DNA of 64,000 nucleotides from Streptomyces hundungensis. Lineage in GTDB: Bacteria; Actinomycetota; Actinomycetes; Streptomycetales; Streptomycetaceae. This document shows, one piece after another, positions 1 to 64,000 of the stretch. A program made the translations under genes and the position numbers. Below the pieces are notes generated by a model. That model was not told the origin of the DNA and made no database searches. It worked only from the letters and a program-made list of their open reading frames with translations. The DNA is taken from the NCBI RefSeq assembly GCF_003627815.1, contig NZ_CP032698.1, positions 6,634,001 to 6,698,000 of the forward strand. Direction: 5' to 3'. Positions within the stretch are counted from its first letter, which is position 1. Each line of letters starts with the position of its first letter.

Positions 1-204
1 GGTGGGTCTGCCGGTGGTGGCAGCTCCTTCGGGCGTCGTGATGACCGTCCGGCTCCGCGTCGGGACGATGACCGTGGTGGGTTCCGTCGTGATGACAACC
101 GCGGTGGGTCTGCCGGTGGTGGCAGCTCCTTCGGGCGTCGTGATGACCGTCCGGCTCCGCGTCGGGACGATGACCGTGGTGGGTTCCGTCGTGATGACAA
201 CCGC
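1..204 (+). repeat. Perfect 102-bp tandem duplication in coding sequence
   Basis: Bases 1-102 and 103-204 are identical and encode the same 34 residues (GGSAGGGSSFGRRDDRPAPR onward). A third copy begins at 205 but diverges after about 25 bases, and shorter GRRDDRPAPRRDD-type units continue to about 820. Perfect identity between the two copies, against drift in later ones, points to recent expansion by slippage or unequal crossing-over. Confidence 0.95.
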
Positions 205-1845
205 GGTGGGTCTGCCGGTGGTGGCAGCTCCTACGGGCGTCGTGACGACCGTCCGGCCCCGCGCCGCGACGACAACCGCGGTGGTGGCGGCAGCTCGTAC
301 GGGCGTCGTGACGACCGTCCCGCCCCGCGTCGCGATGATGACCGTGGTGGGTTCCGTCGTGACGACAACCGCGGTGGTGGCGGCGGTTTCCGTCGTGATG
401 ACCGTCCGGCGCCGCGCCGTGACGACAACCGTGGCGGCGGCGGCTCGTACGGGCGTCGCGACGACCGTCCCGCCCCGCGCCGCGATGACGACCGTGGCGG
501 GTTCCGTCGCGATGAGCGTCCGGCGCCGCGCCGTGACGACGACCGTGGTGGGTTCCGTCGTGATGACAACCGTGGTGCTGGCGGCGGCTCGTACGGACGT
601 CGCGATGAGCGTCCGGCTCCCCGTCGGGACGACGACCGGGGTGGCTACGGCGCCCGGCGTGACGACCGTCCGGCTCCGCGCCGCGACGACGACCGTGGTG
701 GGTTCCGCCGTGACGACCGGGGCGACCGCGGTGGCTACCGTGGGCGTGAGGACCGTCCGGCCCCCCGTCGCGACGACGACCGGGGTGGCTACGGGCGTCG
801 GGACGACCGGGACCGGGATCGTGACCGCGAGCCCGTCAAGCGGTTGCCGATCGACGAGGACGTCACCGGTGACGAGATCGACGCCGATGTGCGTCAGGAG
901 CTGATGAGCCTGCCCAAGGGTCTCGCCGAGGAAGTGGCGTGCAACCTGGTGATGGTGGCGCGGCTCATCGACGACGAGCCCGAGCAGGCCTACGCCTACT
1001 CCCGCATCGCGCTGCGGCTCGCCTCCCGCGTCGCCGCCGTCCGCGAGGCCGCCGGCTTCGCCGCGTACGCCACCCAGAAGTATTCGGAGGCGCTCGCGGA
1101 GTTCCGTGCCGCGCGTCGGATGACCGGCTCGGTCGAGCTGTGGCCCGTCATGGCGGACTGCGAGCGCGGCCTCGGTCGTCCCGAGCGGGCGCTGGCGATG
1201 GCCGGCGAGCCCGAGGTGCAGAAGCTCGACAAGCCCGGCCAGGTCGAGATGCGTCTCGTCGCGGCCGGTGCGCGCCGGGACATGGGGCAGCTGGACGCGG
1301 CCATCGTGACCCTCCAGAGCCCCGAGCTCGCGTCGAACTCCGTACAGCCGTGGACCGCGCGACTGCGCTACGCGTACGCCGACGCGCTGCTGGCCGCGAC
1401 CCGTGAGGACGAGGCCCGCGAATGGTTCGCCAAGGCGCTTGAGGCGGACAAGGACGGCTCGACCGACGCCTCCGACCGGCTCGCCGAGCTGGACGGGGTC
1501 GACTTCGTCGACGCGATGGCCGAGAACCACGACGTCGACGCGGACGCCGAGCTCGAAGCGGACGACGACCTCGACGCGGCGCGTGGTGAGGTCGAGGACG
1601 CCCCTGAGTTCGACGACGAGGGCGAGGAGGAGGACGACTTCGAGGGCGACGACTCCGATGTCGTCCGCGCCGCCGAGGTGGTCGACGCGGACGAGGTCAT
1701 TGACGCCGACCTGGTGGAGTCCGCGCCGAACGAGGCCGTTCCGTCGGTGGACAAGGCCGAGAAGGCCGACAAGGCCGAGAAGGCCGACAAGGACGAGAAG
1801 GTCGACAAGAGCGGCCGGAGCGAGCAGAGCGACAAGGACGCCTGA
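1..1845 (+). CDS. RGG-type repeat / TPR protein, 5' end outside the window
   Basis: The frame is open from base 1, so the start lies upstream; 614 codons are visible. The first ~280 residues are an Arg/Asp/Gly-rich disordered array with units such as GRRDDRPAPRRDDDRGGFRR. From KRLPIDEDVTGDE a ~190-residue helical part follows with TPR-like pairs (YSEALAEFRAARRMTG is one), then ~130 very acidic residues ending in KAEKADKAEK repeats. A TPR protein upstream of a HAD phosphatase, tlyA, NAD kinase and recN is the arrangement also known in mycobacteria (Rv1691 onward), which supports the core part. The basic array next to an acidic tail suggests RNA or protein binding by the disordered end, but no function is established. 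Start codons inside this frame (for example TTG at 844) are internal. Confidence 0.85.
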   Translation, partial: GGSAGGGSSFGRRDDRPAPRRDDDRGGFRRDDNRGGSAGGGSSFGRRDDRPAPRRDDDRGGFRRDDNRGGSAGGGSSYGRRDDRPAPRRDDNRGGGGSSYGRRDDRPAPRRDDDRGGFRRDDNRGGGGGFRRDDRPAPRRDDNRGGGGSYGRRDDRPAPRRDDDRGGFRRDERPAPRRDDDRGGFRRDDNRGAGGGSYGRRDERPAPRRDDDRGGYGARRDDRPAPRRDDDRGGFRRDDRGDRGGYRGREDRPAPRRDDDRGGYGRRDDRDRDRDREPVKRLPIDEDVTGDEIDADVRQELMSLPKGLAEEVACNLVMVARLIDDEPEQAYAYSRIALRLASRVAAVREAAGFAAYATQKYSEALAEFRAARRMTGSVELWPVMADCERGLGRPERALAMAGEPEVQKLDKPGQVEMRLVAAGARRDMGQLDAAIVTLQSPELASNSVQPWTARLRYAYADALLAATREDEAREWFAKALEADKDGSTDASDRLAELDGVDFVDAMAENHDVDADAELEADDDLDAARGEVEDAPEFDDEGEEEDDFEGDDSDVVRAAEVVDADEVIDADLVESAPNEAVPSVDKAEKADKAEKADKDEKVDKSGRSEQSDKDA

Positions 1846-1878
1846 CGTCGGGTGATGTCTGAGCGTTGAGGAAGAGGA

Positions 1879-1915
1879 AAGAGGCGGTGCCCCCGGTCGG
1901 GGCGCCGCCTCTTTT
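1879..1915 (+). terminator. Rho-independent terminator of the TPR gene
   Basis: A 14-bp stem (agaggcggtgcccc paired with ggggcgccgcctct, one G-T wobble) with a short ggt loop is followed by cttttc. It lies 34 bp after the stop codon and between convergent genes, so it may work in both directions. Confidence 0.8.
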
Positions 1916-1949
1916 CGTTCTGGTGCCCTGAGGAGGGGGCGACTTCTTC

Positions 1950-1996
1950 GTCTGCGGACCGTGCGGGGCTGGTCGCGCAGTTCCCCGCGCCCCTAA
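1950..1996 (+). repeat. Dispersed intergenic repeat, family A
   Basis: Contains gcgcagttccccgcgcccct preceded by tctgcggaccgtgc. The same core recurs, in either orientation, near 7680, 7985, 8037, 8093, 13480, 13540, 13590 and 13645, always between genes. It is a short non-coding repeat of the kind scattered through Streptomyces chromosomes. Confidence 0.8.
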
Positions 1997-2061
1997 GGGG
2001 GCACCCGTGTAGGGCGATCGCGGCTGCGGTCACCGGGCCCGGCGGGTGGGATCGCGTCGGG

Positions 2062-3345
2062 TCAGTTCACCGTCAGGCTGCGCAGGACCAGGCCCGAGGC
2101 CGGTTTCGGGCCGAAGGAGGTCGACTTGCGGGGCATGGTGACGCCCTGGCGGGCCAGGTCCCGTACGACCTCCTCGCGGACCGGGTGCATCAGGACCGCC
2201 GTCTTGCCGTGGCGTTCCGCCTGTTCGACGGCGGCGGCCGTGTCGTGGATGTACGCGATCTCGTCGGGCGTGTCCGGGATCCGCCAGATGTCGTCGAGCA
2301 GGGTCGAGTGCAGCACCGTCGCGTCCAGCGAGCGCCAGGCCGGCGGCCGGTCGGCGCGGATCGTACGGGCCAGCAGTGCCTCGTCCGGGTGGTCCAGAAG
2401 GTGGAAGCGGCCGTCGCCCGCGAGGAGGAAGGCGTTGCCCCGCGAGGCCGCGTCGCCGAGGGCCTCCAGGGCGCTGGGGAGCGGGACGTCGAGGGTGCGG
2501 ACGCGGAAGGCGCCGGACGCGGTGACCGCCGCGAGGGCCTTGGAGACCGGAACGCGGTGCAGGAGGCGGTGGATCGCGCGGACCCGCAGCGGGTAGCGGG
2601 CCGTGTCCACGAGCAGGACGAGGCCGAAGTCCCACGGGCCGGGCGATGCCTGCTCGTCGCGCAGTCGCAGATAGGTGGCCCAGCGGTGGTGGCCGTCGGC
2701 GATCACCGCCTGGTGGGCCGCGAGGTCGGCCTGGACCTCGGCGAGGTCGGCCGGATCGGTGAGCGCCCACAGGCGGTGGCGGAAGCCGTCCTCGGTGGTG
2801 GTGCGCAGGAGGGGCTCGCCCTCGATGGCGCGCTCGATGACGCCGGTCGCGCCGGTGGGTGTGGTGCTGCCGTGGTAGGTCAGGAGCAGCGGTTCGAAGT
2901 GGGCGGCGGTGGTCCGCATGAGGGCCGCGCGGTCCTCGACGACGTGCGGCATCACGTCCTCGTGCGGCAGGACGACGCCCGCGGCCGGTTCGGACAGCGC
3001 GAGGGCGCCGATCAGCCCGCGTTGCAGGATGCCGTCGCCCTCCTGCTCGTACACGTACAGGGCCGGCACGGGGTCGGGGGCGAGGACGCCCTCGTCGAGC
3101 CAGTCGTCCAGGGTGAGGGCGGCCTGCTGGTTGCGGGCGGCCGGTGAGGAGGCCTGCGGCAGGATCAGCCGGACGATGTTGTAGGGGTCGGCGGATTCCA
3201 GGTGCAGCAGACCGTCGGGGCGTACGACCACGTCGTACGGCGGCGAGGTCACGGCGGCGAGGCTGCCCACCCGCTCGGGAACATAGCGCAGTCCGCGGAA
3301 CGGGATCAGGCGCAGCCCGGGGTCCGCACGCCCAGTTGTGCTCAT
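2062..3345 (-). CDS. DUF1015 family protein
   Basis: 427 residues starting MSTTGRADPGLRLIPFRGLR. The N-terminal stretch (IPFRGLRYVPERVGSLAAV, then SPPYDVV) and the central DGHHRWATYL are hallmarks of the DUF1015 family, whose usual length is about 400-430 residues. The conserved ADGHHR segment resembles a ligand or metal pocket, but the biochemical role of the family is unknown. The ATG at 3345 was chosen because the domain begins right after it; upstream in-frame sequence reads as non-coding. The gene is convergent with the TPR gene and divergent from the HAD gene, with about 70 bp between them for both promoters. Confidence 0.85.
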   Translation of the reverse strand: MSTTGRADPGLRLIPFRGLRYVPERVGSLAAVTSPPYDVVVRPDGLLHLESADPYNIVRLILPQASSPAARNQQAALTLDDWLDEGVLAPDPVPALYVYEQEGDGILQRGLIGALALSEPAAGVVLPHEDVMPHVVEDRAALMRTTAAHFEPLLLTYHGSTTPTGATGVIERAIEGEPLLRTTTEDGFRHRLWALTDPADLAEVQADLAAHQAVIADGHHRWATYLRLRDEQASPGPWDFGLVLLVDTARYPLRVRAIHRLLHRVPVSKALAAVTASGAFRVRTLDVPLPSALEALGDAASRGNAFLLAGDGRFHLLDHPDEALLARTIRADRPPAWRSLDATVLHSTLLDDIWRIPDTPDEIAYIHDTAAAVEQAERHGKTAVLMHPVREEVVRDLARQGVTMPRKSTSFGPKPASGLVLRSLTVN

Positions 3346-3417
3346 CCGTGCATGGTATGTGGGGTTCGGGCATACGCGATGATCGGGGGGAGAGCATCGA
3401 TCGAGGAGTGGATGAAG

Positions 3418-4442
3418 ATGAGCCAGACCGGCCGGATCAAGCCGAGCGGCAGCGAGCGGGCGCTGAACGAGGCGTACGACACCGCCCTGCTGGATCTGGA
3501 CGGGGTGGTCTACGCGGGCGGCGCCGCGATCGCGCACGCCGTGGACGCGCTCGCCGAGGCGCGGGACGGTGGCATGCACCTGGCGTACGTGACCAACAAC
3601 GCGCTGCGGACGCCGGACGCGGTGGCCGCGCATCTGACCGAGCTCGGGGTGCCGGCCGAGGCGACGGACGTGATCACCTCGGCGCAGGCGGTGGCCCGGC
3701 TCGTCTCCGATCAACTGCCCGAAGGATCAAGGGTGTTGCTCATCGGCGGTGAGGGGCTGCGAGTCGCCCTGGAGGAGCGAGGGCTCGTACCGGTCGAGTC
3801 GGCCGACGACGATCCGGCCGCCGTGGTGCAGGGGTACGGGGGGCCGGACTTCACCTGGTCGCGGTTGGCGGAGGCCTCCTACGCGGTGGCGCGCGGGGTG
3901 CCGTGGTTCGCGTCCAACACGGATCTGACGATTCCGAGCGGGCGGGGCATCGCGCCCGGCAACGGCGCGGCGGTCGAGGCCGTGCGCATCGCGACCGGTG
4001 CCGAGCCGCAGGTGGCGGGCAAGCCGCTGCCCCGATGCACCGGGAGACGGTGCTGCGGACCGGCGCGAAGAAGCCGCTGGTGGTCGGGGACCGGCTCGAC
4101 ACGGACATCGAGGGCGCGCACAACGGCGGGGTCGACTCGCTGCTGGTGCTGACCGGGGTGACGGACGGCGCCCGGCTGCTGGCCGCCCGGCCCGAGCACC
4201 GGCCCACCTTCGTCGACGCGGATCTGCGGGGTCTGCTGACCGGGCAGCCCGAAGTGGGCGGCGAGGACGGCCGGTTCACCTGTGGCGGATGGACCGCGTC
4301 CGCGGACGGGGAGTTTGCGCTCGACGGGGACGGGGAGGCGATGGACGGGCTGCGGGCGCTGTGCGCGGCGGCCTGGAGCCGGGCCGGGGACGGTGTCTGT
4401 GAGCTGGACGCGGCGAAGGTGCTGGCGCGTCTGGGGCTCTGA
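3418..4442 (+). pseudogene. HAD-IIA phosphatase (NagD/PGP-like), frameshifted by a missing base
   Basis: The N-terminal half has the HAD motif I DLDGVVYAGG and motif II TNN followed by ALRTPDAVAAHL; the C-terminal half has motif III/IV (KKPLVVGDRLDTDIEGAHNGG). These halves lie in different frames. The break is at 4030-4033, where four Cs stand in ...PLP/PMHRETV...; five Cs would restore GKPLPPMHRE and a 341-residue protein ending ...LARLGL. ATG 3418 is preceded by gaggag at 3403-3408; ATG 3412 is an alternative. HAD-IIA enzymes dephosphorylate small phosphoesters such as 2-phosphoglycolate or nucleotide monophosphates. Position between the TPR gene and tlyA is the conserved one. The lesion is either a sequencing indel in a C run or a genuine mutation; both halves remain well conserved, which favours an error or a very recent event. 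Confidence 0.85.
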
Positions 4443-4482
4443 AGCCCAGCACCCGGGACCACATCCCGGGACCACATACAGC

Positions 4483-4501
4483 GGAGGGTAGGCTAACCTA
4501 A
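4483..4501 (+). promoter_or_regulatory. Iron box (DmdR1/IdeR type) over the siderophore-importer promoter
   Basis: Bases ggagggtaggctaacctaa match the actinobacterial iron-box consensus TTAGGTTAGGCTAACCTAA at 16 of 19 positions. A -10-like TAACCT (4494-4499) lies inside it and ends 7 nt before the GTG start at 4507; no Shine-Dalgarno precedes that start. Iron-loaded repressor bound here would cover the -10, so the operon is expected to be off in iron-replete cells. Confidence 0.85.
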
Positions 4502-4506
4502 CCTCC

Positions 4507-5565
4507 GTGTTGGTAGACAGCCCTCCTCAGCCGCGCGACGGGACCTCGCCCGCGCCCCCGGCCCCGACCGTGAAGCGCCGTACGGTGCGTGCCGCCGGTC
4601 TGTTCGTGTCCGTGGGCGCGCTGGCGCTCGTCGCCGTCGCCAGCATCGCGATCGGCGCGAAACCGATGGCGCCGGGCGATGTCTGGCACGGCCTCTTCCA
4701 CGCCTCCGGCACCGCCGACGACGTCCTCATCCATGACGTCCGGGTGCCGCGGACCCTGCTCGGGCTGCTGGTGGGGGCCGCGCTCGGCCTGGCCGGCGCG
4801 GTGATGCAGGCGCTCACCCGCAACCCGCTCGCCGAACCGGGAATCCTCGGCGTCAACGCGGGAGCGGCCGCCGCGGTGGTCTCCGCCATCAGCTTCCTCG
4901 GCGTCAACTCCCTCACCGGATATGTGTGGTTCGCGTTCCTGGGGGCCGGCGTGGTGTCGGCGGCGGTGTACCTGCTCGGCGGCAGCCGCGCCGCGACACC
5001 CGTACGGCTCGCGCTCGCGGGGACCGCGGCCAGCGCCGCGCTCTACGGCTACATCAACGCCGTCCAGCTCACCGACTCCGCTGCCCTCAACCAACTGCGG
5101 TTCTGGCAGGTCGGCTCGCTGGCCGCGGCCGACATGACGACCGTCCGCAAGGTCGCGCCGTTCATCCTCGTCGGGCTCGTCGTGGCCCTGCTGCTCGCGC
5201 GGCCCCTCAACGCGATGGCGCTGGGCGACGACACGGCCCGCGCGCTCGGCACCCGGCTGACCCGCACCCGGATCGCGTCCATGGTCGTGGTCACCCTGCT
5301 GTGCGGCGCCGCGACCGCCGCCTGCGGGCCCATCGTGTTCATCGGCCTGATGGTGCCGCACATCGTGAGGGCCATCACCGGGCCCGACCTGCGGTGGATC
5401 CTGCCGTACGCGGCGGTGCTCTCGCCCGTGCTGCTCCTCGGCTCCGACGTGGTCGGACGGGTCGTGACCCGGCCCGCCGAGCTCCAGGTCGGCATCGTCA
5501 CCGCGCTCATCGGCGGTCCCGTCTTCATCCGTCTCGTACGGCGCAAGAGGATGGCCCAGCTGTGA
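4507..5565 (+). CDS. FecCD-family siderophore ABC permease (first subunit)
   Basis: 352 residues, strongly hydrophobic after a ~30-residue N-terminal tail, with about nine or ten membrane segments. FecCD signatures are clear: RVPRTLLGLLVGAALGLAGA, MQALTRNPLAEPGILGVNAG, and the cytoplasmic coupling loop around ALGTRLTRTRIASMVVV followed by CGPIVFIGLMVPHIVR. Together with the next two genes it makes an importer for ferric siderophores or related chelates. The GTG start is taken because it fits a leaderless transcript from the iron-box promoter. No periplasmic-type binding lipoprotein is encoded beside it, so the receptor must be supplied from elsewhere. Confidence 0.92.
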   Translation: MLVDSPPQPRDGTSPAPPAPTVKRRTVRAAGLFVSVGALALVAVASIAIGAKPMAPGDVWHGLFHASGTADDVLIHDVRVPRTLLGLLVGAALGLAGAVMQALTRNPLAEPGILGVNAGAAAAVVSAISFLGVNSLTGYVWFAFLGAGVVSAAVYLLGGSRAATPVRLALAGTAASAALYGYINAVQLTDSAALNQLRFWQVGSLAAADMTTVRKVAPFILVGLVVALLLARPLNAMALGDDTARALGTRLTRTRIASMVVVTLLCGAATAACGPIVFIGLMVPHIVRAITGPDLRWILPYAAVLSPVLLLGSDVVGRVVTRPAELQVGIVTALIGGPVFIRLVRRKRMAQL

Positions 5566-6590
5566 AGGCGATACGTACCCCCGGCGGCCTCTCCTTCCGG
5601 GCCGAGCCGCGCGCGATGGCCGTGGTCGGCGGGCTCGCCGCGGTGGCACTCGCCGCCGGTGTCGTCCTGATCGGCACCGGCGACTTCACCATCGCGCCCG
5701 GCGACGTCGTAAGCAGCCTGCTCGGATCGGGCACCCCCGCGCAGGACTTCATCATCAACGAACTGCGGCTGCCGCGCGTGCTGGTCGCGCTCCTGGTGGG
5801 TGCCTCGCTCGGCATCTCCGGCGCCCTGTTCCAGTCCATCTCCCGCAATCCGCTGGGCAGTCCGGACGTCATCGGCTTCGGACAGGGCTCCTCGGTGGGC
5901 GCCCTCACCGTCATCGTGTTCTTCCACGGCGGCGCGGTCGCCGTCTCCCTCGGCGCGCTCATCGGAGGGCTCGCCACCGGCCTCGCCGTGTACCTCCTCG
6001 CCTGGAAGAAGGGGGTGCACGGCTACCGGCTCGTCCTGGTGGGCATCGGCGCGGCCGCCATGCTCACCGCCGGCATCCACTATCTGCTCACCAAGTCCAC
6101 CCTGGTCGACGCCACCCGGGCGATGGTCTGGCTCACCGGCTCCCTCGACGGGCGGGACTGGGCGCAGGTCTGGCCGCTGCTCGCCCTGTTCGCGGTGCTG
6201 CTTCCGGTGGTCCTCGCCTACGGGCGGCCCCTGCGGATGCTGGAGATGGGCGACGACGCGGCGTACGCGCTCGGCGTGCCGGTGCAGCGCACCCGTACCG
6301 TCCTGATGCTCGCGGCCGTCCTGCTCAACGCCTCGGCGACCGCGGCCGCCGGGCCCATCTCCTTCGTGGCGCTGACCGCGCCCCAACTCGCCCGCCGCCT
6401 CACCCGCGCCACCGGGCCCAACGTCATCGCCTCCGCCTGCATGGGCGCGACCCTGCTGGTCGTCGCCGACTGGGGCGCCCAGCGGCTGTTCGGCGAGAGC
6501 ACGCTGCCGGTGGGGGTGCTGACCGGCATGGTCGGCGGCGTCTATCTGCTGTGGCTGCTCGTCACGGAGCGGCGGGCGGGGCGGATATGA
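5562..6590 (+). CDS. FecCD-family siderophore ABC permease (second subunit)
   Basis: 342 residues, starting at a GTG that overlaps the previous stop by 4 bp (GTGA), which implies translational coupling. It repeats the family signatures LRLPRVLVALLVGASLGISG, FQSISRNPLGSPDVIGFGQG and GPISFVALTAPQLARRL. It would form a heterodimeric channel with the first permease. The two subunits are clearly paralogous but not recent duplicates. Confidence 0.92.
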   Translation: MKAIRTPGGLSFRAEPRAMAVVGGLAAVALAAGVVLIGTGDFTIAPGDVVSSLLGSGTPAQDFIINELRLPRVLVALLVGASLGISGALFQSISRNPLGSPDVIGFGQGSSVGALTVIVFFHGGAVAVSLGALIGGLATGLAVYLLAWKKGVHGYRLVLVGIGAAAMLTAGIHYLLTKSTLVDATRAMVWLTGSLDGRDWAQVWPLLALFAVLLPVVLAYGRPLRMLEMGDDAAYALGVPVQRTRTVLMLAAVLLNASATAAAGPISFVALTAPQLARRLTRATGPNVIASACMGATLLVVADWGAQRLFGESTLPVGVLTGMVGGVYLLWLLVTERRAGRI

Positions 6591-6661
6591 GCGGCTCTCC
6601 CCGGCCCGGCCCCGGCCCCAACTCCCTTACGGCTCACGGTTCTTCTGGCAGGAGTACGAGC

Positions 6662-7462
6662 ATGCAGCGCCTCAGCGCCGAATCGGTCACCCTCGGCTAC
6701 GACCAGCGGGTGATCGCCAAGGATCTGTCGGTCGAGATCCCCGACCACTCCTTCACGGTGATCGTCGGGCCCAACGCGTGCGGCAAGTCCACCCTGCTGC
6801 GGGCCCTGTCCCGGATGCTCAAGCCAAGCCGGGGGCAGGTGCTGCTCGACGGGCAGAGCATCCATTCGCTGCCCGCGAAGAAGGTGGCCAGGACGCTGGG
6901 GCTGCTTCCGCAGTCCTCGGTCGCGCCGGACGGGATCACGGTGGGGGACCTGGTCGCGCGCGGGCGCTATCCGCACCAGGGGCTGCTGCGGCAGTGGTCG
7001 CCCGAGGACGAGCGGATCGTCCAGGAGTCCATGGAGGCGACGGGGGTCGGCGGGCTCGGGGAGCGGTACGTCGACGAGCTGTCCGGCGGGCAGCGCCAGC
7101 GCGTCTGGATCGCCATGGCGCTGGCCCAGCAGACGCCTCTGCTGCTGCTCGACGAGCCGACGACGTTTCTCGACATCCAGCACCAGATCGAGGTGCTGGA
7201 CCTGTGTGCGCGGCTCCATGAGGAGCAGGGGCGGACGTTGGTGGCGGTGCTGCACGATCTCAACCAGGCGGCGCGGTACGCCTCGCATCTCATTGCCATG
7301 CGGGAGGGGGAGGTGGTGGCGGAGGGGGAGCCGTCCTCCGTTGTCACGGCGGAGTTGGTTGAGCGGGTGTTCGGGGTGCGGTGTCAGGTGATCGCTGATC
7401 CTGAGACGGGGACGCCGTTGGTTGTGCCGGTGGGGAGGCGGCGGGCGGCTTTGACGGGCTGA
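6662..7462 (+). CDS. Siderophore ABC transporter ATPase (FepC/FecE type)
   Basis: 266 residues with Walker A GPNACGKST, ABC signature LSGGQRQR, Walker B LLLLDEPT, D-loop FLDI and the switch histidine in AVLHDLNQA: a complete nucleotide-binding subunit. ATG 6662 has aggag at 6650-6654; an ATG at 6587, overlapping the permease stop as ATGA, would add 25 poorly conserved residues and is a less likely start. It is the last gene of the iron-regulated operon. Confidence 0.92.
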   Translation: MQRLSAESVTLGYDQRVIAKDLSVEIPDHSFTVIVGPNACGKSTLLRALSRMLKPSRGQVLLDGQSIHSLPAKKVARTLGLLPQSSVAPDGITVGDLVARGRYPHQGLLRQWSPEDERIVQESMEATGVGGLGERYVDELSGGQRQRVWIAMALAQQTPLLLLDEPTTFLDIQHQIEVLDLCARLHEEQGRTLVAVLHDLNQAARYASHLIAMREGEVVAEGEPSSVVTAELVERVFGVRCQVIADPETGTPLVVPVGRRRAALTG

Positions 7463-7465
7463 TTC

Positions 7466-8120
7466 CTCCCCACCCCGCCCCTTCCCGAGACCCTCCGGGG
7501 GCGTGGGTGGCTGAGGCGGGTTCCCTGGGGCTCTGCCCCAGACCCCGTTCGCGCCTTGAGGGCGCTCGTCCTCAATCGCCGGACGGGCTGAAATGCCCGG
7601 CGCGGGCCAGCACCGACACCACTCGGGCACACGCGGTGCGCCGGAAATGCCGGTGCGGGCCGGCACCAGCCCCGCCAGGGGCGCGGGGAATTGCGCGAGA
7701 AGCGGGCACGGTCCGCAGCCGAAAGCCTGGGGCTCCGCCCCAGACCCCGTTCGCGCCTTGAGGGCGCTCGTCCTCAATCGCCGGACGGGCTGAAATGCCC
7801 GGTGCGGGCCCGCACTGACGTCACTCGGGCACACGCGGCGCCCCGGAAATGCCGGTGCGGGCCGGCACTGACGTCACTCGGGCACACGCGGTGCCCCGGA
7901 AATGCCGGTGCGGGCCGGCACCGACGCCACTCGGGCACACGGGCCCGGAAATGCCGGTGCGGGCCGGCACCAGTCCCGCCAGGGGCGCGGGGAACTGCGC
8001 GACCAGCCACGCACGGTCCGCGGACCGAAGGGCTTAGGGGCGCGGGGAACTGCGCGAGAAGCGGGCACGGTCCGCAGGCGTGGGAGGGGTTGGGGGCGCG
8101 GGGAACCGCGCAGGGGGCCG
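7466..8120. repeat. Gene-free field of nested intergenic repeats
   Basis: About 650 bp without a credible gene. It opens with family C (ccgccccttcccgagaccct, 7472 on), then family B (a ~65-bp block with gcgctcgtcctcaatcgccg) at 7527-7590 and again at 7729-7792, family D (~53-bp unit with aaatgccggtgcgggccggc) starting at 7591, 7645, 7793, 7847, 7900 and 7949, and family A in reverse at about 7677, 7981, 8036 and 8093. The order B-D-A occurs twice, so the field has grown by segmental duplication plus tandem expansion of D. Open frames through it are by-products of base composition. Confidence 0.85.
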
Positions 8121-8123
8121 GGG

Positions 8124-8471
8124 TCAGAGGAGGGTGCGGAGGCGGAGGAGGTCGCGGAAGCCGGCCTCCACGCGGACCCTCCCGGACGCCCACGCCTTCG
8201 CGAAGTTCAGCTCGCCCCCCACCAGCGCCACCAGATCGTCCCCCGCCATCGCCAACCGGATCTGCGCCCGCTCCGCGGGCACCCCCGGCACCGTGTCGTG
8301 CACCTCGACGCGGCCGCCCCTCAGCCGGCCCGAGAACGTGACGTCCAGGTCCGTGATGTGGCAGCTCAACGAGCGGTCCAGCGCGGCGGCGGCATGCACA
8401 TCGCCCTCCGCGCGGGCCAGATTGTCCGAAAGTTTGTCGAGTGCCGCGCGGCACTCCTCCGTGGTCGCCAT
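8124..8471 (-). CDS. SCP2 sterol-binding-domain protein
   Basis: 115 residues, MATTEECRAALDKLSDNLAR onward. The pattern of an N-terminal helix, then strands (SCHITDLDVTFSGRLRGGRV), and the C-terminal NFAKAWASGRVRVEAG fits the SCP2 sterol-carrier fold, in which a hydrophobic tunnel binds lipids. Actinobacterial stand-alone SCP2 proteins are usually of this size; their ligands are unknown. It is divergent from the small gene at 8514, leaving only 42 bp for both promoters. Confidence 0.75.
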   Translation of the reverse strand: MATTEECRAALDKLSDNLARAEGDVHAAAALDRSLSCHITDLDVTFSGRLRGGRVEVHDTVPGVPAERAQIRLAMAGDDLVALVGGELNFAKAWASGRVRVEAGFRDLLRLRTLL

Positions 8472-8513
8472 CGTGACCGACCGTACCCCAGGGCTTCGCG
8501 GTAGCGTCGTGGC

Positions 8514-8804
8514 ATGAGCGACTCGACGCCGCCCGACGCGGCGGAACCCGAGGTGGGCGGCCCCGTACCCCTGGACGTGCCCCGCGCCCCCACCGGCGAC
8601 GCCGCCGTCGACGCCCTCGTCGAGCGGCTCGGCGACGTCGACCACCTCGGTACGGACGGCCACCTGGAGGTGTACGAGGATGTGCACCGGGGGCTGCGCG
8701 ACTCCTTGAGCGCGCTGGACGCCCGCCCAGGGCACCCTCCCTCCCCGGGGGCGGCGCCGGGAACATCCGGACCGGCCCGGCCGTTGGCCGAGCGACGCCC
8801 CTGA
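8514..8804 (+). CDS. Small conserved-type hypothetical protein upstream of tlyA
   Basis: 96 residues, acidic N-terminus, a predicted helical middle (DAAVDALVERLGDVDHLG and YEDVHRGLRDSLSAL) and a disordered proline-rich end. No recognised domain. A short unknown gene between the HAD phosphatase and tlyA is also found in mycobacteria, which, with good codon bias, makes it likely real. Its ATG is 43 bp from the divergent SCP2 gene and its stop 48 bp from tlyA, so it probably shares the tlyA transcript. Confidence 0.7.
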   Translation: MSDSTPPDAAEPEVGGPVPLDVPRAPTGDAAVDALVERLGDVDHLGTDGHLEVYEDVHRGLRDSLSALDARPGHPPSPGAAPGTSGPARPLAERRP

Positions 8805-8852
8805 CGGCCCGCCGGGCCGCCCGACACTACGACTACAGGAGCTGAACCGAAC

Positions 8853-9668
8853 GTGGCAGGAGTGGCACGCCGCCGCCTCGACGCCGAGCTGGTGCGCCGG
8901 AAACTCGCGCGGTCGCGGGAGCACGCCGCCCAGCTGATCGCCGCGGGGCGGGTGAGCGTCGGCAGGACCGTCGCCACCAAGTCCGCCACCCAGGTCGAGA
9001 CCGCCGCCGCCATCGTGGTGGTCGACGACGACAGCGATCCGGACTACGTCTCGCGCGGCGGGCACAAGCTGGCCGGGGCCTTCGAGGCGTTCGTCCCCCG
9101 GGGGCTGAAGGTCGAGGGCCGCCGCGCCCTCGACGCGGGCGCCTCCACCGGTGGCTTCACCGACGTTCTGCTGCGCGCCGGGGCCGCACACGTGGTCGCC
9201 GTCGACGTCGGCTACGGACAGCTCGCCTGGTCCCTCCAGAGTGACGAACGGGTCACCGTGAAGGACCGTACGAACGTCCGCGAGTTGACGCTCGACGACC
9301 TCGACGGAGCGTCGGCGGACCTCGTCGTGGGCGACCTCTCGTTCATCGCGCTCGGCCTGGTCCTGCCCGCCCTCGTGCGCTGCTCGGCGCCCGACGCGGA
9401 CCTGGTCCTCATGGTCAAGCCGCAGTTCGAGATCGGCAAGGACCGGCTCGGCAGCGGGGGCGTCGTGCGCAGCCCCGAACTGCGCGCCGAGACGGTGCGG
9501 ACGGTGGCGGCGCAGGCGGCGGCGCTCGGGCTCGGCGTGGTCGGCGTGACCGCCAGCCCGCTGCCCGGCCCGTCCGGCAACGTCGAGTACTTTCTGTGGC
9601 TGCGGGCCGGGGCGCCCGCGCTCGATCCTGCGGACGTGGAGCGCGCAGTGGCGGAGGGACCCCGTTGA
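8853..9668 (+). CDS. tlyA: TlyA-family rRNA 2'-O-methyltransferase / haemolysin-like protein
   Basis: 271 residues. An N-terminal S4 RNA-binding domain (RRRLDAELVRRKLARSREHA ... IAAGRVSVGR) is joined to an FtsJ-like Rossmann methyltransferase (ALDAGASTGGFTDVLLRAGA for SAM binding, VGDLSFIAL, VKPQFEIGK). In mycobacteria TlyA methylates C1409 of 16S and C1920 of 23S rRNA and sets capreomycin sensitivity. GTG start with aggag 11 nt upstream. It overlaps the NAD kinase gene by 4 bp, the usual tlyA-nadK-recN arrangement. Confidence 0.92.
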   Translation: MAGVARRRLDAELVRRKLARSREHAAQLIAAGRVSVGRTVATKSATQVETAAAIVVVDDDSDPDYVSRGGHKLAGAFEAFVPRGLKVEGRRALDAGASTGGFTDVLLRAGAAHVVAVDVGYGQLAWSLQSDERVTVKDRTNVRELTLDDLDGASADLVVGDLSFIALGLVLPALVRCSAPDADLVLMVKPQFEIGKDRLGSGGVVRSPELRAETVRTVAAQAAALGLGVVGVTASPLPGPSGNVEYFLWLRAGAPALDPADVERAVAEGPR

Positions 9669-10594
9669 ACCCGTCGGAGAACAACCCGCAGAGCGGCACG
9701 GCCACTCGTACCGTGTTCCTGCTCGCGCACACCGGAAGACCCGCGGCCATCCGCAGCGCGGAGCTGGTCGTCAGGGGTCTGCTGCGCAGCGGCATCGGCG
9801 TACGGGTGCTGCGCGCGGAGGCGGCCGACCTGCCGCTGCCGACCGAGGCGGAGATCGTCGAGGACGCCAGCCCCGAATGCCTGGACGCCTGCGAGCTGCT
9901 GATCGTCCTCGGCGGTGACGGCACCCTGCTGCGCGGCGCCGAACTCGCCCGCGCCTCCGGGGTGCCCATGCTCGGCGTCAACCTGGGTCGCGTCGGCTTC
10001 CTCGCGGAGGCCGAGCGCGACGACCTCGACAAGGTCGTCGACCGTGTCGTGACGCGCTCCTACGAGGTCGAGGAGCGGATGACCCTCGACGTCGTCGTGC
10101 GCAACAACGGCGACGTGGTGCACGAGGACTGGGCCCTCAACGAGGCCGCCGTCCAGAAGGTCTCGCCCGAGCGGATGCTGGAGGTCGTCCTGGAGATCGA
10201 CGGCCGCCCGGTGACCGGGTTCGGCTGCGACGGCATCGTGTGCGCCACGCCGACCGGTTCGACCGCGTACGCCTTCTCGGCCGGGGGGCCCGTGGTGTGG
10301 CCCGAGGTGGAGGCGCTGCTCATGGTGCCGATCAGCGCGCACGCGCTCTTCGCCAAGCCCCTCGTCACCTCGCCCGACTCGGTGCTCGCGGTCGAGGTGC
10401 AGCCGCACACGCCGCACGGCGTGCTGTGGTGCGACGGGCGACGCACCGTCGAACTCCCTTCGGGCGCACGGGTGGAGGTGCGGCGCGGCGCCGTTCCGGT
10501 ACGGCTCGCGCGGCTGCACCACGCCTCGTTCACCGACCGTCTCGTCGCCAAGTTCGCGTTGCCGGTGCAGGGTTGGCGCGGCGCACCGCATTGA
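9665..10594 (+). CDS. nadK: NAD kinase
   Basis: 309 residues. The diagnostic GGDGT motif (LIVLGGDGTLLRGAELA) and the second motif with LNEAAVQK, followed by GDGIVCATPTGSTAYAFSAG-like sequence (GCDGIVCATPTGSTAY), identify an ATP-dependent NAD kinase that makes NADP. The TTG start overlaps the tlyA stop (TTGA) and has ggaggg six bases upstream; GTG/ATG codons further upstream fall inside tlyA and are less likely. Confidence 0.93.
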   Translation: MNPSENNPQSGTATRTVFLLAHTGRPAAIRSAELVVRGLLRSGIGVRVLRAEAADLPLPTEAEIVEDASPECLDACELLIVLGGDGTLLRGAELARASGVPMLGVNLGRVGFLAEAERDDLDKVVDRVVTRSYEVEERMTLDVVVRNNGDVVHEDWALNEAAVQKVSPERMLEVVLEIDGRPVTGFGCDGIVCATPTGSTAYAFSAGGPVVWPEVEALLMVPISAHALFAKPLVTSPDSVLAVEVQPHTPHGVLWCDGRRTVELPSGARVEVRRGAVPVRLARLHHASFTDRLVAKFALPVQGWRGAPH

Positions 10595-10692
10595 CCTGAG
10601 TGGGGGAGCCGGTGGTGTGGTGGGCGGGGGCGTCCGCGCGGGGGTGCTGCCGCCTCCGTGAGCGGATCTTTTCTGTCGTGTCCATGGCGGGG

Positions 10693-10718
10693 ATGGCCGG
10701 GGTGTCCGGCCGGTTTTT
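10693..10718 (+). terminator. Rho-independent terminator after nadK
   Basis: Stem ggccgg/ccggcc with a ggtgt loop, followed by ggtttttc, 100 bp after the nadK stop. It implies that recN has its own promoter. Confidence 0.7.
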
Positions 10719-10824
10719 CAATCACCCCGGGGCCGTCCCCCGCACCGGCGGTTCACACCCCACGAGAGGGTGACGACACGGGGGGCGTCGCACACAGGGC
10801 TCCGGACCTCGTAAGGTCGTGTCC

Positions 10825-12564
10825 GTGTTGGAGGAGATGCGGATACGGTCGCTCGGGGTCATCGACGACGCTGTCGTGGAGCTGTCACCCGGTTTCACCG
10901 CGGTGACCGGCGAGACCGGCGCGGGCAAGACCATGGTCGTGACCAGCCTGGGGCTGCTGCTCGGCGGACGTGCCGACCCCGCCCTGGTGCGGATCGGCGC
11001 CAAGGCCGCGGTCGTCGAGGGGCGGATCGCGCTGCGGCCCGGCAGCTCGGCGACCCTGCGGGCCGAGGAGGCCGGAGCCGAGCTCGACGAGGGTGCGCTG
11101 CTGGTGAGCCGTACCGTTTCGGCGGAGGGCCGCTCGCGGGCGTTCCTCGGCGGGCGGTCGGTGCCGGTCGGGGTGCTCTCCGAACTCGCCGACGAACTCG
11201 TCGCGGTGCACGGCCAGACCGACCAGCAGGGGCTGCTGCGCCCGGCCAGGCAGCGCGAGGCCCTCGACCGGTACGCGGGTGACGCGGTGGCGGGCCCCCT
11301 CGCCAAGTACGCGGGCGCCTACCGCCGGCTTCGGGCCGTCGCCGTCGAGCTGGAGGAGCTGATCACCCGGGCGCGCGAGCGTGCCCAGGAAGCCGATCTG
11401 CTGCGGTTCGGGCTCGACGAGATCGCCGCCGTCGAACCGCTGCCCGGCGAGGACGCCGAGCTCGCGGCCGAGGCCGAACGGCTCGGGCACGCCGAGGCGC
11501 TCGCCTCGGCGGCGGCCGTCGCGCACGCCGCGCTGGCCGGCAACCCCGAGGACCCGGAGAGCGTGGACGCCACGACGCTGGTCGCGGGCGCGCACCGGGC
11601 CCTGGACGCCGTACGCTCCCACGACCCGGCGCTCGCGGCGCTCGCCGAGCGCATCGGCGAGGTCGCGATCCTGCTGGGCGACGTGGCGGGCGAGCTCGCC
11701 GGATACGCCGACGACCTGGACGCCGACCCGCTGCGGCTCGCCGCCGTCGAGGAACGCCGGGCCGCCCTGACCGCCCTGACCCGCAAGTACGGCGAGGACA
11801 TCTCGGCCGTACTCGCCTGGGCGCAGGAGGGCGCGGCACGCCTGACCGAACTCGACGGTGACGACGACCGGATCGAGCAGCTCACGGCCGAGCGGGACGG
11901 GCTGCGCGACGAACTGTCGGTGCTGGCACAGGAGTTGACGGATGCCCGCACCGAGGCCGCGGCCCGGTTCGCCGAAGCCGTCACCGCCGAGCTCGCCTCC
12001 CTCGCGATGCCGCACGCGCGGGTGTCGTTCTCGGTGAGCCAGAGCGAGTCCGCCGACGAGGCTTCGGGCGTGGCCGTCGGCGGGCGGACCGTGGCCTACG
12101 GACCGACCGGCGCCGACGAGGTCGAGCTGCTGCTCGCGCCCCACCCGGGCGCCCCGCCCCGGCCGATCGCCAAGGGCGCGTCGGGCGGTGAACTCTCGCG
12201 CGTGATGCTCGCGGTGGAGGTCGTCTTCGCCGGTACGGACCCGGTGCCGACGTATCTCTTCGACGAGGTCGACGCGGGCGTCGGCGGCAAGGCGGCGGTC
12301 GAGATCGGCCGGCGGCTCGCCAAGCTCGCCAAGTCGGCGCAGGTCGTGGTCGTCACCCACCTTCCGCAGGTGGCGGCGTTCGCCGACCGCCAGCTCCTGG
12401 TCGAGAAGACCAGCGACGGCACGGTGACCCGGTCCGGGGTCACCGTTCTGGAGGGCGAGGACCGGGTGCGCGAGCTGTCGCGGATGCTGGCCGGCCAGGA
12501 GGACTCGGAGACGGCCCGGGCGCACGCCGAGGAACTCCTCGCCACGGCCCGCGCGGACGGCTAG
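10825..12564 (+). CDS. recN: DNA repair ATPase RecN
   Basis: 579 residues of the SMC-like repair family. Walker A GETGAGKT, a central coiled-coil region (QEADLLRFGLDEIAAVE through the long Ala/Glu-rich middle), ABC signature GGELSRVMLA and Walker B TYLFDEVDAGVGG are all present. RecN acts early at double-strand breaks. TAAGGT at 10812-10817 lies 7 nt before GTG 10825 and no Shine-Dalgarno is present, so a leaderless start there is proposed; GTG 10819 would add two residues. No LexA box was seen in the 220-bp upstream gap. Confidence 0.92.
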   Translation: MLEEMRIRSLGVIDDAVVELSPGFTAVTGETGAGKTMVVTSLGLLLGGRADPALVRIGAKAAVVEGRIALRPGSSATLRAEEAGAELDEGALLVSRTVSAEGRSRAFLGGRSVPVGVLSELADELVAVHGQTDQQGLLRPARQREALDRYAGDAVAGPLAKYAGAYRRLRAVAVELEELITRARERAQEADLLRFGLDEIAAVEPLPGEDAELAAEAERLGHAEALASAAAVAHAALAGNPEDPESVDATTLVAGAHRALDAVRSHDPALAALAERIGEVAILLGDVAGELAGYADDLDADPLRLAAVEERRAALTALTRKYGEDISAVLAWAQEGAARLTELDGDDDRIEQLTAERDGLRDELSVLAQELTDARTEAAARFAEAVTAELASLAMPHARVSFSVSQSESADEASGVAVGGRTVAYGPTGADEVELLLAPHPGAPPRPIAKGASGGELSRVMLAVEVVFAGTDPVPTYLFDEVDAGVGGKAAVEIGRRLAKLAKSAQVVVVTHLPQVAAFADRQLLVEKTSDGTVTRSGVTVLEGEDRVRELSRMLAGQEDSETARAHAEELLATARADG

Positions 12565-12609
12565 CCCCCTGGGCGGCCGGGTGGCCGGGCGGCGATCCCC
12601 GCCCGGGCC

Positions 12610-12660
12610 GCCCCCGGATCCGCCTCTGGATCCGCCTGGATCCACCCCCGGATCTGCCCC
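12610..12660 (+). repeat. Short direct repeats with ggatcc core
   Basis: Four imperfect ~11-bp units (ccggatccgcct, ctggatccgcc, ctggatccacc, ccggatctgcc) stand in tandem between recN and the next gene. Function unknown; simple slippage is the likely origin. Confidence 0.6.
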
Positions 12661-12698
12661 TGAACGGGCCGCCCCGCGGTTCTCGTAGGGTGACCCGT

Positions 12699-13433
12699 AT
12701 GGCTGATGTGGCGGGCGGGATACGGGCGTTCGGTGTGGCGGGTGGGGTGGCGCGGGGCGTCTACGCGGCGCTCAGGACCCGGCGTGACGGCCGCTTCGAG
12801 CGCGAGAACTATGCCGGGCGCACCGTCGACCTGTACTCCGGGCCCGCGGTCGCGCTCGGCGCGCTGGCCGGAGCCGCGACCTTGTCCGCCCCGCGGGCCC
12901 GGGCGGCCGGGCTCCTCGCGGTCGGGGCGGGCGCGGTGTGCGGGGCGTACGACGACGTCCGCGGTGATCACCGGCGCGGGTTCCGGGCGCACCTCGCCGC
13001 TCTGCGCGGCGGTGAACTCACCAGCGGGGCGGTCAAGTTGATCGGGATCGGCGGGGCCGGGCTGGTGGCCGGGGCGCTCCTCAAGGAGCGGCCCCTGGAC
13101 AAGGTGCTCGCCGGGATCGTCGTGGCCGGCACCGCGCATTTCGTCAACCTCATCGACCTGCGGCCCGGCCGGGCCACGGGCGCGGTGCTCGCGCTCGGCG
13201 CGGCGGGGTTGTGGCGGGGGGTTGCGGCGGGGGTCCCGATGGGGGCGGCGGCGGCCGTCCTCGCCGATGATCTCGGCGAGCGCACGATGATCGGGGACGG
13301 GGGTGCGCATGCGCTGGGGGCGGCGCTGGGGGTGGCCCTCGCGGAGGGGGCGGGGCGGGGTGGGCTTGTGGTGGGGGCGGTGGGGGTGCTTGGGGTTGCG
13401 GGGTGGGGGGAGTGGGGGGTTTTGGGGGGCTGA
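12699..13433 (+). CDS. Short MraY/WecA-like membrane protein (GT4 polyprenyl-phosphate transferase relative)
   Basis: 244 residues with several Gly/Ala-rich membrane segments. Three landmarks of the polyprenyl-phosphate sugar-1-P transferase superfamily occur in order: YDD at residues 84-86, NLIDLRPGRATG from residue 150 (compare NLxDGxDGL), and GDGGAHALGA around D200 (compare GDxGSxxLG). Typical members have 320-400 residues and ten or eleven helices, and also a His-rich cytoplasmic loop that is not evident here, so this is a reduced or divergent form. gtaggg precedes ATG 12699. Located between recN and pyrG where Corynebacteriales carry steA and mctB. Confidence 0.65.
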   Translation: MADVAGGIRAFGVAGGVARGVYAALRTRRDGRFERENYAGRTVDLYSGPAVALGALAGAATLSAPRARAAGLLAVGAGAVCGAYDDVRGDHRRGFRAHLAALRGGELTSGAVKLIGIGGAGLVAGALLKERPLDKVLAGIVVAGTAHFVNLIDLRPGRATGAVLALGAAGLWRGVAAGVPMGAAAAVLADDLGERTMIGDGGAHALGAALGVALAEGAGRGGLVVGAVGVLGVAGWGEWGVLGG

Positions 13434-13436
13434 GGG

Positions 13437-13765
13437 GTTTGGGGGCGTCTTGCGGCTGCGGGCCGCGGGTGGCCGGTCGCGCAGTTCCCCGCGCCCCTGA
13501 ACCCGCTCGCCCCTGCGGGCCGTGGACGCCTTTTGCGCAGTTCCTCGCGCCCCTGAAACCCGCTCTCGTCTGCGGACCGTGCCCGCTTCTCGCGCAGTTC
13601 CCCGCGCCCCTAGCCCCGTTCTCGTCTGCGGACCGTGCCCGCTTCTCGCGCAGTTCCCCGCGCCCCTAACTACTCGGCGCTGGGCACCCCTTCAGCCTGT
13701 CCGGCGATTGAGGACGAGCGCCCTTTAGGCGCGAACGGGGTCTGGGGCGGAGCCCCAGGGGGCCC
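13437..13765. repeat. Second intergenic repeat field (families A and B)
   Basis: Four family A cores (gcgcagttccccgcgcccct and one ctcg variant) sit at about 13480, 13536, 13590 and 13646; the last two lie in 56-bp units that are identical over 48 bp. A reverse-oriented family B copy with cggcgattgaggacgagcgc follows at 13691-13760. No gene is visible here; the remaining 235 bp to the next start hold only GC-rich sequence. Confidence 0.85.
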
Positions 13766-13999
13766 GGGCTCTCCAACCCTGCGCTTACGGGCGGGTGGGT
13801 GGGCGAGGTGCCCCAGGGGGCCGGGCGTGGGCAACCCCACTGCCTGGTTCACCCTTGGGGGTGTTTTGGGGGCGGGGCCCCGCCCGCGCGACACGGCAGG
13901 AATCCGCGAGCGGTGCCGGAACGTCCGTGCGGGCTGGCATCCTTGGCCGGGCATCATCGACCTCCACCGCCGACTCGGCCGTTCCGGGAGCCTGTTCAC

Positions 14000-15079
14000 G
14001 TGTCACAGCTGCGTATGGTGCAAGTGCTCGGCGGCGGCAGCGCGGGCAGCAGCGCGCACGTCAGGTCGCTCGCGGCCGGCCTGGTCGCGCGGGGTGTGCG
14101 GGTCACCGTCTGCGCCCCGGCGGCACTGGAGCGGGCGTACGACTTCGCCGCCTCCGGCGCCCGCTTCGTACCGGTCGCGCGGCGCGGCGACCCCGCGTCG
14201 GTCGGCGCCCTGCGGGCCGCCTGCGCCGACGCCGGCGTGGTCCACGCGCACGGGCTGCACGCCGCCGTCCGCGCCGCCCTCGCGCTGCGCGGCAGAAAGG
14301 GCGTCCCGCTGGTCGTCACCTGGCACACCCGCTCGCACGCCGAGGGCGCCCGCGGGCAGGTGCTGCGTCTGGTGGAGCGCCGGGTCGCGCGCGCCGCGGC
14401 GGTGGTGCTCGCCACCTCCTCCGACCTCGTCGACCGGGCCCGCAGCCGTGGCGCGCGCGACGCCCGGCTCGCCCCGGTCGCGATCCCCGCGCCCCGCCCG
14501 CCCTTCGGGCTCCCCGACGGCAAGGCACGGGCCGAACTCGGCGCGGTGGAACGGCCGTTGCTGATGGCCGTGGGCAGTCTGGACGCCCACCGCGGCTACG
14601 AGGTGCTCCTGGACGCCGCCCGCGTCTGGCGCGACCTGGATCCCGTACCGCTGCTCGTCATCGCGGGGGAGGGCCCCGGCCGGCCCGTGTTGCAGCACCG
14701 CATCGAGAGCGAGGGTCTGCCGGTCCGGCTCGTCGGGCGGCGCGACGACATCACCGCGCTGCTCGCCGCCGCCGATGTCGCCGTCCTGCCCAGCCGCTGG
14801 GAGGCCCGCTCGCTGCTCGCCCAGGACGCGCTGCGCCTGGGCGTGCCGCTGGTCGCGACGGCCGTGGGCGGGGTGCCCGAGCTGGTCGGGGACGCGGCCC
14901 TGCTCGTGCCGTACGGGGACGCCGGGGCACTGGCCGGCGCGGTGGTGGGCCTCCTCGCGGACCCCGGGGCGCGCCGCGCGCTCGCCGAGGCCGGTCAAGT
15001 ACAGGCCCGGACCTGGCCCACCGAGGACGATACGGTGGCCCAAGTCCTCGCCATCTACGACGAGTTGGCCGGATCCTGA
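14000..15079 (+). CDS. Glycosyltransferase, GT-B fold (GT4-like)
   Basis: 359 residues. The N-terminal Rossmann half opens MSQLRMVQVLGGGSAGSSAH and has VVHAHGLHAAVR; the C-terminal half has GSLDAHRGYEVLLDAARVW and VAVLPSRWEARSLLAQDALR, where the usual EX7E donor motif reads E-x7-D. GT4-like enzymes transfer sugars from nucleotide-sugars with retention of configuration; the acceptor cannot be deduced. Chosen GTG start has cgggag nine bases upstream. Upstream in-frame sequence reads into the repeat field and is discounted. Convergent with the PucR gene (16 bp gap). Confidence 0.8.
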   Translation: MSQLRMVQVLGGGSAGSSAHVRSLAAGLVARGVRVTVCAPAALERAYDFAASGARFVPVARRGDPASVGALRAACADAGVVHAHGLHAAVRAALALRGRKGVPLVVTWHTRSHAEGARGQVLRLVERRVARAAAVVLATSSDLVDRARSRGARDARLAPVAIPAPRPPFGLPDGKARAELGAVERPLLMAVGSLDAHRGYEVLLDAARVWRDLDPVPLLVIAGEGPGRPVLQHRIESEGLPVRLVGRRDDITALLAAADVAVLPSRWEARSLLAQDALRLGVPLVATAVGGVPELVGDAALLVPYGDAGALAGAVVGLLADPGARRALAEAGQVQARTWPTEDDTVAQVLAIYDELAGS

Positions 15080-15095
15080 CCCTGCCGGACGCCGC

Positions 15096-16736
15096 CTACC
15101 CCTGCGCGCCCGCGTGTCGGCGGGCCCGCAGGGCCAGGGACAGGGCGAGCACGGTCTGCGGGTCGTCCAGGTCCGTGCCGAGGAGGTCCGCGATGCGGGC
15201 CAGGCGGTTGTAGAGGGTCTGCCGGTTGAGATGGAGCTCGCGGGCGGTCTCCGCCTTGCGGCCCGCGTGTGCGAGATAGGTCTCCAGGGTGGGCAGCAGG
15301 GGCGGCCGTGAGGCGCGGTCGTGGGTCTGGAGCGGGCCGATCGCCCGCTCCACGAACGCCGCGAGGTCGCGGTGGTCGCGCAGCCGCCAGAGCAGCAGGT
15401 CGATGTCGAGGCGGCGGGCGTCGTACCAGGGCCGCTCGGGCAGGCCCTGGGCCGCGGCCGCGGTCTCCGCCGCGTGCCTGAGTCCGGCGCCGGCCGCCGC
15501 CCAGCCGCCCGCCATCCCCACCACGACCACCGGCTGCGTCCCGGCCCGCGCCCCCATGAGCCCGGCGCGCTCGACGCCGGCCCGCAGGGCCGCCGCGACC
15601 CGGTCGGCGACCGCGGTGCGCTCCGACTCCGAGCGCAGCCCCAGCAGCAGCGGCACCCGGCCCTCGACGGGGCGTACGCCGAGCAGGACCGGTACGCCCA
15701 CCGAGGACAGCTCTTCGAGGACGGCCCGGGCCAGGACCGCCCAGTTGCCCGTGGGGGCGAGCTCGGCGGCCAGCCGCATCACGACCGGCAGGAGCGGGCC
15801 TTCGCCGGGCTTGAAGCCGAGGACCTTGGCCTGGGCGGGGGCGTCCTCGGGGGTGATGCGGCCCTCGGCGAGGTCGGTCAGGAAGTCGCCCCGGCCGCGC
15901 GCGGCCAGCTCCTCCTCCTGGCGGGCCTGCATGAGCACGACCGCGAGGATGCCCGCCGCCCGCTCCGCGGCCATGCGGTGCACCGGCAGCAGGGGCGGCC
16001 CGACCGCGAGCAGCGCCAGACGGGCCCGCACCGAGCCCGCGCCGGGCCCGCCGCCGGGCACGTCCACCAGGACCGCGCCCGTGGGCGGCCCCGAGGCGCG
16101 GGCCTCGCGCTGGCCGCGCAGCCCCTCCCAGATCTGGAGCGGGTCGGCGGCCGCCTCGCCGGTCTCGCAGGCGGCGGCGTACAGGAGCTGCCCGTCGGGG
16201 GTCTCCAGGAAGACCGGGTTGGCGGTGAAGTCGGCCAGGATGCCGAGGACTTGGGGGATTCCGCCGCCGCCGAGCAGCGCCTCGGTGCACCTCCGGTGGA
16301 CTTCTTCGGCGCGTTGCAGCAGGGCGTAGTGGCCGTTGACGATCTCGGTGTGGATCTCCTCGGTCACCGTGACGAACGGCACCTCGCGGTGGAGCTGGAC
16401 GAGGGGGAGGCCCGCGGCCCGCGCGGTCTCCACGAGAGTGGCGGGCAGTCGGGCGAAGCGCGGGCCGAGCTCCACGACGAGGGCGGCGATGCCCCGGTCG
16501 GCGAGGCGTCGTACGAAAGCGCGCTGCTCGGCGGGGCGGGTACCGAGGCCGAGCCCGGTCGTCAGGAGCAGCTCGCCGCCCTTGAGCAGCGAGGCGATGT
16601 TGGGCACCTCGCCCGCGTGCACCCAGCGCACCGTGCGCTGGAGCCGCTCGGCGCCCGCGACGACCTCCGGAAGACCCCCGCGCAGCCCCGGCAGCTCCAG
16701 CGCCCGCTGCACGGTGATGCCGCCCTGCGTGTCCAC
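15096..16736 (-). CDS. PucR-family transcriptional regulator
   Basis: 546 residues. An N-terminal PucR domain (VQRALELPGLRGGLPEVVAG, WVHAGEVPNIASLLKGGELL) is followed by a GGDEF-related middle and a C-terminal PucR-type helix-turn-helix (ETARELHLNRQTLYNRLARI). These regulators usually respond to purine, amine or cell-wall catabolites. GTG 16736 is preferred for its agagg at good spacing; GTG 16745 is an alternative. Downstream of, and codirectional with, the GH15 gene but separated by 170 bp, so co-transcription is uncertain. Confidence 0.87.
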   Translation of the reverse strand: MDTQGGITVQRALELPGLRGGLPEVVAGAERLQRTVRWVHAGEVPNIASLLKGGELLLTTGLGLGTRPAEQRAFVRRLADRGIAALVVELGPRFARLPATLVETARAAGLPLVQLHREVPFVTVTEEIHTEIVNGHYALLQRAEEVHRRCTEALLGGGGIPQVLGILADFTANPVFLETPDGQLLYAAACETGEAAADPLQIWEGLRGQREARASGPPTGAVLVDVPGGGPGAGSVRARLALLAVGPPLLPVHRMAAERAAGILAVVLMQARQEEELAARGRGDFLTDLAEGRITPEDAPAQAKVLGFKPGEGPLLPVVMRLAAELAPTGNWAVLARAVLEELSSVGVPVLLGVRPVEGRVPLLLGLRSESERTAVADRVAAALRAGVERAGLMGARAGTQPVVVVGMAGGWAAAGAGLRHAAETAAAAQGLPERPWYDARRLDIDLLLWRLRDHRDLAAFVERAIGPLQTHDRASRPPLLPTLETYLAHAGRKAETARELHLNRQTLYNRLARIADLLGTDLDDPQTVLALSLALRARRHAGAQG

Positions 16737-16909
16737 TGCGCCCACCTCTCGTCCTGCGGGACCCGGAGCCCGACCCCGGGACGCCACCGCATGCGGCGGA
16801 CGCTACCTGCGGTTACGTCCCGGAAACCGCCCTTTGTGGCCTACGTCACGCGGGGCGGTCCGACGGCACGCCGGAGCAGGGCGAAGGCCGGCCAGTGCCG
16901 GCCCACCCG

Positions 16910-18718
16910 TCAGCCGGCGTACGCGCCCGAGGCGGTCAGCCGCAGGGCGGTGTCGATCAGCGGAACGTGACTGAAGGCCTGCGGGAAGTTGCCGACCTGG
17001 CGCTGGAGGTGCGGATCCCACTCCTCCGCGAGCAGCCCCAGGTCGTTGCGGAGCGCCAGCAGCTTCTCGAAGAGCTTGCGGGCCTCGTCCACCCGGCCGA
17101 TCATCGCGAGGTCGTCCGCCATCCAGAACGAACAGGCCAGGAACGCGCCCTCCTCGCCCAGCAGACCGTCCAAATTGTCCGTGTCGTCGCTGGTCGTGGG
17201 GTAGCGCAGGATGAACCCGTCCGGCGTGGACAGCTCGCGCTGGATCGCCTCGATGGTGCCGATCACCCGCTTGTCGTCCGGCGGCAGGAAGCCCATCTGC
17301 GGGATCAGGAGCAGGGAGGCGTCCAGTTCCTGCGAACCGTAGGACTGGGTGAAAGTGTTGCGCTCCTTGTCGTAGCCCTTCTCGCAGACGTCCCGGTGGA
17401 TGTCGTCGCGCAGTTGGCGCCACTTGTCGAGCGGGCCGTCGGCGTCGCCGGACTCGATGAGCTTGATGGTGCGGTCCACCGCGACCCAGGCCATCACCTT
17501 GGAGTGCACGAAGTGGCGGCGCGGCCCGCGCACCTCCCAGATGCCCTCGTCGGGCTGGTCCCAGTGGGTCTCCAGGTAGCGGATCAGCTTGAGCTGGAGC
17601 AGCGAGGCGTAGTCGTTGCGGGCCAGACCCGTCATGTGCGCCAGGTGCAGCGCCTCGGTGACCTCGCCGTACACGTCGAGCTGGAGCTGGTGGGCGGCGC
17701 CGTTGCCGGCCCGTACCGGGGTCGAGTTCTCGTATCCCGGCAGCCAGTCGAGTTCGGTCTCGCCCAACTCCCGCTCGCCCGCGATCCCGTACATGATCTG
17801 GAGGTTCTCGGGGTCGCCCGCGACCGCCCGCAGCAGCCACTCGCGCCAGGCGCGGGCCTCCTCGCGGTAGCCGGTGCGCAGCAGCGAGGAGAGCGTGATC
17901 GCGGCGTCCCGCAGCCAGGTGTAGCGGTAGTCCCAGTTGCGTTCGCCGCCGAGGGTCTCGGGCAGCGAGGTGGTGGGGGCCGCGACGATGCCGCCGGTCG
18001 GGGCGTAGGTCAGCGCCTTCAGGGTGATCAGGGAGCGGACCACCGCCTCGCGGTAGGGCCCGTGATAGGTGCAGTGCTCCACCCACTCGCGCCAGAAGTC
18101 CTCGGTCGCCTCCAGGGACGCCTCGGGCTCTGGCAGTGCGGGCGGCTCGCGGTGCGAGGGCTGCCAGCTGATGGTGAACGCGACGCGCTCACCGGGGGAG
18201 ACGGTGAAGTCGGAGTAGGTCGTGAGGTTCTTGCCGTACGTCTCGGCCTCGGTGTCGAACCACACCGAGTCGGGGCCCGCGACGGCGACGGTTCGCGTGT
18301 CGTCGACCTTGTGCACCCAGGGGGTGATCCGGCCGTAACTGAACCGCATGCGCAGCGTGGAGCGCATCTGGACGCGGCCGGTGACCCCCTCCACGATGCG
18401 GATCAGCTGCGGGGCGCCGTCGCGCGGCGGCATGAAATCGGTCACCCGGACCGTGCCGCGCGGGGTGTCCCACTCCGATTCCAGGATGAGCGAGTCGCCC
18501 CGATAGCGGCGGCGGTCGGCCGCCGGGGGTGCTTCGTCGGCACCGTGTGCCGGTCCGACCCGCCAGAAACCGTGTTCCTCGGTGCCGAGCAGTCCGGCGA
18601 AGACGGCGTGCGAGTCGAAGCGGGGCAGGCAGAGCCAGTCCGCCGTGCCGTCCCGGCAGACCAGTGCCGCGGTCTGCATGTCTCCGATGAGTGCGTAATC
18701 CTCGATGCGCCCGGCCAC
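16910..18718 (-). CDS. GH15 glycosidase (glucoamylase-like or trehalase)
   Basis: 602 residues, no signal peptide, hence cytoplasmic. The (alpha/alpha)6-barrel signatures are present: ERNWDYRYTWLRDAAITLSS, NGAAHQLQLDVYGEV, and the C-terminal EEGAFLACSFWMADDLAMIG and AEEWDP. In actinobacteria proteins of this exact layout include the GH15 trehalase characterised from mycobacteria, so trehalose hydrolysis is a sensible first guess, alpha-glucan hydrolysis the second. GTG 18718 has ggag eight bases upstream. Divergent from pyrG. Confidence 0.88.
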   Translation of the reverse strand: MAGRIEDYALIGDMQTAALVCRDGTADWLCLPRFDSHAVFAGLLGTEEHGFWRVGPAHGADEAPPAADRRRYRGDSLILESEWDTPRGTVRVTDFMPPRDGAPQLIRIVEGVTGRVQMRSTLRMRFSYGRITPWVHKVDDTRTVAVAGPDSVWFDTEAETYGKNLTTYSDFTVSPGERVAFTISWQPSHREPPALPEPEASLEATEDFWREWVEHCTYHGPYREAVVRSLITLKALTYAPTGGIVAAPTTSLPETLGGERNWDYRYTWLRDAAITLSSLLRTGYREEARAWREWLLRAVAGDPENLQIMYGIAGERELGETELDWLPGYENSTPVRAGNGAAHQLQLDVYGEVTEALHLAHMTGLARNDYASLLQLKLIRYLETHWDQPDEGIWEVRGPRRHFVHSKVMAWVAVDRTIKLIESGDADGPLDKWRQLRDDIHRDVCEKGYDKERNTFTQSYGSQELDASLLLIPQMGFLPPDDKRVIGTIEAIQRELSTPDGFILRYPTTSDDTDNLDGLLGEEGAFLACSFWMADDLAMIGRVDEARKLFEKLLALRNDLGLLAEEWDPHLQRQVGNFPQAFSHVPLIDTALRLTASGAYAG

Positions 18719-19136
18719 GTGCAATCTCCAGTCGAACGGCCATGTCCGCCCCCGGGGGGCGCTTACAGCGACAGCGGTCAAGGGTTCGCCAACGAGCGCA
18801 TGTTCCCGATGACGGACGGGGTGGCGCCGTGCTACCAGGTGGCTCGGCAAGCGAGTGTCCGAGCAGGATACGACGCACCTCAGTGATCCGCTTGAGCCTC
18901 CATTGAACGCCACTGGGCCGAACGAGTGAGGCTCGTACGCACGGCTGACCAGCGGCATACAGAGCGTGGCCGGACGCGCTCTCTCCCCGGCGCTGATACC
19001 CTGGTAGCCCGTGGCCGGGTGCTGAAAAAAGCCCCGAACCGCAGCGACGGCGCCCTCTGAGATCTCGCGGGATTCGCACAAGATCCACACAGGGTGACCG
19101 GCACGCACTCCAGATCGCGACCACGGGAGCCCCCTC
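18719..19136. other. Intergenic region between divergent GH15 gene and pyrG
   Basis: 418 bp. No credible gene. A TACCCT hexamer near 18998 followed by gtggccgggtgctgaaaaaagcccc could be the pyrG promoter and leader, but the -35 is weak and no convincing attenuator was found. Promoters for both flanking genes must lie here. Confidence 0.5.
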
Positions 19137-20819
<1,683 letters not shown>

Positions 20820-20838
20820 TCCGTGCACGTTAACGTTG

Positions 20839-20876
20839 CCGGGGTACGGGTCCTGCGGGGCCCGTGCCCCGGTTTC
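20839..20876 (+). terminator. Terminator after pyrG
   Basis: Twelve-base arms ccggggtacggg and cccgtgccccgg with a tcctgcgggg loop, followed by tttctgtt. The stem has one T-G wobble. It separates pyrG from the Nudix gene. Confidence 0.8.
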
Positions 20877-20907
20877 TGTTGTACGCGCACTGTGGGAGGA
20901 CGTCGCC

Positions 20908-21534
20908 ATGGCCCTTGAGGACACCGCCGAACACTGGCAGGTCGTGGCGAGTGCCACCCCCTTCACCGGCCACAAGACCAGCGTGCGCACCGACGACGTC
21001 GTGATGCCCGACGGCGCGGTGCACCAGCGCGACTACCAGGTCCACCCCGGCTCGGTGGCGATCCTGGCCCTGGACGAGGAGGGCCGGGTCCTGGTGCTGC
21101 GCCAGTACCGCCACCCGGTGCGCCACAAGCTCTGGGAGATCCCGGCCGGACTCCTGGACGTGCCGGGCGAGAACCCGCTGCACGCCGCCCAGCGCGAGCT
21201 GTACGAGGAGGCCCACGTCAAGGCCGAGCGGTGGCACGTCCTGACCGATGTGTTCACGAGCCCCGGCGGCAGCGACGAGGCCGTACGGATCTTCCTGGCG
21301 CAGGACCTGTCCGAGGCGGACGGCGAGCGCTTCGAGGTCGCCGAGGAGGAGGCCGACATGGAGCTGGCCCGGGTCCCGCTCGACGACCTCGTGCGGGGGG
21401 TGCTCGCGGGGGAGCTGCACAACACCTGTCTGGTGGTCGGCGCGCTCGCGCTGTCGGCCGTCCTGCGGGGCGACGGCGTCGAGGCGCTGCGCCCGGCCGG
21501 GGCGCCCTGGCCGGCCCGCCCCTTCGAGGAGTAG
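20908..21534 (+). CDS. ADP-ribose pyrophosphatase-type Nudix hydrolase
   Basis: 208 residues with the Nudix helix AAQRELYEEAHVKAE preceded by EIPAGLLDVPGENPLH; the usual Gly of REUXEEXGU is replaced by His. The N-terminal strand region (FTGHKTSVRTDDVVMPDGAV) is typical of ADP-ribose and GDP-mannose pyrophosphatases. gggagga stands seven bases before ATG 20908. The pyrG-nudix pair is conserved in actinobacteria. Confidence 0.87.
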   Translation: MALEDTAEHWQVVASATPFTGHKTSVRTDDVVMPDGAVHQRDYQVHPGSVAILALDEEGRVLVLRQYRHPVRHKLWEIPAGLLDVPGENPLHAAQRELYEEAHVKAERWHVLTDVFTSPGGSDEAVRIFLAQDLSEADGERFEVAEEEADMELARVPLDDLVRGVLAGELHNTCLVVGALALSAVLRGDGVEALRPAGAPWPARPFEE

Positions 21535-21727
21535 AACCGGCGTCGTTCCCAGCCGCCGATCACCTTCGATCACGTCCGGTCTCACCCGATCTGAAAATCT
21601 GCTGATCCGATCGGGCGACATCTCCGCCGCGCTCCACCCAAACGGTCACGAAGCGTGAACTACGCTCGGACTGCCCGTGCGGAGACCCGCACGGTCTCCA
21701 GGTGCTCAGGCGGACGGAGCGTGGCCC

Positions 21728-23755
21728 GTGACGGATCAGGCGGTGGACGTGGGTGGCACTGCCGCCGGGCAGCGCACGCATCAATTCCTGGGCAGGCAGC
21801 GCGAGTTGAAGGAACTCCGGGCCGACATCGAACGGGCCGGACTTGACACCCTGTCAGGGAAGAAGTCGCCCCGGCCCCGGGTCCTGCTGATCGCGGGCCG
21901 CCCCGGATCGGGACGCACCGCGCTCGCCGCCGAGCTGGCCCGTCAGGTGGCCGACGACTACCCCGACGGCGCCGTGCGCGCCACGCTCACCGAACCCGGC
22001 GGGACCCGCGTCCCCCTCGACCGGGTCGCCCGGGACCTCCTGGACGCCCTGGAGGTCCCGGCGCCGCCCGGCGCCGGCCAGGACGAGCTGGCCGAGCTGG
22101 TCCGCGGGGCGCTCACCGGCCGCCGGGCGATCGTGCTCCTGGACGACGCGGCCGACGCGGAACAGGTCGGCCCCCTGCTGCCCGACACCTCCCGCTGCCT
22201 GGTCGTGGCGACCGCGGAAGGCCCCCTCACCGGCATCCCCGACGTGCGCCCCTGCACCCTGGGCGGGCTCGACGTGAAGTCGGCCGTCGAACTCCTGGAG
22301 GGCTACACCGGCGCGGTGCGCGTCACCGTCGATCCGCGCGCCGCGGAGTCCCTCGTGGAGGCCTGCGGCGGGCAGCCCGCCGCCCTGGTCCTGGTCGGCG
22401 GCTGGCTCGCGGCCCGCCCCAAGGCCGCCGTCGCCGACGTGGCCAAACAACTGCGCACCATGACCGACGAGACGGCCGAACTCCCCATCGCCGCCCAGCC
22501 GTTGGCCCGCGCCTTCCGGCTCGTCCACGCATCGCTCTCGCAGCCGGCCGCGCGGATACTGCGTCTGCTCGCCCTCGCCCCCGCCGGCCTCGCCGACGCG
22601 CACACCGCCTCCGCCCTCGCCGGCTGCTCGGTCACCGGCGCCCAGGCGGCGCTGACCGACTTCGTGGCGTACGGACTGCTGCGCAGGGACCCGGCCGCGC
22701 CCGAGCAGTACCGGGTGCCCGGCGCCCTCGCGCCGCTGCTGCGCGCGCTGTGCGAAAGCGTCGACCGGCCCGGCGAGGTGCAGCTGGCCCGCGCCCGGAT
22801 GCTGGAGCGGACGGTCCGGCTGCTCCAGTCCTGCCGCGCGGTCACCGAGCCGGAGGGCTCGCCCGCCCGCCGGAAGCTCGCGGGGCTGCCGCGCGCCCTG
22901 CGCTTCCCGAACGCGGCCCTCGCCGACGCCTGGCTCAGCAGCCGGCGGCCCGCGCTGCTCGCGGCCGCCCGGCTCGCGGTGGAGGACGGCGAGCTCGACA
23001 CCCTGGCCCGGCGCCTGGTGGCCGCCCTGGTGCGGGCGCTCGCCGCGCACCGGGGCGCCGAGGCCGCCGCCCCCGAGCTGTACGGCCTGCACCAGCTGGT
23101 CCTCGACGTGGCCGAGCGCCGGGAGCTGCACCGGGAGAAGGCCGCGGCGCTGCTGAACCTGGGCGACCTGGACGCGCGGACCGGGCGGACCACCGAGGCC
23201 CTGGCCCGCTACCGGGCGGCCCTGGACGCGGGCCGCGCCGCGAACGACCCGTACGCGACGGGCCGGGCGATGGAATCCGTAGGCGGCGCCCACCAGGAGC
23301 TGGGGGACTGGCAGCGGGCCTCCGACTGGTACGGGCGCGCCCTGTCCCAGCGGCTCGCGCGGGGCGAGCGCGCCGACGAGGCCCGGCTGTACGGGCGCCT
23401 CGCCACCGTGCACACCTATGCGGGCCGCTACGGCGAGGCGCTGCGCGGCTGGCGGGCCGCGGTGGCCGGATACCGCCGGCTCGGTGATCTCCCCAGCCAG
23501 GCACGGGCGTTGAGCGAGGTGGCCCGGGTCCAGGAGTACGCGGGGCGCCCCGAGGAATCGCTGCGCACCTGCCGCCAGGCCGTGGAGCTCGCCCGCGACG
23601 CCGGTGATCTGCGCCTCCAGGCCGCGCTCCAGCTCCGTCTCGCCGACACCCTGGACCGGCTCGGCGACCCCACGGCCGCGCGGTTGCACCGGTCCACGGC
23701 CGATCGATTGTTGGAAGATGAGCCATCGGAGCCAGGCGGCCTACGAAATCCGTAG
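21728..23755 (+). CDS. STAND-type NTPase with C-terminal TPRs (AfsR-like, no DNA-binding domain)
   Basis: 675 residues. An NB-ARC-like ATPase part has a P-loop-like GRPGSGRTA (residues 57-65), Walker B VLLDDA and a winged-helix-like section (LRLLALAPAGLADAHTASAL). From about residue 460, at least four TPR units follow (GRTTEALARYRAALDAGRAA, GDWQRASDWYGRALSQRLAR, GRYGEALRGWRAAVAGYRRL, GRPEESLRTCRQAVELARDA). The architecture is that of AfsR-type regulators without the SARP output domain, so a signalling scaffold is likely. The P-loop lysine is Arg63. GTG 21728 has ggag nine bases upstream. Confidence 0.78.
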   Translation: MTDQAVDVGGTAAGQRTHQFLGRQRELKELRADIERAGLDTLSGKKSPRPRVLLIAGRPGSGRTALAAELARQVADDYPDGAVRATLTEPGGTRVPLDRVARDLLDALEVPAPPGAGQDELAELVRGALTGRRAIVLLDDAADAEQVGPLLPDTSRCLVVATAEGPLTGIPDVRPCTLGGLDVKSAVELLEGYTGAVRVTVDPRAAESLVEACGGQPAALVLVGGWLAARPKAAVADVAKQLRTMTDETAELPIAAQPLARAFRLVHASLSQPAARILRLLALAPAGLADAHTASALAGCSVTGAQAALTDFVAYGLLRRDPAAPEQYRVPGALAPLLRALCESVDRPGEVQLARARMLERTVRLLQSCRAVTEPEGSPARRKLAGLPRALRFPNAALADAWLSSRRPALLAAARLAVEDGELDTLARRLVAALVRALAAHRGAEAAAPELYGLHQLVLDVAERRELHREKAAALLNLGDLDARTGRTTEALARYRAALDAGRAANDPYATGRAMESVGGAHQELGDWQRASDWYGRALSQRLARGERADEARLYGRLATVHTYAGRYGEALRGWRAAVAGYRRLGDLPSQARALSEVARVQEYAGRPEESLRTCRQAVELARDAGDLRLQAALQLRLADTLDRLGDPTAARLHRSTADRLLEDEPSEPGGLRNP

Positions 23756-23787
23756 TGCTTCAGCCAAAGATTAAAGCTTTGTAAGGG

Positions 23788-23815
23788 TAGACAGCGCGAG
23801 GACCTTCATTAGACT
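23788..23815 (+). promoter_or_regulatory. Candidate promoter of ald
   Basis: TAGACA (23788-23793) and TAGACT (23810-23815) with a 16-bp spacer resemble the housekeeping sigma -35/-10 consensus. A palindrome aaagattaaagcttt lies just upstream at about 23766-23780. Confidence 0.45.
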
Positions 23816-23919
23816 GGGTGAGCCGCAGCCTCCTGTGGTGCCCCCGGTGCGCCTGTTCGCGTACGGGTATGTATGGCATTGCCCCCGTTTACCCCCCTGA
23901 GTCAAGGACCGTGATCGAC

Positions 23920-25035
23920 GTGAAGGTCGGTATCCCCCGCGAGGTCAAGAACAACGAGTTCCGGGTGGCCATCACCCCCGCCGGCGTGCACGAGCTCGTA
24001 CGCCACGGCCACCAGGTCTTCGTCGAGCAGAGCGCCGGTGTGGGCTCCTCGATCACGGACGCCGAGTACGTCGCGGCAGGCGCGGAGATCCTCGCCACCG
24101 CGGACGAGGTCTGGGCCACCGCCGACCTGCTGCTCAAGGTCAAGGAGCCCATCGCGGAGGAGTACCACCGCCTGCGCAAGGACCAGACGCTCTTCACCTA
24201 CCTGCACCTCGCCGCCTCCCGCGAGTGCACGGACGCCCTGCTTGAGTCCGGCACCACCGCGATCGCGTACGAGACCGTCGAGACGGCCGGCCGCCAGCTG
24301 CCGCTGCTCGCCCCCATGTCCGAGGTCGCGGGCCGGCTCGCCCCGCAGGTCGGCGCCTACCACCTGATGCGCTCGGCCGGCGGCCGCGGCGTGCTGCCCG
24401 GCGGCGTCCCCGGCACCCACGCCGGCAAGGCGGTCGTCATCGGCGGCGGCGTCTCCGGCTGGAACGCCACGCAGATCGCCGTCGGCATGGGCTTCCACGT
24501 GACCCTGCTCGACAAGGACATCAACAAGCTCCGCGAGGCCGACAAGATCTTCGGCACCAAGGTGCAGACGATCGTCTCCAACGCCTACGAGCTGGAGAAG
24601 GCCGTCGTCGAGGCCGACCTCGTCATCGGCGCGGTGCTCATCCCCGGCGCGAAGGCCCCGAAGCTGGTCACCAACGAGCTCGTCGCCAAGATGAAGCCCG
24701 GAAGTGTCCTTGTCGACATCGCCATCGACCAGGGCGGCTGCTTCGAGGACTCGCGTCCGACCACCCACGCCGAGCCGACCTTCATGGTCCACAACTCGGT
24801 CTTCTACTGCGTGGCCAACATGCCGGGTGCGGTGCCGAACACCTCCACCTACGCCCTCACCAACGCCACGCTGCCCTACATCGTGTCGCTGGCGAACAAC
24901 GGCTGGGTCGAGGCGCTGCGCCGCGACGCCGCCCTCGCGCTCGGCCTCAACACCCATGACGGCCAGGTCGTTTACGGTCCGGTCGCCGAGGCCCACGGCC
25001 TGGAGCAGGTCGAGCTGCACGCGCTTCTCGGCTAG
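23920..25035 (+). CDS. ald: Alanine dehydrogenase
   Basis: 371 residues, MKVGIPREVKNNEFRVAITP onward, the same length and start as the M. tuberculosis enzyme. Substrate-binding R and K lie in NEFRVAITP and LLKVKEP, the catalytic His in YLHLAASRE, the Rossmann loop is VVIGGGVSGWNATQIA, and DIAIDQGGCFE is family-typical. It catalyses reversible NAD-dependent deamination of L-alanine. GTG 23920 gives canonical length; GTG 23911 would add three residues and has aaggac too close. Confidence 0.95.
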   Translation: MKVGIPREVKNNEFRVAITPAGVHELVRHGHQVFVEQSAGVGSSITDAEYVAAGAEILATADEVWATADLLLKVKEPIAEEYHRLRKDQTLFTYLHLAASRECTDALLESGTTAIAYETVETAGRQLPLLAPMSEVAGRLAPQVGAYHLMRSAGGRGVLPGGVPGTHAGKAVVIGGGVSGWNATQIAVGMGFHVTLLDKDINKLREADKIFGTKVQTIVSNAYELEKAVVEADLVIGAVLIPGAKAPKLVTNELVAKMKPGSVLVDIAIDQGGCFEDSRPTTHAEPTFMVHNSVFYCVANMPGAVPNTSTYALTNATLPYIVSLANNGWVEALRRDAALALGLNTHDGQVVYGPVAEAHGLEQVELHALLG

Positions 25036-25076
25036 TGAAAAGGCGGTTCGTCAACCGGACCGTCAACCGCGTACAC

Positions 25077-25109
25077 CCGGCCGGACCTTGTCGACCAAGG
25101 TCCGGCCGG
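25077..25109 (+). terminator. Strong hairpin terminator after ald
   Basis: Perfect 14-bp arms (ccggccggaccttg and caaggtccggccgg) around a tcgac loop, 41 bp past the stop. There is no T tract, as is common for Streptomyces terminators. Confidence 0.75.
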
Positions 25110-25180
25110 ATGTGTGTCGCGACACTTCCGCCCGCCCCGGAACGACTCGCTCAACTCGCCTCGAACGTAACCCTTTAACC

Positions 25181-25200
25181 GTTTCGCGCACTGGTGAAAC
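25181..25200 (+). promoter_or_regulatory. Spaced palindrome upstream of parA
   Basis: gtttc and gaaac arms separated by ten bases, about 185 bp before the parA start. It resembles a repressor half-site pair; the arms match parS ends but the spacing is wrong for ParB. The 25110-25384 gap is otherwise without a gene and must hold the parA promoter. Confidence 0.3.
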
Positions 25201-25384
25201 GTGCGCGTCGATGCCCGTACGCCCTTGACAGCGGGGTGTTCGGTTGCCGACACATCGGGCCGGGTCCGGCGGATTGTGTTGCTGCGGACCGGTGACACGC
25301 CATAGAGTCGCCAACCGTCGGCATGGTGCCACGCTGACCTATCGATAAAGTTTCCTGGTCACGTCCAAGGAGGTAAGACGACTT

Positions 25385-26590
25385 GTGAATGAGTCGACAT
25401 TTACTCCCGGAGGTGGTCAGTCCGGAGTCCCTGCGGGGATGTCCGTACGGGGCCTGAGCCCTTCGGGGCCCGAGGCTGTCGGCTCCGTCGCGGTCCGCGC
25501 CTTCGAAACCACACCGGTCCCCGCCCACGCGGGGATGGTCCCCACCCAGCACATGACGACAGCCCCACGGATGATGGACGGCCTACACGTGAACGCCACG
25601 GCCGGCAACGAGAGCGGCCGGGACACCGCCGCTCTCGCCGACTTTGACGAGGTGCCCCAGGGGCACTTCTACGACCCCGACGCCGAGTACGAGCCCGACC
25701 CCGAGTACGCGGCCACCCTCGCCCCGGACGCTGCCCGCCAGCGCCGCGAGCGGATCGGCCCGACCGGACGGCCGCTGCCGTACTTCCCGATCCCGGGCCC
25801 GCTGACCGACCACGGTCCCGCGAAGATCATCGCGATGTGCAACCAGAAGGGCGGCGTGGGCAAGACGACGTCGACCATCAACCTGGGTGCCGCGCTCGCG
25901 GAGTACGGACGCCGCGTGCTGCTCGTCGACTTCGACCCGCAGGGAGCCCTGTCGGTCGGCCTCGGCGTGAACCCGATGGAACTCGACCTCACCGTCTACA
26001 ACCTGCTCATGGAGCGGGGCATGTCGGCCGACGAGGTGCTGCTCAAGACCGCGGTCCCCAACATGGACCTGCTGCCGAGCAACATCGACCTGTCCGCCGC
26101 CGAGGTGCAGTTGGTGAGCGAGGTCGCGCGCGAGTCCACGCTCCAGCGGGCGCTCAAGCCGCTGATGCAGGACTACGACTACATCGTGATCGACTGTCAG
26201 CCCTCGCTCGGCCTGCTCACCGTGAACGCCCTGACGGCGGCTCACAAGGTGATCGTGCCGCTGGAGTGCGAGTTCTTCGCGCTGCGCGGTGTCGCGCTGC
26301 TGACCGAGACGATCGAGAAGGTGCAGGAACGCCTCAACCCCGACCTGGAGTTGGACGGCATCCTCGCCACGATGTACGACTCGCGCACGGTGCACAGCCG
26401 CGAGGTCCTGGCCCGGGTGGTCGAGGCCTTCGACGACCACGTCTACCACACGGTCATCGGCCGCACGGTGCGCTTCCCGGAGACCACGGTCGCCGGTGAG
26501 CCCATCACGACGTACGCCTCCAACTCCGTCGGCGCGGCCGCCTACCGCCAGCTCGCCAGGGAGGTGCTCGCCCGGTGTCACGCCGAGTGA
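25385..26590 (+). CDS. ParA-family ATPase (second, SMC-ScpAB-linked ParA)
   Basis: 401 residues. About 150 residues of disordered, acidic and proline-rich N-terminus precede a complete deviant-Walker ATPase: KGGVGKTTSTINLGAALAEY, switch I region DFDPQGALSVGLG, and YIVIDCQPSLGLLTVNALTA. Proteins of this kind sit upstream of scpAB in actinobacteria and are distinct from the oriC-linked ParA. aaggaggt at 25368-25375 fixes the GTG start. The stop overlaps the next gene by 16 bp. Confidence 0.88.
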   Translation: MNESTFTPGGGQSGVPAGMSVRGLSPSGPEAVGSVAVRAFETTPVPAHAGMVPTQHMTTAPRMMDGLHVNATAGNESGRDTAALADFDEVPQGHFYDPDAEYEPDPEYAATLAPDAARQRRERIGPTGRPLPYFPIPGPLTDHGPAKIIAMCNQKGGVGKTTSTINLGAALAEYGRRVLLVDFDPQGALSVGLGVNPMELDLTVYNLLMERGMSADEVLLKTAVPNMDLLPSNIDLSAAEVQLVSEVARESTLQRALKPLMQDYDYIVIDCQPSLGLLTVNALTAAHKVIVPLECEFFALRGVALLTETIEKVQERLNPDLELDGILATMYDSRTVHSREVLARVVEAFDDHVYHTVIGRTVRFPETTVAGEPITTYASNSVGAAAYRQLAREVLARCHAE

Positions 26591-27108
26591 GTCTGCCCGG
26601 GGCCGACGAACTGTTCCGTACGACCGGGGGGATGGCGCTCTCGCCGTCCACCCCCAGGCGGGGGCCCGGTGGCGAGGCGCGGGTGCCGGCGCCGGCGGGC
26701 GAGAGCGAACCCGTGGCCGCCGAGTCCGCCCCCGAGGCGGAGCACGGCGCGGCCGAGGAGGACTCCGGCTCGGGCGAACCGCGCAGCCGCGGCGCCGCCG
26801 ATGCGGACGCCGCCAAGGCGCGGCGCACCCCCGCGCAGGGCGGCTCCGGCACCGCGCAGCAGCGCCGCCGCCAGCGGGCGGCCAACCGGCGGCCCAGCGG
26901 CCGCGAGCGCCACGACGAGAAGATCACCGTCTACGTCTCCGCCGAGGAGCTGATGGACCTGGAGCACGCGCGCCTGGTCCTGCGCGGTGAGCACGGGCTC
27001 GCGGTCGACCGCGGGCGGATCGTGCGGGAGGCCGTCGCGGTCGTCCTCGCCGATCTGGAGTCGCGGGGCGACGCGAGCATTCTCGTACGGCGTCTTCGGG
27101 GGCGTTAG
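26575..27108 (+). CDS. Ribbon-helix-helix-like protein, probable ParA partner
   Basis: 177 residues. The first ~110 are disordered and acidic, then a basic stretch (QQRRRQRAANRRPSGRER) leads into HDEKITVYVSAEELMDLEHA and GRIVREAVAVVLADLESRG, a strand plus two helices as in RHH DNA-binding proteins. agggaggt (26558-26565) precedes GTG 26575 inside parA, so the two are translationally coupled. Small RHH proteins commonly partner ParA ATPases, which makes a DNA-bound ParA regulator the best inference. Not recognised as a named family. Confidence 0.65.
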   Translation: MSRRVSLPGADELFRTTGGMALSPSTPRRGPGGEARVPAPAGESEPVAAESAPEAEHGAAEEDSGSGEPRSRGAADADAAKARRTPAQGGSGTAQQRRRQRAANRRPSGRERHDEKITVYVSAEELMDLEHARLVLRGEHGLAVDRGRIVREAVAVVLADLESRGDASILVRRLRGR

Positions 27109-27131
27109 CCGTTAGCCTGCGCCGTGCGGCC

Positions 27132-28205
27132 GTGGGCCGCCAGCGCTTCGCACCGCCCGCTCCACACCCCCTGGAAAGCCCCTTGGCCAGCCCCGCCGAC
27201 GAACCGGACGCTCCCGCCGCGCGGGGGGCTCGCCGTGCGCTCGGGCGGGGGCCGGGTTCTTTTTTCCCCGCCCCGCCCCTTCCCGAGACCCTCCGGGGGT
27301 CGGATTCGGGCGCGGCCGAGGGGGTGGCACCGGGGGCTCCGCCCCCGGACCCCCGCTCCTCGAACGCCGGAGGGGCTGGAGGGGTGCCGCCTGCCGAAGC
27401 TCCCGATGACGGGCGGTTCACCGTTCGGCTCGCCAACTTCGAGGGGCCCTTCGACCTGCTCCTCCAGTTGATCTCCAAGCACAAGATGGACGTCACCGAG
27501 GTCGCCCTGTCCAAGGTCACCGACGAGTTCATGGCGCACATCAGGGCCATGGGGCCGGACTGGGACCTGGACCAGACGACCGAGTTCCTCGTCGTCGCGG
27601 CCACCCTGCTCGACCTCAAGGCCGCCCGGCTGCTGCCCGCCGCCGAGGTCGAGGACGAGGCCGATCTGGCGCTGCTCGAAGCCCGGGACCTGTTGTTCGC
27701 GCGGCTCTTGCAGTACCGCGCGTACAAGCGGGTCGCGGACATCTTCAGCGAGCGCCTGGACGGCGAGGCGCGCAGATACCCACGCACCGTCGGCCTGGAG
27801 CCGGGCCTCGCCGAGCTGCTGCCCGAGGTGGTGATCAGCGTCGGCGCCGAGGGATTCGCGAAGCTCGCCGTCAAGGCCATGCAGCCCAGAGCCGCGCCCC
27901 AGGTGTACGTCGACCACATCCACGCCCCGCTGGTCTCGGTGCGGGAGCAGGCGGGGATCGTCGTGGCGCGGCTGCGCGAGGCGGGGGAGGTCAGCTTCCG
28001 GGTGCTCGCCGAGGACGCCCCGGACACGCTCACCGTGGTCGCCCGGTTCCTGGCCCTTCTGGAGCTGTACCGCGAGAAGGCCGTCGTCCTGGACCAGGAC
28101 GAGGCGCTGGGGGAGCTGATGGTGCGCTGGAGCGGCGGCGAGGGCGATGCGACGCCGACGGTGACCGACGAGTTCGACCACGTGGTGACTGAGGAGCAGG
28201 CGTGA
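27132..28205 (+). CDS. scpA: ScpA, kleisin subunit of the SMC complex
   Basis: The kleisin core starts at DGRFTVRLANFEGPFDLLLQ and includes HKMDVTEVALSKVTDEFMAH and LLDLKAARLLP, with a C-terminal winged helix (FRVLAEDAPDTLTVVARFLA). ScpA closes the SMC ring for chromosome condensation and segregation. The start is uncertain: GTG 27132 gives 357 residues, but bases 27266-27385 are an intergenic repeat read in frame (SFFPAPPLPETLRG...). GTG 27384, directly after the repeat, gives 273 residues, near the usual family length. TTG 27183 is a third option. The stop overlaps scpB by 4 bp. Confidence 0.88.
   Translation: MGRQRFAPPAPHPLESPLASPADEPDAPAARGARRALGRGPGSFFPAPPLPETLRGSDSGAAEGVAPGAPPPDPRSSNAGGAGGVPPAEAPDDGRFTVRLANFEGPFDLLLQLISKHKMDVTEVALSKVTDEFMAHIRAMGPDWDLDQTTEFLVVAATLLDLKAARLLPAAEVEDEADLALLEARDLLFARLLQYRAYKRVADIFSERLDGEARRYPRTVGLEPGLAELLPEVVISVGAEGFAKLAVKAMQPRAAPQVYVDHIHAPLVSVREQAGIVVARLREAGEVSFRVLAEDAPDTLTVVARFLALLELYREKAVVLDQDEALGELMVRWSGGEGDATPTVTDEFDHVVTEEQA
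27266..27385 (+). repeat. Dispersed repeat (families C and B variant) at the 5' end of scpA
   Basis: ccgccccttcccgagaccct at 27272 is identical to the copy near 7472, and ggggctccgcccccg with ctcgaacgccggaggggctg at 27334-27378 is the common variant of family B. Elsewhere in the window both families are strictly intergenic; here they are in frame with scpA and free of stops. Confidence 0.75.
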
Positions 28206-28822
28206 GCGAGGAGCTGGAGCTGAAGCCGGCCTTGGAAGCCGTCCTGATGGTCGTCGACGAGCCCGCGAGCGAGGAGCACCTCGCCAAGGTCCTGGAACGC
28301 CCCAGAAGGGCCGTGGCGGACGCCCTGCGGGAGCTGGCCGACGAGTACACGGCGCAGGGCCGCGGCTTCGAGCTGCGGCTGGTCGCGGGCGGCTGGCGGT
28401 TCTACAGCCGGGCCGCGTACGCCGACGCCGTCGAGGGCTTCGTCCTGGACGGCCAGCACGCCCGTCTCACCCAGGCCGCCCTGGAGACCCTCGCGGTCGT
28501 CGCCTACCGCCAGCCGGTGAGCCGCTCGCGGGTCTCCGCGGTGCGCGGAGTCAACTGTGACGGGGTCATGCGGACCCTGCTCCAGCGCGGTCTGGTCGAC
28601 GAGGCGGGCACGGAACCCGAAACAGGTGCGATCCTGTACAGGACGACGAACCACTTTCTGGAGCGGATGGGCCTGCGCGGCCTGGACGAGCTCCCGGAGC
28701 TGGCGCCCTTCCTCCCCGAGGCGGACGCGATCGAGGCCGAGACCCTGGAGGGTGTGCCGTCGTTCGACCCGGACGCGCCCGACGCGCCGGAAACCCCCGC
28801 AGACGACAAGACGGAAATGTGA
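28202..28822 (+). CDS. scpB: ScpB, SMC-ScpA accessory subunit
   Basis: 206 residues with two winged-helix domains, including the well-conserved LTQAALETLAVVAYRQPVSR, SRVSAVRGVNCDGVMRTLLQ and TGAILYRTTNHFLERMGL. ScpB dimers bind ScpA and regulate SMC ATPase cycling. The GTG start overlaps the scpA stop (GTGA). The last ~30 residues are acidic and disordered. Confidence 0.93.
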   Translation: MSEELELKPALEAVLMVVDEPASEEHLAKVLERPRRAVADALRELADEYTAQGRGFELRLVAGGWRFYSRAAYADAVEGFVLDGQHARLTQAALETLAVVAYRQPVSRSRVSAVRGVNCDGVMRTLLQRGLVDEAGTEPETGAILYRTTNHFLERMGLRGLDELPELAPFLPEADAIEAETLEGVPSFDPDAPDAPETPADDKTEM

Positions 28823-29976
28823 TGCGAAGCAGCAGCGGCAGGAACAGCAGCGGAAACAACGGCGGGAGCCGTGGTGGCAACAGCGGCGGCCGCGGCAGCA
28901 GTGGCGGTGGCGGCGGCCGGGGCGGATCCGGCGGTGGCCGGGACGGCCAGCGCCAGGGCGGCGGCCCGCGCCAGAGCGGCAGCGGCAAGCCGCGTCCGCT
29001 GCGCCCCGAGGAGCGCACCTACGACGTGGGCGGCGACGCCCCCCGCGGTGGACGCGGCGCTTCCGCGCGCGGCGGCGCCAAGGGCGGCCCCAAGGCGCCC
29101 CAGGGCGGCACCCCGGTCCGCCGCGGCCCGCACGGCCAGCGCCTGGGCCAGGCCCGCCCGCGCGAGCTCGACGCCAAGATCGAGCAGCGCAACCGGGACC
29201 GGTACGCGGACAAGCCGGACGTGAAGACCCCCAAGACCTTCCCCGGCGCCGAGCAGGAGGGCGAGCGCTTGCAGAAGGTGCTGGCCAGGGCCGGCATGGG
29301 CTCGCGCCGCGCCTGCGAGGAGCTGATCGAGCAGGCCCGTGTCGAGGTCAACGGCGAGATCGTGCTCGAACAGGGCAAGCGCGTCGACCCCGAGCGGGAC
29401 GAGATCAAGGTGGACGGCCTCACCGTCGCCACCCAGTCGTACCTCTTCTTCGCGCTGAACAAGCCGGCCGGCGTCGTCTCCACCATGGAGGACCCGGACG
29501 GCCGCCAGTGCCTCGGTGACTACGTCACCAACCGCGAGACCCGCCTCTTCCACGTGGGCCGTCTCGACACCGAGACCGAGGGCATCATCCTGCTCACCAA
29601 CCACGGCGAGCTGGCCCACCGTCTGACCCACCCCAAGTACGGCGTGAAGAAGACCTACTTGGCGGCCATCACGGGCCCGCTGCCGCGCGAGATCGGCAAG
29701 CGGCTCAAGGAGGGCATCCAGCTGGAGGACGGTTACGCGCGGGCCGACGCCTTCCGCGTCATCCAGCAGACCGGCAAGAACTACCTCGTCGAGATCGAGC
29801 TCCACGAGGGCCGCAAGCACATCGTGCGCCGCATGATGGCCGAGGCCGGCTTCCCGGTCGAGAAGCTGGTGCGCGTCGGGTTCGGCCCGATCGGGCTCGG
29901 CGACCAGAAGTCCGGCTGGCTGCGCCGCCTCACCAACACCGAGGTCGGCATGCTGATGCGCGAGGTCGAGCTTTAA
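28819..29976 (+). CDS. rluB: RluB-type rRNA pseudouridine synthase with long disordered N-terminus
   Basis: 385 residues. Residues 1-145 are Gly/Ser/Arg-rich low complexity (NNGGSRGGNSGGRGSSGG is one part), then an S4 domain (ERLQKVLARAGMGSRRACEE) and the RsuA/RluB catalytic domain with the nucleophile Asp in GRLDTETEG and HEGRKHIVRRMMAEAGFPV. It modifies helix 89/H90-region uridines in 23S rRNA in other bacteria. GTG 28819 or ATG 28822 overlap the scpB stop. The RGG-like tail recalls the first protein of this window. Confidence 0.92.
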   Translation: MMRSSSGRNSSGNNGGSRGGNSGGRGSSGGGGGRGGSGGGRDGQRQGGGPRQSGSGKPRPLRPEERTYDVGGDAPRGGRGASARGGAKGGPKAPQGGTPVRRGPHGQRLGQARPRELDAKIEQRNRDRYADKPDVKTPKTFPGAEQEGERLQKVLARAGMGSRRACEELIEQARVEVNGEIVLEQGKRVDPERDEIKVDGLTVATQSYLFFALNKPAGVVSTMEDPDGRQCLGDYVTNRETRLFHVGRLDTETEGIILLTNHGELAHRLTHPKYGVKKTYLAAITGPLPREIGKRLKEGIQLEDGYARADAFRVIQQTGKNYLVEIELHEGRKHIVRRMMAEAGFPVEKLVRVGFGPIGLGDQKSGWLRRLTNTEVGMLMREVEL

Positions 29977-29999
29977 GGACCCCCAACACCCGCCGCCGG

Positions 30000-30035
30000 A
30001 GCCCGGCTTCCCCGTCCTGGGGGAGCCGGGCTTTC
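30000..30035 (+). terminator. Terminator of the parA-scpAB-rluB operon
   Basis: agcccggcttcccc pairs with ggggagccgggct around gtcctg, followed by ttcg, 23 bp after the rluB stop. Confidence 0.8.
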
Positions 30036-30042
30036 GCGTCGT

Positions 30043-30121
30043 GTGCGCCCCCGCAACTTTGTGCGCCCTTCTGAACAACCTTGTGCGCCCACCCCTGACC
30101 TCTTTATAGTCACAGCGACCA
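30043..30121 (+). promoter_or_regulatory. pnuC operon promoter with candidate NrtR operator
   Basis: TTGTGC (30081-30086) and TATAGT (30105-30110), 18 bp apart, make a credible promoter. Overlapping the -10 is a 15-bp imperfect palindrome, tagtcacagcgacca (30107-30121). Upstream, gtgcgccc occurs three times (30043, 30061, 30083), the last two within ac(t/c)ttgtgcgccc. Since the operon encodes an NrtR-type protein, autoregulation at the palindrome is the natural inference. Confidence 0.55.
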
Positions 30122-30135
30122 TTAAGGAGGTCGGT

Positions 30136-30732
30136 GTGTCCCTCACCTGGACCGAGACACTCGGGTTCGTCACCGGCGCGCTCTGCGTCTGGCTGGTGGC
30201 CCGCCGGCACGTCGCCAACTGGCCGGTGGGCATCGCCAACAACCTGTTCTTCATCGTGCTCTTCCTCCAGGCGGGCCTGTACGCGGACGCCGGACTCCAG
30301 GTCGTCTTCATCGCCCTCGCCGGGTACGGCTGGTGGACCTGGACCCACGGGGGTGGACCAGGTTCCGGCACGCTTCCGGTCCGGCGCACGACCCGCACCG
30401 AGTGGCTGGGGCTGCTCACGGCGGGGGCGGTGGGGACCGTGGCGCTGACGTTCCTGCTCGCCGCGGCCACCGACTCGACCGTCCCGTTCTGGGACGCGCT
30501 CACCACCGCCCTGTCCCTGACGGCGACGTACGGCCAGTGCGAGAAGCTCCTCGAATCCTGGTGGCTGTGGATCGCGGCGGACGTGATCTACATCCCGCTC
30601 TACGCCTACAAGGAGCTCTACGCGACCTCGCTCCTGTACGTCGGCTTCCTGGCCCTGTGCCTGATCGGGCTGCGGGGCTGGCGGCGCGAACTGGGCTTCA
30701 GGCCCCGGCGACTTGACGAGGTGACGGTGTGA
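30136..30732 (+). CDS. pnuC: PnuC-type nicotinamide riboside transporter
   Basis: 198 residues with seven predicted membrane segments. Family landmarks include NWPVGIANNLFFIVLFLQAG, the W-rich GYGWWTWTHGG, and QCEKLLESWWLWIAADVIYI. PnuC moves nicotinamide riboside by facilitated diffusion, driven by its phosphorylation inside. aggagg at 30125-30130 supports GTG 30136. The 4-bp overlap with nadR matches the transporter-kinase logic. Confidence 0.92.
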   Translation: MSLTWTETLGFVTGALCVWLVARRHVANWPVGIANNLFFIVLFLQAGLYADAGLQVVFIALAGYGWWTWTHGGGPGSGTLPVRRTTRTEWLGLLTAGAVGTVALTFLLAAATDSTVPFWDALTTALSLTATYGQCEKLLESWWLWIAADVIYIPLYAYKELYATSLLYVGFLALCLIGLRGWRRELGFRPRRLDEVTV

Positions 30733-31811
30733 AGCGGCATCAACACGGCCTGGTCCTGGGCAAGTTCTATCCGCCGCACGCCGGCCACCACCACCTGGTG
30801 CGCACCGCGGCCGCCCACTGCGAACGGCTCACCGTGCTGGTGTGCGCCGCCTCCGTCGAGACGATCCCGCTGGCCGAGCGAGTGCGGTGGATGCGGGCGG
30901 CACATCCGGACGCCCGCGTCCTGGGCGCCGTCGACGACATCGGGGTGGACCTGCACGACCCGGTGATATGGGACGCCCACATGGCCGTCTTCCGCGGCGC
31001 CGTCCCCGAGCGCGTCGACGCGGTGTTCACCTCCGAGTCCTACGGCGACGAACTCGCCCGCCGCTTCGGCGCCGAGCACGTCCTGGTCGACCTCGACCGC
31101 ACCCTGTTCCCCGTCTCCGGCACCGCCGTGCGCAAGGACCCGGTGGGCAGTTGGGACTTCCTCGACGCGCCGGTGAGGGCCTGGCTCACCCGGCGCGTGG
31201 TCGTGCTCGGCGCCGAGTCCACCGGCACCACCACCCTGGCCCGCGCCCTCGCCGCGCACTACCGCGCGCGCGGCGGGGTCTGGGCGCGCACCCGCTGGGT
31301 CGAGGAGTACGGACGCGAGTACAGCGAGGGCAAGCTGGCCGCGCTGCGCGCCCGCTACCCGCAGGCGTGCTGGGAGGACGTCGAGTTCGGCTCGGACGAG
31401 TTCCCGGTGATCGCCGAGCGGCAGAACGAGCGCGAGAACGCCGCGGCCGGACTCGGCTCGCCCGTGCTGTTCTGCGACACCGACTCCTTCGCCACCACCG
31501 TGTGGCACGAGCGCTACGTGGGCCGGCGCGACCCGCGCGTCGACGCGGTCGCCGAACGGGCCGCGGCCCACCACCTGTGGCTGCTCACCGACCACGAAGG
31601 GGTGCCCTTCGAGGACGACGGGCTGCGCGACGAGGAGGAGCTGCGGCCCTGGATGACCGACCGGTTCCGGGCCGAACTCACCCGTACCGGACGGGAGTTC
31701 ATCGAAGTGCGCGGCCCGCACGAGGAACGCCTGGCGACCGCCGTGGCCGCCGTGGACGCGCTGCTCGACCGGGGCTGGGAGCTCGCCGACCCGCTGCCGG
31801 AGCGGCGATGA
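30729..31811 (+). CDS. nadR: NadR-type NMN adenylyltransferase / nicotinamide riboside kinase
   Basis: 360 residues, without the N-terminal HTH of the enterobacterial protein. The adenylyltransferase domain shows GKFYPPHAGHHHLVRTA and VSGTAVRKDP. The kinase domain begins VVVLGAESTGTTTLARALA and has VLFCDTDSFATTVWHERY. In the P-loop (residues 161-169, GAESTGTTT) the invariant lysine is Thr167. The domain is otherwise intact, so either this branch uses a different phosphate ligand or kinase activity is lost. Start overlaps pnuC, stop overlaps the next gene (ATGA). Confidence 0.88.
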   Translation: MKRHQHGLVLGKFYPPHAGHHHLVRTAAAHCERLTVLVCAASVETIPLAERVRWMRAAHPDARVLGAVDDIGVDLHDPVIWDAHMAVFRGAVPERVDAVFTSESYGDELARRFGAEHVLVDLDRTLFPVSGTAVRKDPVGSWDFLDAPVRAWLTRRVVVLGAESTGTTTLARALAAHYRARGGVWARTRWVEEYGREYSEGKLAALRARYPQACWEDVEFGSDEFPVIAERQNERENAAAGLGSPVLFCDTDSFATTVWHERYVGRRDPRVDAVAERAAAHHLWLLTDHEGVPFEDDGLRDEEELRPWMTDRFRAELTRTGREFIEVRGPHEERLATAVAAVDALLDRGWELADPLPERR

Positions 31812-32587
31812 CCGCCGTCGGCCCCCGGGCCCGGGAGGGGGGCGCCCGGGAGCCGGCGGCCAAGGTGCCCGAGGGATACGACCCGCACGCCTTCGCGCCG
31901 TTCGCCGTCACCGTGGACCTCGCCGTCTTCACGGTCCGCGAGGGCGCCCTGCACGCACTGCTCATCCGGCGCGGCCAGGACCCGTACGCGGGCGCCTGGG
32001 CGCTGCCCGGCGGTTTCGTGCTGCCGCGCGAGTCCGCCGAACTCGCGGCCCGGCGCGAACTGGCCGAGGAGACGGGCCTCGCGGACGACGTGGTGGCCAC
32101 CCTCCACCTGGAACAACTGCGCACCTACAGCGAGCCGGACCGCGACCCCAGGATGCGGGTCGTCTCGGTCGCGTACACCGCGCTCGTGCCCGACCTGCCC
32201 GAACCGCGCGGCGGCGGCGACGCGGCGCACGCCGAGTGGGTCGCCTTCGGCACCCGCGGGCGCCTCGCCTTCGACCACGCCGACATCCTCGCCGACGCCC
32301 ACGAACGCGTCGGCGCCAAGCTCGAATACACCTGCCTCGCCACCTCGTTCTGCCCGCCGCAGTTCACCCTCGGCGAGCTCCAGCAGGTGTACGAGACGGT
32401 CTGGGGCACCGCGCTCGACCGCCCCAACTTCCGCCGCAAGGTGCTGGCCACGCCCGGCTTCGTCGAGCAGGTGGCAGGTGCTTCGCGGCTGACCGGCGGC
32501 CGGGGCAAACCGGCCGCGCTCTACCGGGCGGGCCCCGCGACCGCGCTGCACCCGCCCCTGATGCGCCCGGAGGGACGACCAACATGA
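31808..32587 (+). CDS. nrtR: NrtR-type regulator (Nudix domain plus winged helix)
   Basis: 259 residues. The Nudix box is complete: GFVLPRESAELAARRELAEE then TGL fits GX5EX7REUXEEXGU. The C-terminal ~80 residues (FTLGELQQVYETVWGTALDR, NFRRKVLATPGFVE) form the winged helix of the NrtR family, which represses NAD genes and releases DNA on ADP-ribose binding. Embedding in an NAD salvage operon supports this strongly. Because the box is intact the protein may also hydrolyse ADP-ribose or a related nucleotide. Confidence 0.88.
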   Translation: MTAVGPRAREGGAREPAAKVPEGYDPHAFAPFAVTVDLAVFTVREGALHALLIRRGQDPYAGAWALPGGFVLPRESAELAARRELAEETGLADDVVATLHLEQLRTYSEPDRDPRMRVVSVAYTALVPDLPEPRGGGDAAHAEWVAFGTRGRLAFDHADILADAHERVGAKLEYTCLATSFCPPQFTLGELQQVYETVWGTALDRPNFRRKVLATPGFVEQVAGASRLTGGRGKPAALYRAGPATALHPPLMRPEGRPT

Positions 32588-33597
32588 ACCGTTCCGCTCG
32601 ACAGACGGCCACCGGTGCCTTGATCGGCCTCGCACTGGGGGACGCCCTCGGCTTCCCCACCGAGTTCGACGACGTGCCGGCGATCCTCGCCAAGTGCGGG
32701 CCCTGGCGCGAGATGGCGCTGCCCACACCCGCGATCGTCACCGACGACACCCAGATGACCCTCGCCCTCGGCCGCGGCATCCGTACCGCCATGGACCGCG
32801 GGCTGCTCGGCCCGCTGCGCCTGGAGCGGCCGGTCCGCGAGGAGTTCGTCGACTGGTACCACTCGCCCGAGAACAACCGCGCCCCCGGCCGCACCTGCCT
32901 GGTGGCCTGCGCCCAACTGGACCGGGGGCTGCCCTGGCAGCAGGCCACCCAGCTCGGCTCCAAGGGCTGCGGCGCCAACATGCGGGTCACGCCCATCGGT
33001 CTCGTGCCGGGTTTGAGCGAGGAACAGCGGGCGGGCGCCGCCCAGTTGCAGGCCGCCCTCACCCACGGCCACCCCACCGCCCTCGCCGCCTCCGACCTCA
33101 CCGCCCGCGCGGTGTTCCTGCTCGCCCAGGGCGCCGACCCGATGGGCCTGGTCGGCCAGTTGCGCTCGTACGCCTACGAGAACCGCAGCCGCTATCACGA
33201 CCGCTGGCTCGGCGACCTGTGGACGCGGGCGCAGGACCCGACCCCGGGCCACTTCATCGCGCGCGGCTGGGACGAGTGCCTCGACGCCCTCGACCGGGTA
33301 CTGAAGGCGCTCCGCGCGCCCTCGCCCGAGACCGACCCCTGCCTGGACACCGGCGACGGCTGGGTGGCCGAGGAGGCCTTCGCCACGGCTCTGCTCTGCT
33401 TCCTGCTCTTCCCCGACGAACCCCTCACCGCGCTGCGCCGGGCGGCCTGCACCCAAGGCGATTCGGACTCCATCGCCTGCTTGACCGGCGCGTTCGTCGG
33501 CGCCCACCTCGGGGTGGCGGCCTGGCCCAAGGAGTGGGCGGAGCGCATCGAGTACCGCAGCGAACTGCTGACCCTAGGGGCGCTCTGGGACGCGTGA
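32584..33597 (+). CDS. ADP-ribosylglycohydrolase family protein (DraG-like)
   Basis: 337 residues. The all-helical ARH fold is marked by GALIGLALGDALGFPTEF, the metal motif TDDTQMTLALGRG, and the C-terminal CTQGDSDSIACLTGAFVGAH. It should remove ADP-ribose from arginine or another acceptor, closing the cycle of NAD consumption and salvage encoded by the operon. ATGA overlap with nrtR, and ggaggg nine bases upstream. Confidence 0.9.
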   Translation: MNRSARQTATGALIGLALGDALGFPTEFDDVPAILAKCGPWREMALPTPAIVTDDTQMTLALGRGIRTAMDRGLLGPLRLERPVREEFVDWYHSPENNRAPGRTCLVACAQLDRGLPWQQATQLGSKGCGANMRVTPIGLVPGLSEEQRAGAAQLQAALTHGHPTALAASDLTARAVFLLAQGADPMGLVGQLRSYAYENRSRYHDRWLGDLWTRAQDPTPGHFIARGWDECLDALDRVLKALRAPSPETDPCLDTGDGWVAEEAFATALLCFLLFPDEPLTALRRAACTQGDSDSIACLTGAFVGAHLGVAAWPKEWAERIEYRSELLTLGALWDA

Positions 33598-33609
33598 GCC
33601 CAAACGGCG

Positions 33610-34338
33610 TCACCCACGACGCACGCCGTGCCGCACGACGTCGTCGTACGCCCCCGCCTTCAGGGCCGACTCGCGGCGCACGCGGAACAGGAACTCCGCC
33701 ACCCGGGCCCGGTCGGGCTCGGGCGGCAGGGGAGAGGTGGTGGCCGCCTCGTCGGCCTCGGTCGCCCGGCGGGCCATCCAGGACTCCACCTCGGGCCAGG
33801 ACACCTCGCCGCGCCTGACCGCCAGGAGGCGCTCCCGTTCGGCGCCCACGTCGATGGCGAGCGCGCCGGTGCGCAGCAGATCGCGGCAGCTCGTCAGGAG
33901 CCGCAGCAGATGCATGGCGTGCTTCCACCGGGGCGCGCCGAACCGGCGGACGTCGGCGTCGAGCTTCTTGCGCTGGCCGAGCGCGTAGCGCACGAACGTC
34001 TGGTGGGCCCGCCGGGACAGGAACGCCTCGCGCAGGGCGAGCAGTTCGCGTCCCGTGGCGTCGATGTGCTCGACCAGCGGGGAGTGCAGGCACTCCAGGA
34101 TGTTCGGGTTGGCGCGCAGGGCCAGCTCGCAGAACCGCTCCAGCTCCCAGCCGAACTGCTCGGGGGCCGGGCCCTCGACATGGGACGGCGGCTTCTCGAA
34201 GCCCCAGAACAGCGCGGTGGGCGCTAGATAGATCCCGCGGACGTCGGTGTCGCTGTCCTCGGTCGCGAGGCCGAAGGCGCGCGAGCCCATGACGCAGGAG
34301 TAGACGGTGTGGTCGGCGACGAGCTCTTCGGGCGTCAT
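33610..34338 (-). CDS. Predicted nucleotidyltransferase (pol-beta superfamily, YcgL/COG3541-like)
   Basis: 242 residues. The catalytic signature is GSRAFGLATEDSDTDVRGIY, that is GS-x(10)-DxD with acidic residues for metal. The helical remainder (HAMHLLRLLTSCRDLL, KLDADVRRF) is typical of the family. The substrate is unknown. ATG 34347 would add three residues; neither start has a strong ribosome-binding site. Convergent with the ADP-ribosylglycohydrolase, with a 12-bp gap and no terminator. Confidence 0.8.
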   Translation of the reverse strand: MTPEELVADHTVYSCVMGSRAFGLATEDSDTDVRGIYLAPTALFWGFEKPPSHVEGPAPEQFGWELERFCELALRANPNILECLHSPLVEHIDATGRELLALREAFLSRRAHQTFVRYALGQRKKLDADVRRFGAPRWKHAMHLLRLLTSCRDLLRTGALAIDVGAERERLLAVRRGEVSWPEVESWMARRATEADEAATTSPLPPEPDRARVAEFLFRVRRESALKAGAYDDVVRHGVRRG

Positions 34339-34356
34339 GACACCCATCGTCGCCGG

Positions 34357-34860
34357 TCAGGGCAGCAGGATCGAACCCTTATCGACGGTGATCGGCTGGG
34401 CGGGCAGCGGACGCGGGGCCGGGCCGTGCGCCACCGAGGCGTCCGCGATCCGGTACTTGCTGCCGTGGCAGGGGCAGTTGATGGTGCCGTCCGACACCGT
34501 GGATACCGTGCACCCCTGGTGGGTGCAGATCGCCGAGAAGCCCTTGAAGGTGCCCGCAACGGGCTGGGTGACGACCACCTTCCGGTCGGCGAAGACCTTC
34601 CCGCCGCCGACCGGGATGTCCGAGGTGCGGGCGAGGACCCGGCCGGTCCCGGCGGACGCGCTCGGCTCACCGGACGCGCTCGGCTCACCGGACGCCGCCG
34701 GCGGGCTCGACCGGTCCGGCGCGGCGGAGGCGGCGCCGCTGGGCGCGCCCGGGGTGGGCGTCGAACTGCCGCCGCCGTCACCGGAGTTCGAACAACCCGC
34801 GAGGGCCGCCGCGCCCGCCGCCGCCACGAGAACCGTGCGACGGCTGTTGACTGCTTCCAT
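34357..34860 (-). CDS. Tat-exported Rieske [2Fe-2S] lipoprotein
   Basis: 167 residues. The N-terminus combines a twin-arginine start (NSRRTVLVAAAGAAALAGC) with a lipobox ending in the cysteine, then a Ser/Pro/Ala linker. The Rieske motif is complete: CTHQGC and CPCHGSKY. So a folded iron-sulfur protein is exported and lipid-anchored outside. Its redox partner is not evident; it is not part of a bc1 operon. gaggag stands nine bases before ATG 34860. Confidence 0.9.
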   Translation of the reverse strand: MEAVNSRRTVLVAAAGAAALAGCSNSGDGGGSSTPTPGAPSGAASAAPDRSSPPAASGEPSASGEPSASAGTGRVLARTSDIPVGGGKVFADRKVVVTQPVAGTFKGFSAICTHQGCTVSTVSDGTINCPCHGSKYRIADASVAHGPAPRPLPAQPITVDKGSILLP

Positions 34861-35113
34861 GGTGTGCACTCCTCAGGTCTCACGCCGGGCGCCCGGAAGG
34901 GGCCGCGGCAGAAGCATCCTGGCGCGGCGGGCCCCCGGGACGAAGCACCGACGGGCCCCATGCCTCCTTTCGTGCGTCCCTCTCGCGCGTGCCTGCCTCA
35001 GGCGGTGCGCGCGCGTCCCGCAAGGACCTCGTGCGTGCTCTGCCCGGCGCCTGACCGGCAAAGCCGCTCCCCGGGTCGGCCGCACGACCCCGGGTCGGCC
35101 GCGCGACCTCGGG

Positions 35114-35449
35114 TCAGCCGCGTGCCGCGAGCCCGATCGCGCGGCCCTCGGCGTCCCGGCGCACCTCCAGGACCGCGGTCACGGCCGCCCGCTCGACCGG
35201 CCCGTACACATGCGGGAACAGGACGCTTCCCACGCCCTCCCAGCGGACCTCGGCGGCCAGCGCCGACTCCTCGACACACAGCACCAGGAGCGGCCCCGGG
35301 ACCTGCCGGTAGCGGGCGTCGGCGACGGCCAGCGCCGAGGCCTCGTCGGCCGAGCAGTGCACGAAGCCCTCGGTGGCGAGCGAGGGCGGGCGGTAGGGCA
35401 GGTGCGGGTCGGCCGACCACTCGTCCAGAGGAACCACATGCAGGATCAT
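35114..35449 (-). CDS. DUF952 domain protein
   Basis: 111 residues. The pattern ILHVVPLDEW, EGFVHCSADE, VRWEGVGSVLFPHVYGPV is characteristic of DUF952, a small domain related to the ADP-ribosyltransferase/glutathione S-transferase-like group of unknown activity. A 252-bp gap without a recognisable feature separates it from the Rieske gene. Confidence 0.82.
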   Translation of the reverse strand: MILHVVPLDEWSADPHLPYRPPSLATEGFVHCSADEASALAVADARYRQVPGPLLVLCVEESALAAEVRWEGVGSVLFPHVYGPVERAAVTAVLEVRRDAEGRAIGLAARG

Positions 35450-35603
35450 CCGTAGGTTGTACCGCAGCCCCGGTCCGGCGGTGACGCCCCCCGGGGCGCG
35501 GCGGCCGACCCGTCCCGAGGGGCGACCGCCGCCGCCGTGCGCCGACCGCGCTGACTACGCTGAACGGGAACGAAGTCGAAGGCCGAAGTCCGAGGAGTAC
35601 GTC

Positions 35604-35966
35604 GTGGCGGTACGAGCGGTCCGTGGGGCCGTCCAGCTGGAGCGGGACGAAGCCGGTCACATGGACGAGCAGGTCGGCGTGCTGATCACCGAGATCCTGG
35701 AGCGCAACGGCCTGACCCCCGACGACCTCATCAGCATCTGGTTCACCGCCACCCCCGATCTGCGCAGCGACTTCCCGGCCGCCGCCGCGCGCCAGCTCGG
35801 CATCACCGACGTACCCCTGATCTGTGCGCAGGAACTCGACGTCGCCGGGGCCATGCCCCGGGTGGTGCGGATCCTCGCCCACGTCGAGACCTACCTCGAC
35901 CGCGCCGAGATCGCCCACGTCTACCTCGGCTCCGCCGCCGCCCTGCGCAAGGACATCGCCCAGTGA
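35604..35966 (+). CDS. aroH: Chorismate mutase, AroH class
   Basis: 120 residues, VRAVRGAVQLERDEAGHMDE onward, with LITEILERNGLTPDDLISIW, FTATPDLRSDFPAAAARQLG and the C-terminal RVYLG-like HVYLGSAAALRKDI. Trimeric AroH enzymes convert chorismate to prephenate, used by the next gene. gaggag six bases upstream supports GTG 35604. Stop overlaps tyrA by 4 bp. Confidence 0.93.
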   Translation: MAVRAVRGAVQLERDEAGHMDEQVGVLITEILERNGLTPDDLISIWFTATPDLRSDFPAAAARQLGITDVPLICAQELDVAGAMPRVVRILAHVETYLDRAEIAHVYLGSAAALRKDIAQ

Positions 35967-37048
35967 GAACCGCCCTCGTCATCGGTACCGGCCTGATCGG
36001 CACCTCCGCCGCCCTGGCCCTCGCGAGCCGCGGGATCACCGTGCACCTCGCCGACCACGACCCCGCCCAGGCCCGCACCGCCGCCGCGCTCGGCGCCGGC
36101 ACGGACGAGGCCCCCGGTGGCCGGGTCGACCTCGCCGTCGTGGCCGTGCCGCCCGCCCATGTGGCCGCCACCCTGGCCGGGGCGATCCGCGGCGACGTGG
36201 CCCGCGCCTACATCGACGTGGCCAGCGTCAAGGGCGGCCCGCGCCGCGAGCTGCTCTCGCTCGGCTGCGACCTTGGCTCCTACATCGGTACGCATCCCAT
36301 GGCCGGCAAGGAGCGCTCGGGTCCGCTGGCCGCCACCGCCGACCTCTTCGAGGGCCGGCCCTGGGTGCTGACGCCGACCCGGGACACCGACACCGAGGTG
36401 CTCAACCTGGCGCTCGAACTGGTCGCCCTGTGCCGTGCCGTGCCGGTCGTCATGGACGCCGACGCCCACGACCGCGCCGTGGCGCTGGTCTCGCACACCC
36501 CGCAGCTGGTCTCCTCGATGGTCGCCGCCCGCCTGGAGGCGGCCGACGAGACGGCGGTACGGCTGTGCGGCCAGGGCATCCGCGACGTCACCCGCATCGC
36601 GGCCTCCGACCCCCGGATGTGGGTCGAGATCCTCTCCGCCAACCCGGGCCCGGTCGCCGACGTGCTCTCCGGGATCGCCGCCGACCTCGACGAGACGGTG
36701 CGCGCCCTGCGTTCCCTGGAGTCCGCCGACGAGGACAAGCGGGCCGGCGGCGCCGCCGGCATCGAGGACGTGCTGCGGCGCGGCAACGCCGGCCGGGTCC
36801 GGGTGCCGGGCAAGCACGGCGCGGCGCCCGCCACGTACGAGATCGTCGCCGTCCTGATCAGCGACGAGCCGGGCGGTCTCGCGCGGCTCTTCGCGGACGC
36901 GGGCCGGGCCGGGGTCAACATCGAGGACGTCCGCATCGAGCACGCCACCGGCCGGCAGGCGGGCCTGGTCCAGCTCATGGTCGAGCCGGCCGCGGCCCCC
37001 GGCCTGAGTGCCGCGCTGCGCGAGCGGGGCTGGTCCCTCAGGCAGTGA
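35963..37048 (+). CDS. tyrA: Prephenate dehydrogenase with ACT domain
   Basis: 361 residues. Rossmann loop VIGTGLIGTSAALAL, VASVKGGPRREL, prephenate-binding GTHPMAGKERSG and helical dimer domain HDRAVALVSHTPQLVSSM. The last ~75 residues (YEIVAVLISDEPGGLARLFA) are an ACT domain, so feedback control by tyrosine or another amino acid is likely. Makes 4-hydroxyphenylpyruvate for tyrosine synthesis. Coupled to aroH by GTGA. Confidence 0.93.
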   Translation: MRTALVIGTGLIGTSAALALASRGITVHLADHDPAQARTAAALGAGTDEAPGGRVDLAVVAVPPAHVAATLAGAIRGDVARAYIDVASVKGGPRRELLSLGCDLGSYIGTHPMAGKERSGPLAATADLFEGRPWVLTPTRDTDTEVLNLALELVALCRAVPVVMDADAHDRAVALVSHTPQLVSSMVAARLEAADETAVRLCGQGIRDVTRIAASDPRMWVEILSANPGPVADVLSGIAADLDETVRALRSLESADEDKRAGGAAGIEDVLRRGNAGRVRVPGKHGAAPATYEIVAVLISDEPGGLARLFADAGRAGVNIEDVRIEHATGRQAGLVQLMVEPAAAPGLSAALRERGWSLRQ

Positions 37049-37054
37049 CGCGGT

Positions 37055-37074
37055 CGTCCCGCCCGGGCGGGACG
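37055..37074. terminator. 20-bp perfect palindrome between tyrA and cmk
   Basis: cgtcccgccc followed directly by its reverse complement. Seven bases past the tyrA stop, it can form a stem-loop and may attenuate readthrough. A TAACCT hexamer near 37094 could serve as the cmk -10. Confidence 0.5.
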
Positions 37075-37161
37075 GGGGGCTCGCACGAGCCAGTAACCTT
37101 GTACGGGGCGGATTTGCGTCCCGAGCATCCCCCGCCCCGTACCAGGAAGGTGTCCGTCACC

Positions 37162-37857
37162 GTGGAAACCGCCGCCCGGACCGCTCCGGCAGCAGTGATT
37201 GTCGCCATCGACGGCCCCTCCGGCACCGGCAAGTCCAGCACCTCCAAGGCGGTCGCCGCCAAGCTGGGGCTGAGCTACCTGGACACCGGCGCCCAGTACC
37301 GGGCGATCACCTGGTGGATGATCAGCAACGGGATCGACATCGACGACCCCGCGGAGATCGCCGTAGCGGCGGCCAAGCCGGTGATCGTCTCCGGCACCGA
37401 CCCGTCGGCGCCGACCATCACCGTCGACGGCGAGGACGCCTCCGGCCCGATCCGCACCCAGGACGTCACCTCCAAGGTCAGCGCCGTCAGCGCGGTCCCC
37501 GAGGTGCGCGCCCTGATCACCCAGCTCCAGCGCGACATCGCGGCGGGCGCCGGGCAGGGCATCGTGGTCGAGGGCCGTGACATCGGCACCACCGTGCTGC
37601 CCGACGCCGACCTGAAGGTGTTCCTCACCGCCTCCCCCGAGGCGCGCGCGGCCCGCCGCAGCGGCGAGATCAAGGGCGCCGACGTGACGGCCACCAAGGA
37701 AGCCCTGATCAAGCGGGACGCGGCGGACTCCGGCCGCAAGACCTCCCCGCTCGCCAAGGCCGACGACGCCGTCGAGGTGGACACCACCGAGCTCACCCTG
37801 GACCAGGTCATCGAGTGCGTCGTCACCCTCATCGAGGAGAAGCGGGCCGCCAAGTGA
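37162..37857 (+). CDS. cmk: Cytidylate kinase
   Basis: 231 residues. P-loop VAIDGPSGTGKSSTSKAVAA, YLDTGAQYRAITWWM, the GIVVEGRDIGTTVLPDADLK motif and LKVFLTASPEARAARR define CMP/dCMP kinase. aggaagg 11 bases upstream favours GTG 37162; GTG 37150 would add four residues. The stop overlaps the acyltransferase gene. Confidence 0.95.
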   Translation: METAARTAPAAVIVAIDGPSGTGKSSTSKAVAAKLGLSYLDTGAQYRAITWWMISNGIDIDDPAEIAVAAAKPVIVSGTDPSAPTITVDGEDASGPIRTQDVTSKVSAVSAVPEVRALITQLQRDIAAGAGQGIVVEGRDIGTTVLPDADLKVFLTASPEARAARRSGEIKGADVTATKEALIKRDAADSGRKTSPLAKADDAVEVDTTELTLDQVIECVVTLIEEKRAAK

Positions 37858-38504
37858 CAGCAGTACCTGTCGCCGAGCGGGGCGCGGAGATCGGGCGCCG
37901 GATCGGCGTCGGCCTGATGTACGGGCTGTTCAGGCCCAGGGTGCTGGGCGCCTGGCGGGTCCCGGCGAGCGGTCCGGTGATCCTCGCCGTCAACCACTCC
38001 CACAACATCGACGGCCCGATGGTCATGGGCACCGCACCGCGCGGCACCCACTTCCTGATCAAGAAGGAAGCCTTCATCGGGCCCCTCGGCACCTTCCTCC
38101 ACGGCATCGGCCAGCTCAAGGTGGACCGGACGGTCGCCGACCGCGCCGCGATCACCGAGGCGCTCGCCGTCCTCGAGCGGGGCGGCGTCCTCGGCATCTT
38201 CCCCGAGGGCACCCGGGGCGACGGCGACTTCGCCTCGCTGCGGGCCGGCCTCGCCTACTTCGCCGTACGGTCGGGGGCGCCCGTCGTCCCGGTGGCCGTC
38301 CTGGGAAGCACCGAGCGCCGCGGACGGTTGATAAAGGGGCTGCCACCCCTGCGTGGCCGCGTCGACGTGGTCTTCGGCGACGCCTTCAAAGCGGGCGACG
38401 GCAGCGGACGCCGCACCCGCAAGGCGCTCGACGAGGCCACCGTCCGCATCCAGGACCGGCTCACCGGCCACCTGGAGAACGCCAGGCGCCTGACCGGGCG
38501 CTAG
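37854..38504 (+). CDS. 1-acyl-glycerol-3-phosphate acyltransferase-like protein (PlsC family)
   Basis: 216 residues. Acyltransferase block I HX4D (NHSHNIDGP), block III FPEGTRGDGDF and the PVVPVAVLGS segment are present. A short amphipathic or membrane-bound N-terminus fits phospholipid synthesis at the membrane. The cmk-plsC-der order is widely conserved. Confidence 0.9.
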   Translation: MTAVPVAERGAEIGRRIGVGLMYGLFRPRVLGAWRVPASGPVILAVNHSHNIDGPMVMGTAPRGTHFLIKKEAFIGPLGTFLHGIGQLKVDRTVADRAAITEALAVLERGGVLGIFPEGTRGDGDFASLRAGLAYFAVRSGAPVVPVAVLGSTERRGRLIKGLPPLRGRVDVVFGDAFKAGDGSGRRTRKALDEATVRIQDRLTGHLENARRLTGR

Positions 38505-38574
38505 GCCAGACTTTCAGTAGTGGACCGCTCGATCGCGCTCCACCGATCACGACGATGAACGAGGTACGGACTTC

Positions 38575-40023
38575 ATGAACGACCAGCACGAACACGGAGC
38601 GCTCGGCGATGCCGAGTACGCGGAGTTCATGGAGCTCGCCGCCGAGGAGGGTTTCGACGCCGAGGACATCGAGGAGGCCCTCGACGAAGCCGGCCACGGC
38701 CCGCTCCCGGCCCTCGCCGTCGTCGGCCGCCCCAATGTCGGCAAGTCGACCCTGGTGAACCGCATCATCGGCCGCCGCGAGGCCGTCGTCCAGGACAAGC
38801 CCGGCGTCACCCGCGACCGCGTCACCTACGAGGCCGAGTGGGCCGGCCGGCGCTTCAAGGTCGTCGACACCGGCGGCTGGGAGCAGGACGTCCTCGGGCT
38901 CGACGCCTCCGTCGCCGCCCAGGCCGAGTTCGCCATCGAGGCCGCCGACGCCGTCGTCTTCGTCGTGGACGCCACGGTGGGCGCCACCGACACCGACGAG
39001 GCCGTCGTCCGGCTGCTGCGCCGGGCCGGCAAGCCCGTCGTGCTCGCCGCGAACAAGGTCGACGGCATGTCCGGCGAGTCCGACGCCGCGGCCCTGTGGT
39101 CGCTGGGCCTCGGCGAGCCGTTCCCCATCTCCGCGCTGCACGGCCGCGGCACCGGCGACCTGCTCGACGAGATCCTCAAGGCGCTGCCGGAAGCCCCCGC
39201 CCAGCGTTTTGGCACCACGGTCGGCGGCCCCCGCCGCATCGCCCTCATCGGCCGTCCCAACGTGGGCAAGTCCTCGCTCCTGAACCAGGTCGCGAAGGAG
39301 GACCGGGTCGTCGTCAACGCGCAGTCCGGCACCACCCGCGACCCGGTCGACGAGCTCATCGAACTCGGCGGAATCACCTGGAAGTTCATCGACACGGCGG
39401 GCATCCGCCGCCGCGTCCACCTCCAGGAGGGCGCCGACTACTACGCCTCGCTGCGCACCGCCGCCGCCGTCGAGAAGGCGGAGGTCGCGGTCGTCCTCAT
39501 CGACACCAGCGAGTCGATCTCCGTGCAGGACCAGCGCATCATCACGATGGCCGTCGAGGCCGGGCGCGCGCTCGTCATCGCGTACAACAAGTGGGACACC
39601 CTCGACGAGGAGCGGCGCTACTACCTGGAGCGCGAGATCGAGACCGAGATGCAGCAGGTCGCCTGGGCACCCCGCGTCAACGTCTCCGCGCTGACCGGCC
39701 GTCACATGGAGAAGCTGGTCCCGGCGATCGAGACGGCGCTTGCGGGCTGGGAGACCCGGGTCCCCACCGGCCGCCTCAACGCCTTCCTCGGCGAGCTCGT
39801 CGCCGGGCACCCGCACCCGATCCGCGGCGGAAAGCAGCCGCGCATCCTGTTCGGTACGCAGGCGGGCACCAAGCCGCCGCGGTTCGTCCTGTTCGCCTCG
39901 GGCTTCATCGAGGCCGGCTACCGGCGCTTCATCGAGCGCCGGCTGCGCGAGGAGTTCGGCTTCGACGGCACCCCGATCCACATCTCGGTGCGGGTGCGCG
40001 AGAAGCGCGGCCGTAAGAAGTAA
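38575..40023 (+). CDS. der: Ribosome-associated GTPase Der (EngA)
   Basis: 482 residues with two GTPase domains ([20 protein letters not shown] with [29 protein letters not shown] with DTAGI, NKWD) and a C-terminal KH-like domain ([20 protein letters not shown]). A ~45-residue acidic N-terminal extension is typical of actinobacteria. Essential for 50S subunit maturation. Confidence 0.96.
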
Positions 40024-40049
40024 CTCCCCCACGGGAGCCCGCGGGGGAG
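40024..40049 (+). terminator. Terminator after der
   Basis: ctccccc and gggggag arms directly after the stop codon, with a second hairpin (ctccctcgcgggag) following. Sits between convergent genes. Confidence 0.65.
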
Positions 40050-40071
40050 TCGCTCCCTCGCGGGAGAGGTT

Positions 40072-40455
40072 TCACAGCCCCCTGCGGGGGCCGGGCGGCA
40101 GTGCCGCCGGGAGCTGGTGCTGCCCGGTGTGCTGCCGCCCGTTCGCGTTCATCGCGGGGTGCACGTGCCAGTTCCCGGCGTACGTCGCCGGGAAGTGCTG
40201 GGTCTGGTGGCCGGAGTGCTGGCCGGTGCGGACGGCGTGCATCCCCGACCCGAACCCGCCGAGTGCGCCGAACCCGGTGAATCCGAGGTTCTCCTCGCCG
40301 GACCGGTCACCGGGGAGGGCTCGGAAGGACCGGAGGTACTCCGAGTACAACGCGTCGTAGATCGGCGTGGGGGAGTGGGCGCCCGCCGTGTCGCCCGAGG
40401 GGCGCATGGCGGGGATCGAGGACTGGTACGGGCGGGAGGGGTCGTATGTGTGCAC
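40072..40455 (-). CDS. Hypothetical protein, proline/histidine-rich ends
   Basis: 127 residues. A compact central stretch (TPIYDALYSEYLRSFRALPG, DRSGEENLGFTGFG) is flanked by disordered sequence rich in Gly, His, Gln and Pro. No domain recognised. The central block looks constrained and is reminiscent of short Streptomyces-specific proteins. Start uncertain: GTG 40455, or ATG 40407 just before the central block; neither has a strong ribosome-binding site. Confidence 0.55.
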   Translation of the reverse strand: MHTYDPSRPYQSSIPAMRPSGDTAGAHSPTPIYDALYSEYLRSFRALPGDRSGEENLGFTGFGALGGFGSGMHAVRTGQHSGHQTQHFPATYAGNWHVHPAMNANGRQHTGQHQLPAALPPGPRRGL

Positions 40456-40539
40456 GTATGTGCCAACGACCCCGTCGGGCCGGGGATGCGGGGTGTTCCC
40501 GCTTATCGGTAGCGCGGGCCGGGACGCCCCACGCCCCTT

Positions 40540-40573
40540 GCGTGCCCGTCCCGGCCGGGCGGGACGGGCACGC
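40540..40573 (-). terminator. Terminator of the 257-residue hypothetical gene
   Basis: Perfect 14-bp arms (gcgtgcccgtcccg and cgggacgggcacgc) with a 6-base loop, 9 bp beyond the stop of the minus-strand gene at 40583. Confidence 0.75.
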
Positions 40574-40582
40574 GAGGACCGC

Positions 40583-41356
40583 TCAGGTGCCGGCGAGCGG
40601 CATGGCCGCGGCCACCAGACGGCCGTCGGCCGCGGCCTTCTCCAGGGCGTCCCTGAGCAGGTCCTCGCGCGGCTGCTGGCCGATCATGCCGACCGGGGCC
40701 GCGAAGACCAGTACGCGCTGGAACTTGTTGGCGGCCGCGCGCCAGCCCTCCGTCACCTGGAGCGGCTGGTGCGCCTGCCACCACGACACCGAGCTGCCGG
40801 CGCCGCCGGTGCCGGGCTGGAGGACCGCGTGCAGCTGGCCCATCGCGAGCAGCACGGACCAGCCCGGAAGCACCGAGGGCAGCCGGGCCACGTCGGTGAC
40901 CGGCACGAAGCCCTGCTCGATGAGGAGCGGCAGGAATTCGTCGGTGGTGCCGCCCGAGCCGGGCCGGGCGATCGGGCCGGTCGGCTCGACGACGAGCGCC
41001 GGGTGCAGATCGCCCTCGATCAGCACCAGACCGCTGGTGATGCCGAGCACGGCCTGCCCGGGGCCCGCGTCGGCCGGCTCCTCGCCGGTGATGGAGCGCA
41101 CGGCTCCCTGAAGCTGCTCCTCGGCGACCTGGACGACCTGGGAGGGGATGCAGCTGGCGTGGGCGAAGGCGAGGACGGCGGTCTCCTCGCCGACGAACAG
41201 GACGGTGCTGGTGCGCTCCTGCTCGGAGTCGCCCGGCGTGCGACAGGAGGTGCAGTCATAGCTGCCCGGGGCGTTCTCGCCGGCGAGCAGCCGCTCGGCT
41301 TCTTCGTCGCCGATCTCGGCGCGGACGTCCTCACTGACGTCGAGCATGCGCGGCAC
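40583..41356 (-). CDS. Hypothetical protein, 257 residues
   Basis: Soluble protein with good codon bias; not recognised. A CTSC pair (YDCTSCRTPGD, residues about 35-38) could bind metal or be redox-active. The rest alternates strands and helices (TSTVLFVGEETAVLAFAHAS, GLVLIEGDLHPALVVE) without a known signature. aggag stands six bases before GTG 41356; ATG 41347 is a fallback. Probably monocistronic given its own hairpin terminator. Confidence 0.7.
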   Translation of the reverse strand: MPRMLDVSEDVRAEIGDEEAERLLAGENAPGSYDCTSCRTPGDSEQERTSTVLFVGEETAVLAFAHASCIPSQVVQVAEEQLQGAVRSITGEEPADAGPGQAVLGITSGLVLIEGDLHPALVVEPTGPIARPGSGGTTDEFLPLLIEQGFVPVTDVARLPSVLPGWSVLLAMGQLHAVLQPGTGGAGSSVSWWQAHQPLQVTEGWRAAANKFQRVLVFAAPVGMIGQQPREDLLRDALEKAAADGRLVAAAMPLAGT

Positions 41357-41714
41357 GGGTGGCTCCTAGGAACTGAGTGGATGCGCCGGGCGGTTCCCGG
41401 CTTCTCTCGTACAGACGACAACGGGTGATCTGCGGCCTGGGTCACGCGCGAAGGCGAACGGAATCGAACCGTCACCGACCGTGAGCGAACGCGCCCCTGG
41501 GCCCGTCGCTTTCCGTCAACACGTCCAAGATCCACGGAAGTTGGGGCAGCGGGCCACGGACGGGCCGGTCGGCGGTGATCGGCTCGCGGTACGGGGGAGG
41601 GGCAGGACAAGTAGAGTCCGTTCCTGACCGAAGTGTTTCGGCCCAGACCGAACCGATCGGCCAATGATCAAGTGGATGATCGACCGATCCAACGACCGAG
41701 GGGACGCGTGGCGC
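41357..41714. other. Intergenic region between divergent genes
   Basis: 358 bp with no convincing gene. A TAGAGT hexamer at 41612-41617 may be the -10 for the glycosyltransferase gene, without a good -35. A tRNA-like T-arm occurs on the minus strand near 41470 but has no rest of a tRNA. Confidence 0.5.
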
Positions 41715-42995
41715 ATGCACCTTTCATTTCTGCTGCACAACGCGTACAGCCTGGGCGGCACCATACGGTCCACCTTCAACCTCGCCGGTGAGCTGGCCAA
41801 ACGGCACGACGTCGAGATCGTCTCCGTCTTCCGCCACCACGACGAACCCACCCTCGCCGCCCCCGAAGGCGTCCGCCTCAGGCACCTCGTCGACCTCCGG
41901 AAGCACAGCCCCGCATACGACGGCGACCACGCCCAGCACGCCCGCCCCGCCAAGGTCTTCCCCCGCGGTGACGGACGCCACAGCCAGTACAGCCGTCTCA
42001 CGGACGCCCGGATCGGCGCCCATCTGGAGACGACCGGGGCGGACGTCGTCATCGGCACCCGGCCCGGCCTCAACGCGCACATCGCGCGCGGGACCCGGCC
42101 CGGCGTCGTCCGCGTCGGCCAGGAGCACCTCACCCTCACCGGCCACAGCTACCGACTGCGCAGCGAGATCACCCACTGCTACCCCCTGCTCGACGCGATC
42201 ACCACGGTCACCCGCGCCGACGCCGAGGCCTACCGGGCGCTGCGCCTTCCCGGCGTCCGAGTCGACGCGGTGCCGAATGCGGTGCCCGCGCCCCGCGTGG
42301 AGCCCGCGTCGGGCGAGTCCAAGCTGGTGGTGGCGGCGGGGCGGCTCACCCCGGTCAAGCGGTACGACCTGCTGGTGCGGGCGTTCGCGCAGGTGGTCGC
42401 GGTACGGCCGGACTGGCGGCTCCGCATCCACGGCTCCGGCGACGCCTTCGGAAACGAACGCGACGCCCTGCGGAACCTCATCGACGATCTCGGCCTCTAC
42501 AACCATGTGTTCCTCATGGGCCTGGCAGGCGATCTCGAGAGCGAGTGGGTCAAGGGCTCCCTCGCGGCCGTCACCTCCAGCCACGAGTCCTTCGGCATGA
42601 CCATCGTCGAGGCGATGCGCTGTGGACTGCCCGTCGTGTCCACGGACTGCCCCCAGGGACCACGCGAAATCATCGAGGACACCGTGGACGGCCGGCTCGT
42701 CGAAACCGGCAACGCCGACGCGATCGCCGCCGGGCTGCTCGAACTGATCCAGGACGACGCCCTGCGCCACCGCATGGCCAAGGCGGCCCTGGCGAACTCC
42801 GAGCGCTTCGACCCGGCCAGGATCGCCGAACGCCACGAGGCGATCTTCGACGAGCTGTGTGCCCGCGGCGGCGGCAGCCGCTCCGCCGGAGCGCTCCGAG
42901 GCTCGGTGCACCGGGCCCGCAGCACCGCCCTCGACGGGGCGTACGCCCTGCGTCACAAGGCCGCCTCCGTGCTCCGGAAAGGGCAGACCCCATGA
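41715..42995 (+). CDS. Glycosyltransferase family 4 protein
   Basis: 426 residues. N-terminal SFLLHNAYSLGGTIRSTFNL is the donor/acceptor Rossmann start of this group, and the C-terminal half has VAAGRLTPVKRYDLLVRAFA and the EX7E motif in SHESFGMTIVEAMRCGLPVV. Cytoplasmic or peripheral. Coupled by ATGA overlap to the next gene, so the two likely serve one glycan or teichoic-type polymer. Confidence 0.87.
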   Translation: MHLSFLLHNAYSLGGTIRSTFNLAGELAKRHDVEIVSVFRHHDEPTLAAPEGVRLRHLVDLRKHSPAYDGDHAQHARPAKVFPRGDGRHSQYSRLTDARIGAHLETTGADVVIGTRPGLNAHIARGTRPGVVRVGQEHLTLTGHSYRLRSEITHCYPLLDAITTVTRADAEAYRALRLPGVRVDAVPNAVPAPRVEPASGESKLVVAAGRLTPVKRYDLLVRAFAQVVAVRPDWRLRIHGSGDAFGNERDALRNLIDDLGLYNHVFLMGLAGDLESEWVKGSLAAVTSSHESFGMTIVEAMRCGLPVVSTDCPQGPREIIEDTVDGRLVETGNADAIAAGLLELIQDDALRHRMAKAALANSERFDPARIAERHEAIFDELCARGGGSRSAGALRGSVHRARSTALDGAYALRHKAASVLRKGQTP

Positions 42996-43816
42996 CCACC
43001 ACCGCCGAGTCACCGGACACCGGCCGGTCGGCCGCGCCGCGCGCCGACTGCATAGCCGACTCCGCGGGCGGCCTGACCTTCGACGTCACCGCGGCCGACC
43101 GGCCGGGCGCCGCCCTCGTCCTGCGCCGGCACGGCGCGCACCCCGGCGCCGATGTGCGCCTTCCGCTGACCCCGGCCGCCGAGGGCCTGCTGCGGGCCGT
43201 GCTGCCCAGCACGGTGGAGCTCGCCGAGGGCGTCTGGGAGGCGTATCTGGGCGGCGGGGACGACGGTGAACAGCGCTTGGAGCCCGGCCTGAGGGACCTG
43301 CGCGCGCTCGTCGACCGGGAGCCGGGACCGGACGCCGACGGGGTGGCCGTGCGCATCCCCCACGCCGACCGCTCGGGCGCTCTCGTCGTCCGCAGCTGGC
43401 TGCGCGGACCGCACGCCGAGACCGGCACCATCGGTCTGGACGCGGGCGCCGTCACCGTTCAGGGACGGCTTTACGGAGCGGAGCTCGGCCCCGAGGCGGC
43501 CGTCGAGGCGCGGCTGCGGGGCGGTGGCGGCCGCGTCCACCGGGTCGCGGCGAGCGCCGAAGCCGGAGGCTTCACCTTCACGCTGCCGTACGCGCCGCTC
43601 GCCGACGGGCTCGACGCCAAGGAGTGGCTCTGGGACCTGTGGCTGCTCACCGACGGCGACGGGCCCGCGGTGCGCCTGGCCCGCATCCTGGACGACGTCC
43701 CGCTGAAGCAGGCGATCTTCGTGTACCCGGGTGCCAAGGCGGGGCCCGCGGTGGTGCGCCCGTACTACACGGGCGCGAACGACCTGAGCGTGCGGGTCGA
43801 CGCGGCGCGGAGCTGA
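42992..43816 (+). CDS. Unknown beta-rich protein coupled to the glycosyltransferase
   Basis: 274 residues, no signal peptide. Composition and spacing (ALVVRSWLRGPHAETG, GFTFTLPYAPLADGLDAKEW, LWDLWLLTDGDGPAVRLARI) suggest immunoglobulin-like beta domains, and the C-terminus ends PYYTGANDLSVRVD. Similar domains occur fused to or beside actinobacterial cell-wall polymer transferases, but no catalytic motif is visible. Function in modifying or binding the product of the upstream transferase is inference only. Convergent with ctaD, 7 bp apart. Confidence 0.75.
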   Translation: MTTTAESPDTGRSAAPRADCIADSAGGLTFDVTAADRPGAALVLRRHGAHPGADVRLPLTPAAEGLLRAVLPSTVELAEGVWEAYLGGGDDGEQRLEPGLRDLRALVDREPGPDADGVAVRIPHADRSGALVVRSWLRGPHAETGTIGLDAGAVTVQGRLYGAELGPEAAVEARLRGGGGRVHRVAASAEAGGFTFTLPYAPLADGLDAKEWLWDLWLLTDGDGPAVRLARILDDVPLKQAIFVYPGAKAGPAVVRPYYTGANDLSVRVDAARS

Positions 43817-43823
43817 GCCGGGC

Positions 43824-45548
43824 TCATCGGGCCTCGGGCCCCGGCTCGTCCGCGGATCGCACGGCCACCGGCTGCTCCGACTCCTGCGGCCGCTCCACGT
43901 CGTCGCGGAACGGCGCGAACTCGGGGTGGTGCAGATCGAACGCCGGGGACTCGGTGCGGATGCGCGGGAGGGTCACGAAGTTGTGCCGGGGTGGCGGGCA
44001 CGACGTCGCCCACTCCAGCGAGCGGCCGAATCCCCACGGGTCGTCGACCTCCACCTTCTTGCCGTACTTCGCCGTCTTCCAGATGTTGTAGAGGAAGGGC
44101 AGCGTGGACAGGCCGAGCAGGAACGCGCCGATCGAGGAGACCGTGTTGAGCACCGTGAAGCCGTCCGCCGCCAGGTAGTCCGCGTACCGGCGGGGCATGC
44201 CCTGGGCGCCCAGCCAGTGCTGGACCAGGAACGTGGTGTGGAAGCCGACGAACAGCGTCCAGAAGTGGAGCTTGCCGAGCCGCTCGTCGAGCATCCGGCC
44301 GGTCAGCTTCGGCCACCAGAAGGCGAAGCCGCCGAAGGTCGCGAAGACCACCGTGCCGAACACCACGTAGTGGAAGTGGGCCACCACGAAGTACGAGTCG
44401 GTGACGTGGAAGTCCAGCGGCGGCGAGGCGAGGATGACGCCGGTGAGCCCGCCGAACAGGAAGCTCACCAGGAAGCCCACCGCCCACAGCATCGGGGTCT
44501 CGAAGCTCAGGGAGCCCCTCAGCATGGTGCCGGTCCAGTTGAAGAACTTCACGCCCGTCGGCACCGCGATCAGGAACGACATGAACGAGAAGAAGGGCAG
44601 CAACACCGCGCCGGTCGCGAACATGTGGTGGGCCCACACCACGATCGACAGACCCGTGATGGCCGCCGTCGCCCCGATCAGGGCCGTGTAGCCGAAGATC
44701 GGCTTGCGGGAGAAGACCGGGATGATCTCCGTGATGATGCCGAAGAACGGCAACGCGATGATGTAGACCTCGGGATGGCCGAAGAACCAGAACAGGTGCT
44801 GCCACAGCAGCGCACCCCCGTTCTGCGCCTCGAAGACCACCGAGCCGAACCTGCGGTCCGCCTCCAGCACGAGCAGCGCGGCCGCGAGCACCGGGAACGC
44901 GATGAGCACCAGGATCGAGGTGAACAGGACGTTCCAGGTGAAGACCGGCATCCGGAACATCGTCATGCCGGGCGCGCGCATCCCGATGATGGTGGTCACG
45001 AAGTTGACCGCGCCGAGGATGGTGCCGAAGCCGGAGAGCGCGAGCCCCATGATCCACAGGTCGGCGCCGGCGCCGGGGGAGCGGGTGAGCGAGTTGAGCG
45101 GGGCGTAGGCGAACCAGCCGAAGCTCGCGGGCCCGGTCGGCAGCAGCACCGAGCCGAGCACGATCAGGCCGCCGAACAGGAACAGCCAGTAGGCGAGCAT
45201 GTTCAGGCGCGGGAAGGCCACATCGGGGGAGCCGATCTGCAACGGCATGATCGCGTTGGCGAAGCCGGCGAAGGTCGGCGTCGCGAAGAGCAGCAGCATG
45301 ATCGTGCCGTGCAGCGTGAAGAGCTGGTTGTACTCCTCGTTGGTCATGAGCTGGAGGCCGGGGCGGGCCAGTTCGGCCCGCATCAGCAGGGCCATCACGC
45401 CGGCGATCAGGAAGAAGACGAACGAGGTGATCAGGTAGAGATGCCCGATCTTCTTGTGGTCGGTGGTGGTCAGCCAGGCGACGACCACCGCGCCCGGCCG
45501 GCCCGGCCGTGCGGGCTTCGCCGCCGGGGTCACCGTCTCCGTACCCAT
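43824..45548 (-). CDS. ctaD: Cytochrome c oxidase subunit I (aa3 type), orphan copy
   Basis: 574 residues, twelve membrane segments. Haem and copper ligands are all present: [13 protein letters not shown] (haem a), [14 protein letters not shown] (CuB His and the cross-linked Tyr), WAHHMFATG (CuB) and [12 protein letters not shown] (both haems). The proton-channel region [20 protein letters not shown] is normal. No subunit II, III or haem-assembly gene is adjacent, so this is probably a second copy that pairs with subunits encoded elsewhere. Confidence 0.93.
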
Positions 45549-45794
45549 CGCACCCCCTGAGGTGTCCGGCGTCAGGCCAGGGGCCATGATGCTCGCCGTC
45601 CGGGCCGGCGCGACAGAGGGCGTACGTCATCCGGTCGCACGGCACGGGGGAGCGGTGCGGGGCGTCACACGTAGGGATTGTGTAAGGGTGCGGTGAATTC
45701 GCCACGGTCTTTCCATTGCGTCCCGCGGCCCGCCGACCGGGAATTACCCAGGGGTCCCGAGCTTCAATTCCGGTAATGGAAGGAATGCGTTCGC
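45549..45794. other. Upstream region of ctaD and the 35-residue ORF
   Basis: 246 bp, less GC-rich than its surroundings at 45670-45790, holding the divergent promoters. gggaattaccc and caattccggtaatgg show short inverted elements, but no recognised operator. Confidence 0.4.
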
Positions 45795-45902
45795 GTGGCC
45801 AAAAACGCGATGTGCGATAACTGGGCGAGCGGCCAGGAACTGCCCGTACGAGTGACGGAGTTCGAGGCGAACACGAGTCCCGATCCTGTGACAGAAGTGT
45901 GA
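45795..45902 (+). CDS. Possible 35-residue peptide gene
   Basis: GTG start preceded by ggaagga (45779-45785) at good spacing. The product begins MAKNAMCDNWASGQ and ends TSPDPVTEV; it has one cysteine, no hydrophobic signal, and net negative charge. Codon third positions are only moderately GC-rich, so coding is not certain. It is followed after 104 bp by the small I78-type gene in the same direction. No family recognised. Confidence 0.45.
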   Translation: MAKNAMCDNWASGQELPVRVTEFEANTSPDPVTEV

Positions 45903-46006
45903 CTGGTGAGGCACTGGGGGCGGACAACGAGGGGGTTCGCGCGGGCCTCCGGGCCGGCCCGGACCCCCGCTTCCGTCCGCGTGGCGGCCCGCCTACGGTG
46001 GGGTGC

Positions 46007-46222
46007 ATGGCACCCGTACCGTCCCACTCCGCCCATCCCGACGACGCCCCCGAGTCCTATGTCGGCCTCGACGCCGAGGACGCCGGGCGACTCGCCCGAT
46101 CACGTGGCTGGACCACGGTGAGGTCGCTGCCACCGGGCTCGATCATCACCATGGAGTATCTGGCGGGCCGGCTGAACTTCGAGGTCGAGAACGGCCGCGT
46201 GCGGCGCTGCTGGCACGGCTGA
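46007..46222 (+). CDS. Peptidase inhibitor I78-type small protein
   Basis: 71 residues. The core WTTVRSLPPGSIITMEYLAG then RLNFEVENGRVRRCWHG matches the I78 inhibitor pattern (reactive loop, RLN..., and a C-terminal strand with W). No signal peptide is visible, so the target would be cytoplasmic or the family call covers a non-inhibitory relative. Convergent with the PAP2 gene across a bidirectional hairpin. Confidence 0.7.
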   Translation: MAPVPSHSAHPDDAPESYVGLDAEDAGRLARSRGWTTVRSLPPGSIITMEYLAGRLNFEVENGRVRRCWHG

Positions 46223-46292
46223 CCCCGCAGCCCTCCCACAGCCCCCCTGCCCCCGGAGCCCCGCGTTTCCCGCCGGGGCACGGCCCGGCACG

Positions 46293-46326
46293 ACGAAGGC
46301 CCCCGGCTGATGCCGGGGGCCTTCGT
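46293..46326. terminator. Bidirectional terminator
   Basis: Perfect 14-bp arms acgaaggcccccgg and ccgggggccttcgt with a short ctgatg loop between convergent genes. Confidence 0.85.
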
Positions 46327-46355
46327 GCCGTGTGCGTACGGTGCGCCGGGTGCCG

Positions 46356-47372
46356 TCAGCCGCCCAGGGGGCGGGCCGGGGCGGTGCGCGGCGCGCGCTC
46401 GGTGTGCGGGGAGCGCCGGGTGCCCGGGGGGAGGACCGCGGGCCGCTCGGAGCGGGCCGGCTGGTGGGGGCGGGCCGGGAGCGGCCTGCCGGGTCCCCGC
46501 CCGCCGGCCGCCGCGCCGACCGGCTCGCGCACCGGTGCGTCGTCCGCGTCGTGGCCGCGCTGCGGCACCATCGCGGGCGCCGCGGGGGCGGGCACCGGGA
46601 CGGGGACGCCCGCGCCACGGGTCCGCCGGCGCTCGCGCACCTTCTCGCGCATCCGCTCGCGCACCGCGAAGACGAAGGCCTCCGCGCGGGCGATCAGCGG
46701 CTCGACCCAGGGCAGGGCGAGCAGGATGAGCAGACCGGCCGCCCAGCCGAGGAGCACATCGCTCACCCAGTGGGTGCCCAGGTAGACGGTGGTCGCCCCG
46801 ACTCCCAGGGCGACCATGGCCGAGATGACCGACAGCCAGCGTCTGGCCCGGGGCGTGGTGGCGAGGTAGGCGAGGATGCCCCAGGTCACGACCGCGTTGG
46901 CGGTGTGGCCCGAGGGAAATATGTCGCCGCCGGCGAAGAGTTCGGCGGACCCTATGTGCGTCGCGTAGTGCGGACCGAGCCGTCCCAGGCCGAGCTTGAC
47001 CGCGCCGACCGTCATGTTGAGCAGCAGAAGGGCCGCCCCGAGGGTCAGGAGCGGCCGCAGTGTGTGCTGGCGCCAGGAGCGCCAGCCGAGCCAGGCCATG
47101 ACCATGACCGCGGTCGGCCCGCGCTGGCCGAGGACCACGAAGTAGTCCAGGAAGGCGTGCAGTTGCGGCCACTGCTCGTACGGCCGGTACAGCATGACCT
47201 TCCAGTCCAGCTCGACGAGCCAGGACGAGGCCAGCACAGCGACGACGATGGCGAGGTAGAACGCCATCGTCGCGCCGAAGAGGACCACGCGGTGACGGCT
47301 CATCCGCGGGATCTCTATCTTCGGTGGCTCGGGCTCCCGGTCCAGGCGGGCGAAGATTCGGTCAGTACGCAC
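46356..47372 (-). CDS. PAP2-family membrane phosphatase with long disordered tail
   Basis: 338 residues, five or six membrane segments. The phosphatase signature is complete: KLGLGRLGP (motif 1, variant), FPSGHTANAV (motif 2) and TTVYLGTHWVSDVLLGW (motif 3). Likely substrates are undecaprenyl pyrophosphate or phosphatidate. The last ~110 residues are Pro/Ala/Arg-rich and disordered. GTG 47372 lacks a clear ribosome-binding site. Confidence 0.87.
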   Translation of the reverse strand: MRTDRIFARLDREPEPPKIEIPRMSRHRVVLFGATMAFYLAIVVAVLASSWLVELDWKVMLYRPYEQWPQLHAFLDYFVVLGQRGPTAVMVMAWLGWRSWRQHTLRPLLTLGAALLLLNMTVGAVKLGLGRLGPHYATHIGSAELFAGGDIFPSGHTANAVVTWGILAYLATTPRARRWLSVISAMVALGVGATTVYLGTHWVSDVLLGWAAGLLILLALPWVEPLIARAEAFVFAVRERMREKVRERRRTRGAGVPVPVPAPAAPAMVPQRGHDADDAPVREPVGAAAGGRGPGRPLPARPHQPARSERPAVLPPGTRRSPHTERAPRTAPARPLGG

Positions 47373-47872
47373 TCAATCGACGTTACAGCGAGTGAGTGAC
47401 GGCCCAGGCCGATCCGGGGTCTTTGTGATGACGATGTGATGTGGAGTATGTCTCATGCCCGCCTTTATTCCCCGGGCCCCATCGAATACCCCGGGCCCTT
47501 GTCCTCTATTCATTCGTCCCGCTTCCACAACGGCCGTTTGTATCCCGCGGAATTGCGTTTGCCGGGCGGGTGAGGGGAATTCATCCTCCGGTCACCGGTC
47601 CGGTACGGAGCGTAAAGATCACTCGATGGTGGGATCGGGCGTGGCGCACACCACACCGCGGTCCCCCGTGACGTGAGAGGTGGGCCACGCGGGCCGGGGG
47701 CGAACTCGCGTACGCTGGCGAATCACTCGCCCGTCGATGCCGGGCCCCAAGGACCCCGATCAGGGCTGGTCACTGGTCCACCGGGCCCACCGAGCGCGAG
47801 AGTGGTGACGGCACGGTCCGCCCCGGCGCAGCCGTCCCGGACCGAAGGTCCGCAGTACTGGGAGGTACGTAC
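47373..47872. other. Intergenic region upstream of the DHA2 transporter
   Basis: 500 bp without a credible gene. Contains ccccgggccc twice (47477 and 47495 area) and a TACGCT hexamer near 47712 as a possible -10. No regulator gene is nearby. Confidence 0.4.
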
Positions 47873-49552
47873 ATGACAGGGACGACCATGACCGGTGCGC
47901 GATCCCGTGCCCAGGCCGGCGGCGCCAACCGCTGGGTCATCCTCGTCGTCCTGTGTGTGAGCCTGCTGTTCGTGGCGCTCGACGCGACCGTCCTGCATGT
48001 CGCGATCCCCTCGGTCACCGAGGACCTGCGGCCGGGCTCCGTGGAACTCCTGTGGATCGTCGACGCCTACCCCCTGGTGTGCGCGGCCCTCCTCATCCTC
48101 TTCGGCACCCTCGGCGACCGGGTGGGCCGGCGCCGGGTGCTGCTCCTCGGCTACGGGATCTTCGGTGCCGCCTCCGCGGTCGCCGCGCTCGCCGATTCGG
48201 CGCCGGTGCTCATCGCGGCCCGCGCGCTGCTCGGCATCGGCGGCGCGATGATCATGCCCGCCACCCTCTCCATCCTGCGCGTCGTCTTCCCCGACCGCCG
48301 CGAGCGGGCCACCGCCATCGGCATCTGGACGGCGGTCGCCGCGATCGGAGCCGCCACCGGCCCGGTGCTCGGCGGCTTCCTCGTCCAGCACTTCTGGTGG
48401 GGCTCGGTCTTCCTCGTCAACATCCCGCTGATGGCGCTGATCCTGCCGCTCGGCCGGTGGCTCCTGCCCGAGTCCAAGGGCAGCTCCGACGGGCCGTGGG
48501 ACGTGCTCGGCGCGCTCATGGCGGCCGTCGGCATACTCGCCGTGGTCTTCGGCGTGAAGCGGCTCGGCGCCGGAGCGGGCCTCCTCGACGGGCGCACCCT
48601 GGCGACCCTCTGCCTCGGCGCCGCCCTGCTCACCCTCTTCGTCCGCAGGCAGCGCCGGCGCGCGCACCCCCTCGTCGACATCCGGATGTTCTCCCGGCCC
48701 GCCTTCGCGACCTCGGTCGGCTGCATCATCGTCGCCATGCTGGCGCTGGTCGGCCTGGAGCTCATAGCGGTCCAGTACCTCCAGCTCGTCCTCGGACTCT
48801 CCCCGCTCCAGACCGGTCTGCGCATGCTGCCGCTGACCTTCGCCGCGATGGCGGCCGGCGCGACGGGTTCGTACACCCTGCGCCGCCTCGGCCCGCGCCG
48901 CATGGTCTGTACCGGCTTCGTGCTGGTGGCGGCCGCCGTGCTGCTCCTCGTTCCGATGGGGCAGACCGACTGGCCGGCGCTGATGATCGTCTCGTTCGTG
49001 ACGCTCGGCTTCGGGCTCCAGACCACCCTCTTCGCCGCCTATGAGTCGATGCTCAGCGAGGCGCCGCCCGAGCGGGCCGGGGGCGCGGCCGCCATCGGCG
49101 AGACCTCCTACCAACTCGGCGCGGGCATGGGCATCGCGCTGCTCGGCAGCGTCATGAACGCCGCCTACGCGCCCGGCCTCGCCTCCGTCGCCGGGGTCCC
49201 CGCCGCCGATTCGGCCGCCGCCTCCCATTCGCTCGGCGAGGCCTACGACGTCGCCTCCCGCCTCGGCGGGCCGGCCGGCCACGCGCTGCGCACCGCTGCC
49301 CGCGACTCCTTCGTGCACGGGGTGCACGTCACGCTGTTCGTCAGCGCCGCGCTGCTGCTCCTGGGCGCGGTGGCCGGGCTGCGGCTGCCGCGGATCATGG
49401 ACTGCTCGGTGGCCGGGCAGGCCCGGGACGCCGAGCCGGAGCCCGCGGCCGAGCCGGAGCCCCGCCCGGCGCGCCGGCTCAGCGTGAAGCTGCCCGCACC
49501 GGCGCGACCCTCCGACGGGGCGGCCGTGGAGTCTGGACGCACGCGACACTGA
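47873..49552 (+). CDS. MFS transporter, DHA2 (EmrB/QacA) drug:proton antiporter family
   Basis: 559 residues, fourteen membrane segments. Motif D1 LDATVLHVAIPSV, motif A FGTLGDRVGRRRVLLLG and motif C-like GAATGPVLGGFLV place it in the DHA2 group. The C-terminal 50 residues are charged and disordered. ggaggt seven bases upstream fixes ATG 47873. Substrate unknown; such pumps export drugs or metabolites. Confidence 0.88.
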   Translation: MTGTTMTGARSRAQAGGANRWVILVVLCVSLLFVALDATVLHVAIPSVTEDLRPGSVELLWIVDAYPLVCAALLILFGTLGDRVGRRRVLLLGYGIFGAASAVAALADSAPVLIAARALLGIGGAMIMPATLSILRVVFPDRRERATAIGIWTAVAAIGAATGPVLGGFLVQHFWWGSVFLVNIPLMALILPLGRWLLPESKGSSDGPWDVLGALMAAVGILAVVFGVKRLGAGAGLLDGRTLATLCLGAALLTLFVRRQRRRAHPLVDIRMFSRPAFATSVGCIIVAMLALVGLELIAVQYLQLVLGLSPLQTGLRMLPLTFAAMAAGATGSYTLRRLGPRRMVCTGFVLVAAAVLLLVPMGQTDWPALMIVSFVTLGFGLQTTLFAAYESMLSEAPPERAGGAAAIGETSYQLGAGMGIALLGSVMNAAYAPGLASVAGVPAADSAAASHSLGEAYDVASRLGGPAGHALRTAARDSFVHGVHVTLFVSAALLLLGAVAGLRLPRIMDCSVAGQARDAEPEPAAEPEPRPARRLSVKLPAPARPSDGAAVESGRTRH

Positions 49553-49572
49553 CCCGTAACGTCAGCGCTCAG

Positions 49573-49602
49573 GTAATAACTAACACCGCTAGTTTTAGTT
49601 GA
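49573..49602 (+). promoter_or_regulatory. Palindromic operator upstream of the acyl-CoA dehydrogenase gene
   Basis: aacta and tagtt arms spaced by seven bases (49578-49594), extended by taac/ttagtt flanks, resemble a TetR-type operator. The element is unusually AT-rich for the window and ends 32 bp before the ATG. A tgacccgtaacgtca hairpin just upstream may terminate the transporter transcript. Confidence 0.45.
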
Positions 49603-49625
49603 GCGAGAGCCGCGGAGGCGCCCTC

Positions 49626-50819
49626 ATGTCCGCTCCTTCCTCCAAGCTGCCCCCCTTCGATGCGAGCGACCCGCTCGGCATCGACGACCTGCTGAGCCCC
49701 GAGGACCTCGCGATCCGCGAGACCGTCCGCTCCTGGGCCGACGACCGGGTCCTGCCGCACATCGCCGAGTGGTACGAGAACGGCGAGCTGCCCGGCATCC
49801 GCGAACTGGCCCGCGAACTCGGCTCGATCGGCGCGCTCGGCATGTCCCTGACCGGCTACGGCTGCGCGGGCGCCACCAACGTCCAGTACGGCCTTGCCTG
49901 TCTGGAGCTGGAGGCGGCGGACTCCGGCATCCGCTCGCTCGTCTCCGTGCAGGGGTCGCTGGCCATGTACGCGATCTGGCGGTTCGGCTCCGAGGAGCAG
50001 AAGCGGCGCTGGCTGCCGGGCATGGCAGCGGGCGAGATCATCGGATGCTTCGGCCTGACCGAGCCCGACCACGGCTCCGACCCGGCCGGGATGCGCACCT
50101 ACGCCAAGAAGGACGGCGCCGACTGGGTGCTGACCGGCCGCAAGATGTGGATCACCAACGGTTCGGTGGCGGGCGTCGCGGTCGTATGGGCCCAGACCGA
50201 CGACGGCATCCGCGGCTTCGCCGTGCCGACCGACACCCCCGGCTTCTCGGCGCCCGAGATCAAGCACAAGTGGTCCCTGCGGGCCAGCGTCACCAGCGAG
50301 CTGGTCATGGACGAGGTGCGGCTGCCCGCCGACGCCGTACTGCCCGGCGTCACCGGCCTCAAGGGCCCGCTCAGCTGTCTCTCGCACGCGCGCTACGGCA
50401 TCGTCTGGGGCGCGATGGGCGCGGCCCGGGCCTCGTTCGAGGCGGCGGTGGAGTACGCGAAGAGCCGCGAACAGTTCGGCAGGCCCATCGGCGGCTTCCA
50501 GCTCACCCAGGCCAAGCTCGCCGACATGGCCCTCGAACTGCACAAGGGGATCCTGCTCGCCCACCATCTGGGGCGCCGCATGGACGCGGGGCGGCTGCGC
50601 CCCGAACAGGTCAGCTTCGGCAAGCTCAACAACGTGCGCGAGGCGATCGAGATCTGCCGCACCTCGCGCACCATCCTCGGTGCGAACGGGATTTCGCTGG
50701 AGTACCCGGTGATGCGGCACGCCACGAACCTGGAATCGGTGCTGACCTACGAGGGCACCGTGGAGATGCACCAGCTGGTGCTGGGCAAGGCGCTCACCGG
50801 GCTCGACGCGTTCCGCTAG
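49626..50819 (+). CDS. Acyl-CoA dehydrogenase, glutaryl-CoA dehydrogenase type
   Basis: 397 residues. FAD-binding CFGLTEPDHGSDPAGMRTYA and KMWITNGSVA, substrate region SCLSHARYGIVWGAMGAARA, and the C-terminal RTILGANGISLEYPVMRHAT with catalytic Glu in TYEGT. The ARYGI.WG and NGIS.EY segments are those of glutaryl-CoA dehydrogenase, which oxidises and decarboxylates glutaryl-CoA to crotonyl-CoA in lysine and tryptophan breakdown. ggagg eight bases upstream of ATG 49626. Confidence 0.88.
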   Translation: MSAPSSKLPPFDASDPLGIDDLLSPEDLAIRETVRSWADDRVLPHIAEWYENGELPGIRELARELGSIGALGMSLTGYGCAGATNVQYGLACLELEAADSGIRSLVSVQGSLAMYAIWRFGSEEQKRRWLPGMAAGEIIGCFGLTEPDHGSDPAGMRTYAKKDGADWVLTGRKMWITNGSVAGVAVVWAQTDDGIRGFAVPTDTPGFSAPEIKHKWSLRASVTSELVMDEVRLPADAVLPGVTGLKGPLSCLSHARYGIVWGAMGAARASFEAAVEYAKSREQFGRPIGGFQLTQAKLADMALELHKGILLAHHLGRRMDAGRLRPEQVSFGKLNNVREAIEICRTSRTILGANGISLEYPVMRHATNLESVLTYEGTVEMHQLVLGKALTGLDAFR

Positions 50820-50861
50820 GGACGGCCGGCCGAAAGGCGCCGCGCTCGGCGCCCCTCGCCG

Positions 50862-50887
50862 CGGTCCGCGGGGGGCGCCGCGGACCG
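50862..50887. terminator. Bidirectional terminator between ACAD and sepF genes
   Basis: Arms cggtccgcgg and ccgcggaccg, perfect over 10 bp, around ggggcg, between convergent genes. Confidence 0.7.
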
Positions 50888-50913
50888 GGCCCTCGGTGAC
50901 GACTCACCGCGGT

Positions 50914-51351
50914 TCAGCTCTGGTTGAAGAAGCCGCCGGTCTGACGGCCGGCGCTCTCGCCGTTCACGATCTCGGTGTCGGCGGGGGTCAGCAGGAAGAC
51001 TCTCGTCGCCACCCGCTCGATGGAGCCGCGCAGACCGAAGGTGAGACCGGCCGCGAAGTCGACCACGCGCTTGGCGTCACCGGCGTCCATCGCCGTGAGG
51101 TTGACGATGACCGGGACGCCCTCGCGGAACAGCTCGCCGATGCCGCGCGCGTCCCGGAAGCCGTCCGGAGTGACGGTGGCGATCCGGCGGCCCTGCTCCT
51201 CGGCGCTCTCGGAGGCCACCCGCACCCGCGGATCGGTCACCCAGGCCTCGCCGGGCTCGGCGGCACCCTCGGTGTACTCGTCGTCGTAGTAGCGGTCGTC
51301 GTTGTCCTCGACAAGCCCCAGCCAGGCACTGGCCTTGCGCACCGATCCCAT
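50914..51351 (-). CDS. SepF paralogue (FtsZ-associated cell-division protein)
   Basis: 145 residues. [18 protein letters not shown] is the N-terminal membrane-targeting helix; the core domain runs [20 protein letters not shown] to [20 protein letters not shown]. SepF polymers tether FtsZ to the membrane. Streptomyces carry several paralogues; this one is outside the division cluster, so it is one of the accessory SepFs. gaggagg upstream of ATG 51351. Confidence 0.92.
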
Positions 51352-51992
51352 GGACGCCTCCTCTCACTGCGGTCTGCTTCTTGGGTCTTCTTCAGTTCCC
51401 TATCCCTATGGTCGTCCATGATGCGGATACCGCGCCAAGTGGATAGTCGCCGCGCAGGTGATTCGTGACGGTACTGGCACAGATCATGTGGCGATTCGTC
51501 AGGAATCTTCTGGGATACGCCCGGTACGCGACACCCGGCGTAACAAAATTATGAATGTCCCTCCACATGAGTGACGCAGCGGTCGTACGGGTGAACGGGC
51601 GGCTCGACAGGATGCCTGCCGCACTGAAGAACGATGTCTGGTGGGGGTGCCCCCCTTCGCCCGCCCCAATCCTGACGGAGGCTCAGTTCGCGCCCGCCCC
51701 GGGTACCGGAGCGCGGCCCACCGGGGCGGACAGCCAACTCCCGCCCGCCGCGGCGCCCTTCCGGCCGGGCCCGGGAACGCACCATCCGCACCACCCGACC
51801 CGGGCGCGCGCGACCCCGCCGAGCCCGCACGGTAGGCACCCTTGCGCGGCCGGTCCCGGCGCCCCAATACTCCTCCGCAGCGCTTGTCAGGAGCACGGCT
51901 GGGCGTCTCGTCGCGCTGCCGTCCTCCCCGGCTGCGCCTCACGGGGTCCCCCCTGTTACCGGGCCCCTCGATTCCCCTCGGGAGGAAAAGAA
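51352..51992. other. Long region between divergent sepF paralogue and protease gene
   Basis: 641 bp. The protease frame stays open upstream to 51555, but with no ribosome-binding site and with a composition unlike protein, so it is read as non-coding. taacaaaattatgaatg (51541-51557) is a notably AT-rich patch that may carry a promoter. Confidence 0.5.
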
Positions 51993-52898
51993 GTGAGGAT
52001 CAAGCGCACCACCCCCACATCCCCCACCACTCTCGCGAGACGCACCAGGCTCGCGGCCGTCGCCACCGGTCTGCTCGCCGCGGTGGCCGTCGCCATCCCC
52101 AACGCCGACGCCGCCCCCACGCGGACCTTCGACGCCGCGGCGCTCAACGCCGCCAGTGACGCCGTACGCGTCGCGGACGTCGCCGGGACCGCCTGGAGCG
52201 TGGACAGCGCCACCGGCAAGGTCGTCGTCACCGCCGACTCGACCGTCTCGGCCGCCGATCTCAACAAAATCAGACACGAGGCCGGAGCCAACGCGGGCGC
52301 GATACGCATCGAGCGCACCCCCGGCAAGTTCACCAAGCTGCTCTCCGGCGGCGACGCCATCTACACCACGAGCTGGCGCTGCTCGCTCGGCTTCAACGTC
52401 AAGAAGGGGTCCACCTATTACTTCCTGACGGCGGGTCACTGCACCGAGGGCTACCCGAACTACTACACCAGCTCCTCGCACTCGACGAGCATCGGCCCGA
52501 CGGTCGGCACCAGCTTCCCGGGCAACGACTACGGCCTCGTGCAGTACACCAACACCTCCCTCGCGCACCCCAGCGCGGTCGGCAGCCAGCCCATCACCAG
52601 CGCCGCCAACCCGACGGTCGGCCAGACCGTCACCCGGCGCGGCTCGACCACCGGCATCCACAGCGGCAAGGTCACCGCGCTCAACCAGACGGTCAACTAC
52701 GGCAGCGGCGACATCGTCTCCGGCCTCATCAAGACCACCGTGTGCGCCGAGCCCGGCGACTCCGGAGGCCCGCTCTACGCCGGCTCCACCGCGCTCGGCC
52801 TCACCTCGGGCGGCAGCGGCAACTGCTCCTCCGGCGGTACGACGTTCTTCCAGCCCGTGGTCGAAGCCATGAACGCCTATGGCGTGACCCTGTTCTGA
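51993..52898 (+). CDS. Secreted streptogrisin-type serine protease (S1E/alpha-lytic family)
   Basis: 301-residue preproprotein. Basic N-terminus and hydrophobic core ([20 protein letters not shown]) ending ADA mark a signal peptide; a ~75-residue pro-region follows. The mature domain holds the triad His149 (FLTAGHC), Asp179 (GNDYGLVQY) and Ser257 ([12 protein letters not shown]). Pro-regions of this type fold the enzyme and are cut off by itself. Specificity is like chymotrypsin in relatives. ggagg seven bases before GTG 51993. Confidence 0.92.
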
Positions 52899-52932
52899 TA
52901 CGGCATCACCCCGCGGCGGCCGCCCGCGCCCG

Positions 52933-52964
52933 AGCCCCCGTCCACCGGCAACCGGACGGGGGCT
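52933..52964 (+). terminator. Terminator after the protease gene
   Basis: Perfect 11-bp arms agcccccgtcc and ggacgggggct with a 10-base loop, followed by tcc. Confidence 0.75.
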
Positions 52965-53063
52965 TCCGGCTGGACGTGATGCGCTGTTTTGAGAGGATGT
53001 GCTGGGGCGGGACGGAACACGGGTCCGCCGGTGACCGCAACCGGACACGCGGGGTGAGACGCA

Positions 53064-53543
53064 GTGAAGCGCATCGGAGTGACCGGTCACCGGGACATCC
53101 CGCCCGACGCCGTCGAGGAGATCCGCGACCGGCTGCGCGCGGTGCTGTGCGACCACGACGGCTCCTTGGAGGCGCTGTCCAGCCTCGCCACCGGGGCCGA
53201 CCAGCTCTTCGCCTCGATCGCCCTGGACTGCGGGGCCTCCCTCACCGTGGTGATCCCGAGCGGCGACTACGAGAGGGGCTTCGCCAACGCCGCCGAACTG
53301 GCCCGCTACCGGGGCCTCAAACGCCGGGCGAGCCAGGAGGTCGCGCTCGACTACCCGCACTCCACGGACGAGGCCTACTACGCGGCCGGGGCCTACATCG
53401 CCGACCACTGCGACCGGCTCGTCGCGGTGTGGGACGGACTGCCGGCCCGGGGCCTCGGCGGCACCGGCGACATCGTGCAGTACGCCCGGGGCCTCGGCCG
53501 TCCCGTCACGGTCGTCTGGCGCGACGGCGCCCGGCGCGCCTGA
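53064..53543 (+). CDS. SLOG-domain protein (predicted nucleotide-derived signal sensor)
   Basis: 159 residues. Rossmann-like start MKRIGVTGHRDIPPDAVEEI, SSLATGADQLFASIALDCGA, VVIPSGDYERGFA, and the C-terminal VAVWDGLPARGLGGTGDIVQ with a GG[T/S]-type phosphate loop place it in the SLOG/LOG/DprA superfamily. These domains bind or produce nucleotide-derived messengers in predicted conflict systems (Burroughs and colleagues, 2015). The neighbour on the other strand, ending 22 bp away, is a SLATT-type membrane protein, the typical partner. Confidence 0.75.
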   Translation: MKRIGVTGHRDIPPDAVEEIRDRLRAVLCDHDGSLEALSSLATGADQLFASIALDCGASLTVVIPSGDYERGFANAAELARYRGLKRRASQEVALDYPHSTDEAYYAAGAYIADHCDRLVAVWDGLPARGLGGTGDIVQYARGLGRPVTVVWRDGARRA

Positions 53544-53565
53544 GCTCCGCGCCCGATGCCGCGCC

Positions 53566-54522
53566 TCAACTCCGCAGCCGCGCCAGCCAGTCGGTGTGCT
53601 GGGGCGAGACGATGCGCTCGGTCTCGTACACGGCCTGCGGCCACTGCCGTTCGGTGACCATGTTCTCCATGGCCACATGCATCTCCATCAGGTCCTGCTC
53701 CACCAGCGAGTGCGCCGATATCAGCGGCTGGTGACGGCGGATCTCGCTCCAGGCGAGGCAGGCCGCGGCCGCGGCCGACAGCAGACCCGCCACGTCCACC
53801 CCGCGCGCCACCGAGAAGGTCTGGAGCGTGGCGAAGACAAGGGCGAGCAGGGTGAGCAGCGTGATCGCCGTCGACCACAGCCTGGTGGCGCGCCGGGAGG
53901 TCTCCTGGCGGCGCCGGTACCAGTTGCGCTGCTCGATGAGCCGGTCCCGTACGTAGGTCTCCTTGCGCACGGTGAACGACTTGCCCCGTAACTCCCGCAT
54001 GCCGGGCGTCACCAACTCCCCGGAGGGGGGCTCCGCGCCGTCCCGGGGGTCGCGCCAGCCCACCTTCTTCAACTCGCGCAGCCCCTCTTCGACCCGGGCC
54101 ACGAACAGCCCGTCCGGATCGGGGGCGTTGAGGTCGAAAGGGGCTCCGTGCACGGCGTAGCGCCAGCACATCGATTTGATGAACTCGGCTGCGGAGCGGT
54201 TGAGTTGCCAGTGCGAGGTGGCATGACGCCGGGCCGCCCCGAAACCGGCGAGCAGCACCCCGGCGTACGCGAGCGCGCTCAGCGCGCTGAGCAACTGGAA
54301 GTCCCCGCCCGCCTCCACCCCCGGCAGCGCCGCCGCGACCGCGCCGACGACGAGCAGCGAGAGCTGGGTCCGGGTCAGCTTGAGCGCCGACTGCTGCCGG
54401 CCGATCGCCAGCGCGTCCGCGTGGTGGAAGAGGCCCGGTAGATCCGCGTTCCGGAAGACCATGCTCTGCAATGGGCCGGGAATCGCCGTCACATGCACCC
54501 CCGTCTGCGGTTTTGCTTTCAT
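53566..54522 (-). CDS. SLATT/DUF4231-like membrane protein, predicted effector
   Basis: 318 residues (start uncertain; ATG 54462 beginning MVFRNADLPGLFHHADALAI is also possible). Two pairs of membrane segments (TQLSLLVVGAVAAALPG with LLSALSALAYAGVLLAG; STAITLLTLLALVFATLQTF with VAGLLSAAAAACLAW) bracket a cytoplasmic region starting WQLNRSAAEFIKSMCWRYAV. This is the layout of SLATT domains, 2-TM proteins predicted to form pores that depolarise the cell when a coupled nucleotide sensor fires. Convergent with the SLOG gene, divergent from fxsA. Confidence 0.7.
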   Translation of the reverse strand: MKAKPQTGVHVTAIPGPLQSMVFRNADLPGLFHHADALAIGRQQSALKLTRTQLSLLVVGAVAAALPGVEAGGDFQLLSALSALAYAGVLLAGFGAARRHATSHWQLNRSAAEFIKSMCWRYAVHGAPFDLNAPDPDGLFVARVEEGLRELKKVGWRDPRDGAEPPSGELVTPGMRELRGKSFTVRKETYVRDRLIEQRNWYRRRQETSRRATRLWSTAITLLTLLALVFATLQTFSVARGVDVAGLLSAAAAACLAWSEIRRHQPLISAHSLVEQDLMEMHVAMENMVTERQWPQAVYETERIVSPQHTDWLARLRS

Positions 54523-54668
54523 CCCTGCACCATGCGGCAGTTGTGCGCTCCCTTTGCGCACTCCTTACGCCGGTGGGGATGAGAGTAAAGTCGTCCTGCC
54601 GACACTGCAACGGTGCATGTGCCGGTGCCACTGTCCACGCGCGGTTATCACTCACCCCAGGGACGAAC
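54523..54668. other. Shared promoter region of SLATT gene and fxsA
   Basis: 146 bp between divergent starts. ttgtgcgctccctttgcgcac contains an inverted gtgcg/cgcac pair. TAAAGT near 54591 may be an fxsA -10 without clear -35. Confidence 0.35.
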
Positions 54669-54845
54669 GTGAAAACCTCCGTAAACACAGCCCCATTCAC
54701 TGCCGCGAAGAAGAACCGGGTGCCCCTGGCCGAACTGGCCTCCAGGGACGCCGATCAGGTCACCGACAAGGCGCTCGACAGGGTGCTGCGCGGGCCGGGC
54801 GGCCACCGGCCCCCGGCGGGATCCCTCTTCAGCTCAGCGCTCTGA
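54669..54845 (+). CDS. fxsA: FxSxx-COOH RiPP precursor peptide
   Basis: 58 residues. The leader carries VPLAELASRDADQVTDKALD, and the product ends PPAGSLFSSAL, so the last five residues are F-S-S-A-L, the FxSxL form of the FxSxx-COOH signature. In this class the adjacent FxsB radical-SAM enzyme acts on the C-terminal core, and characterised members receive a three-residue cyclophane. GTG start with aggga upstream. The small size, placement 139 bp before the maturase and exact C-terminal motif make the call firm. Confidence 0.85.
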   Translation: MKTSVNTAPFTAAKKNRVPLAELASRDADQVTDKALDRVLRGPGGHRPPAGSLFSSAL

Positions 54846-54865
54846 CAAGCATGTGGTGGCCCGCA

Positions 54866-54887
54866 CCCGCCGGGTGTGCCCGGCGGG
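54866..54887 (+). terminator. Hairpin between precursor and maturase genes
   Basis: cccgccggg/cccggcggg, a perfect 9-bp stem with tgtg loop, 20 bp after the fxsA stop. No T tract; likely a partial terminator or 3'-end stabiliser that keeps precursor mRNA in excess. Confidence 0.6.
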
Positions 54888-54953
54888 GAGCGGGTGGCGG
54901 ACGGGACGGGCGGGCCCGCCCGGGCAGCGGCCCGCGAACTCCCGTACCGGACA

Positions 54954-54985
54954 CCCGAATTCCCCTTTTCGCTAAACTGGCGCAA
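54954..54985 (+). promoter_or_regulatory. Candidate leaderless promoter of fxsB
   Basis: TAAACT (54973-54978) ends six bases before the A of ATG 54985, the spacing expected if transcription begins at the start codon. No Shine-Dalgarno is present (actggcgcaATG). The patch 54958-54980 is AT-rich for this genome; CGGACA about 19 bp upstream is a weak -35. Confidence 0.5.
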
Positions 54986-57174
54986 TGACAGGGCCCCTGG
55001 TCCCATTCCGCGAGATCGTTCTGAAAGTGCACAGCAGATGCGATCTTGCCTGTGATCACTGCTATGTGTACGAAGCCGCAGACCAGAGCTGGCGCGGTCG
55101 GCCCCGAGCCGTCTCCGAACAGGTCATTTCCCATACCGCTCGACGTCTTGCCGAGCACGCCGAAAAACACCGGCTCCCCTCCGTTTCGGTGATTCTGCAC
55201 GGCGGTGAACCCCTGCTCGCCGGGCCCGGGCGGCTGCGCCGCGTCTGCGAGGAGCTGACCGCCACCATCACCCCCGTCGCCCGGCTCGATCTGCGCATCC
55301 ACACCAACGGGGTGCTCCTCGGCCCGCGCTTCCTCGACCTGTTCGAGGAGTTCGGCGTGCAGGTCGGCATCTCGCTCGACGGCGACCGCGCCGCCAACGA
55401 CCGTCACCGGCGCTACGCCGACGGCCGCAGCAGCCATTCCCAGGTCCTTGCCGCCGTGGCCCTGCTCCAACAAGCGCGCTACCGCCCGCTCTTCCTCGGT
55501 CTGCTCTGCACCGTCGACATCGCCAACGACCCGCTCGCCGTGCACGACGCGCTGGTCGGGCTCGACCCGCCCCGCATCGACTACCTGCTGCCGCACGCCA
55601 CCTGGCAGAGCCCGCCGAACCGGCCCGACGGCTCGGCGAGCCCGTACGCCGACTGGCTGCTCGCCGTCTTCGACCGCTGGGACCAGCAGGGCCGCACCGT
55701 CCCGGTCCGGCTCTTCGACTCGGTGCTCTCGACCCTGCGCGGCGGCCCGAGCCTCACCGAGTCGCTGGGACTTGCCCCCGCCGACATCGTCGTGGTGGAG
55801 ACCGACGGCTCCCTGGAACAGGTCGACTCGCTCAAGTCGGCCTACGAAGGCGCCGCCGCCACCGGATTCTCCGTGTTCCGGGACGACTTCGACGCGGTCG
55901 CCGCCCACCCCGGCGTGCGCGCCCGCCAGCGAGGCCTGTCCGGCGTCGGCGACCAGTGCCGCCGCTGCCCGGTCGTCCGCTCCTGCGGCGGCGGCCACTA
56001 CACCCACCGCTACGACGCGGACCACGGCTTCGACAACCCGTCGGTGTACTGCCCCGACCTGATGGCCCTGGTACGCGGCATCGAGGCCCGCACCCCGATA
56101 CCCGACCTGCCCGGCGCGGCCCAACTGGCCGACGCGGGGCTTGAGTTGAACCGTATGCTGCTGGCCCGTCTGCACGCGGCGCTCGACGGGCGAGGAGGGG
56201 CGCGCTGGGCACGGGCCTGGGAACTCGCCACCCGCCTCGACGGCCCGGGGCTCGACACGGTCCTGGCCGACCCGTACGCCCGCCGCTGGCTGCTCGCGAC
56301 CCTGGAGGCGCTCGACGGCGCGCACCCCGACGCCATGGCGAGGGCCCACCGCCTCGCCGCGTACACGGTCGCCGCGGCCGTGCACGACGGAGCCGAACTC
56401 ACCCTCCCCGTGCCCTGGACCGGCGGCCGGCTGCACCTGCCCACCCTGGGCGAACTGCGCCCGACGGCCCCGGCCGACCAGGGCGTGGCCGAGGTCGCCG
56501 TCGCCGGCCACGGCTTCACGGTCCGGCACGCCGGCGCCGAGCACCGCATCGCCCGGCCCGCCGAACCCGGCCCGCACTGGCGGCCGTTGACCCGGGTCGA
56601 CGGTTTGGTCCTGGACGACCTCGACCCGTACCGCGACTGCTTCGAGAGCCCCGTGCTGCCCCGGCTCGGGCCGCGCGCGGCGGGGGAGTGGGGGCGCCGG
56701 GTGGCGCGGGCCCGCGCCCGGCTGGACCGGAGCGTGCCGCACCTCGCCCCGACCGACCTGCTCACCACGCTGACACCGCTCGCCCGGGGCGAGGGGCCCG
56801 AAGTGGGGCGCCACGGGCCCGGCGCCCTCGCGCTGCCCCTCGACCTCGCGGACGGCCCGCTCGCCGCCGCCCTGGTGCGCGGGGGGAGCCGGGCGAAACT
56901 GCGCGCCCTCCTGGACGTCGAGGACCTGTACGACATGGACGGGGCCTGGCGGCATCCGTCGCCCTGGGGGCCGCTCCCGGTCTCCCGGCTGCTCGCCGAG
57001 ACGTACGAAGCGGTCGCGCTGGCCGCCTTCGACGGCGGGACGGCCCCGGCGGAGCTCGGCTCCGCGCTGGACGCCCTCGAGCGGGCGGCCGAACTCACCA
57101 TCGCCGGAAAACGTCTGGTGCGGACCGTGCGCCAGGAGTGGGAAGAGGTAGCGCGTGCCCGAGAACACCGCTGA
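54985..57174 (+). CDS. fxsB: FxsB-type radical SAM/SPASM peptide maturase fused to a degenerate HExxH domain
   Basis: 729 residues. The radical-SAM cluster is C19-x3-C23-x2-C26 (RCDLACDHCYVYE), followed by LHGGEPLLAGPGRLR and LRIHTNGVLL. A SPASM region (CRRCPVVRSCGGGHYTHRY, SVYCPDL) binds auxiliary clusters. The C-terminal ~330 residues align with the HExxH-type peptide beta-hydroxylase domain commonly fused to FxsB (LDDLDPYRDCFESPV, then AKLRALLDVEDLYD), but where LVHEFQHAKL is expected the sequence reads LVRGGSRAKL: residues 632-636 are R-G-G-S-R. So the cyclophane-forming half looks active and the hydroxylase half does not. Stop overlaps the next gene by 20 bp. Confidence 0.87.
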   Translation: MTGPLVPFREIVLKVHSRCDLACDHCYVYEAADQSWRGRPRAVSEQVISHTARRLAEHAEKHRLPSVSVILHGGEPLLAGPGRLRRVCEELTATITPVARLDLRIHTNGVLLGPRFLDLFEEFGVQVGISLDGDRAANDRHRRYADGRSSHSQVLAAVALLQQARYRPLFLGLLCTVDIANDPLAVHDALVGLDPPRIDYLLPHATWQSPPNRPDGSASPYADWLLAVFDRWDQQGRTVPVRLFDSVLSTLRGGPSLTESLGLAPADIVVVETDGSLEQVDSLKSAYEGAAATGFSVFRDDFDAVAAHPGVRARQRGLSGVGDQCRRCPVVRSCGGGHYTHRYDADHGFDNPSVYCPDLMALVRGIEARTPIPDLPGAAQLADAGLELNRMLLARLHAALDGRGGARWARAWELATRLDGPGLDTVLADPYARRWLLATLEALDGAHPDAMARAHRLAAYTVAAAVHDGAELTLPVPWTGGRLHLPTLGELRPTAPADQGVAEVAVAGHGFTVRHAGAEHRIARPAEPGPHWRPLTRVDGLVLDDLDPYRDCFESPVLPRLGPRAAGEWGRRVARARARLDRSVPHLAPTDLLTTLTPLARGEGPEVGRHGPGALALPLDLADGPLAAALVRGGSRAKLRALLDVEDLYDMDGAWRHPSPWGPLPVSRLLAETYEAVALAAFDGGTAPAELGSALDALERAAELTIAGKRLVRTVRQEWEEVARAREHR

Positions 57175-57946
57175 GCACCCCGGAGAACACCCCGCGGGGG
57201 ATCCGGTCGGCCAACTGCGCGCCCTCGGGGTGCGGGAGGGCGGGATCCTCCTGGTGCACGCCTCGCTGCGCGGCACCGGGCTGCGCAGCGCCGTGCTCCT
57301 GGACGCGCTGCGCACCGTGCTCGGGCCCGAGGGGACGCTGGTGGTGCCCGCGTTCACCCCCGAGAACTCCGACACCTCCCCGGCCCATCTGGCCCGTCTG
57401 CGCCGGGCCCCCGACCCGGTCGCCTTCCGCGCCGCGATGCCGCCCTTCGACCCCGACCACACCCCCTCCCCGGGGACGGGACGCCTGGCCGCGCGGGTCA
57501 GGACCACCCCGGGAGCCGTCCGCAGCGATCACCCGCAGACCTCGTTCGCGGCGCTCGGGTTCCGCGCCGCCGAGCTGATGAAGGGCCATGCGCTCGACTG
57601 CCACTTCGGCGCGGAGTCCCCCCTGGCCAAGCTCGTCGCGGCCGACGCCCAGGTCCTCCTCGTCAATGTGGGCTTCGCGGTGTGCTCCGCCTTCCACCAC
57701 GCCGAGTACCTGCTGCCGGCTCCGAGCCGCACCTACCGCGCGGTGATCAGGGACGAGAGCGGCGCGACCACCTGGTTCGAGTACCGGGACGCGGCGCTCG
57801 ACGACAGCGACTTCGCCCGCATCGGCGCCGCGTTCCCCGCCGAGCACCTGCGCGGCGGCCCGCTGGGCAGCCGGGACGCGCTGCTCTTCCCGATCGGTGT
57901 GGCCGTCGAGCACGCGGCCGCCTGGATGGCACGGGAACGGCGCTGA
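57155..57946 (+). CDS. AAC(3)-family N-acetyltransferase
   Basis: 263 residues. AAC(3) fold markers: LLVHASLRGTGLRSAVLLDA, GTLVVPAFTPENSDTS, RSDHPQTSFAALG and the catalytic-site SAFHHAEY. Antibiotic-resistance members acetylate aminoglycosides, but relatives are frequent beside FxsB-type maturases, where acetylation of the peptide product or its precursor is a reasonable inference. The GTG start inside fxsB, with agaggt six bases before, implies coupled translation. Confidence 0.82.
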   Translation: MPENTAEHPGEHPAGDPVGQLRALGVREGGILLVHASLRGTGLRSAVLLDALRTVLGPEGTLVVPAFTPENSDTSPAHLARLRRAPDPVAFRAAMPPFDPDHTPSPGTGRLAARVRTTPGAVRSDHPQTSFAALGFRAAELMKGHALDCHFGAESPLAKLVAADAQVLLVNVGFAVCSAFHHAEYLLPAPSRTYRAVIRDESGATTWFEYRDAALDDSDFARIGAAFPAEHLRGGPLGSRDALLFPIGVAVEHAAAWMARERR

Positions 57947-57980
57947 GCGACGGCCGCGAGGAGGGCCCCGGGGGCGGGGG

Positions 57981-58034
57981 CCGTACCGGGCCTCCCTGCC
58001 GTACCGGGCCTCCCTGCCGTACGGGGTCTCCCTT
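57981..58034 (+). repeat. Three tandem 18-bp repeats
   Basis: ccgtaccgggcctccctg occurs twice exactly and once with changes, in the gap upstream of the SPFH gene. The 148-bp gap holds nothing else recognisable. Confidence 0.85.
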
Positions 58035-58094
58035 TGGGGGAGCCACGGAGTTACCGTCGAGGTACACGTCCGATTCGGACCCTTGGGGGCCGTG

Positions 58095-58967
58095 ATGGTC
58101 GAGGCACTGGTGGCGGCCGGCATCGCCGCCGGATCAGCCGGCGTCGTCTACGCGCTGGCCGCGGCGCGGGTCGTCAAGCAGTACGAGCGCGGAGTGGTGC
58201 TCCGGCTCGGCAGGCTGCGGGATTCGGTGCGCGGGCCCGGTCTGACGCTGATCGTGCCCTTCGTCGACCGGCTGCGCCGAGTGAACATGCAGATCGTGAC
58301 GATGCCGGTGCCCGCGCAGGACGGCATCACACGGGACAACGTCACGGTCCGGGTCGACGCGGTGATCTACTTCAAGGTGATCGACGCCGCGGACGCGGTC
58401 ATTCAGGTCGAGGACTACCAGTTCGCGGTCTCGCAGATGGCGCAGACCTCGCTGCGTTCGATCATCGGCAAGAGCGACCTGGACGATCTGCTGTCCAACC
58501 GGGAGAAGCTCAACCAGGGCCTTGAGCTGATGATCGACAGCCCGGCCATGGGGTGGGGCGTACAGATCGACCGGGTCGAGATCAAGGACGTGTCGCTGCC
58601 GGAGACGATGAAGCGCTCGATGGCCCGCCAGGCCGAGGCCGACCGCGAGCGCCGGGCGCGGGTCATCAACGCGGACGCCGAACTCCAGGCCTCCAAGAAG
58701 CTGGCCGAGGCGGCCGCGGTGATGTCGGAGCAGCCCGCCGCCCTCCAACTGAGGCTGTTGCAGACCGTGGTGGCGGTGGCCGCCGAGAAGAACTCGACGC
58801 TGGTGCTGCCGTTCCCGGTGGAACTCCTGCGATTCCTCGAACGCGCCCAGCAGCCCATCGCCGAGCCGGCGAAACCCGCGGCCGAGCCGGCGAAGCCCGC
58901 CGCCGCGGACGTGCCGGCGGCGCAGGCGCATTCCGAGATCGTGGGAGAGGACAGCGGCGGCGCGTGA
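58095..58967 (+). CDS. SPFH/stomatin-like (slipin) membrane protein
   Basis: 290 residues. One N-terminal membrane segment (LVAAGIAAGSAGVVYALAAA) then the SPFH domain: VKQYERGVVLRLGRLRDSVR, GPGLTLIVPFVDRLRRVNMQ, DAVIYFKVIDAADAVIQVED, and the helical tail SMARQAEADRERRARVINAD. Slipins form membrane scaffolds that organise microdomains. ATG 58095 is preferred over GTG 58092. C-terminal ~40 residues are an Ala/Pro linker. Confidence 0.9.
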   Translation: MVEALVAAGIAAGSAGVVYALAAARVVKQYERGVVLRLGRLRDSVRGPGLTLIVPFVDRLRRVNMQIVTMPVPAQDGITRDNVTVRVDAVIYFKVIDAADAVIQVEDYQFAVSQMAQTSLRSIIGKSDLDDLLSNREKLNQGLELMIDSPAMGWGVQIDRVEIKDVSLPETMKRSMARQAEADRERRARVINADAELQASKKLAEAAAVMSEQPAALQLRLLQTVVAVAAEKNSTLVLPFPVELLRFLERAQQPIAEPAKPAAEPAKPAAADVPAAQAHSEIVGEDSGGA

Positions 58968-58984
58968 GGGAGCGCCCAACTCCC

Positions 58985-60046
58985 TTACGGCGCAGGCCTG
59001 TTGGGCTCGTCCGGTGCGACGGGAGAAGCCCCCGCGCCCACCGGCGCGACGCCCGACTCGCGGCGGAACCCGGCCAGGACCAGCGTGACGACGGCCCCGA
59101 GCAGCGCCCAGATCGACAGCACCTGGAGCGGTCCGCTGATCGACTCGCCCCTGAAGTACGCGATGGAGCGGGCCGCCCAGGTGCCGGCGCCCGGAGGGAG
59201 CCCGGGCCCGATCGTCCGCCAGAACGGGGGAAGCAGCGGGTACGGGTAGGCGCCGCCCGCGCTCGGATTGCCGAGCACGACGATGACCAGGATCGCCAGG
59301 CCGATGCCGATGACACCGGCGAGGCCCTGGAAGGCGAGGGTGGTGGCCCCCACCGCGAACACGACCAGCGCGCCGAGCCCGGAGAGGCCCAGATAGCTGC
59401 CGGGCAGCGCACCGAGGACCGGCCCGATGATGAGCGCGCCGAGCAGTCCCGCGGCGATCGAGTACAGCGCGAGCACCGCGAGCCGGATCAGCGCGCGATG
59501 GGTGTTGGCGGGCCGGGCGCCCGCGCTGATCGCCAGGATCGCGGCGCACAGATAGCCGCCCACGCACCAGCCGACGACGAGGTAGAACGCGGACAGCGTC
59601 CGGGAGTCCTGCCGCGCCGCGGGCGCGACGTCGACCACCTTGACGGTGCGCTGCTGTGCCTTCTCGGCCGCCGTCGTGATCGCCTCCACGGCCTGCGCGA
59701 GCGAGGCGCCGCCGCCGCTCGCCACCAGCACCGTGTCGGTGGTGCCCCGCGGGTCGACGAGCAGGGCCCCGTCGATGCTGCGGTCGCGCACCTGCCGGGT
59801 GGCGTCGGCCTCGTCCTTGGCCGTGCGTACGTCGAGCGGATCGCCGGGCAGCGCCCCGAGGCGCTGGACGAGCTGCCCGCTGATCTGCTGGGGCGCGACC
59901 ACGGCGAAGGGGATGTCCTTCGGCTCGGGGTTGTGGAAGGCGCCGGCGTACGACGCGATGAAGGCGACCATCAGCCCCAGTACGCCGATGACCAGCAGGG
60001 CGGCCCGCACGGAGACGGCGGTCTTCACCTCGTCGACGAAAGTCAT
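58985..60046 (-). CDS. ABC-2/YhgE-Pip-like membrane protein (DUF3533 type)
   Basis: 353 residues. An N-terminal membrane helix, a ~120-residue extracytoplasmic domain (PFAVVAPQQISGQLVQRLGA, DGALLVDPRGTTDTVLVASG) and five C-terminal helices (FYLVVGWCVGGYLCAAILAI onward) give the ABC-2-type permease layout of the YhgE/Pip group. No ATPase is adjacent. Role unknown; relatives include phage-receptor and secretion-linked proteins. Convergent with the SPFH gene (17 bp). Confidence 0.75.
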   Translation of the reverse strand: MTFVDEVKTAVSVRAALLVIGVLGLMVAFIASYAGAFHNPEPKDIPFAVVAPQQISGQLVQRLGALPGDPLDVRTAKDEADATRQVRDRSIDGALLVDPRGTTDTVLVASGGGASLAQAVEAITTAAEKAQQRTVKVVDVAPAARQDSRTLSAFYLVVGWCVGGYLCAAILAISAGARPANTHRALIRLAVLALYSIAAGLLGALIIGPVLGALPGSYLGLSGLGALVVFAVGATTLAFQGLAGVIGIGLAILVIVVLGNPSAGGAYPYPLLPPFWRTIGPGLPPGAGTWAARSIAYFRGESISGPLQVLSIWALLGAVVTLVLAGFRRESGVAPVGAGASPVAPDEPNRPAP

Positions 60047-60208
60047 GCCCCTACGCTCTGCCGCACCGTGCGCCCCCGCAGGCGGGGCGGGGCCGAATGG
60101 CTGACCCGGAGCGTCCCGCTGTCGGGGCGGGGCGCCCGCTGCCACGCTGGGATCGGGAGCCGGGGCCGTCGCCCCGGGCAGCGCACCGCACGCGACAGGA
60201 GCACCACC

Positions 60209-60997
60209 ATGCTGACCTCCACTCAGGTACCGGGCGGCCTGAACTGGCTCGACCTCGGGACCCCCGACATCGACGCGGCCGTCGCCTTCTACACCGGCCT
60301 GTTCGGCTGGCGGTTCCAGTCCGCGGGGCCGGAGGCCGGCGGCTACGGCTTTCTGCGCCAGGACGGCAGGACGCTGGGCGCGATCGGTCCGCTGACCGAG
60401 GAGGGCGCGCGCTCCGCCTGGACGGTGTACTTCCGCACGGTGGACGCCGACGCCACCGCCAAGGCCGTCGAGCAGGCGGGCGGCACGGTCCGCGTCCCGC
60501 CGATGGACGTCTTCACGGAGGGCCGGATGGCCGCTTTCACCGACCCGGCGGGCGCCGAGTTCGCGGTGTGGGAGCCCGGGGAGACCGACGGCCTGGAGCT
60601 CGTCAACGAGCCCGGCAGCGTCAGCTGGATCGAGCTGTACACCACCGACGCGGCCGCGGTGAAGGCGTTCTACGGCAGCGTCCTGTCGTGGGAGACCCGT
60701 GACATGCCCATGGGCGACGGCCTCGGCTACGCCATCGCCGGGCCCGCGGGCGGCGGCGAGCGGACCATGCACGGCGGCATCATGCAGCTGCCCCAGGCGA
60801 ACCTGGACGCCGGTTCGATCTCCGAGTGGCACCCCTACTTCGAGGTCGAGGACTGCGACGCCATGGTGGCCACCGCCCAGGGGCTCGGCGCCACCCTCAT
60901 CATCGCGGCCATGGACGCCCCGGGGGTGGGCCGGATCGCGATGCTGCTCGACCCGTTCGGCGCCCCCTTCGCGGTGATCACCAGCGCCACGGGCTGA
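60209..60997 (+). CDS. Two-domain VOC (glyoxalase/bleomycin-resistance-like) protein
   Basis: 262 residues made of two VOC modules: LNWLDLGTPDIDAAVAFYTG to AFTDPAGAEFAVWEP, and VSWIELYTTDAAAVKAFYGS to MLLDPFGAPFAVITS. The arrangement is common in actinobacteria and usually lacks known substrate. caggag seven bases before ATG 60209. Confidence 0.87.
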   Translation: MLTSTQVPGGLNWLDLGTPDIDAAVAFYTGLFGWRFQSAGPEAGGYGFLRQDGRTLGAIGPLTEEGARSAWTVYFRTVDADATAKAVEQAGGTVRVPPMDVFTEGRMAAFTDPAGAEFAVWEPGETDGLELVNEPGSVSWIELYTTDAAAVKAFYGSVLSWETRDMPMGDGLGYAIAGPAGGGERTMHGGIMQLPQANLDAGSISEWHPYFEVEDCDAMVATAQGLGATLIIAAMDAPGVGRIAMLLDPFGAPFAVITSATG

Positions 60998-61031
60998 CCT
61001 CGAACGCCCGCCGAGCTCCCCGGACGGGTAT

Positions 61032-61073
61032 TCGAACAGGTGTGTCGCACGCACGTTCGAACTGGTCTATGGT
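61032..61073 (+). promoter_or_regulatory. LexA (SOS) box upstream of dnaE2
   Basis: tcgcacgcacgttcga (61045-61060) matches the actinobacterial SOS box TCGAAC-N4-GTTCGA at 11 of 12 defined positions. An extra perfect half-site tcgaac stands at 61032-61037. tatggt (61069-61074) just downstream is a possible -10. Induction by DNA damage is expected. Confidence 0.75.
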
Positions 61074-61115
61074 GGAAGGGAGGGGGAGGTGAGAACGGAT
61101 CGGTAGGAGGTGCGG

Positions 61116-64000
61116 ATGACCGGCTTCACGCATCTGCACACCGTGTCCGGGTTCTCCCTGCGGTACGGGGCCTCCCACCCGGAGCGGCTGGCCGAGCGTG
61201 CCGTCGAACGCGGCATGGACGCGCTCGCGCTGACCGACCGGGACACCCTCGCGGGCACGGTCCGCTTCGCCAAGGCCTGCGCCAAGGCCGGCATCCGGCC
61301 GCTGTTCGGAGCCGAGCTCGCGGTGCCGGAACACCTCGGCGGCCCCGGGCCCGCCCGGGGCCAGGCCCGGCGCACACCCGTGCGCGGCGGCGCCTTCCTC
61401 GACGAATCCGCCCCCCGGGCGACCTTCCTCGCCCGGGACGGCGCGGCCGGCTGGGCCGAGCTCTGCCGTCTGGTCAGCGCCGCGCACACCGGCGGGGGCC
61501 GCCCCCTCCTGGCCCACGCCGACCTGCCCGCCCAGGGGCTCACCGTGCTGCTCGGCCCGGCCTCCGACGTCGGCCGCGCGTTGAGCGCCGGGCGCCCCGA
61601 CCGGGCCGCGAAGCTGCTCGCACCCTGGCGGGAGCTCTACGGCGACGCGCTCCGCCTCGAAGCCGTCCACCACGGGCTCACGGGGACGGGCCCCGGCTCC
61701 CTGCGGCTCGCCGCACGCACCGTCGGCCTCGCCGCCGAACAGGGCGTACGCGCCGTCCTGACCAACGCCGCCCGTTACGCCGACCCCGGCCAGGGCCCGG
61801 TCGCCGATGTGCTGGACGCGGCCCGGCGCCTGGTGCCGGTGCGGCCGCCGTTCGACAGCGGGGAGCGCTGGCTCAAGGGGCCGGACGCCATGTTCAAGAT
61901 CGCCGAACGGGTCGCAGAGGCGGCCGGCTGGCGGCGCGACGTCGCCCACCGGCTGCTCGCCATGACCGAGGAGACCGCCGCCGAATGCCTGGTCGACCCC
62001 CAGGACGACCTCGGCATCAAGAGCTTCGCCTACTTCCCCGAACCCCATCTGGTCGGCGCGGCCGACCGCACCCCCCAGCGGGTCCTCGCCTCCCGGGCCG
62101 CGGCCGGAATGGTGCTGCGCGGGTACGAGGGGCGGCGCGCGTACTGGGAGCGGATGCACCACGAGCTGGACATCATCGCGCACTGGGGATTCGCCTCGTA
62201 CTTCCTCACCGTCGCCCAAGTCGTCGACGACGTACGGGAGATGGGCATCCGGGTCGCGGCGCGCGGCTCCGGCGCGGGCTCGCTCGTCAACCACCTGCTC
62301 GGCATCGCCCACGCGGATCCGGTCGAGAGCGGGCTCCTGATGGAGCGCTTCCTGTCCAAGCAGCGGCCGGTGCTGCCCGACATCGACATCGACGTGGAGT
62401 CGGCCCGCCGGCTCGACGTCTACCGCGCGATCATCGACCGCTTCGGCACCGAGCGGGTGGCCGCCGTGGCCATGCCCGAGACCTACCGGGTGCGGCACGC
62501 CATCCGGGACGTGGGCGCCGCCCTGTCCATGGACCCGGCGGTGATCGACAAGATCGCCAAGTCCTTCCCGCACATCCGGGCCCGCGACGCCCGCACCGCC
62601 CTGAAGGAACTGCCCGAACTGCGGTCCCTGGCAGGGGAGATGGAGAAGTACGGCAAGCTCTGGGAGCTCGTCGAGGCGCTGGACGCCCTGCCGCGCGGCA
62701 TCGCCATGCACCCGTGCGGCGTGCTCCTCTCGGACGCCTCGCTGCTGCGCCGCACCCCCGTGGTGCCCACCAGCGGCGAGATCCCCCTGGGTGACGGCCA
62801 GGGAAGCGCCCCCTTCCCCATGTCCCAGTTCGACAAGGAGGACGTGGAGGACCTCGGCCTGCTCAAGCTGGACGTCCTCGGCGTGCGGATGCAGTCCGCG
62901 ATGGCCCACGCGGTCGCCGAGATCGGCCGGGCCACCGGCGAGGAGCTCGACCTCGACGACCCGGCGCAGGTCCCGCCGGGCGACAAGAAGACGTATCGAC
63001 TCATCCAGTCCACCGAGACGTTGGGCTGCTTCCAGATCGAGTCGCCCGGCCAGCGCGACCTGGTCGGCCGGCTCCAGCCGTCCACCTTCCACGACCTCGT
63101 CGTCGACATCTCGCTGTTCCGCCCCGGGCCGGTCGCGGCCGACATGGTGCGCCCGTTCATCGAGGCCCGGCACGGCCGGGCCCCGGTCCGCTTCCCCCAC
63201 CCCGACCTGGCGGACGCGCTGCGCGACACCTATGGGGTGGTCGTCTTCCACGAGCAGATCATCGAGATCGTGAACATCATGACCGGCTGCGGCCGGGGCG
63301 AGGCCGACCGGGTGCGGCGCGGGCTCTCCGACCCGGAGCCGCAGGCGGGCATCAAGGTCTGGTTCGCCCAGCGCGCCGAGGAGCGCGGCTACGCGCCCGA
63401 GGTGATCGCCCGCACCTGGGAGATCGTCGAGGCCTTCGGGTCGTACGGTTTCTGCAAGGCGCACGCCGTCGCGTTCGCCGTGCCGACCTACCAGTCGGCC
63501 TGGCTCAAGGCGCACCACCCGGCCGCCTTCTACGCCGGGCTGCTCACCCACGACCCCGGGATGTACCCCAAGCGCCTGCTGCTCGCGGACGCGCGGCGGC
63601 GCGGGGTGCCGATCCTGCCGGTGGATGTGAACCGGTCCTCGGTCGCCCACACAATCGAACTGGTGTCCGGTACCTGGGGGGTGCGGCTCGCCCTCTGCGA
63701 CGTCCACGGCATCAGCGAGGCCGAGAGCGCCCGCATCGAGGCCGGCCGGCCCTACGCCTCACTGCGCGACTTCTGGCAGCGGGCCAGGCCCGGCCGTCCG
63801 GTCGCCGAACGGCTCGCCCGGATCGGCGCGCTCGACGCGTTCGGCGCCAACCGGCGCGACCTGCTGCTCCACCTGTCCGAACTGCACGGCTCCCGCCGCG
63901 CGGCGGGCGGCCAACTCCCGCTGGACGGAGGCCAGTTGACAGCCCCTGCCGGGCTGCCCGACCTGGACGGGGCGGAGCGGCTCAGCGCCGAACTCGGCGT
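61116..64000 (+). CDS. dnaE2: Error-prone DNA polymerase III alpha subunit DnaE2 (ImuC), 3' end outside the window
   Basis: 961 residues visible, frame open to the last base. PHP domain HLHTVSGFSLRYGASHPERL and DALALTDRDTLAG; polymerase motif VLPDIDIDVES with Asp422, Asp424 and Asp426; third metal-site region LLKLDVLGVRMQS with Asp586; TLGCFQIESPGQRDL and SLFRPGPVAADM; SYGFCKAHAVAFAVPTYQSA. The sequence style and the SOS box mark the mutasome polymerase and not the replicative DnaE1. gtaggaggt precedes ATG 61116. imuA/imuB partners are not upstream and may lie beyond the right edge. Confidence 0.92.
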   Translation, partial: MTGFTHLHTVSGFSLRYGASHPERLAERAVERGMDALALTDRDTLAGTVRFAKACAKAGIRPLFGAELAVPEHLGGPGPARGQARRTPVRGGAFLDESAPRATFLARDGAAGWAELCRLVSAAHTGGGRPLLAHADLPAQGLTVLLGPASDVGRALSAGRPDRAAKLLAPWRELYGDALRLEAVHHGLTGTGPGSLRLAARTVGLAAEQGVRAVLTNAARYADPGQGPVADVLDAARRLVPVRPPFDSGERWLKGPDAMFKIAERVAEAAGWRRDVAHRLLAMTEETAAECLVDPQDDLGIKSFAYFPEPHLVGAADRTPQRVLASRAAAGMVLRGYEGRRAYWERMHHELDIIAHWGFASYFLTVAQVVDDVREMGIRVAARGSGAGSLVNHLLGIAHADPVESGLLMERFLSKQRPVLPDIDIDVESARRLDVYRAIIDRFGTERVAAVAMPETYRVRHAIRDVGAALSMDPAVIDKIAKSFPHIRARDARTALKELPELRSLAGEMEKYGKLWELVEALDALPRGIAMHPCGVLLSDASLLRRTPVVPTSGEIPLGDGQGSAPFPMSQFDKEDVEDLGLLKLDVLGVRMQSAMAHAVAEIGRATGEELDLDDPAQVPPGDKKTYRLIQSTETLGCFQIESPGQRDLVGRLQPSTFHDLVVDISLFRPGPVAADMVRPFIEARHGRAPVRFPHPDLADALRDTYGVVVFHEQIIEIVNIMTGCGRGEADRVRRGLSDPEPQAGIKVWFAQRAEERGYAPEVIARTWEIVEAFGSYGFCKAHAVAFAVPTYQSAWLKAHHPAAFYAGLLTHDPGMYPKRLLLADARRRGVPILPVDVNRSSVAHTIELVSGTWGVRLALCDVHGISEAESARIEAGRPYASLRDFWQRARPGRPVAERLARIGALDAFGANRRDLLLHLSELHGSRRAAGGQLPLDGGQLTAPAGLPDLDGAERLSAELG

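Follow-up and report, generated by a model that had tools for sequence, protein, structure and literature searches.

An AAC(3)-fold enzyme as a conserved partner of the maturase FxsB in a reduced FxSxx-COOH locus

What does an AAC(3)-fold enzyme contribute to a peptide pathway when its gene overlaps that of a radical SAM maturase? The question is raised by three genes on the forward strand of the window, i.e. the whole stretch of 64,000 nucleotides of Streptomyces hundungensis DNA that was analysed, which encode a small precursor (FxsA) ending in FSSAL, a radical SAM/SPASM protein (FxsB) scoring 578.5 bits against TIGR04269 (cut-off 370), the FxSxx-COOH maturase family, and the AAC(3)-fold enzyme (hereafter AAC). 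An earlier note had read this trio as a compact, minimal triceptide-type pathway with acetylation as a further step; the trio itself is confirmed, overlap included, and the interpretation holds in part. The reading that we prefer, with a probability of about 0.45, is that these genes are the peptide-modifying half of an FxSxx-COOH conflict or signalling locus, in which FxsB would form a cyclophane, AAC would acylate the same peptide, a dead domain of FxsB would serve as a scaffold and the product would still be made without local FxsC and FxsT.

The precursor gene (54669..54845) starts with GTG at 54669, stops at 54843-54845 and encodes 58 residues with the C-terminus F54-S55-S56-A57-L58, i.e. 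a small precursor ending in FxSxx. Its match to TIGR04268 covers positions 2-44 of 44 at 20.9 bits, below the curated cut-off of 28. FxsA aligns along its whole length of 58 residues, 86% of them identical, with its orthologue in L129, the closest relative. F54-S55-S56 beside an FxsB-family enzyme corresponds to the aromatic-X-residue motif found near the 3-CyFE-type maturases of triceptides. We take family IPR026335 to be the same as TIGR04269/FxsB. A member of IPR026335, MscB, is reported in the available text to link C4 of Phe with Cβ of Ser (PMC11002830), and because of this chemistry a crosslink is predicted from the ring of Phe54 to the Cβ of Ser56, by which FxsB would make a three-residue cyclophane on FxsA. 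The triceptide-type maturase, the FxSxx precursor and a crosslink donated by the Phe near the C-terminus, all put forward in the earlier note, are in line with these data. The window thus has the Phe-X-Ser motif and a SPASM maturase in common with MscB-type triceptides, the aryl-Cβ crosslink being a prediction here, and differs from them by an AAC(3)-fold partner and a dead hydroxylase domain. Among 129 loci with an FxsB match, many of them near relatives, an FxsA candidate was obtained in 110, with starts chosen automatically (FxsA of L131 was called too short) and with F and S invariant by construction since the search used the motif F.S...

The maturase gene fxsB (54985..57174, forward strand; 729 aa) encodes a predicted radical SAM/SPASM cyclophane synthase (residues 1-372) followed by an apparently inactivated αKG-HExxH hydroxylase domain (373-729), an extension that had been overlooked in the earlier note together with a SLOG/SLATT pair upstream. 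The protein contains a CxxxCxxC motif and scores 339.3 bits against NF040587 'lost HExxH' (cut-off 225). Its best PDB sequence match is the radical SAM domain of ChlB (9gm3, E 4.5e-75), which likens it to the ChlB/ChlH-type fusions of radical SAM and αKG-HExxH; a fused HExxH domain acting as a peptide hydroxylase has been described (PMC12636437, available passages). Unlike these, the window's FxsB has RGGSR in the aligned HEFQH column, so that hydroxylation is not expected and the extension is, judging from this alignment, a hydroxylase that has lost its HExxH metal site. It is modelled with a mean pLDDT of 89.6 and might be a dead domain, still folded, that acts as a scaffold. A strict tie between AAC and loss of the motif was ruled out: HExxH is intact in FxsB of Microtetraspora (L204) and of L214, L215 and L216, all with AAC, and is lost in L093, L098, L099, L210 and L211, which have no AAC beside fxsB. 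Acetylation by AAC of a hydroxyl made by the HExxH domain was likewise rejected, because AAC persists where the motif has been lost.

The AAC gene (57155..57946, forward strand; 263 aa) overlaps the end of fxsB by 20 nt. Of 95 linked loci, 82 (74 of 86 once identical DNA is removed) offer an in-frame ATG or GTG whose overlap with the fxsB stop is 4, 8 or 20 nt, which is more than chance, and translational coupling is likely. The protein scores 220.9 bits against PF02522 (gathering cut-off 25), is modelled with a pLDDT of 91.8, keeps H126, H181 and E184 (invariant across 22 aligned relatives and paralogues) and has FrbF as its best sequence match in the PDB (E 6e-40). PF02522 and the conserved His/Glu motif are common to AAC(3)-fold acetyltransferases (FrbF, YokD, aminoglycoside AAC(3)), whose acyl-CoA-dependent transfer is predicted here. 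A role as an aminoglycoside resistance gene, for which there is no evidence, was ruled out, the score of 140.4 bits lying under the NCBIfam AAC_3 resistance cut-off of 270. In a tree made by a quick method with 98 sequences (thinned from 136), the clade of the window's AAC is separate from other AAC(3) paralogues of the genus.

Genome comparisons indicate that AAC is a long-standing, conserved partner of FxsB and not specific to this strain. In a sample of 150 genomes of the genus, taken as Streptomyces from named near relatives, the AAC clade (identity of at least 48% to the window's AAC; short or split matches, in G136 at 53% across 138 residues and in G005, were not counted) occurs in 46 of the 47 genomes with the window's FxsB branch vs 4 of 103 others. 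This branch comprises long FxsB that lack HExxH and have an extension alignable with that of the window; outside it stand G004 and G041, with an HExxH-less FxsBH of another branch and no AAC, and G033, with a 65% rSAM piece in a broken frame and no AAC of the clade. FxsA and FxsB are present and AAC is absent in G054. Among the 46 co-occurring genomes AAC is directly downstream of fxsB in 31 and elsewhere in 15, and the order FxsA-FxsB-AAC-FxsC-FxsT is also found outside the genus, in Microtetraspora and in L214, L215 and L216. The proposed partnership is therefore real across many genomes, and linkage to fxsB in this strain only, named in the earlier note as grounds for refutation, was looked for and is not what was found.

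A tree node with an SH-aLRT of 92 (not starred) holds unlinked AAC copies at the SbcCD site, and these look derived because L204, L214-L216 and other FxsB-linked lineages fall outside it in this quick-method tree; of 12 named AAC-only loci, 11 proved to have the SbcCD block when checked after the tree was made (L187 bears the SbcCD-site label in the tree and lacks the block). The divergence of AAC appears to track that of FxsB, unlinked copies included. Over 47 full loci, and bearing in mind that related genomes do not give independent distances, the partial distance correlation with AAC is 0.51 for the C-terminal domain of FxsB and 0.30 for rSAM (0.34 and 0.27 after thinning to 31 loci), and between -0.18 and -0.01 for SLATT, SLOG, FxsC and FxsT. 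For the 15 genomes with unlinked AAC the value for the C-terminal domain is 0.67, and SLATT correlates too (0.39-0.55); in the S. virginiae group AAC correlates with rSAM (0.75) and not with the C-terminal domain (-0.07). The S. virginiae pattern, the SLATT correlation in the unlinked set and G054 all count against the preferred reading.

The unlinked copies would also suit an immunity or off-switch enzyme that inactivates the mature peptide by acetylating it (or its free N-terminus) and so protects the cell. Every one of the 50 sample genomes with AAC has some FxsB, as has each of the 19 genomes behind the named AAC loci (two or more of these 19 are also in the sample), and three loci (L132, L146 and L154) keep AAC with SLOG/SLATT where FxsA and FxsB are gone, another FxsB lying elsewhere in each genome. 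We nevertheless consider an off-switch unlikely, since some FxsB is present anyway in 97 of the 150 genomes and both the coupling to fxsB and the co-divergence with FxsB suit a biosynthetic partner at least equally well.

As such a dedicated partner, AAC most likely acylates the FxsB product, adding an acetyl (or other acyl) group at the free α-amine or at a hydroxyl. This is supported by its presence in all but one of the FxsB-branch genomes, by linkage beyond the genus and by the distance correlation with FxsB. RiPP acylation is described as mainly N-terminal, e.g. in goadsporin by GodH, in the part of the source available, and is counted here as a precedent (PMC10373908). If AAC does acylate FxsA, cluster-encoded acetylation would be shared with goadsporin and albusnodin (PMC10373908) and, likewise, with a daropeptide cluster that has a putative N-acetyltransferase (PMC9055067); the enzymes of these systems, where named in the available passages, are GNAT-type, whereas AAC has an unrelated fold. 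A conserved Lys was ruled out as the acetylation site, and the acetylation proposed earlier does not hold as a fixed-site Lys modification: among 79 distinct FxsA from AAC loci, with start codons chosen automatically, seven are Lys-free and 15 have Lys in the last 20 residues. The retention of AAC in the three loci without FxsA and FxsB counts against a pure FxsA tailoring enzyme.

The pair that accompanies AAC in those loci lies upstream of fxsA in the window: a putative SLOG protein of 159 aa (53064..53543, forward strand), a conserved partner that is Rossmann-like and possibly nucleotide-sensing, and a SLATT_3 + SLATT_1 two-domain 2TM protein (53566..54561, reverse strand; start codon uncertain), a predicted membrane effector scoring over the cut-offs of PF18184 (131.8 bits) and PF18181 (128.4 bits). 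The SLOG candidate has no Pfam or NCBIfam match at E ≤ 1 and no useful match in a PDB search; we take it to be SLOG partly from a motif, beside a DprA match of its L046 orthologue (PF02481, E 0.019, under the cut-off), and its orthologues accompany SLATT at Fxs loci. Of the 150 genomes, 42 have a SLATT orthologue (identity of at least 43%), and every one of these 42 also has the AAC clade; AAC adjoins SLATT in L218 and L102. This would be consistent with AAC acting on a small molecule of the TIR/SLOG/SLATT branch, e.g. a nucleotide-derived signal, and not on the peptide, as would the nucleotide-linked substrate of FrbF, its closest solved relative by sequence. However, a SLATT orthologue is missing from eight of the 50 genomes with AAC, and in the 47 full loci AAC shows a partial correlation of about 0 with SLATT/SLOG, which makes a small-molecule substrate improbable.

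The FxSxx-COOH system of actinobacteria (FxsA/FxsB/FxsC/FxsT) is already known; the window shares its C-terminal FxSxx precursor and its FxsB radical SAM/SPASM protein, and differs in lacking FxsC and FxsT and in having an AAC(3)-fold enzyme. No mention of an AAC(3) partner was found in the literature searched; the main text of PMC7159879 has two occurrences of 'acetyltransferase', the available passage being about a GNAT domain found among vWA effectors, and its available SLATT passages deal with GTPase-centred systems. The full set in relatives is SLOG-SLATT plus FxsA-FxsB-AAC-FxsC(TIR)-FxsT(NB-ARC/TPR), and these FxsC and FxsT proteins, the latter with a ParA-like domain, match the 'standalone' FxSxx-COOH systems of the available text (PMC7159879); those of L046 score over their cut-offs. 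Among 80 named AAC loci (a non-random set, made up of those that match the AAC alignment best, in which some repeat sample genomes), 56 carry FxsB, FxsC and FxsT along with AAC, and because the window lacks the last two it is, on gene content, a reduced locus and not the compact design first suggested.

FxsC and FxsT are absent from the window and L129, and present in the next two relatives, L130 and L131. At the presumed deletion junction (57947..58094, forward strand) an SPFH/Band_7 gene directly follows AAC; with blastn, position 76 of the segment 57947-60000 aligns with L130 at 16093 and L131 at 16014, both past fxsC/fxsT, and with L129 at 9832. The host genome has single FxsC and FxsT matches, only at a second Fxs locus (7.176-7.181 Mb) about 0.48 Mb away. 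FxsA-FxsB-AAC without FxsC/FxsT, with a short FxsB, recurs in S. bicolor (L184) and strain HD (L195). That the window is a decaying remnant whose three genes became functionless after FxsC/FxsT loss would fit this absence, the further loss of FxsA and FxsB in L132 and a Ka/Ks for the rSAM part of 0.24 between the window and L129 vs 0.13 between L130 and L131, a difference that also counts against the preferred reading. Yet the reading frames are intact, and Ka/Ks between the window and L129 for FxsB (0.30, 0.21-0.45) and AAC (0.14, 0.06-0.32) is, within error, not above that of the full-locus pair L130-L131 (0.28 and 0.20); FxsA, FxsB and AAC look to be under purifying selection, and decay seems quite unlikely.

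Under the preferred reading, the product in relatives would work with FxsC (TIR) and FxsT (ParA-like/TIR/NB-ARC/TPR) beside the SLOG-SLATT membrane module; this strain, after deletion of FxsC and FxsT from the locus, would still make the modified peptide, which may act via SLOG/SLATT or via FxsC/FxsT of the second Fxs locus. FxSxx-COOH loci have been proposed to feed a processed peptide, toxin or signal, into TIR/AP-ATPase systems (PMC7159879, passages available), and no report on the form of this peptide or on its reader was found in the literature searched. A conserved acyltransferase partner allows the final product to be predicted in concrete terms, the linked SLOG/SLATT pair is a possible membrane output and the reduced loci (window, L129 and S. 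bicolor) are small natural test systems. The larger gene set of relatives looks like an immune or signalling system. A more elaborate proposal, which we regard as doubtful, is that AAC is a dedicated peptide acyltransferase complexed with FxsB and docked on its dead domain, the acylated cyclophane being an internal signal for an immune-like TIR/NB-ARC and SLOG/SLATT locus of actinobacteria. PADLOC gave no match for the AAC, SLATT, SLOG and FxsC proteins, a weak viperin match for FxsB and PDC-M28B matches for FxsT of L046.

As noted earlier, no protease or exporter is found among the conserved partner genes identified; a secreted trypsin-like protease (51555-52898) was ruled out as leader protease, being tied to one synteny group only. 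The gap between fxsA and fxsB (54846..54984, forward strand) holds a 9-bp GC-rich stem-loop, CCCGCCGGG-TGTG-CCCGGCGGG, whose inverted repeat is present in the window, L129, L130 and L131; it is part of the predicted fold in three of these four loci (z -1.2 to -2.1), a different fold being predicted for L130 (z -3.9).

The window occupies positions 6,634,001-6,698,000 of a complete 8.39 Mb chromosome, and the earlier coordinates of FxsA, FxsB and the AAC(3)-fold protein (hereafter AAC; 57155-57946) are borne out. What the earlier note lacked is a second FxsB domain (residues 373-729; NF040587), a hydroxylase form without HExxH. When 123 long FxsB proteins are aligned, the window has RGGSR in the HEFQH column, yet its domain is modelled with a mean pLDDT of 89.6, a prediction that it still folds well. 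Upstream of the trio are encoded a putative SLOG protein and, in divergent orientation, a SLATT_3+SLATT_1 protein. By AAC, the nearest named relatives are Streptomyces sp. ASQP_92 (locus L129), CB01201 (L130) and S. xanthochromogenes (L131).

AAC is closely associated with one type of FxsB. A search of 150 genomes of the genus returned full-length AAC matches in two classes, of at least 48% and at most 47% identity, the former in 50 genomes. This closer class is present in 46 of the 47 genomes that carry the window's FxsB branch (long proteins lacking HExxH, with an alignable extension), the exception being genome G054, and in 4 of the 103 genomes without that branch. In the 46 co-occurring genomes AAC lies directly 3' of fxsB in 31 and elsewhere in 15, and 14 of these unlinked copies (all except L117) sit in a conserved block with genes that, from their sequences, we take to be SbcCD- and YigZ-like. 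Same-clade AAC copies occupy this block at L105-L116, L118 and L119, in genomes whose FxsB branch mostly lies elsewhere, and HEFQH-type Fxs loci are found within or beside it at L089, L090 and L094 (common neighbour clusters c10, c12, c15 and c17). The block shared with HEFQH-type loci is possibly an insertion hot spot or the source of unlinked AAC. Among 80 named loci gathered via AAC alignment and examined over up to 9 kb per side, FxsB is immediately 5' of AAC in 64; 12, of which 11 sit in the SbcCD block, have no Fxs gene within the stretch, three carry SLOG-SLATT-AAC without FxsB and one is cut by a contig end. A start codon for AAC that gives a 4-, 8- or 20-nt overlap with the fxsB stop exists in 82 of the 95 linked loci, or in 74 of 86 once duplicate sequences are discounted.

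In relatives the locus is usually larger. FxsB, FxsC and FxsT accompany AAC in 56 of the 80 named loci, and SLOG and SLATT are both present in 56/80. At L046, FxsC corresponds to TIGR04276/NF040588 and FxsT to NF040586, with ParA-like, TIR, NB-ARC and TPR parts. SLOG-SLATT is upstream in most loci; in the S. virginiae group it lies 3' of FxsT, and in L218 it follows AAC directly, so the link outlives rearrangement. The full set extends to Microtetraspora niveoalba, of the Streptosporangiaceae (L204). In four AAC-linked loci (L177, L199, L205 and L206) FxsT follows AAC with no FxsC detected between them, and the last three have another FxsC/FxsT pair upstream. Of 394 genomes sampled at class level, 43 matched the AAC model at E <= 1e-60, part of them outside the Fxs clade. 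Among 14 stretches chosen from 13 genomes of this sample, the order FxsA-FxsB-AAC-FxsC-FxsT was found in L214, L215 and L216, which belong to other genera, and in L217 of the same genus, an S. virginiae-type full locus in L223 and FxsB-AAC-SLATT-SLOG in L218; no FxsB was found within the AAC-bearing stretches L219, L220, L225, L226 and L227, and no AAC in L221, L222 and L224, which have FxsB-FxsC-FxsT. A published account (PMC7159879) describes the FxSxx-COOH system together with its TIR/AP-ATPase partner and names a zincin-like metallopeptidase as its core. A partnership of FxsB with AAC(3) or SLOG/SLATT appears to be new, no mention of either having been found in open-licence literature judged mostly at title level.

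The window locus is a reduced version. In L130 and L131 some 6 kb carrying FxsC and FxsT separates AAC from a Band_7 gene; this stretch is missing from the window and L129, and L132 also lacks FxsA and FxsB, with AAC intact. SLOG-SLATT-AAC without FxsA/FxsB is seen in three separate lineages (L132, L146 and L154), each genome having another FxsB elsewhere. The host's single FxsC and FxsT matches both lie at its second Fxs locus (L094; 7,168,000-7,181,000), which encodes a precursor ending FQSAL and an FxsB with intact HEFQH, and no AAC in that stretch. Two further loci, L184 of S. bicolor and L195 of strain HD, likewise have FxsA-FxsB-AAC without FxsC/FxsT, in both cases with a short FxsB, which suggests that the trio can function as a stand-alone set. 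Between the window and L129, Ka/Ks is 0.30 for FxsB (bootstrap 0.21-0.45) and 0.14 for AAC (0.06-0.32), versus 0.28 and 0.20 between L130 and L131. FxsA gives 0.40 (58 codons), and its 1.16 against L131 indicates that FxsA itself is fast-evolving. For the radical SAM part alone (rSAM, residues 1-372) the values are 0.24 versus 0.13, making a weak relaxation of selection conceivable in the window.

What AAC modifies was approached through partial correlations of protein distances, which are non-independent and, for neighbouring genes, may reflect shared recombination. Across 47 full loci AAC pairs with the FxsB C-terminal domain (0.51) and rSAM (0.30), and not with its other neighbour FxsC (-0.12); SLATT-SLOG and FxsC-FxsT reach 0.67 and 0.52. 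Half-sample medians for the two FxsB parts are 0.47 and 0.26, and a thinned set of 31 loci gives 0.34 and 0.27. In the 15 genomes with unlinked AAC the C-terminal domain is again the best partner (0.67). Together with the linkage and overlap, these results point to the FxsB product as the likely AAC substrate. However, across the 19 loci of the S. virginiae subset AAC pairs with rSAM (0.75; C-terminal domain -0.07, FxsC 0.38), and SLATT reaches 0.39-0.55 with AAC in the unlinked set. In a thinned AAC tree built by a quick method, SLOG-SLATT-AAC without FxsB requires three separate origins, and the AACs without a nearby Fxs gene (L219, L220, L225-L227) branch close to the base, so that the family may have started either as an Fxs partner or independently of Fxs. 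FxsA has no conserved Lys for acylation and AAC is retained where the FxsB hydroxylase is dead (HExxH lost), so that an α-amine or a Ser/Thr hydroxyl would be better candidate sites; goadsporin is a RiPP precedent for N-terminal acetylation (PMC10373908). The crosslink predicted earlier at the Phe near the FxsA C-terminus would, by analogy with the reported MscB reaction (PMC11002830), join Phe54 and Ser56.

Between fxsA and fxsB (54846-54984), two features common to the window and L129-L131, a GC-rich stem-loop 3' of the fxsA stop and a conserved CGCTAAACTGGCG stretch 5' of the fxsB start, may set the ratio of precursor to enzyme. Further upstream, a secreted trypsin-like protease with an alpha-lytic prodomain (51555-52898) is kept in one synteny group only.
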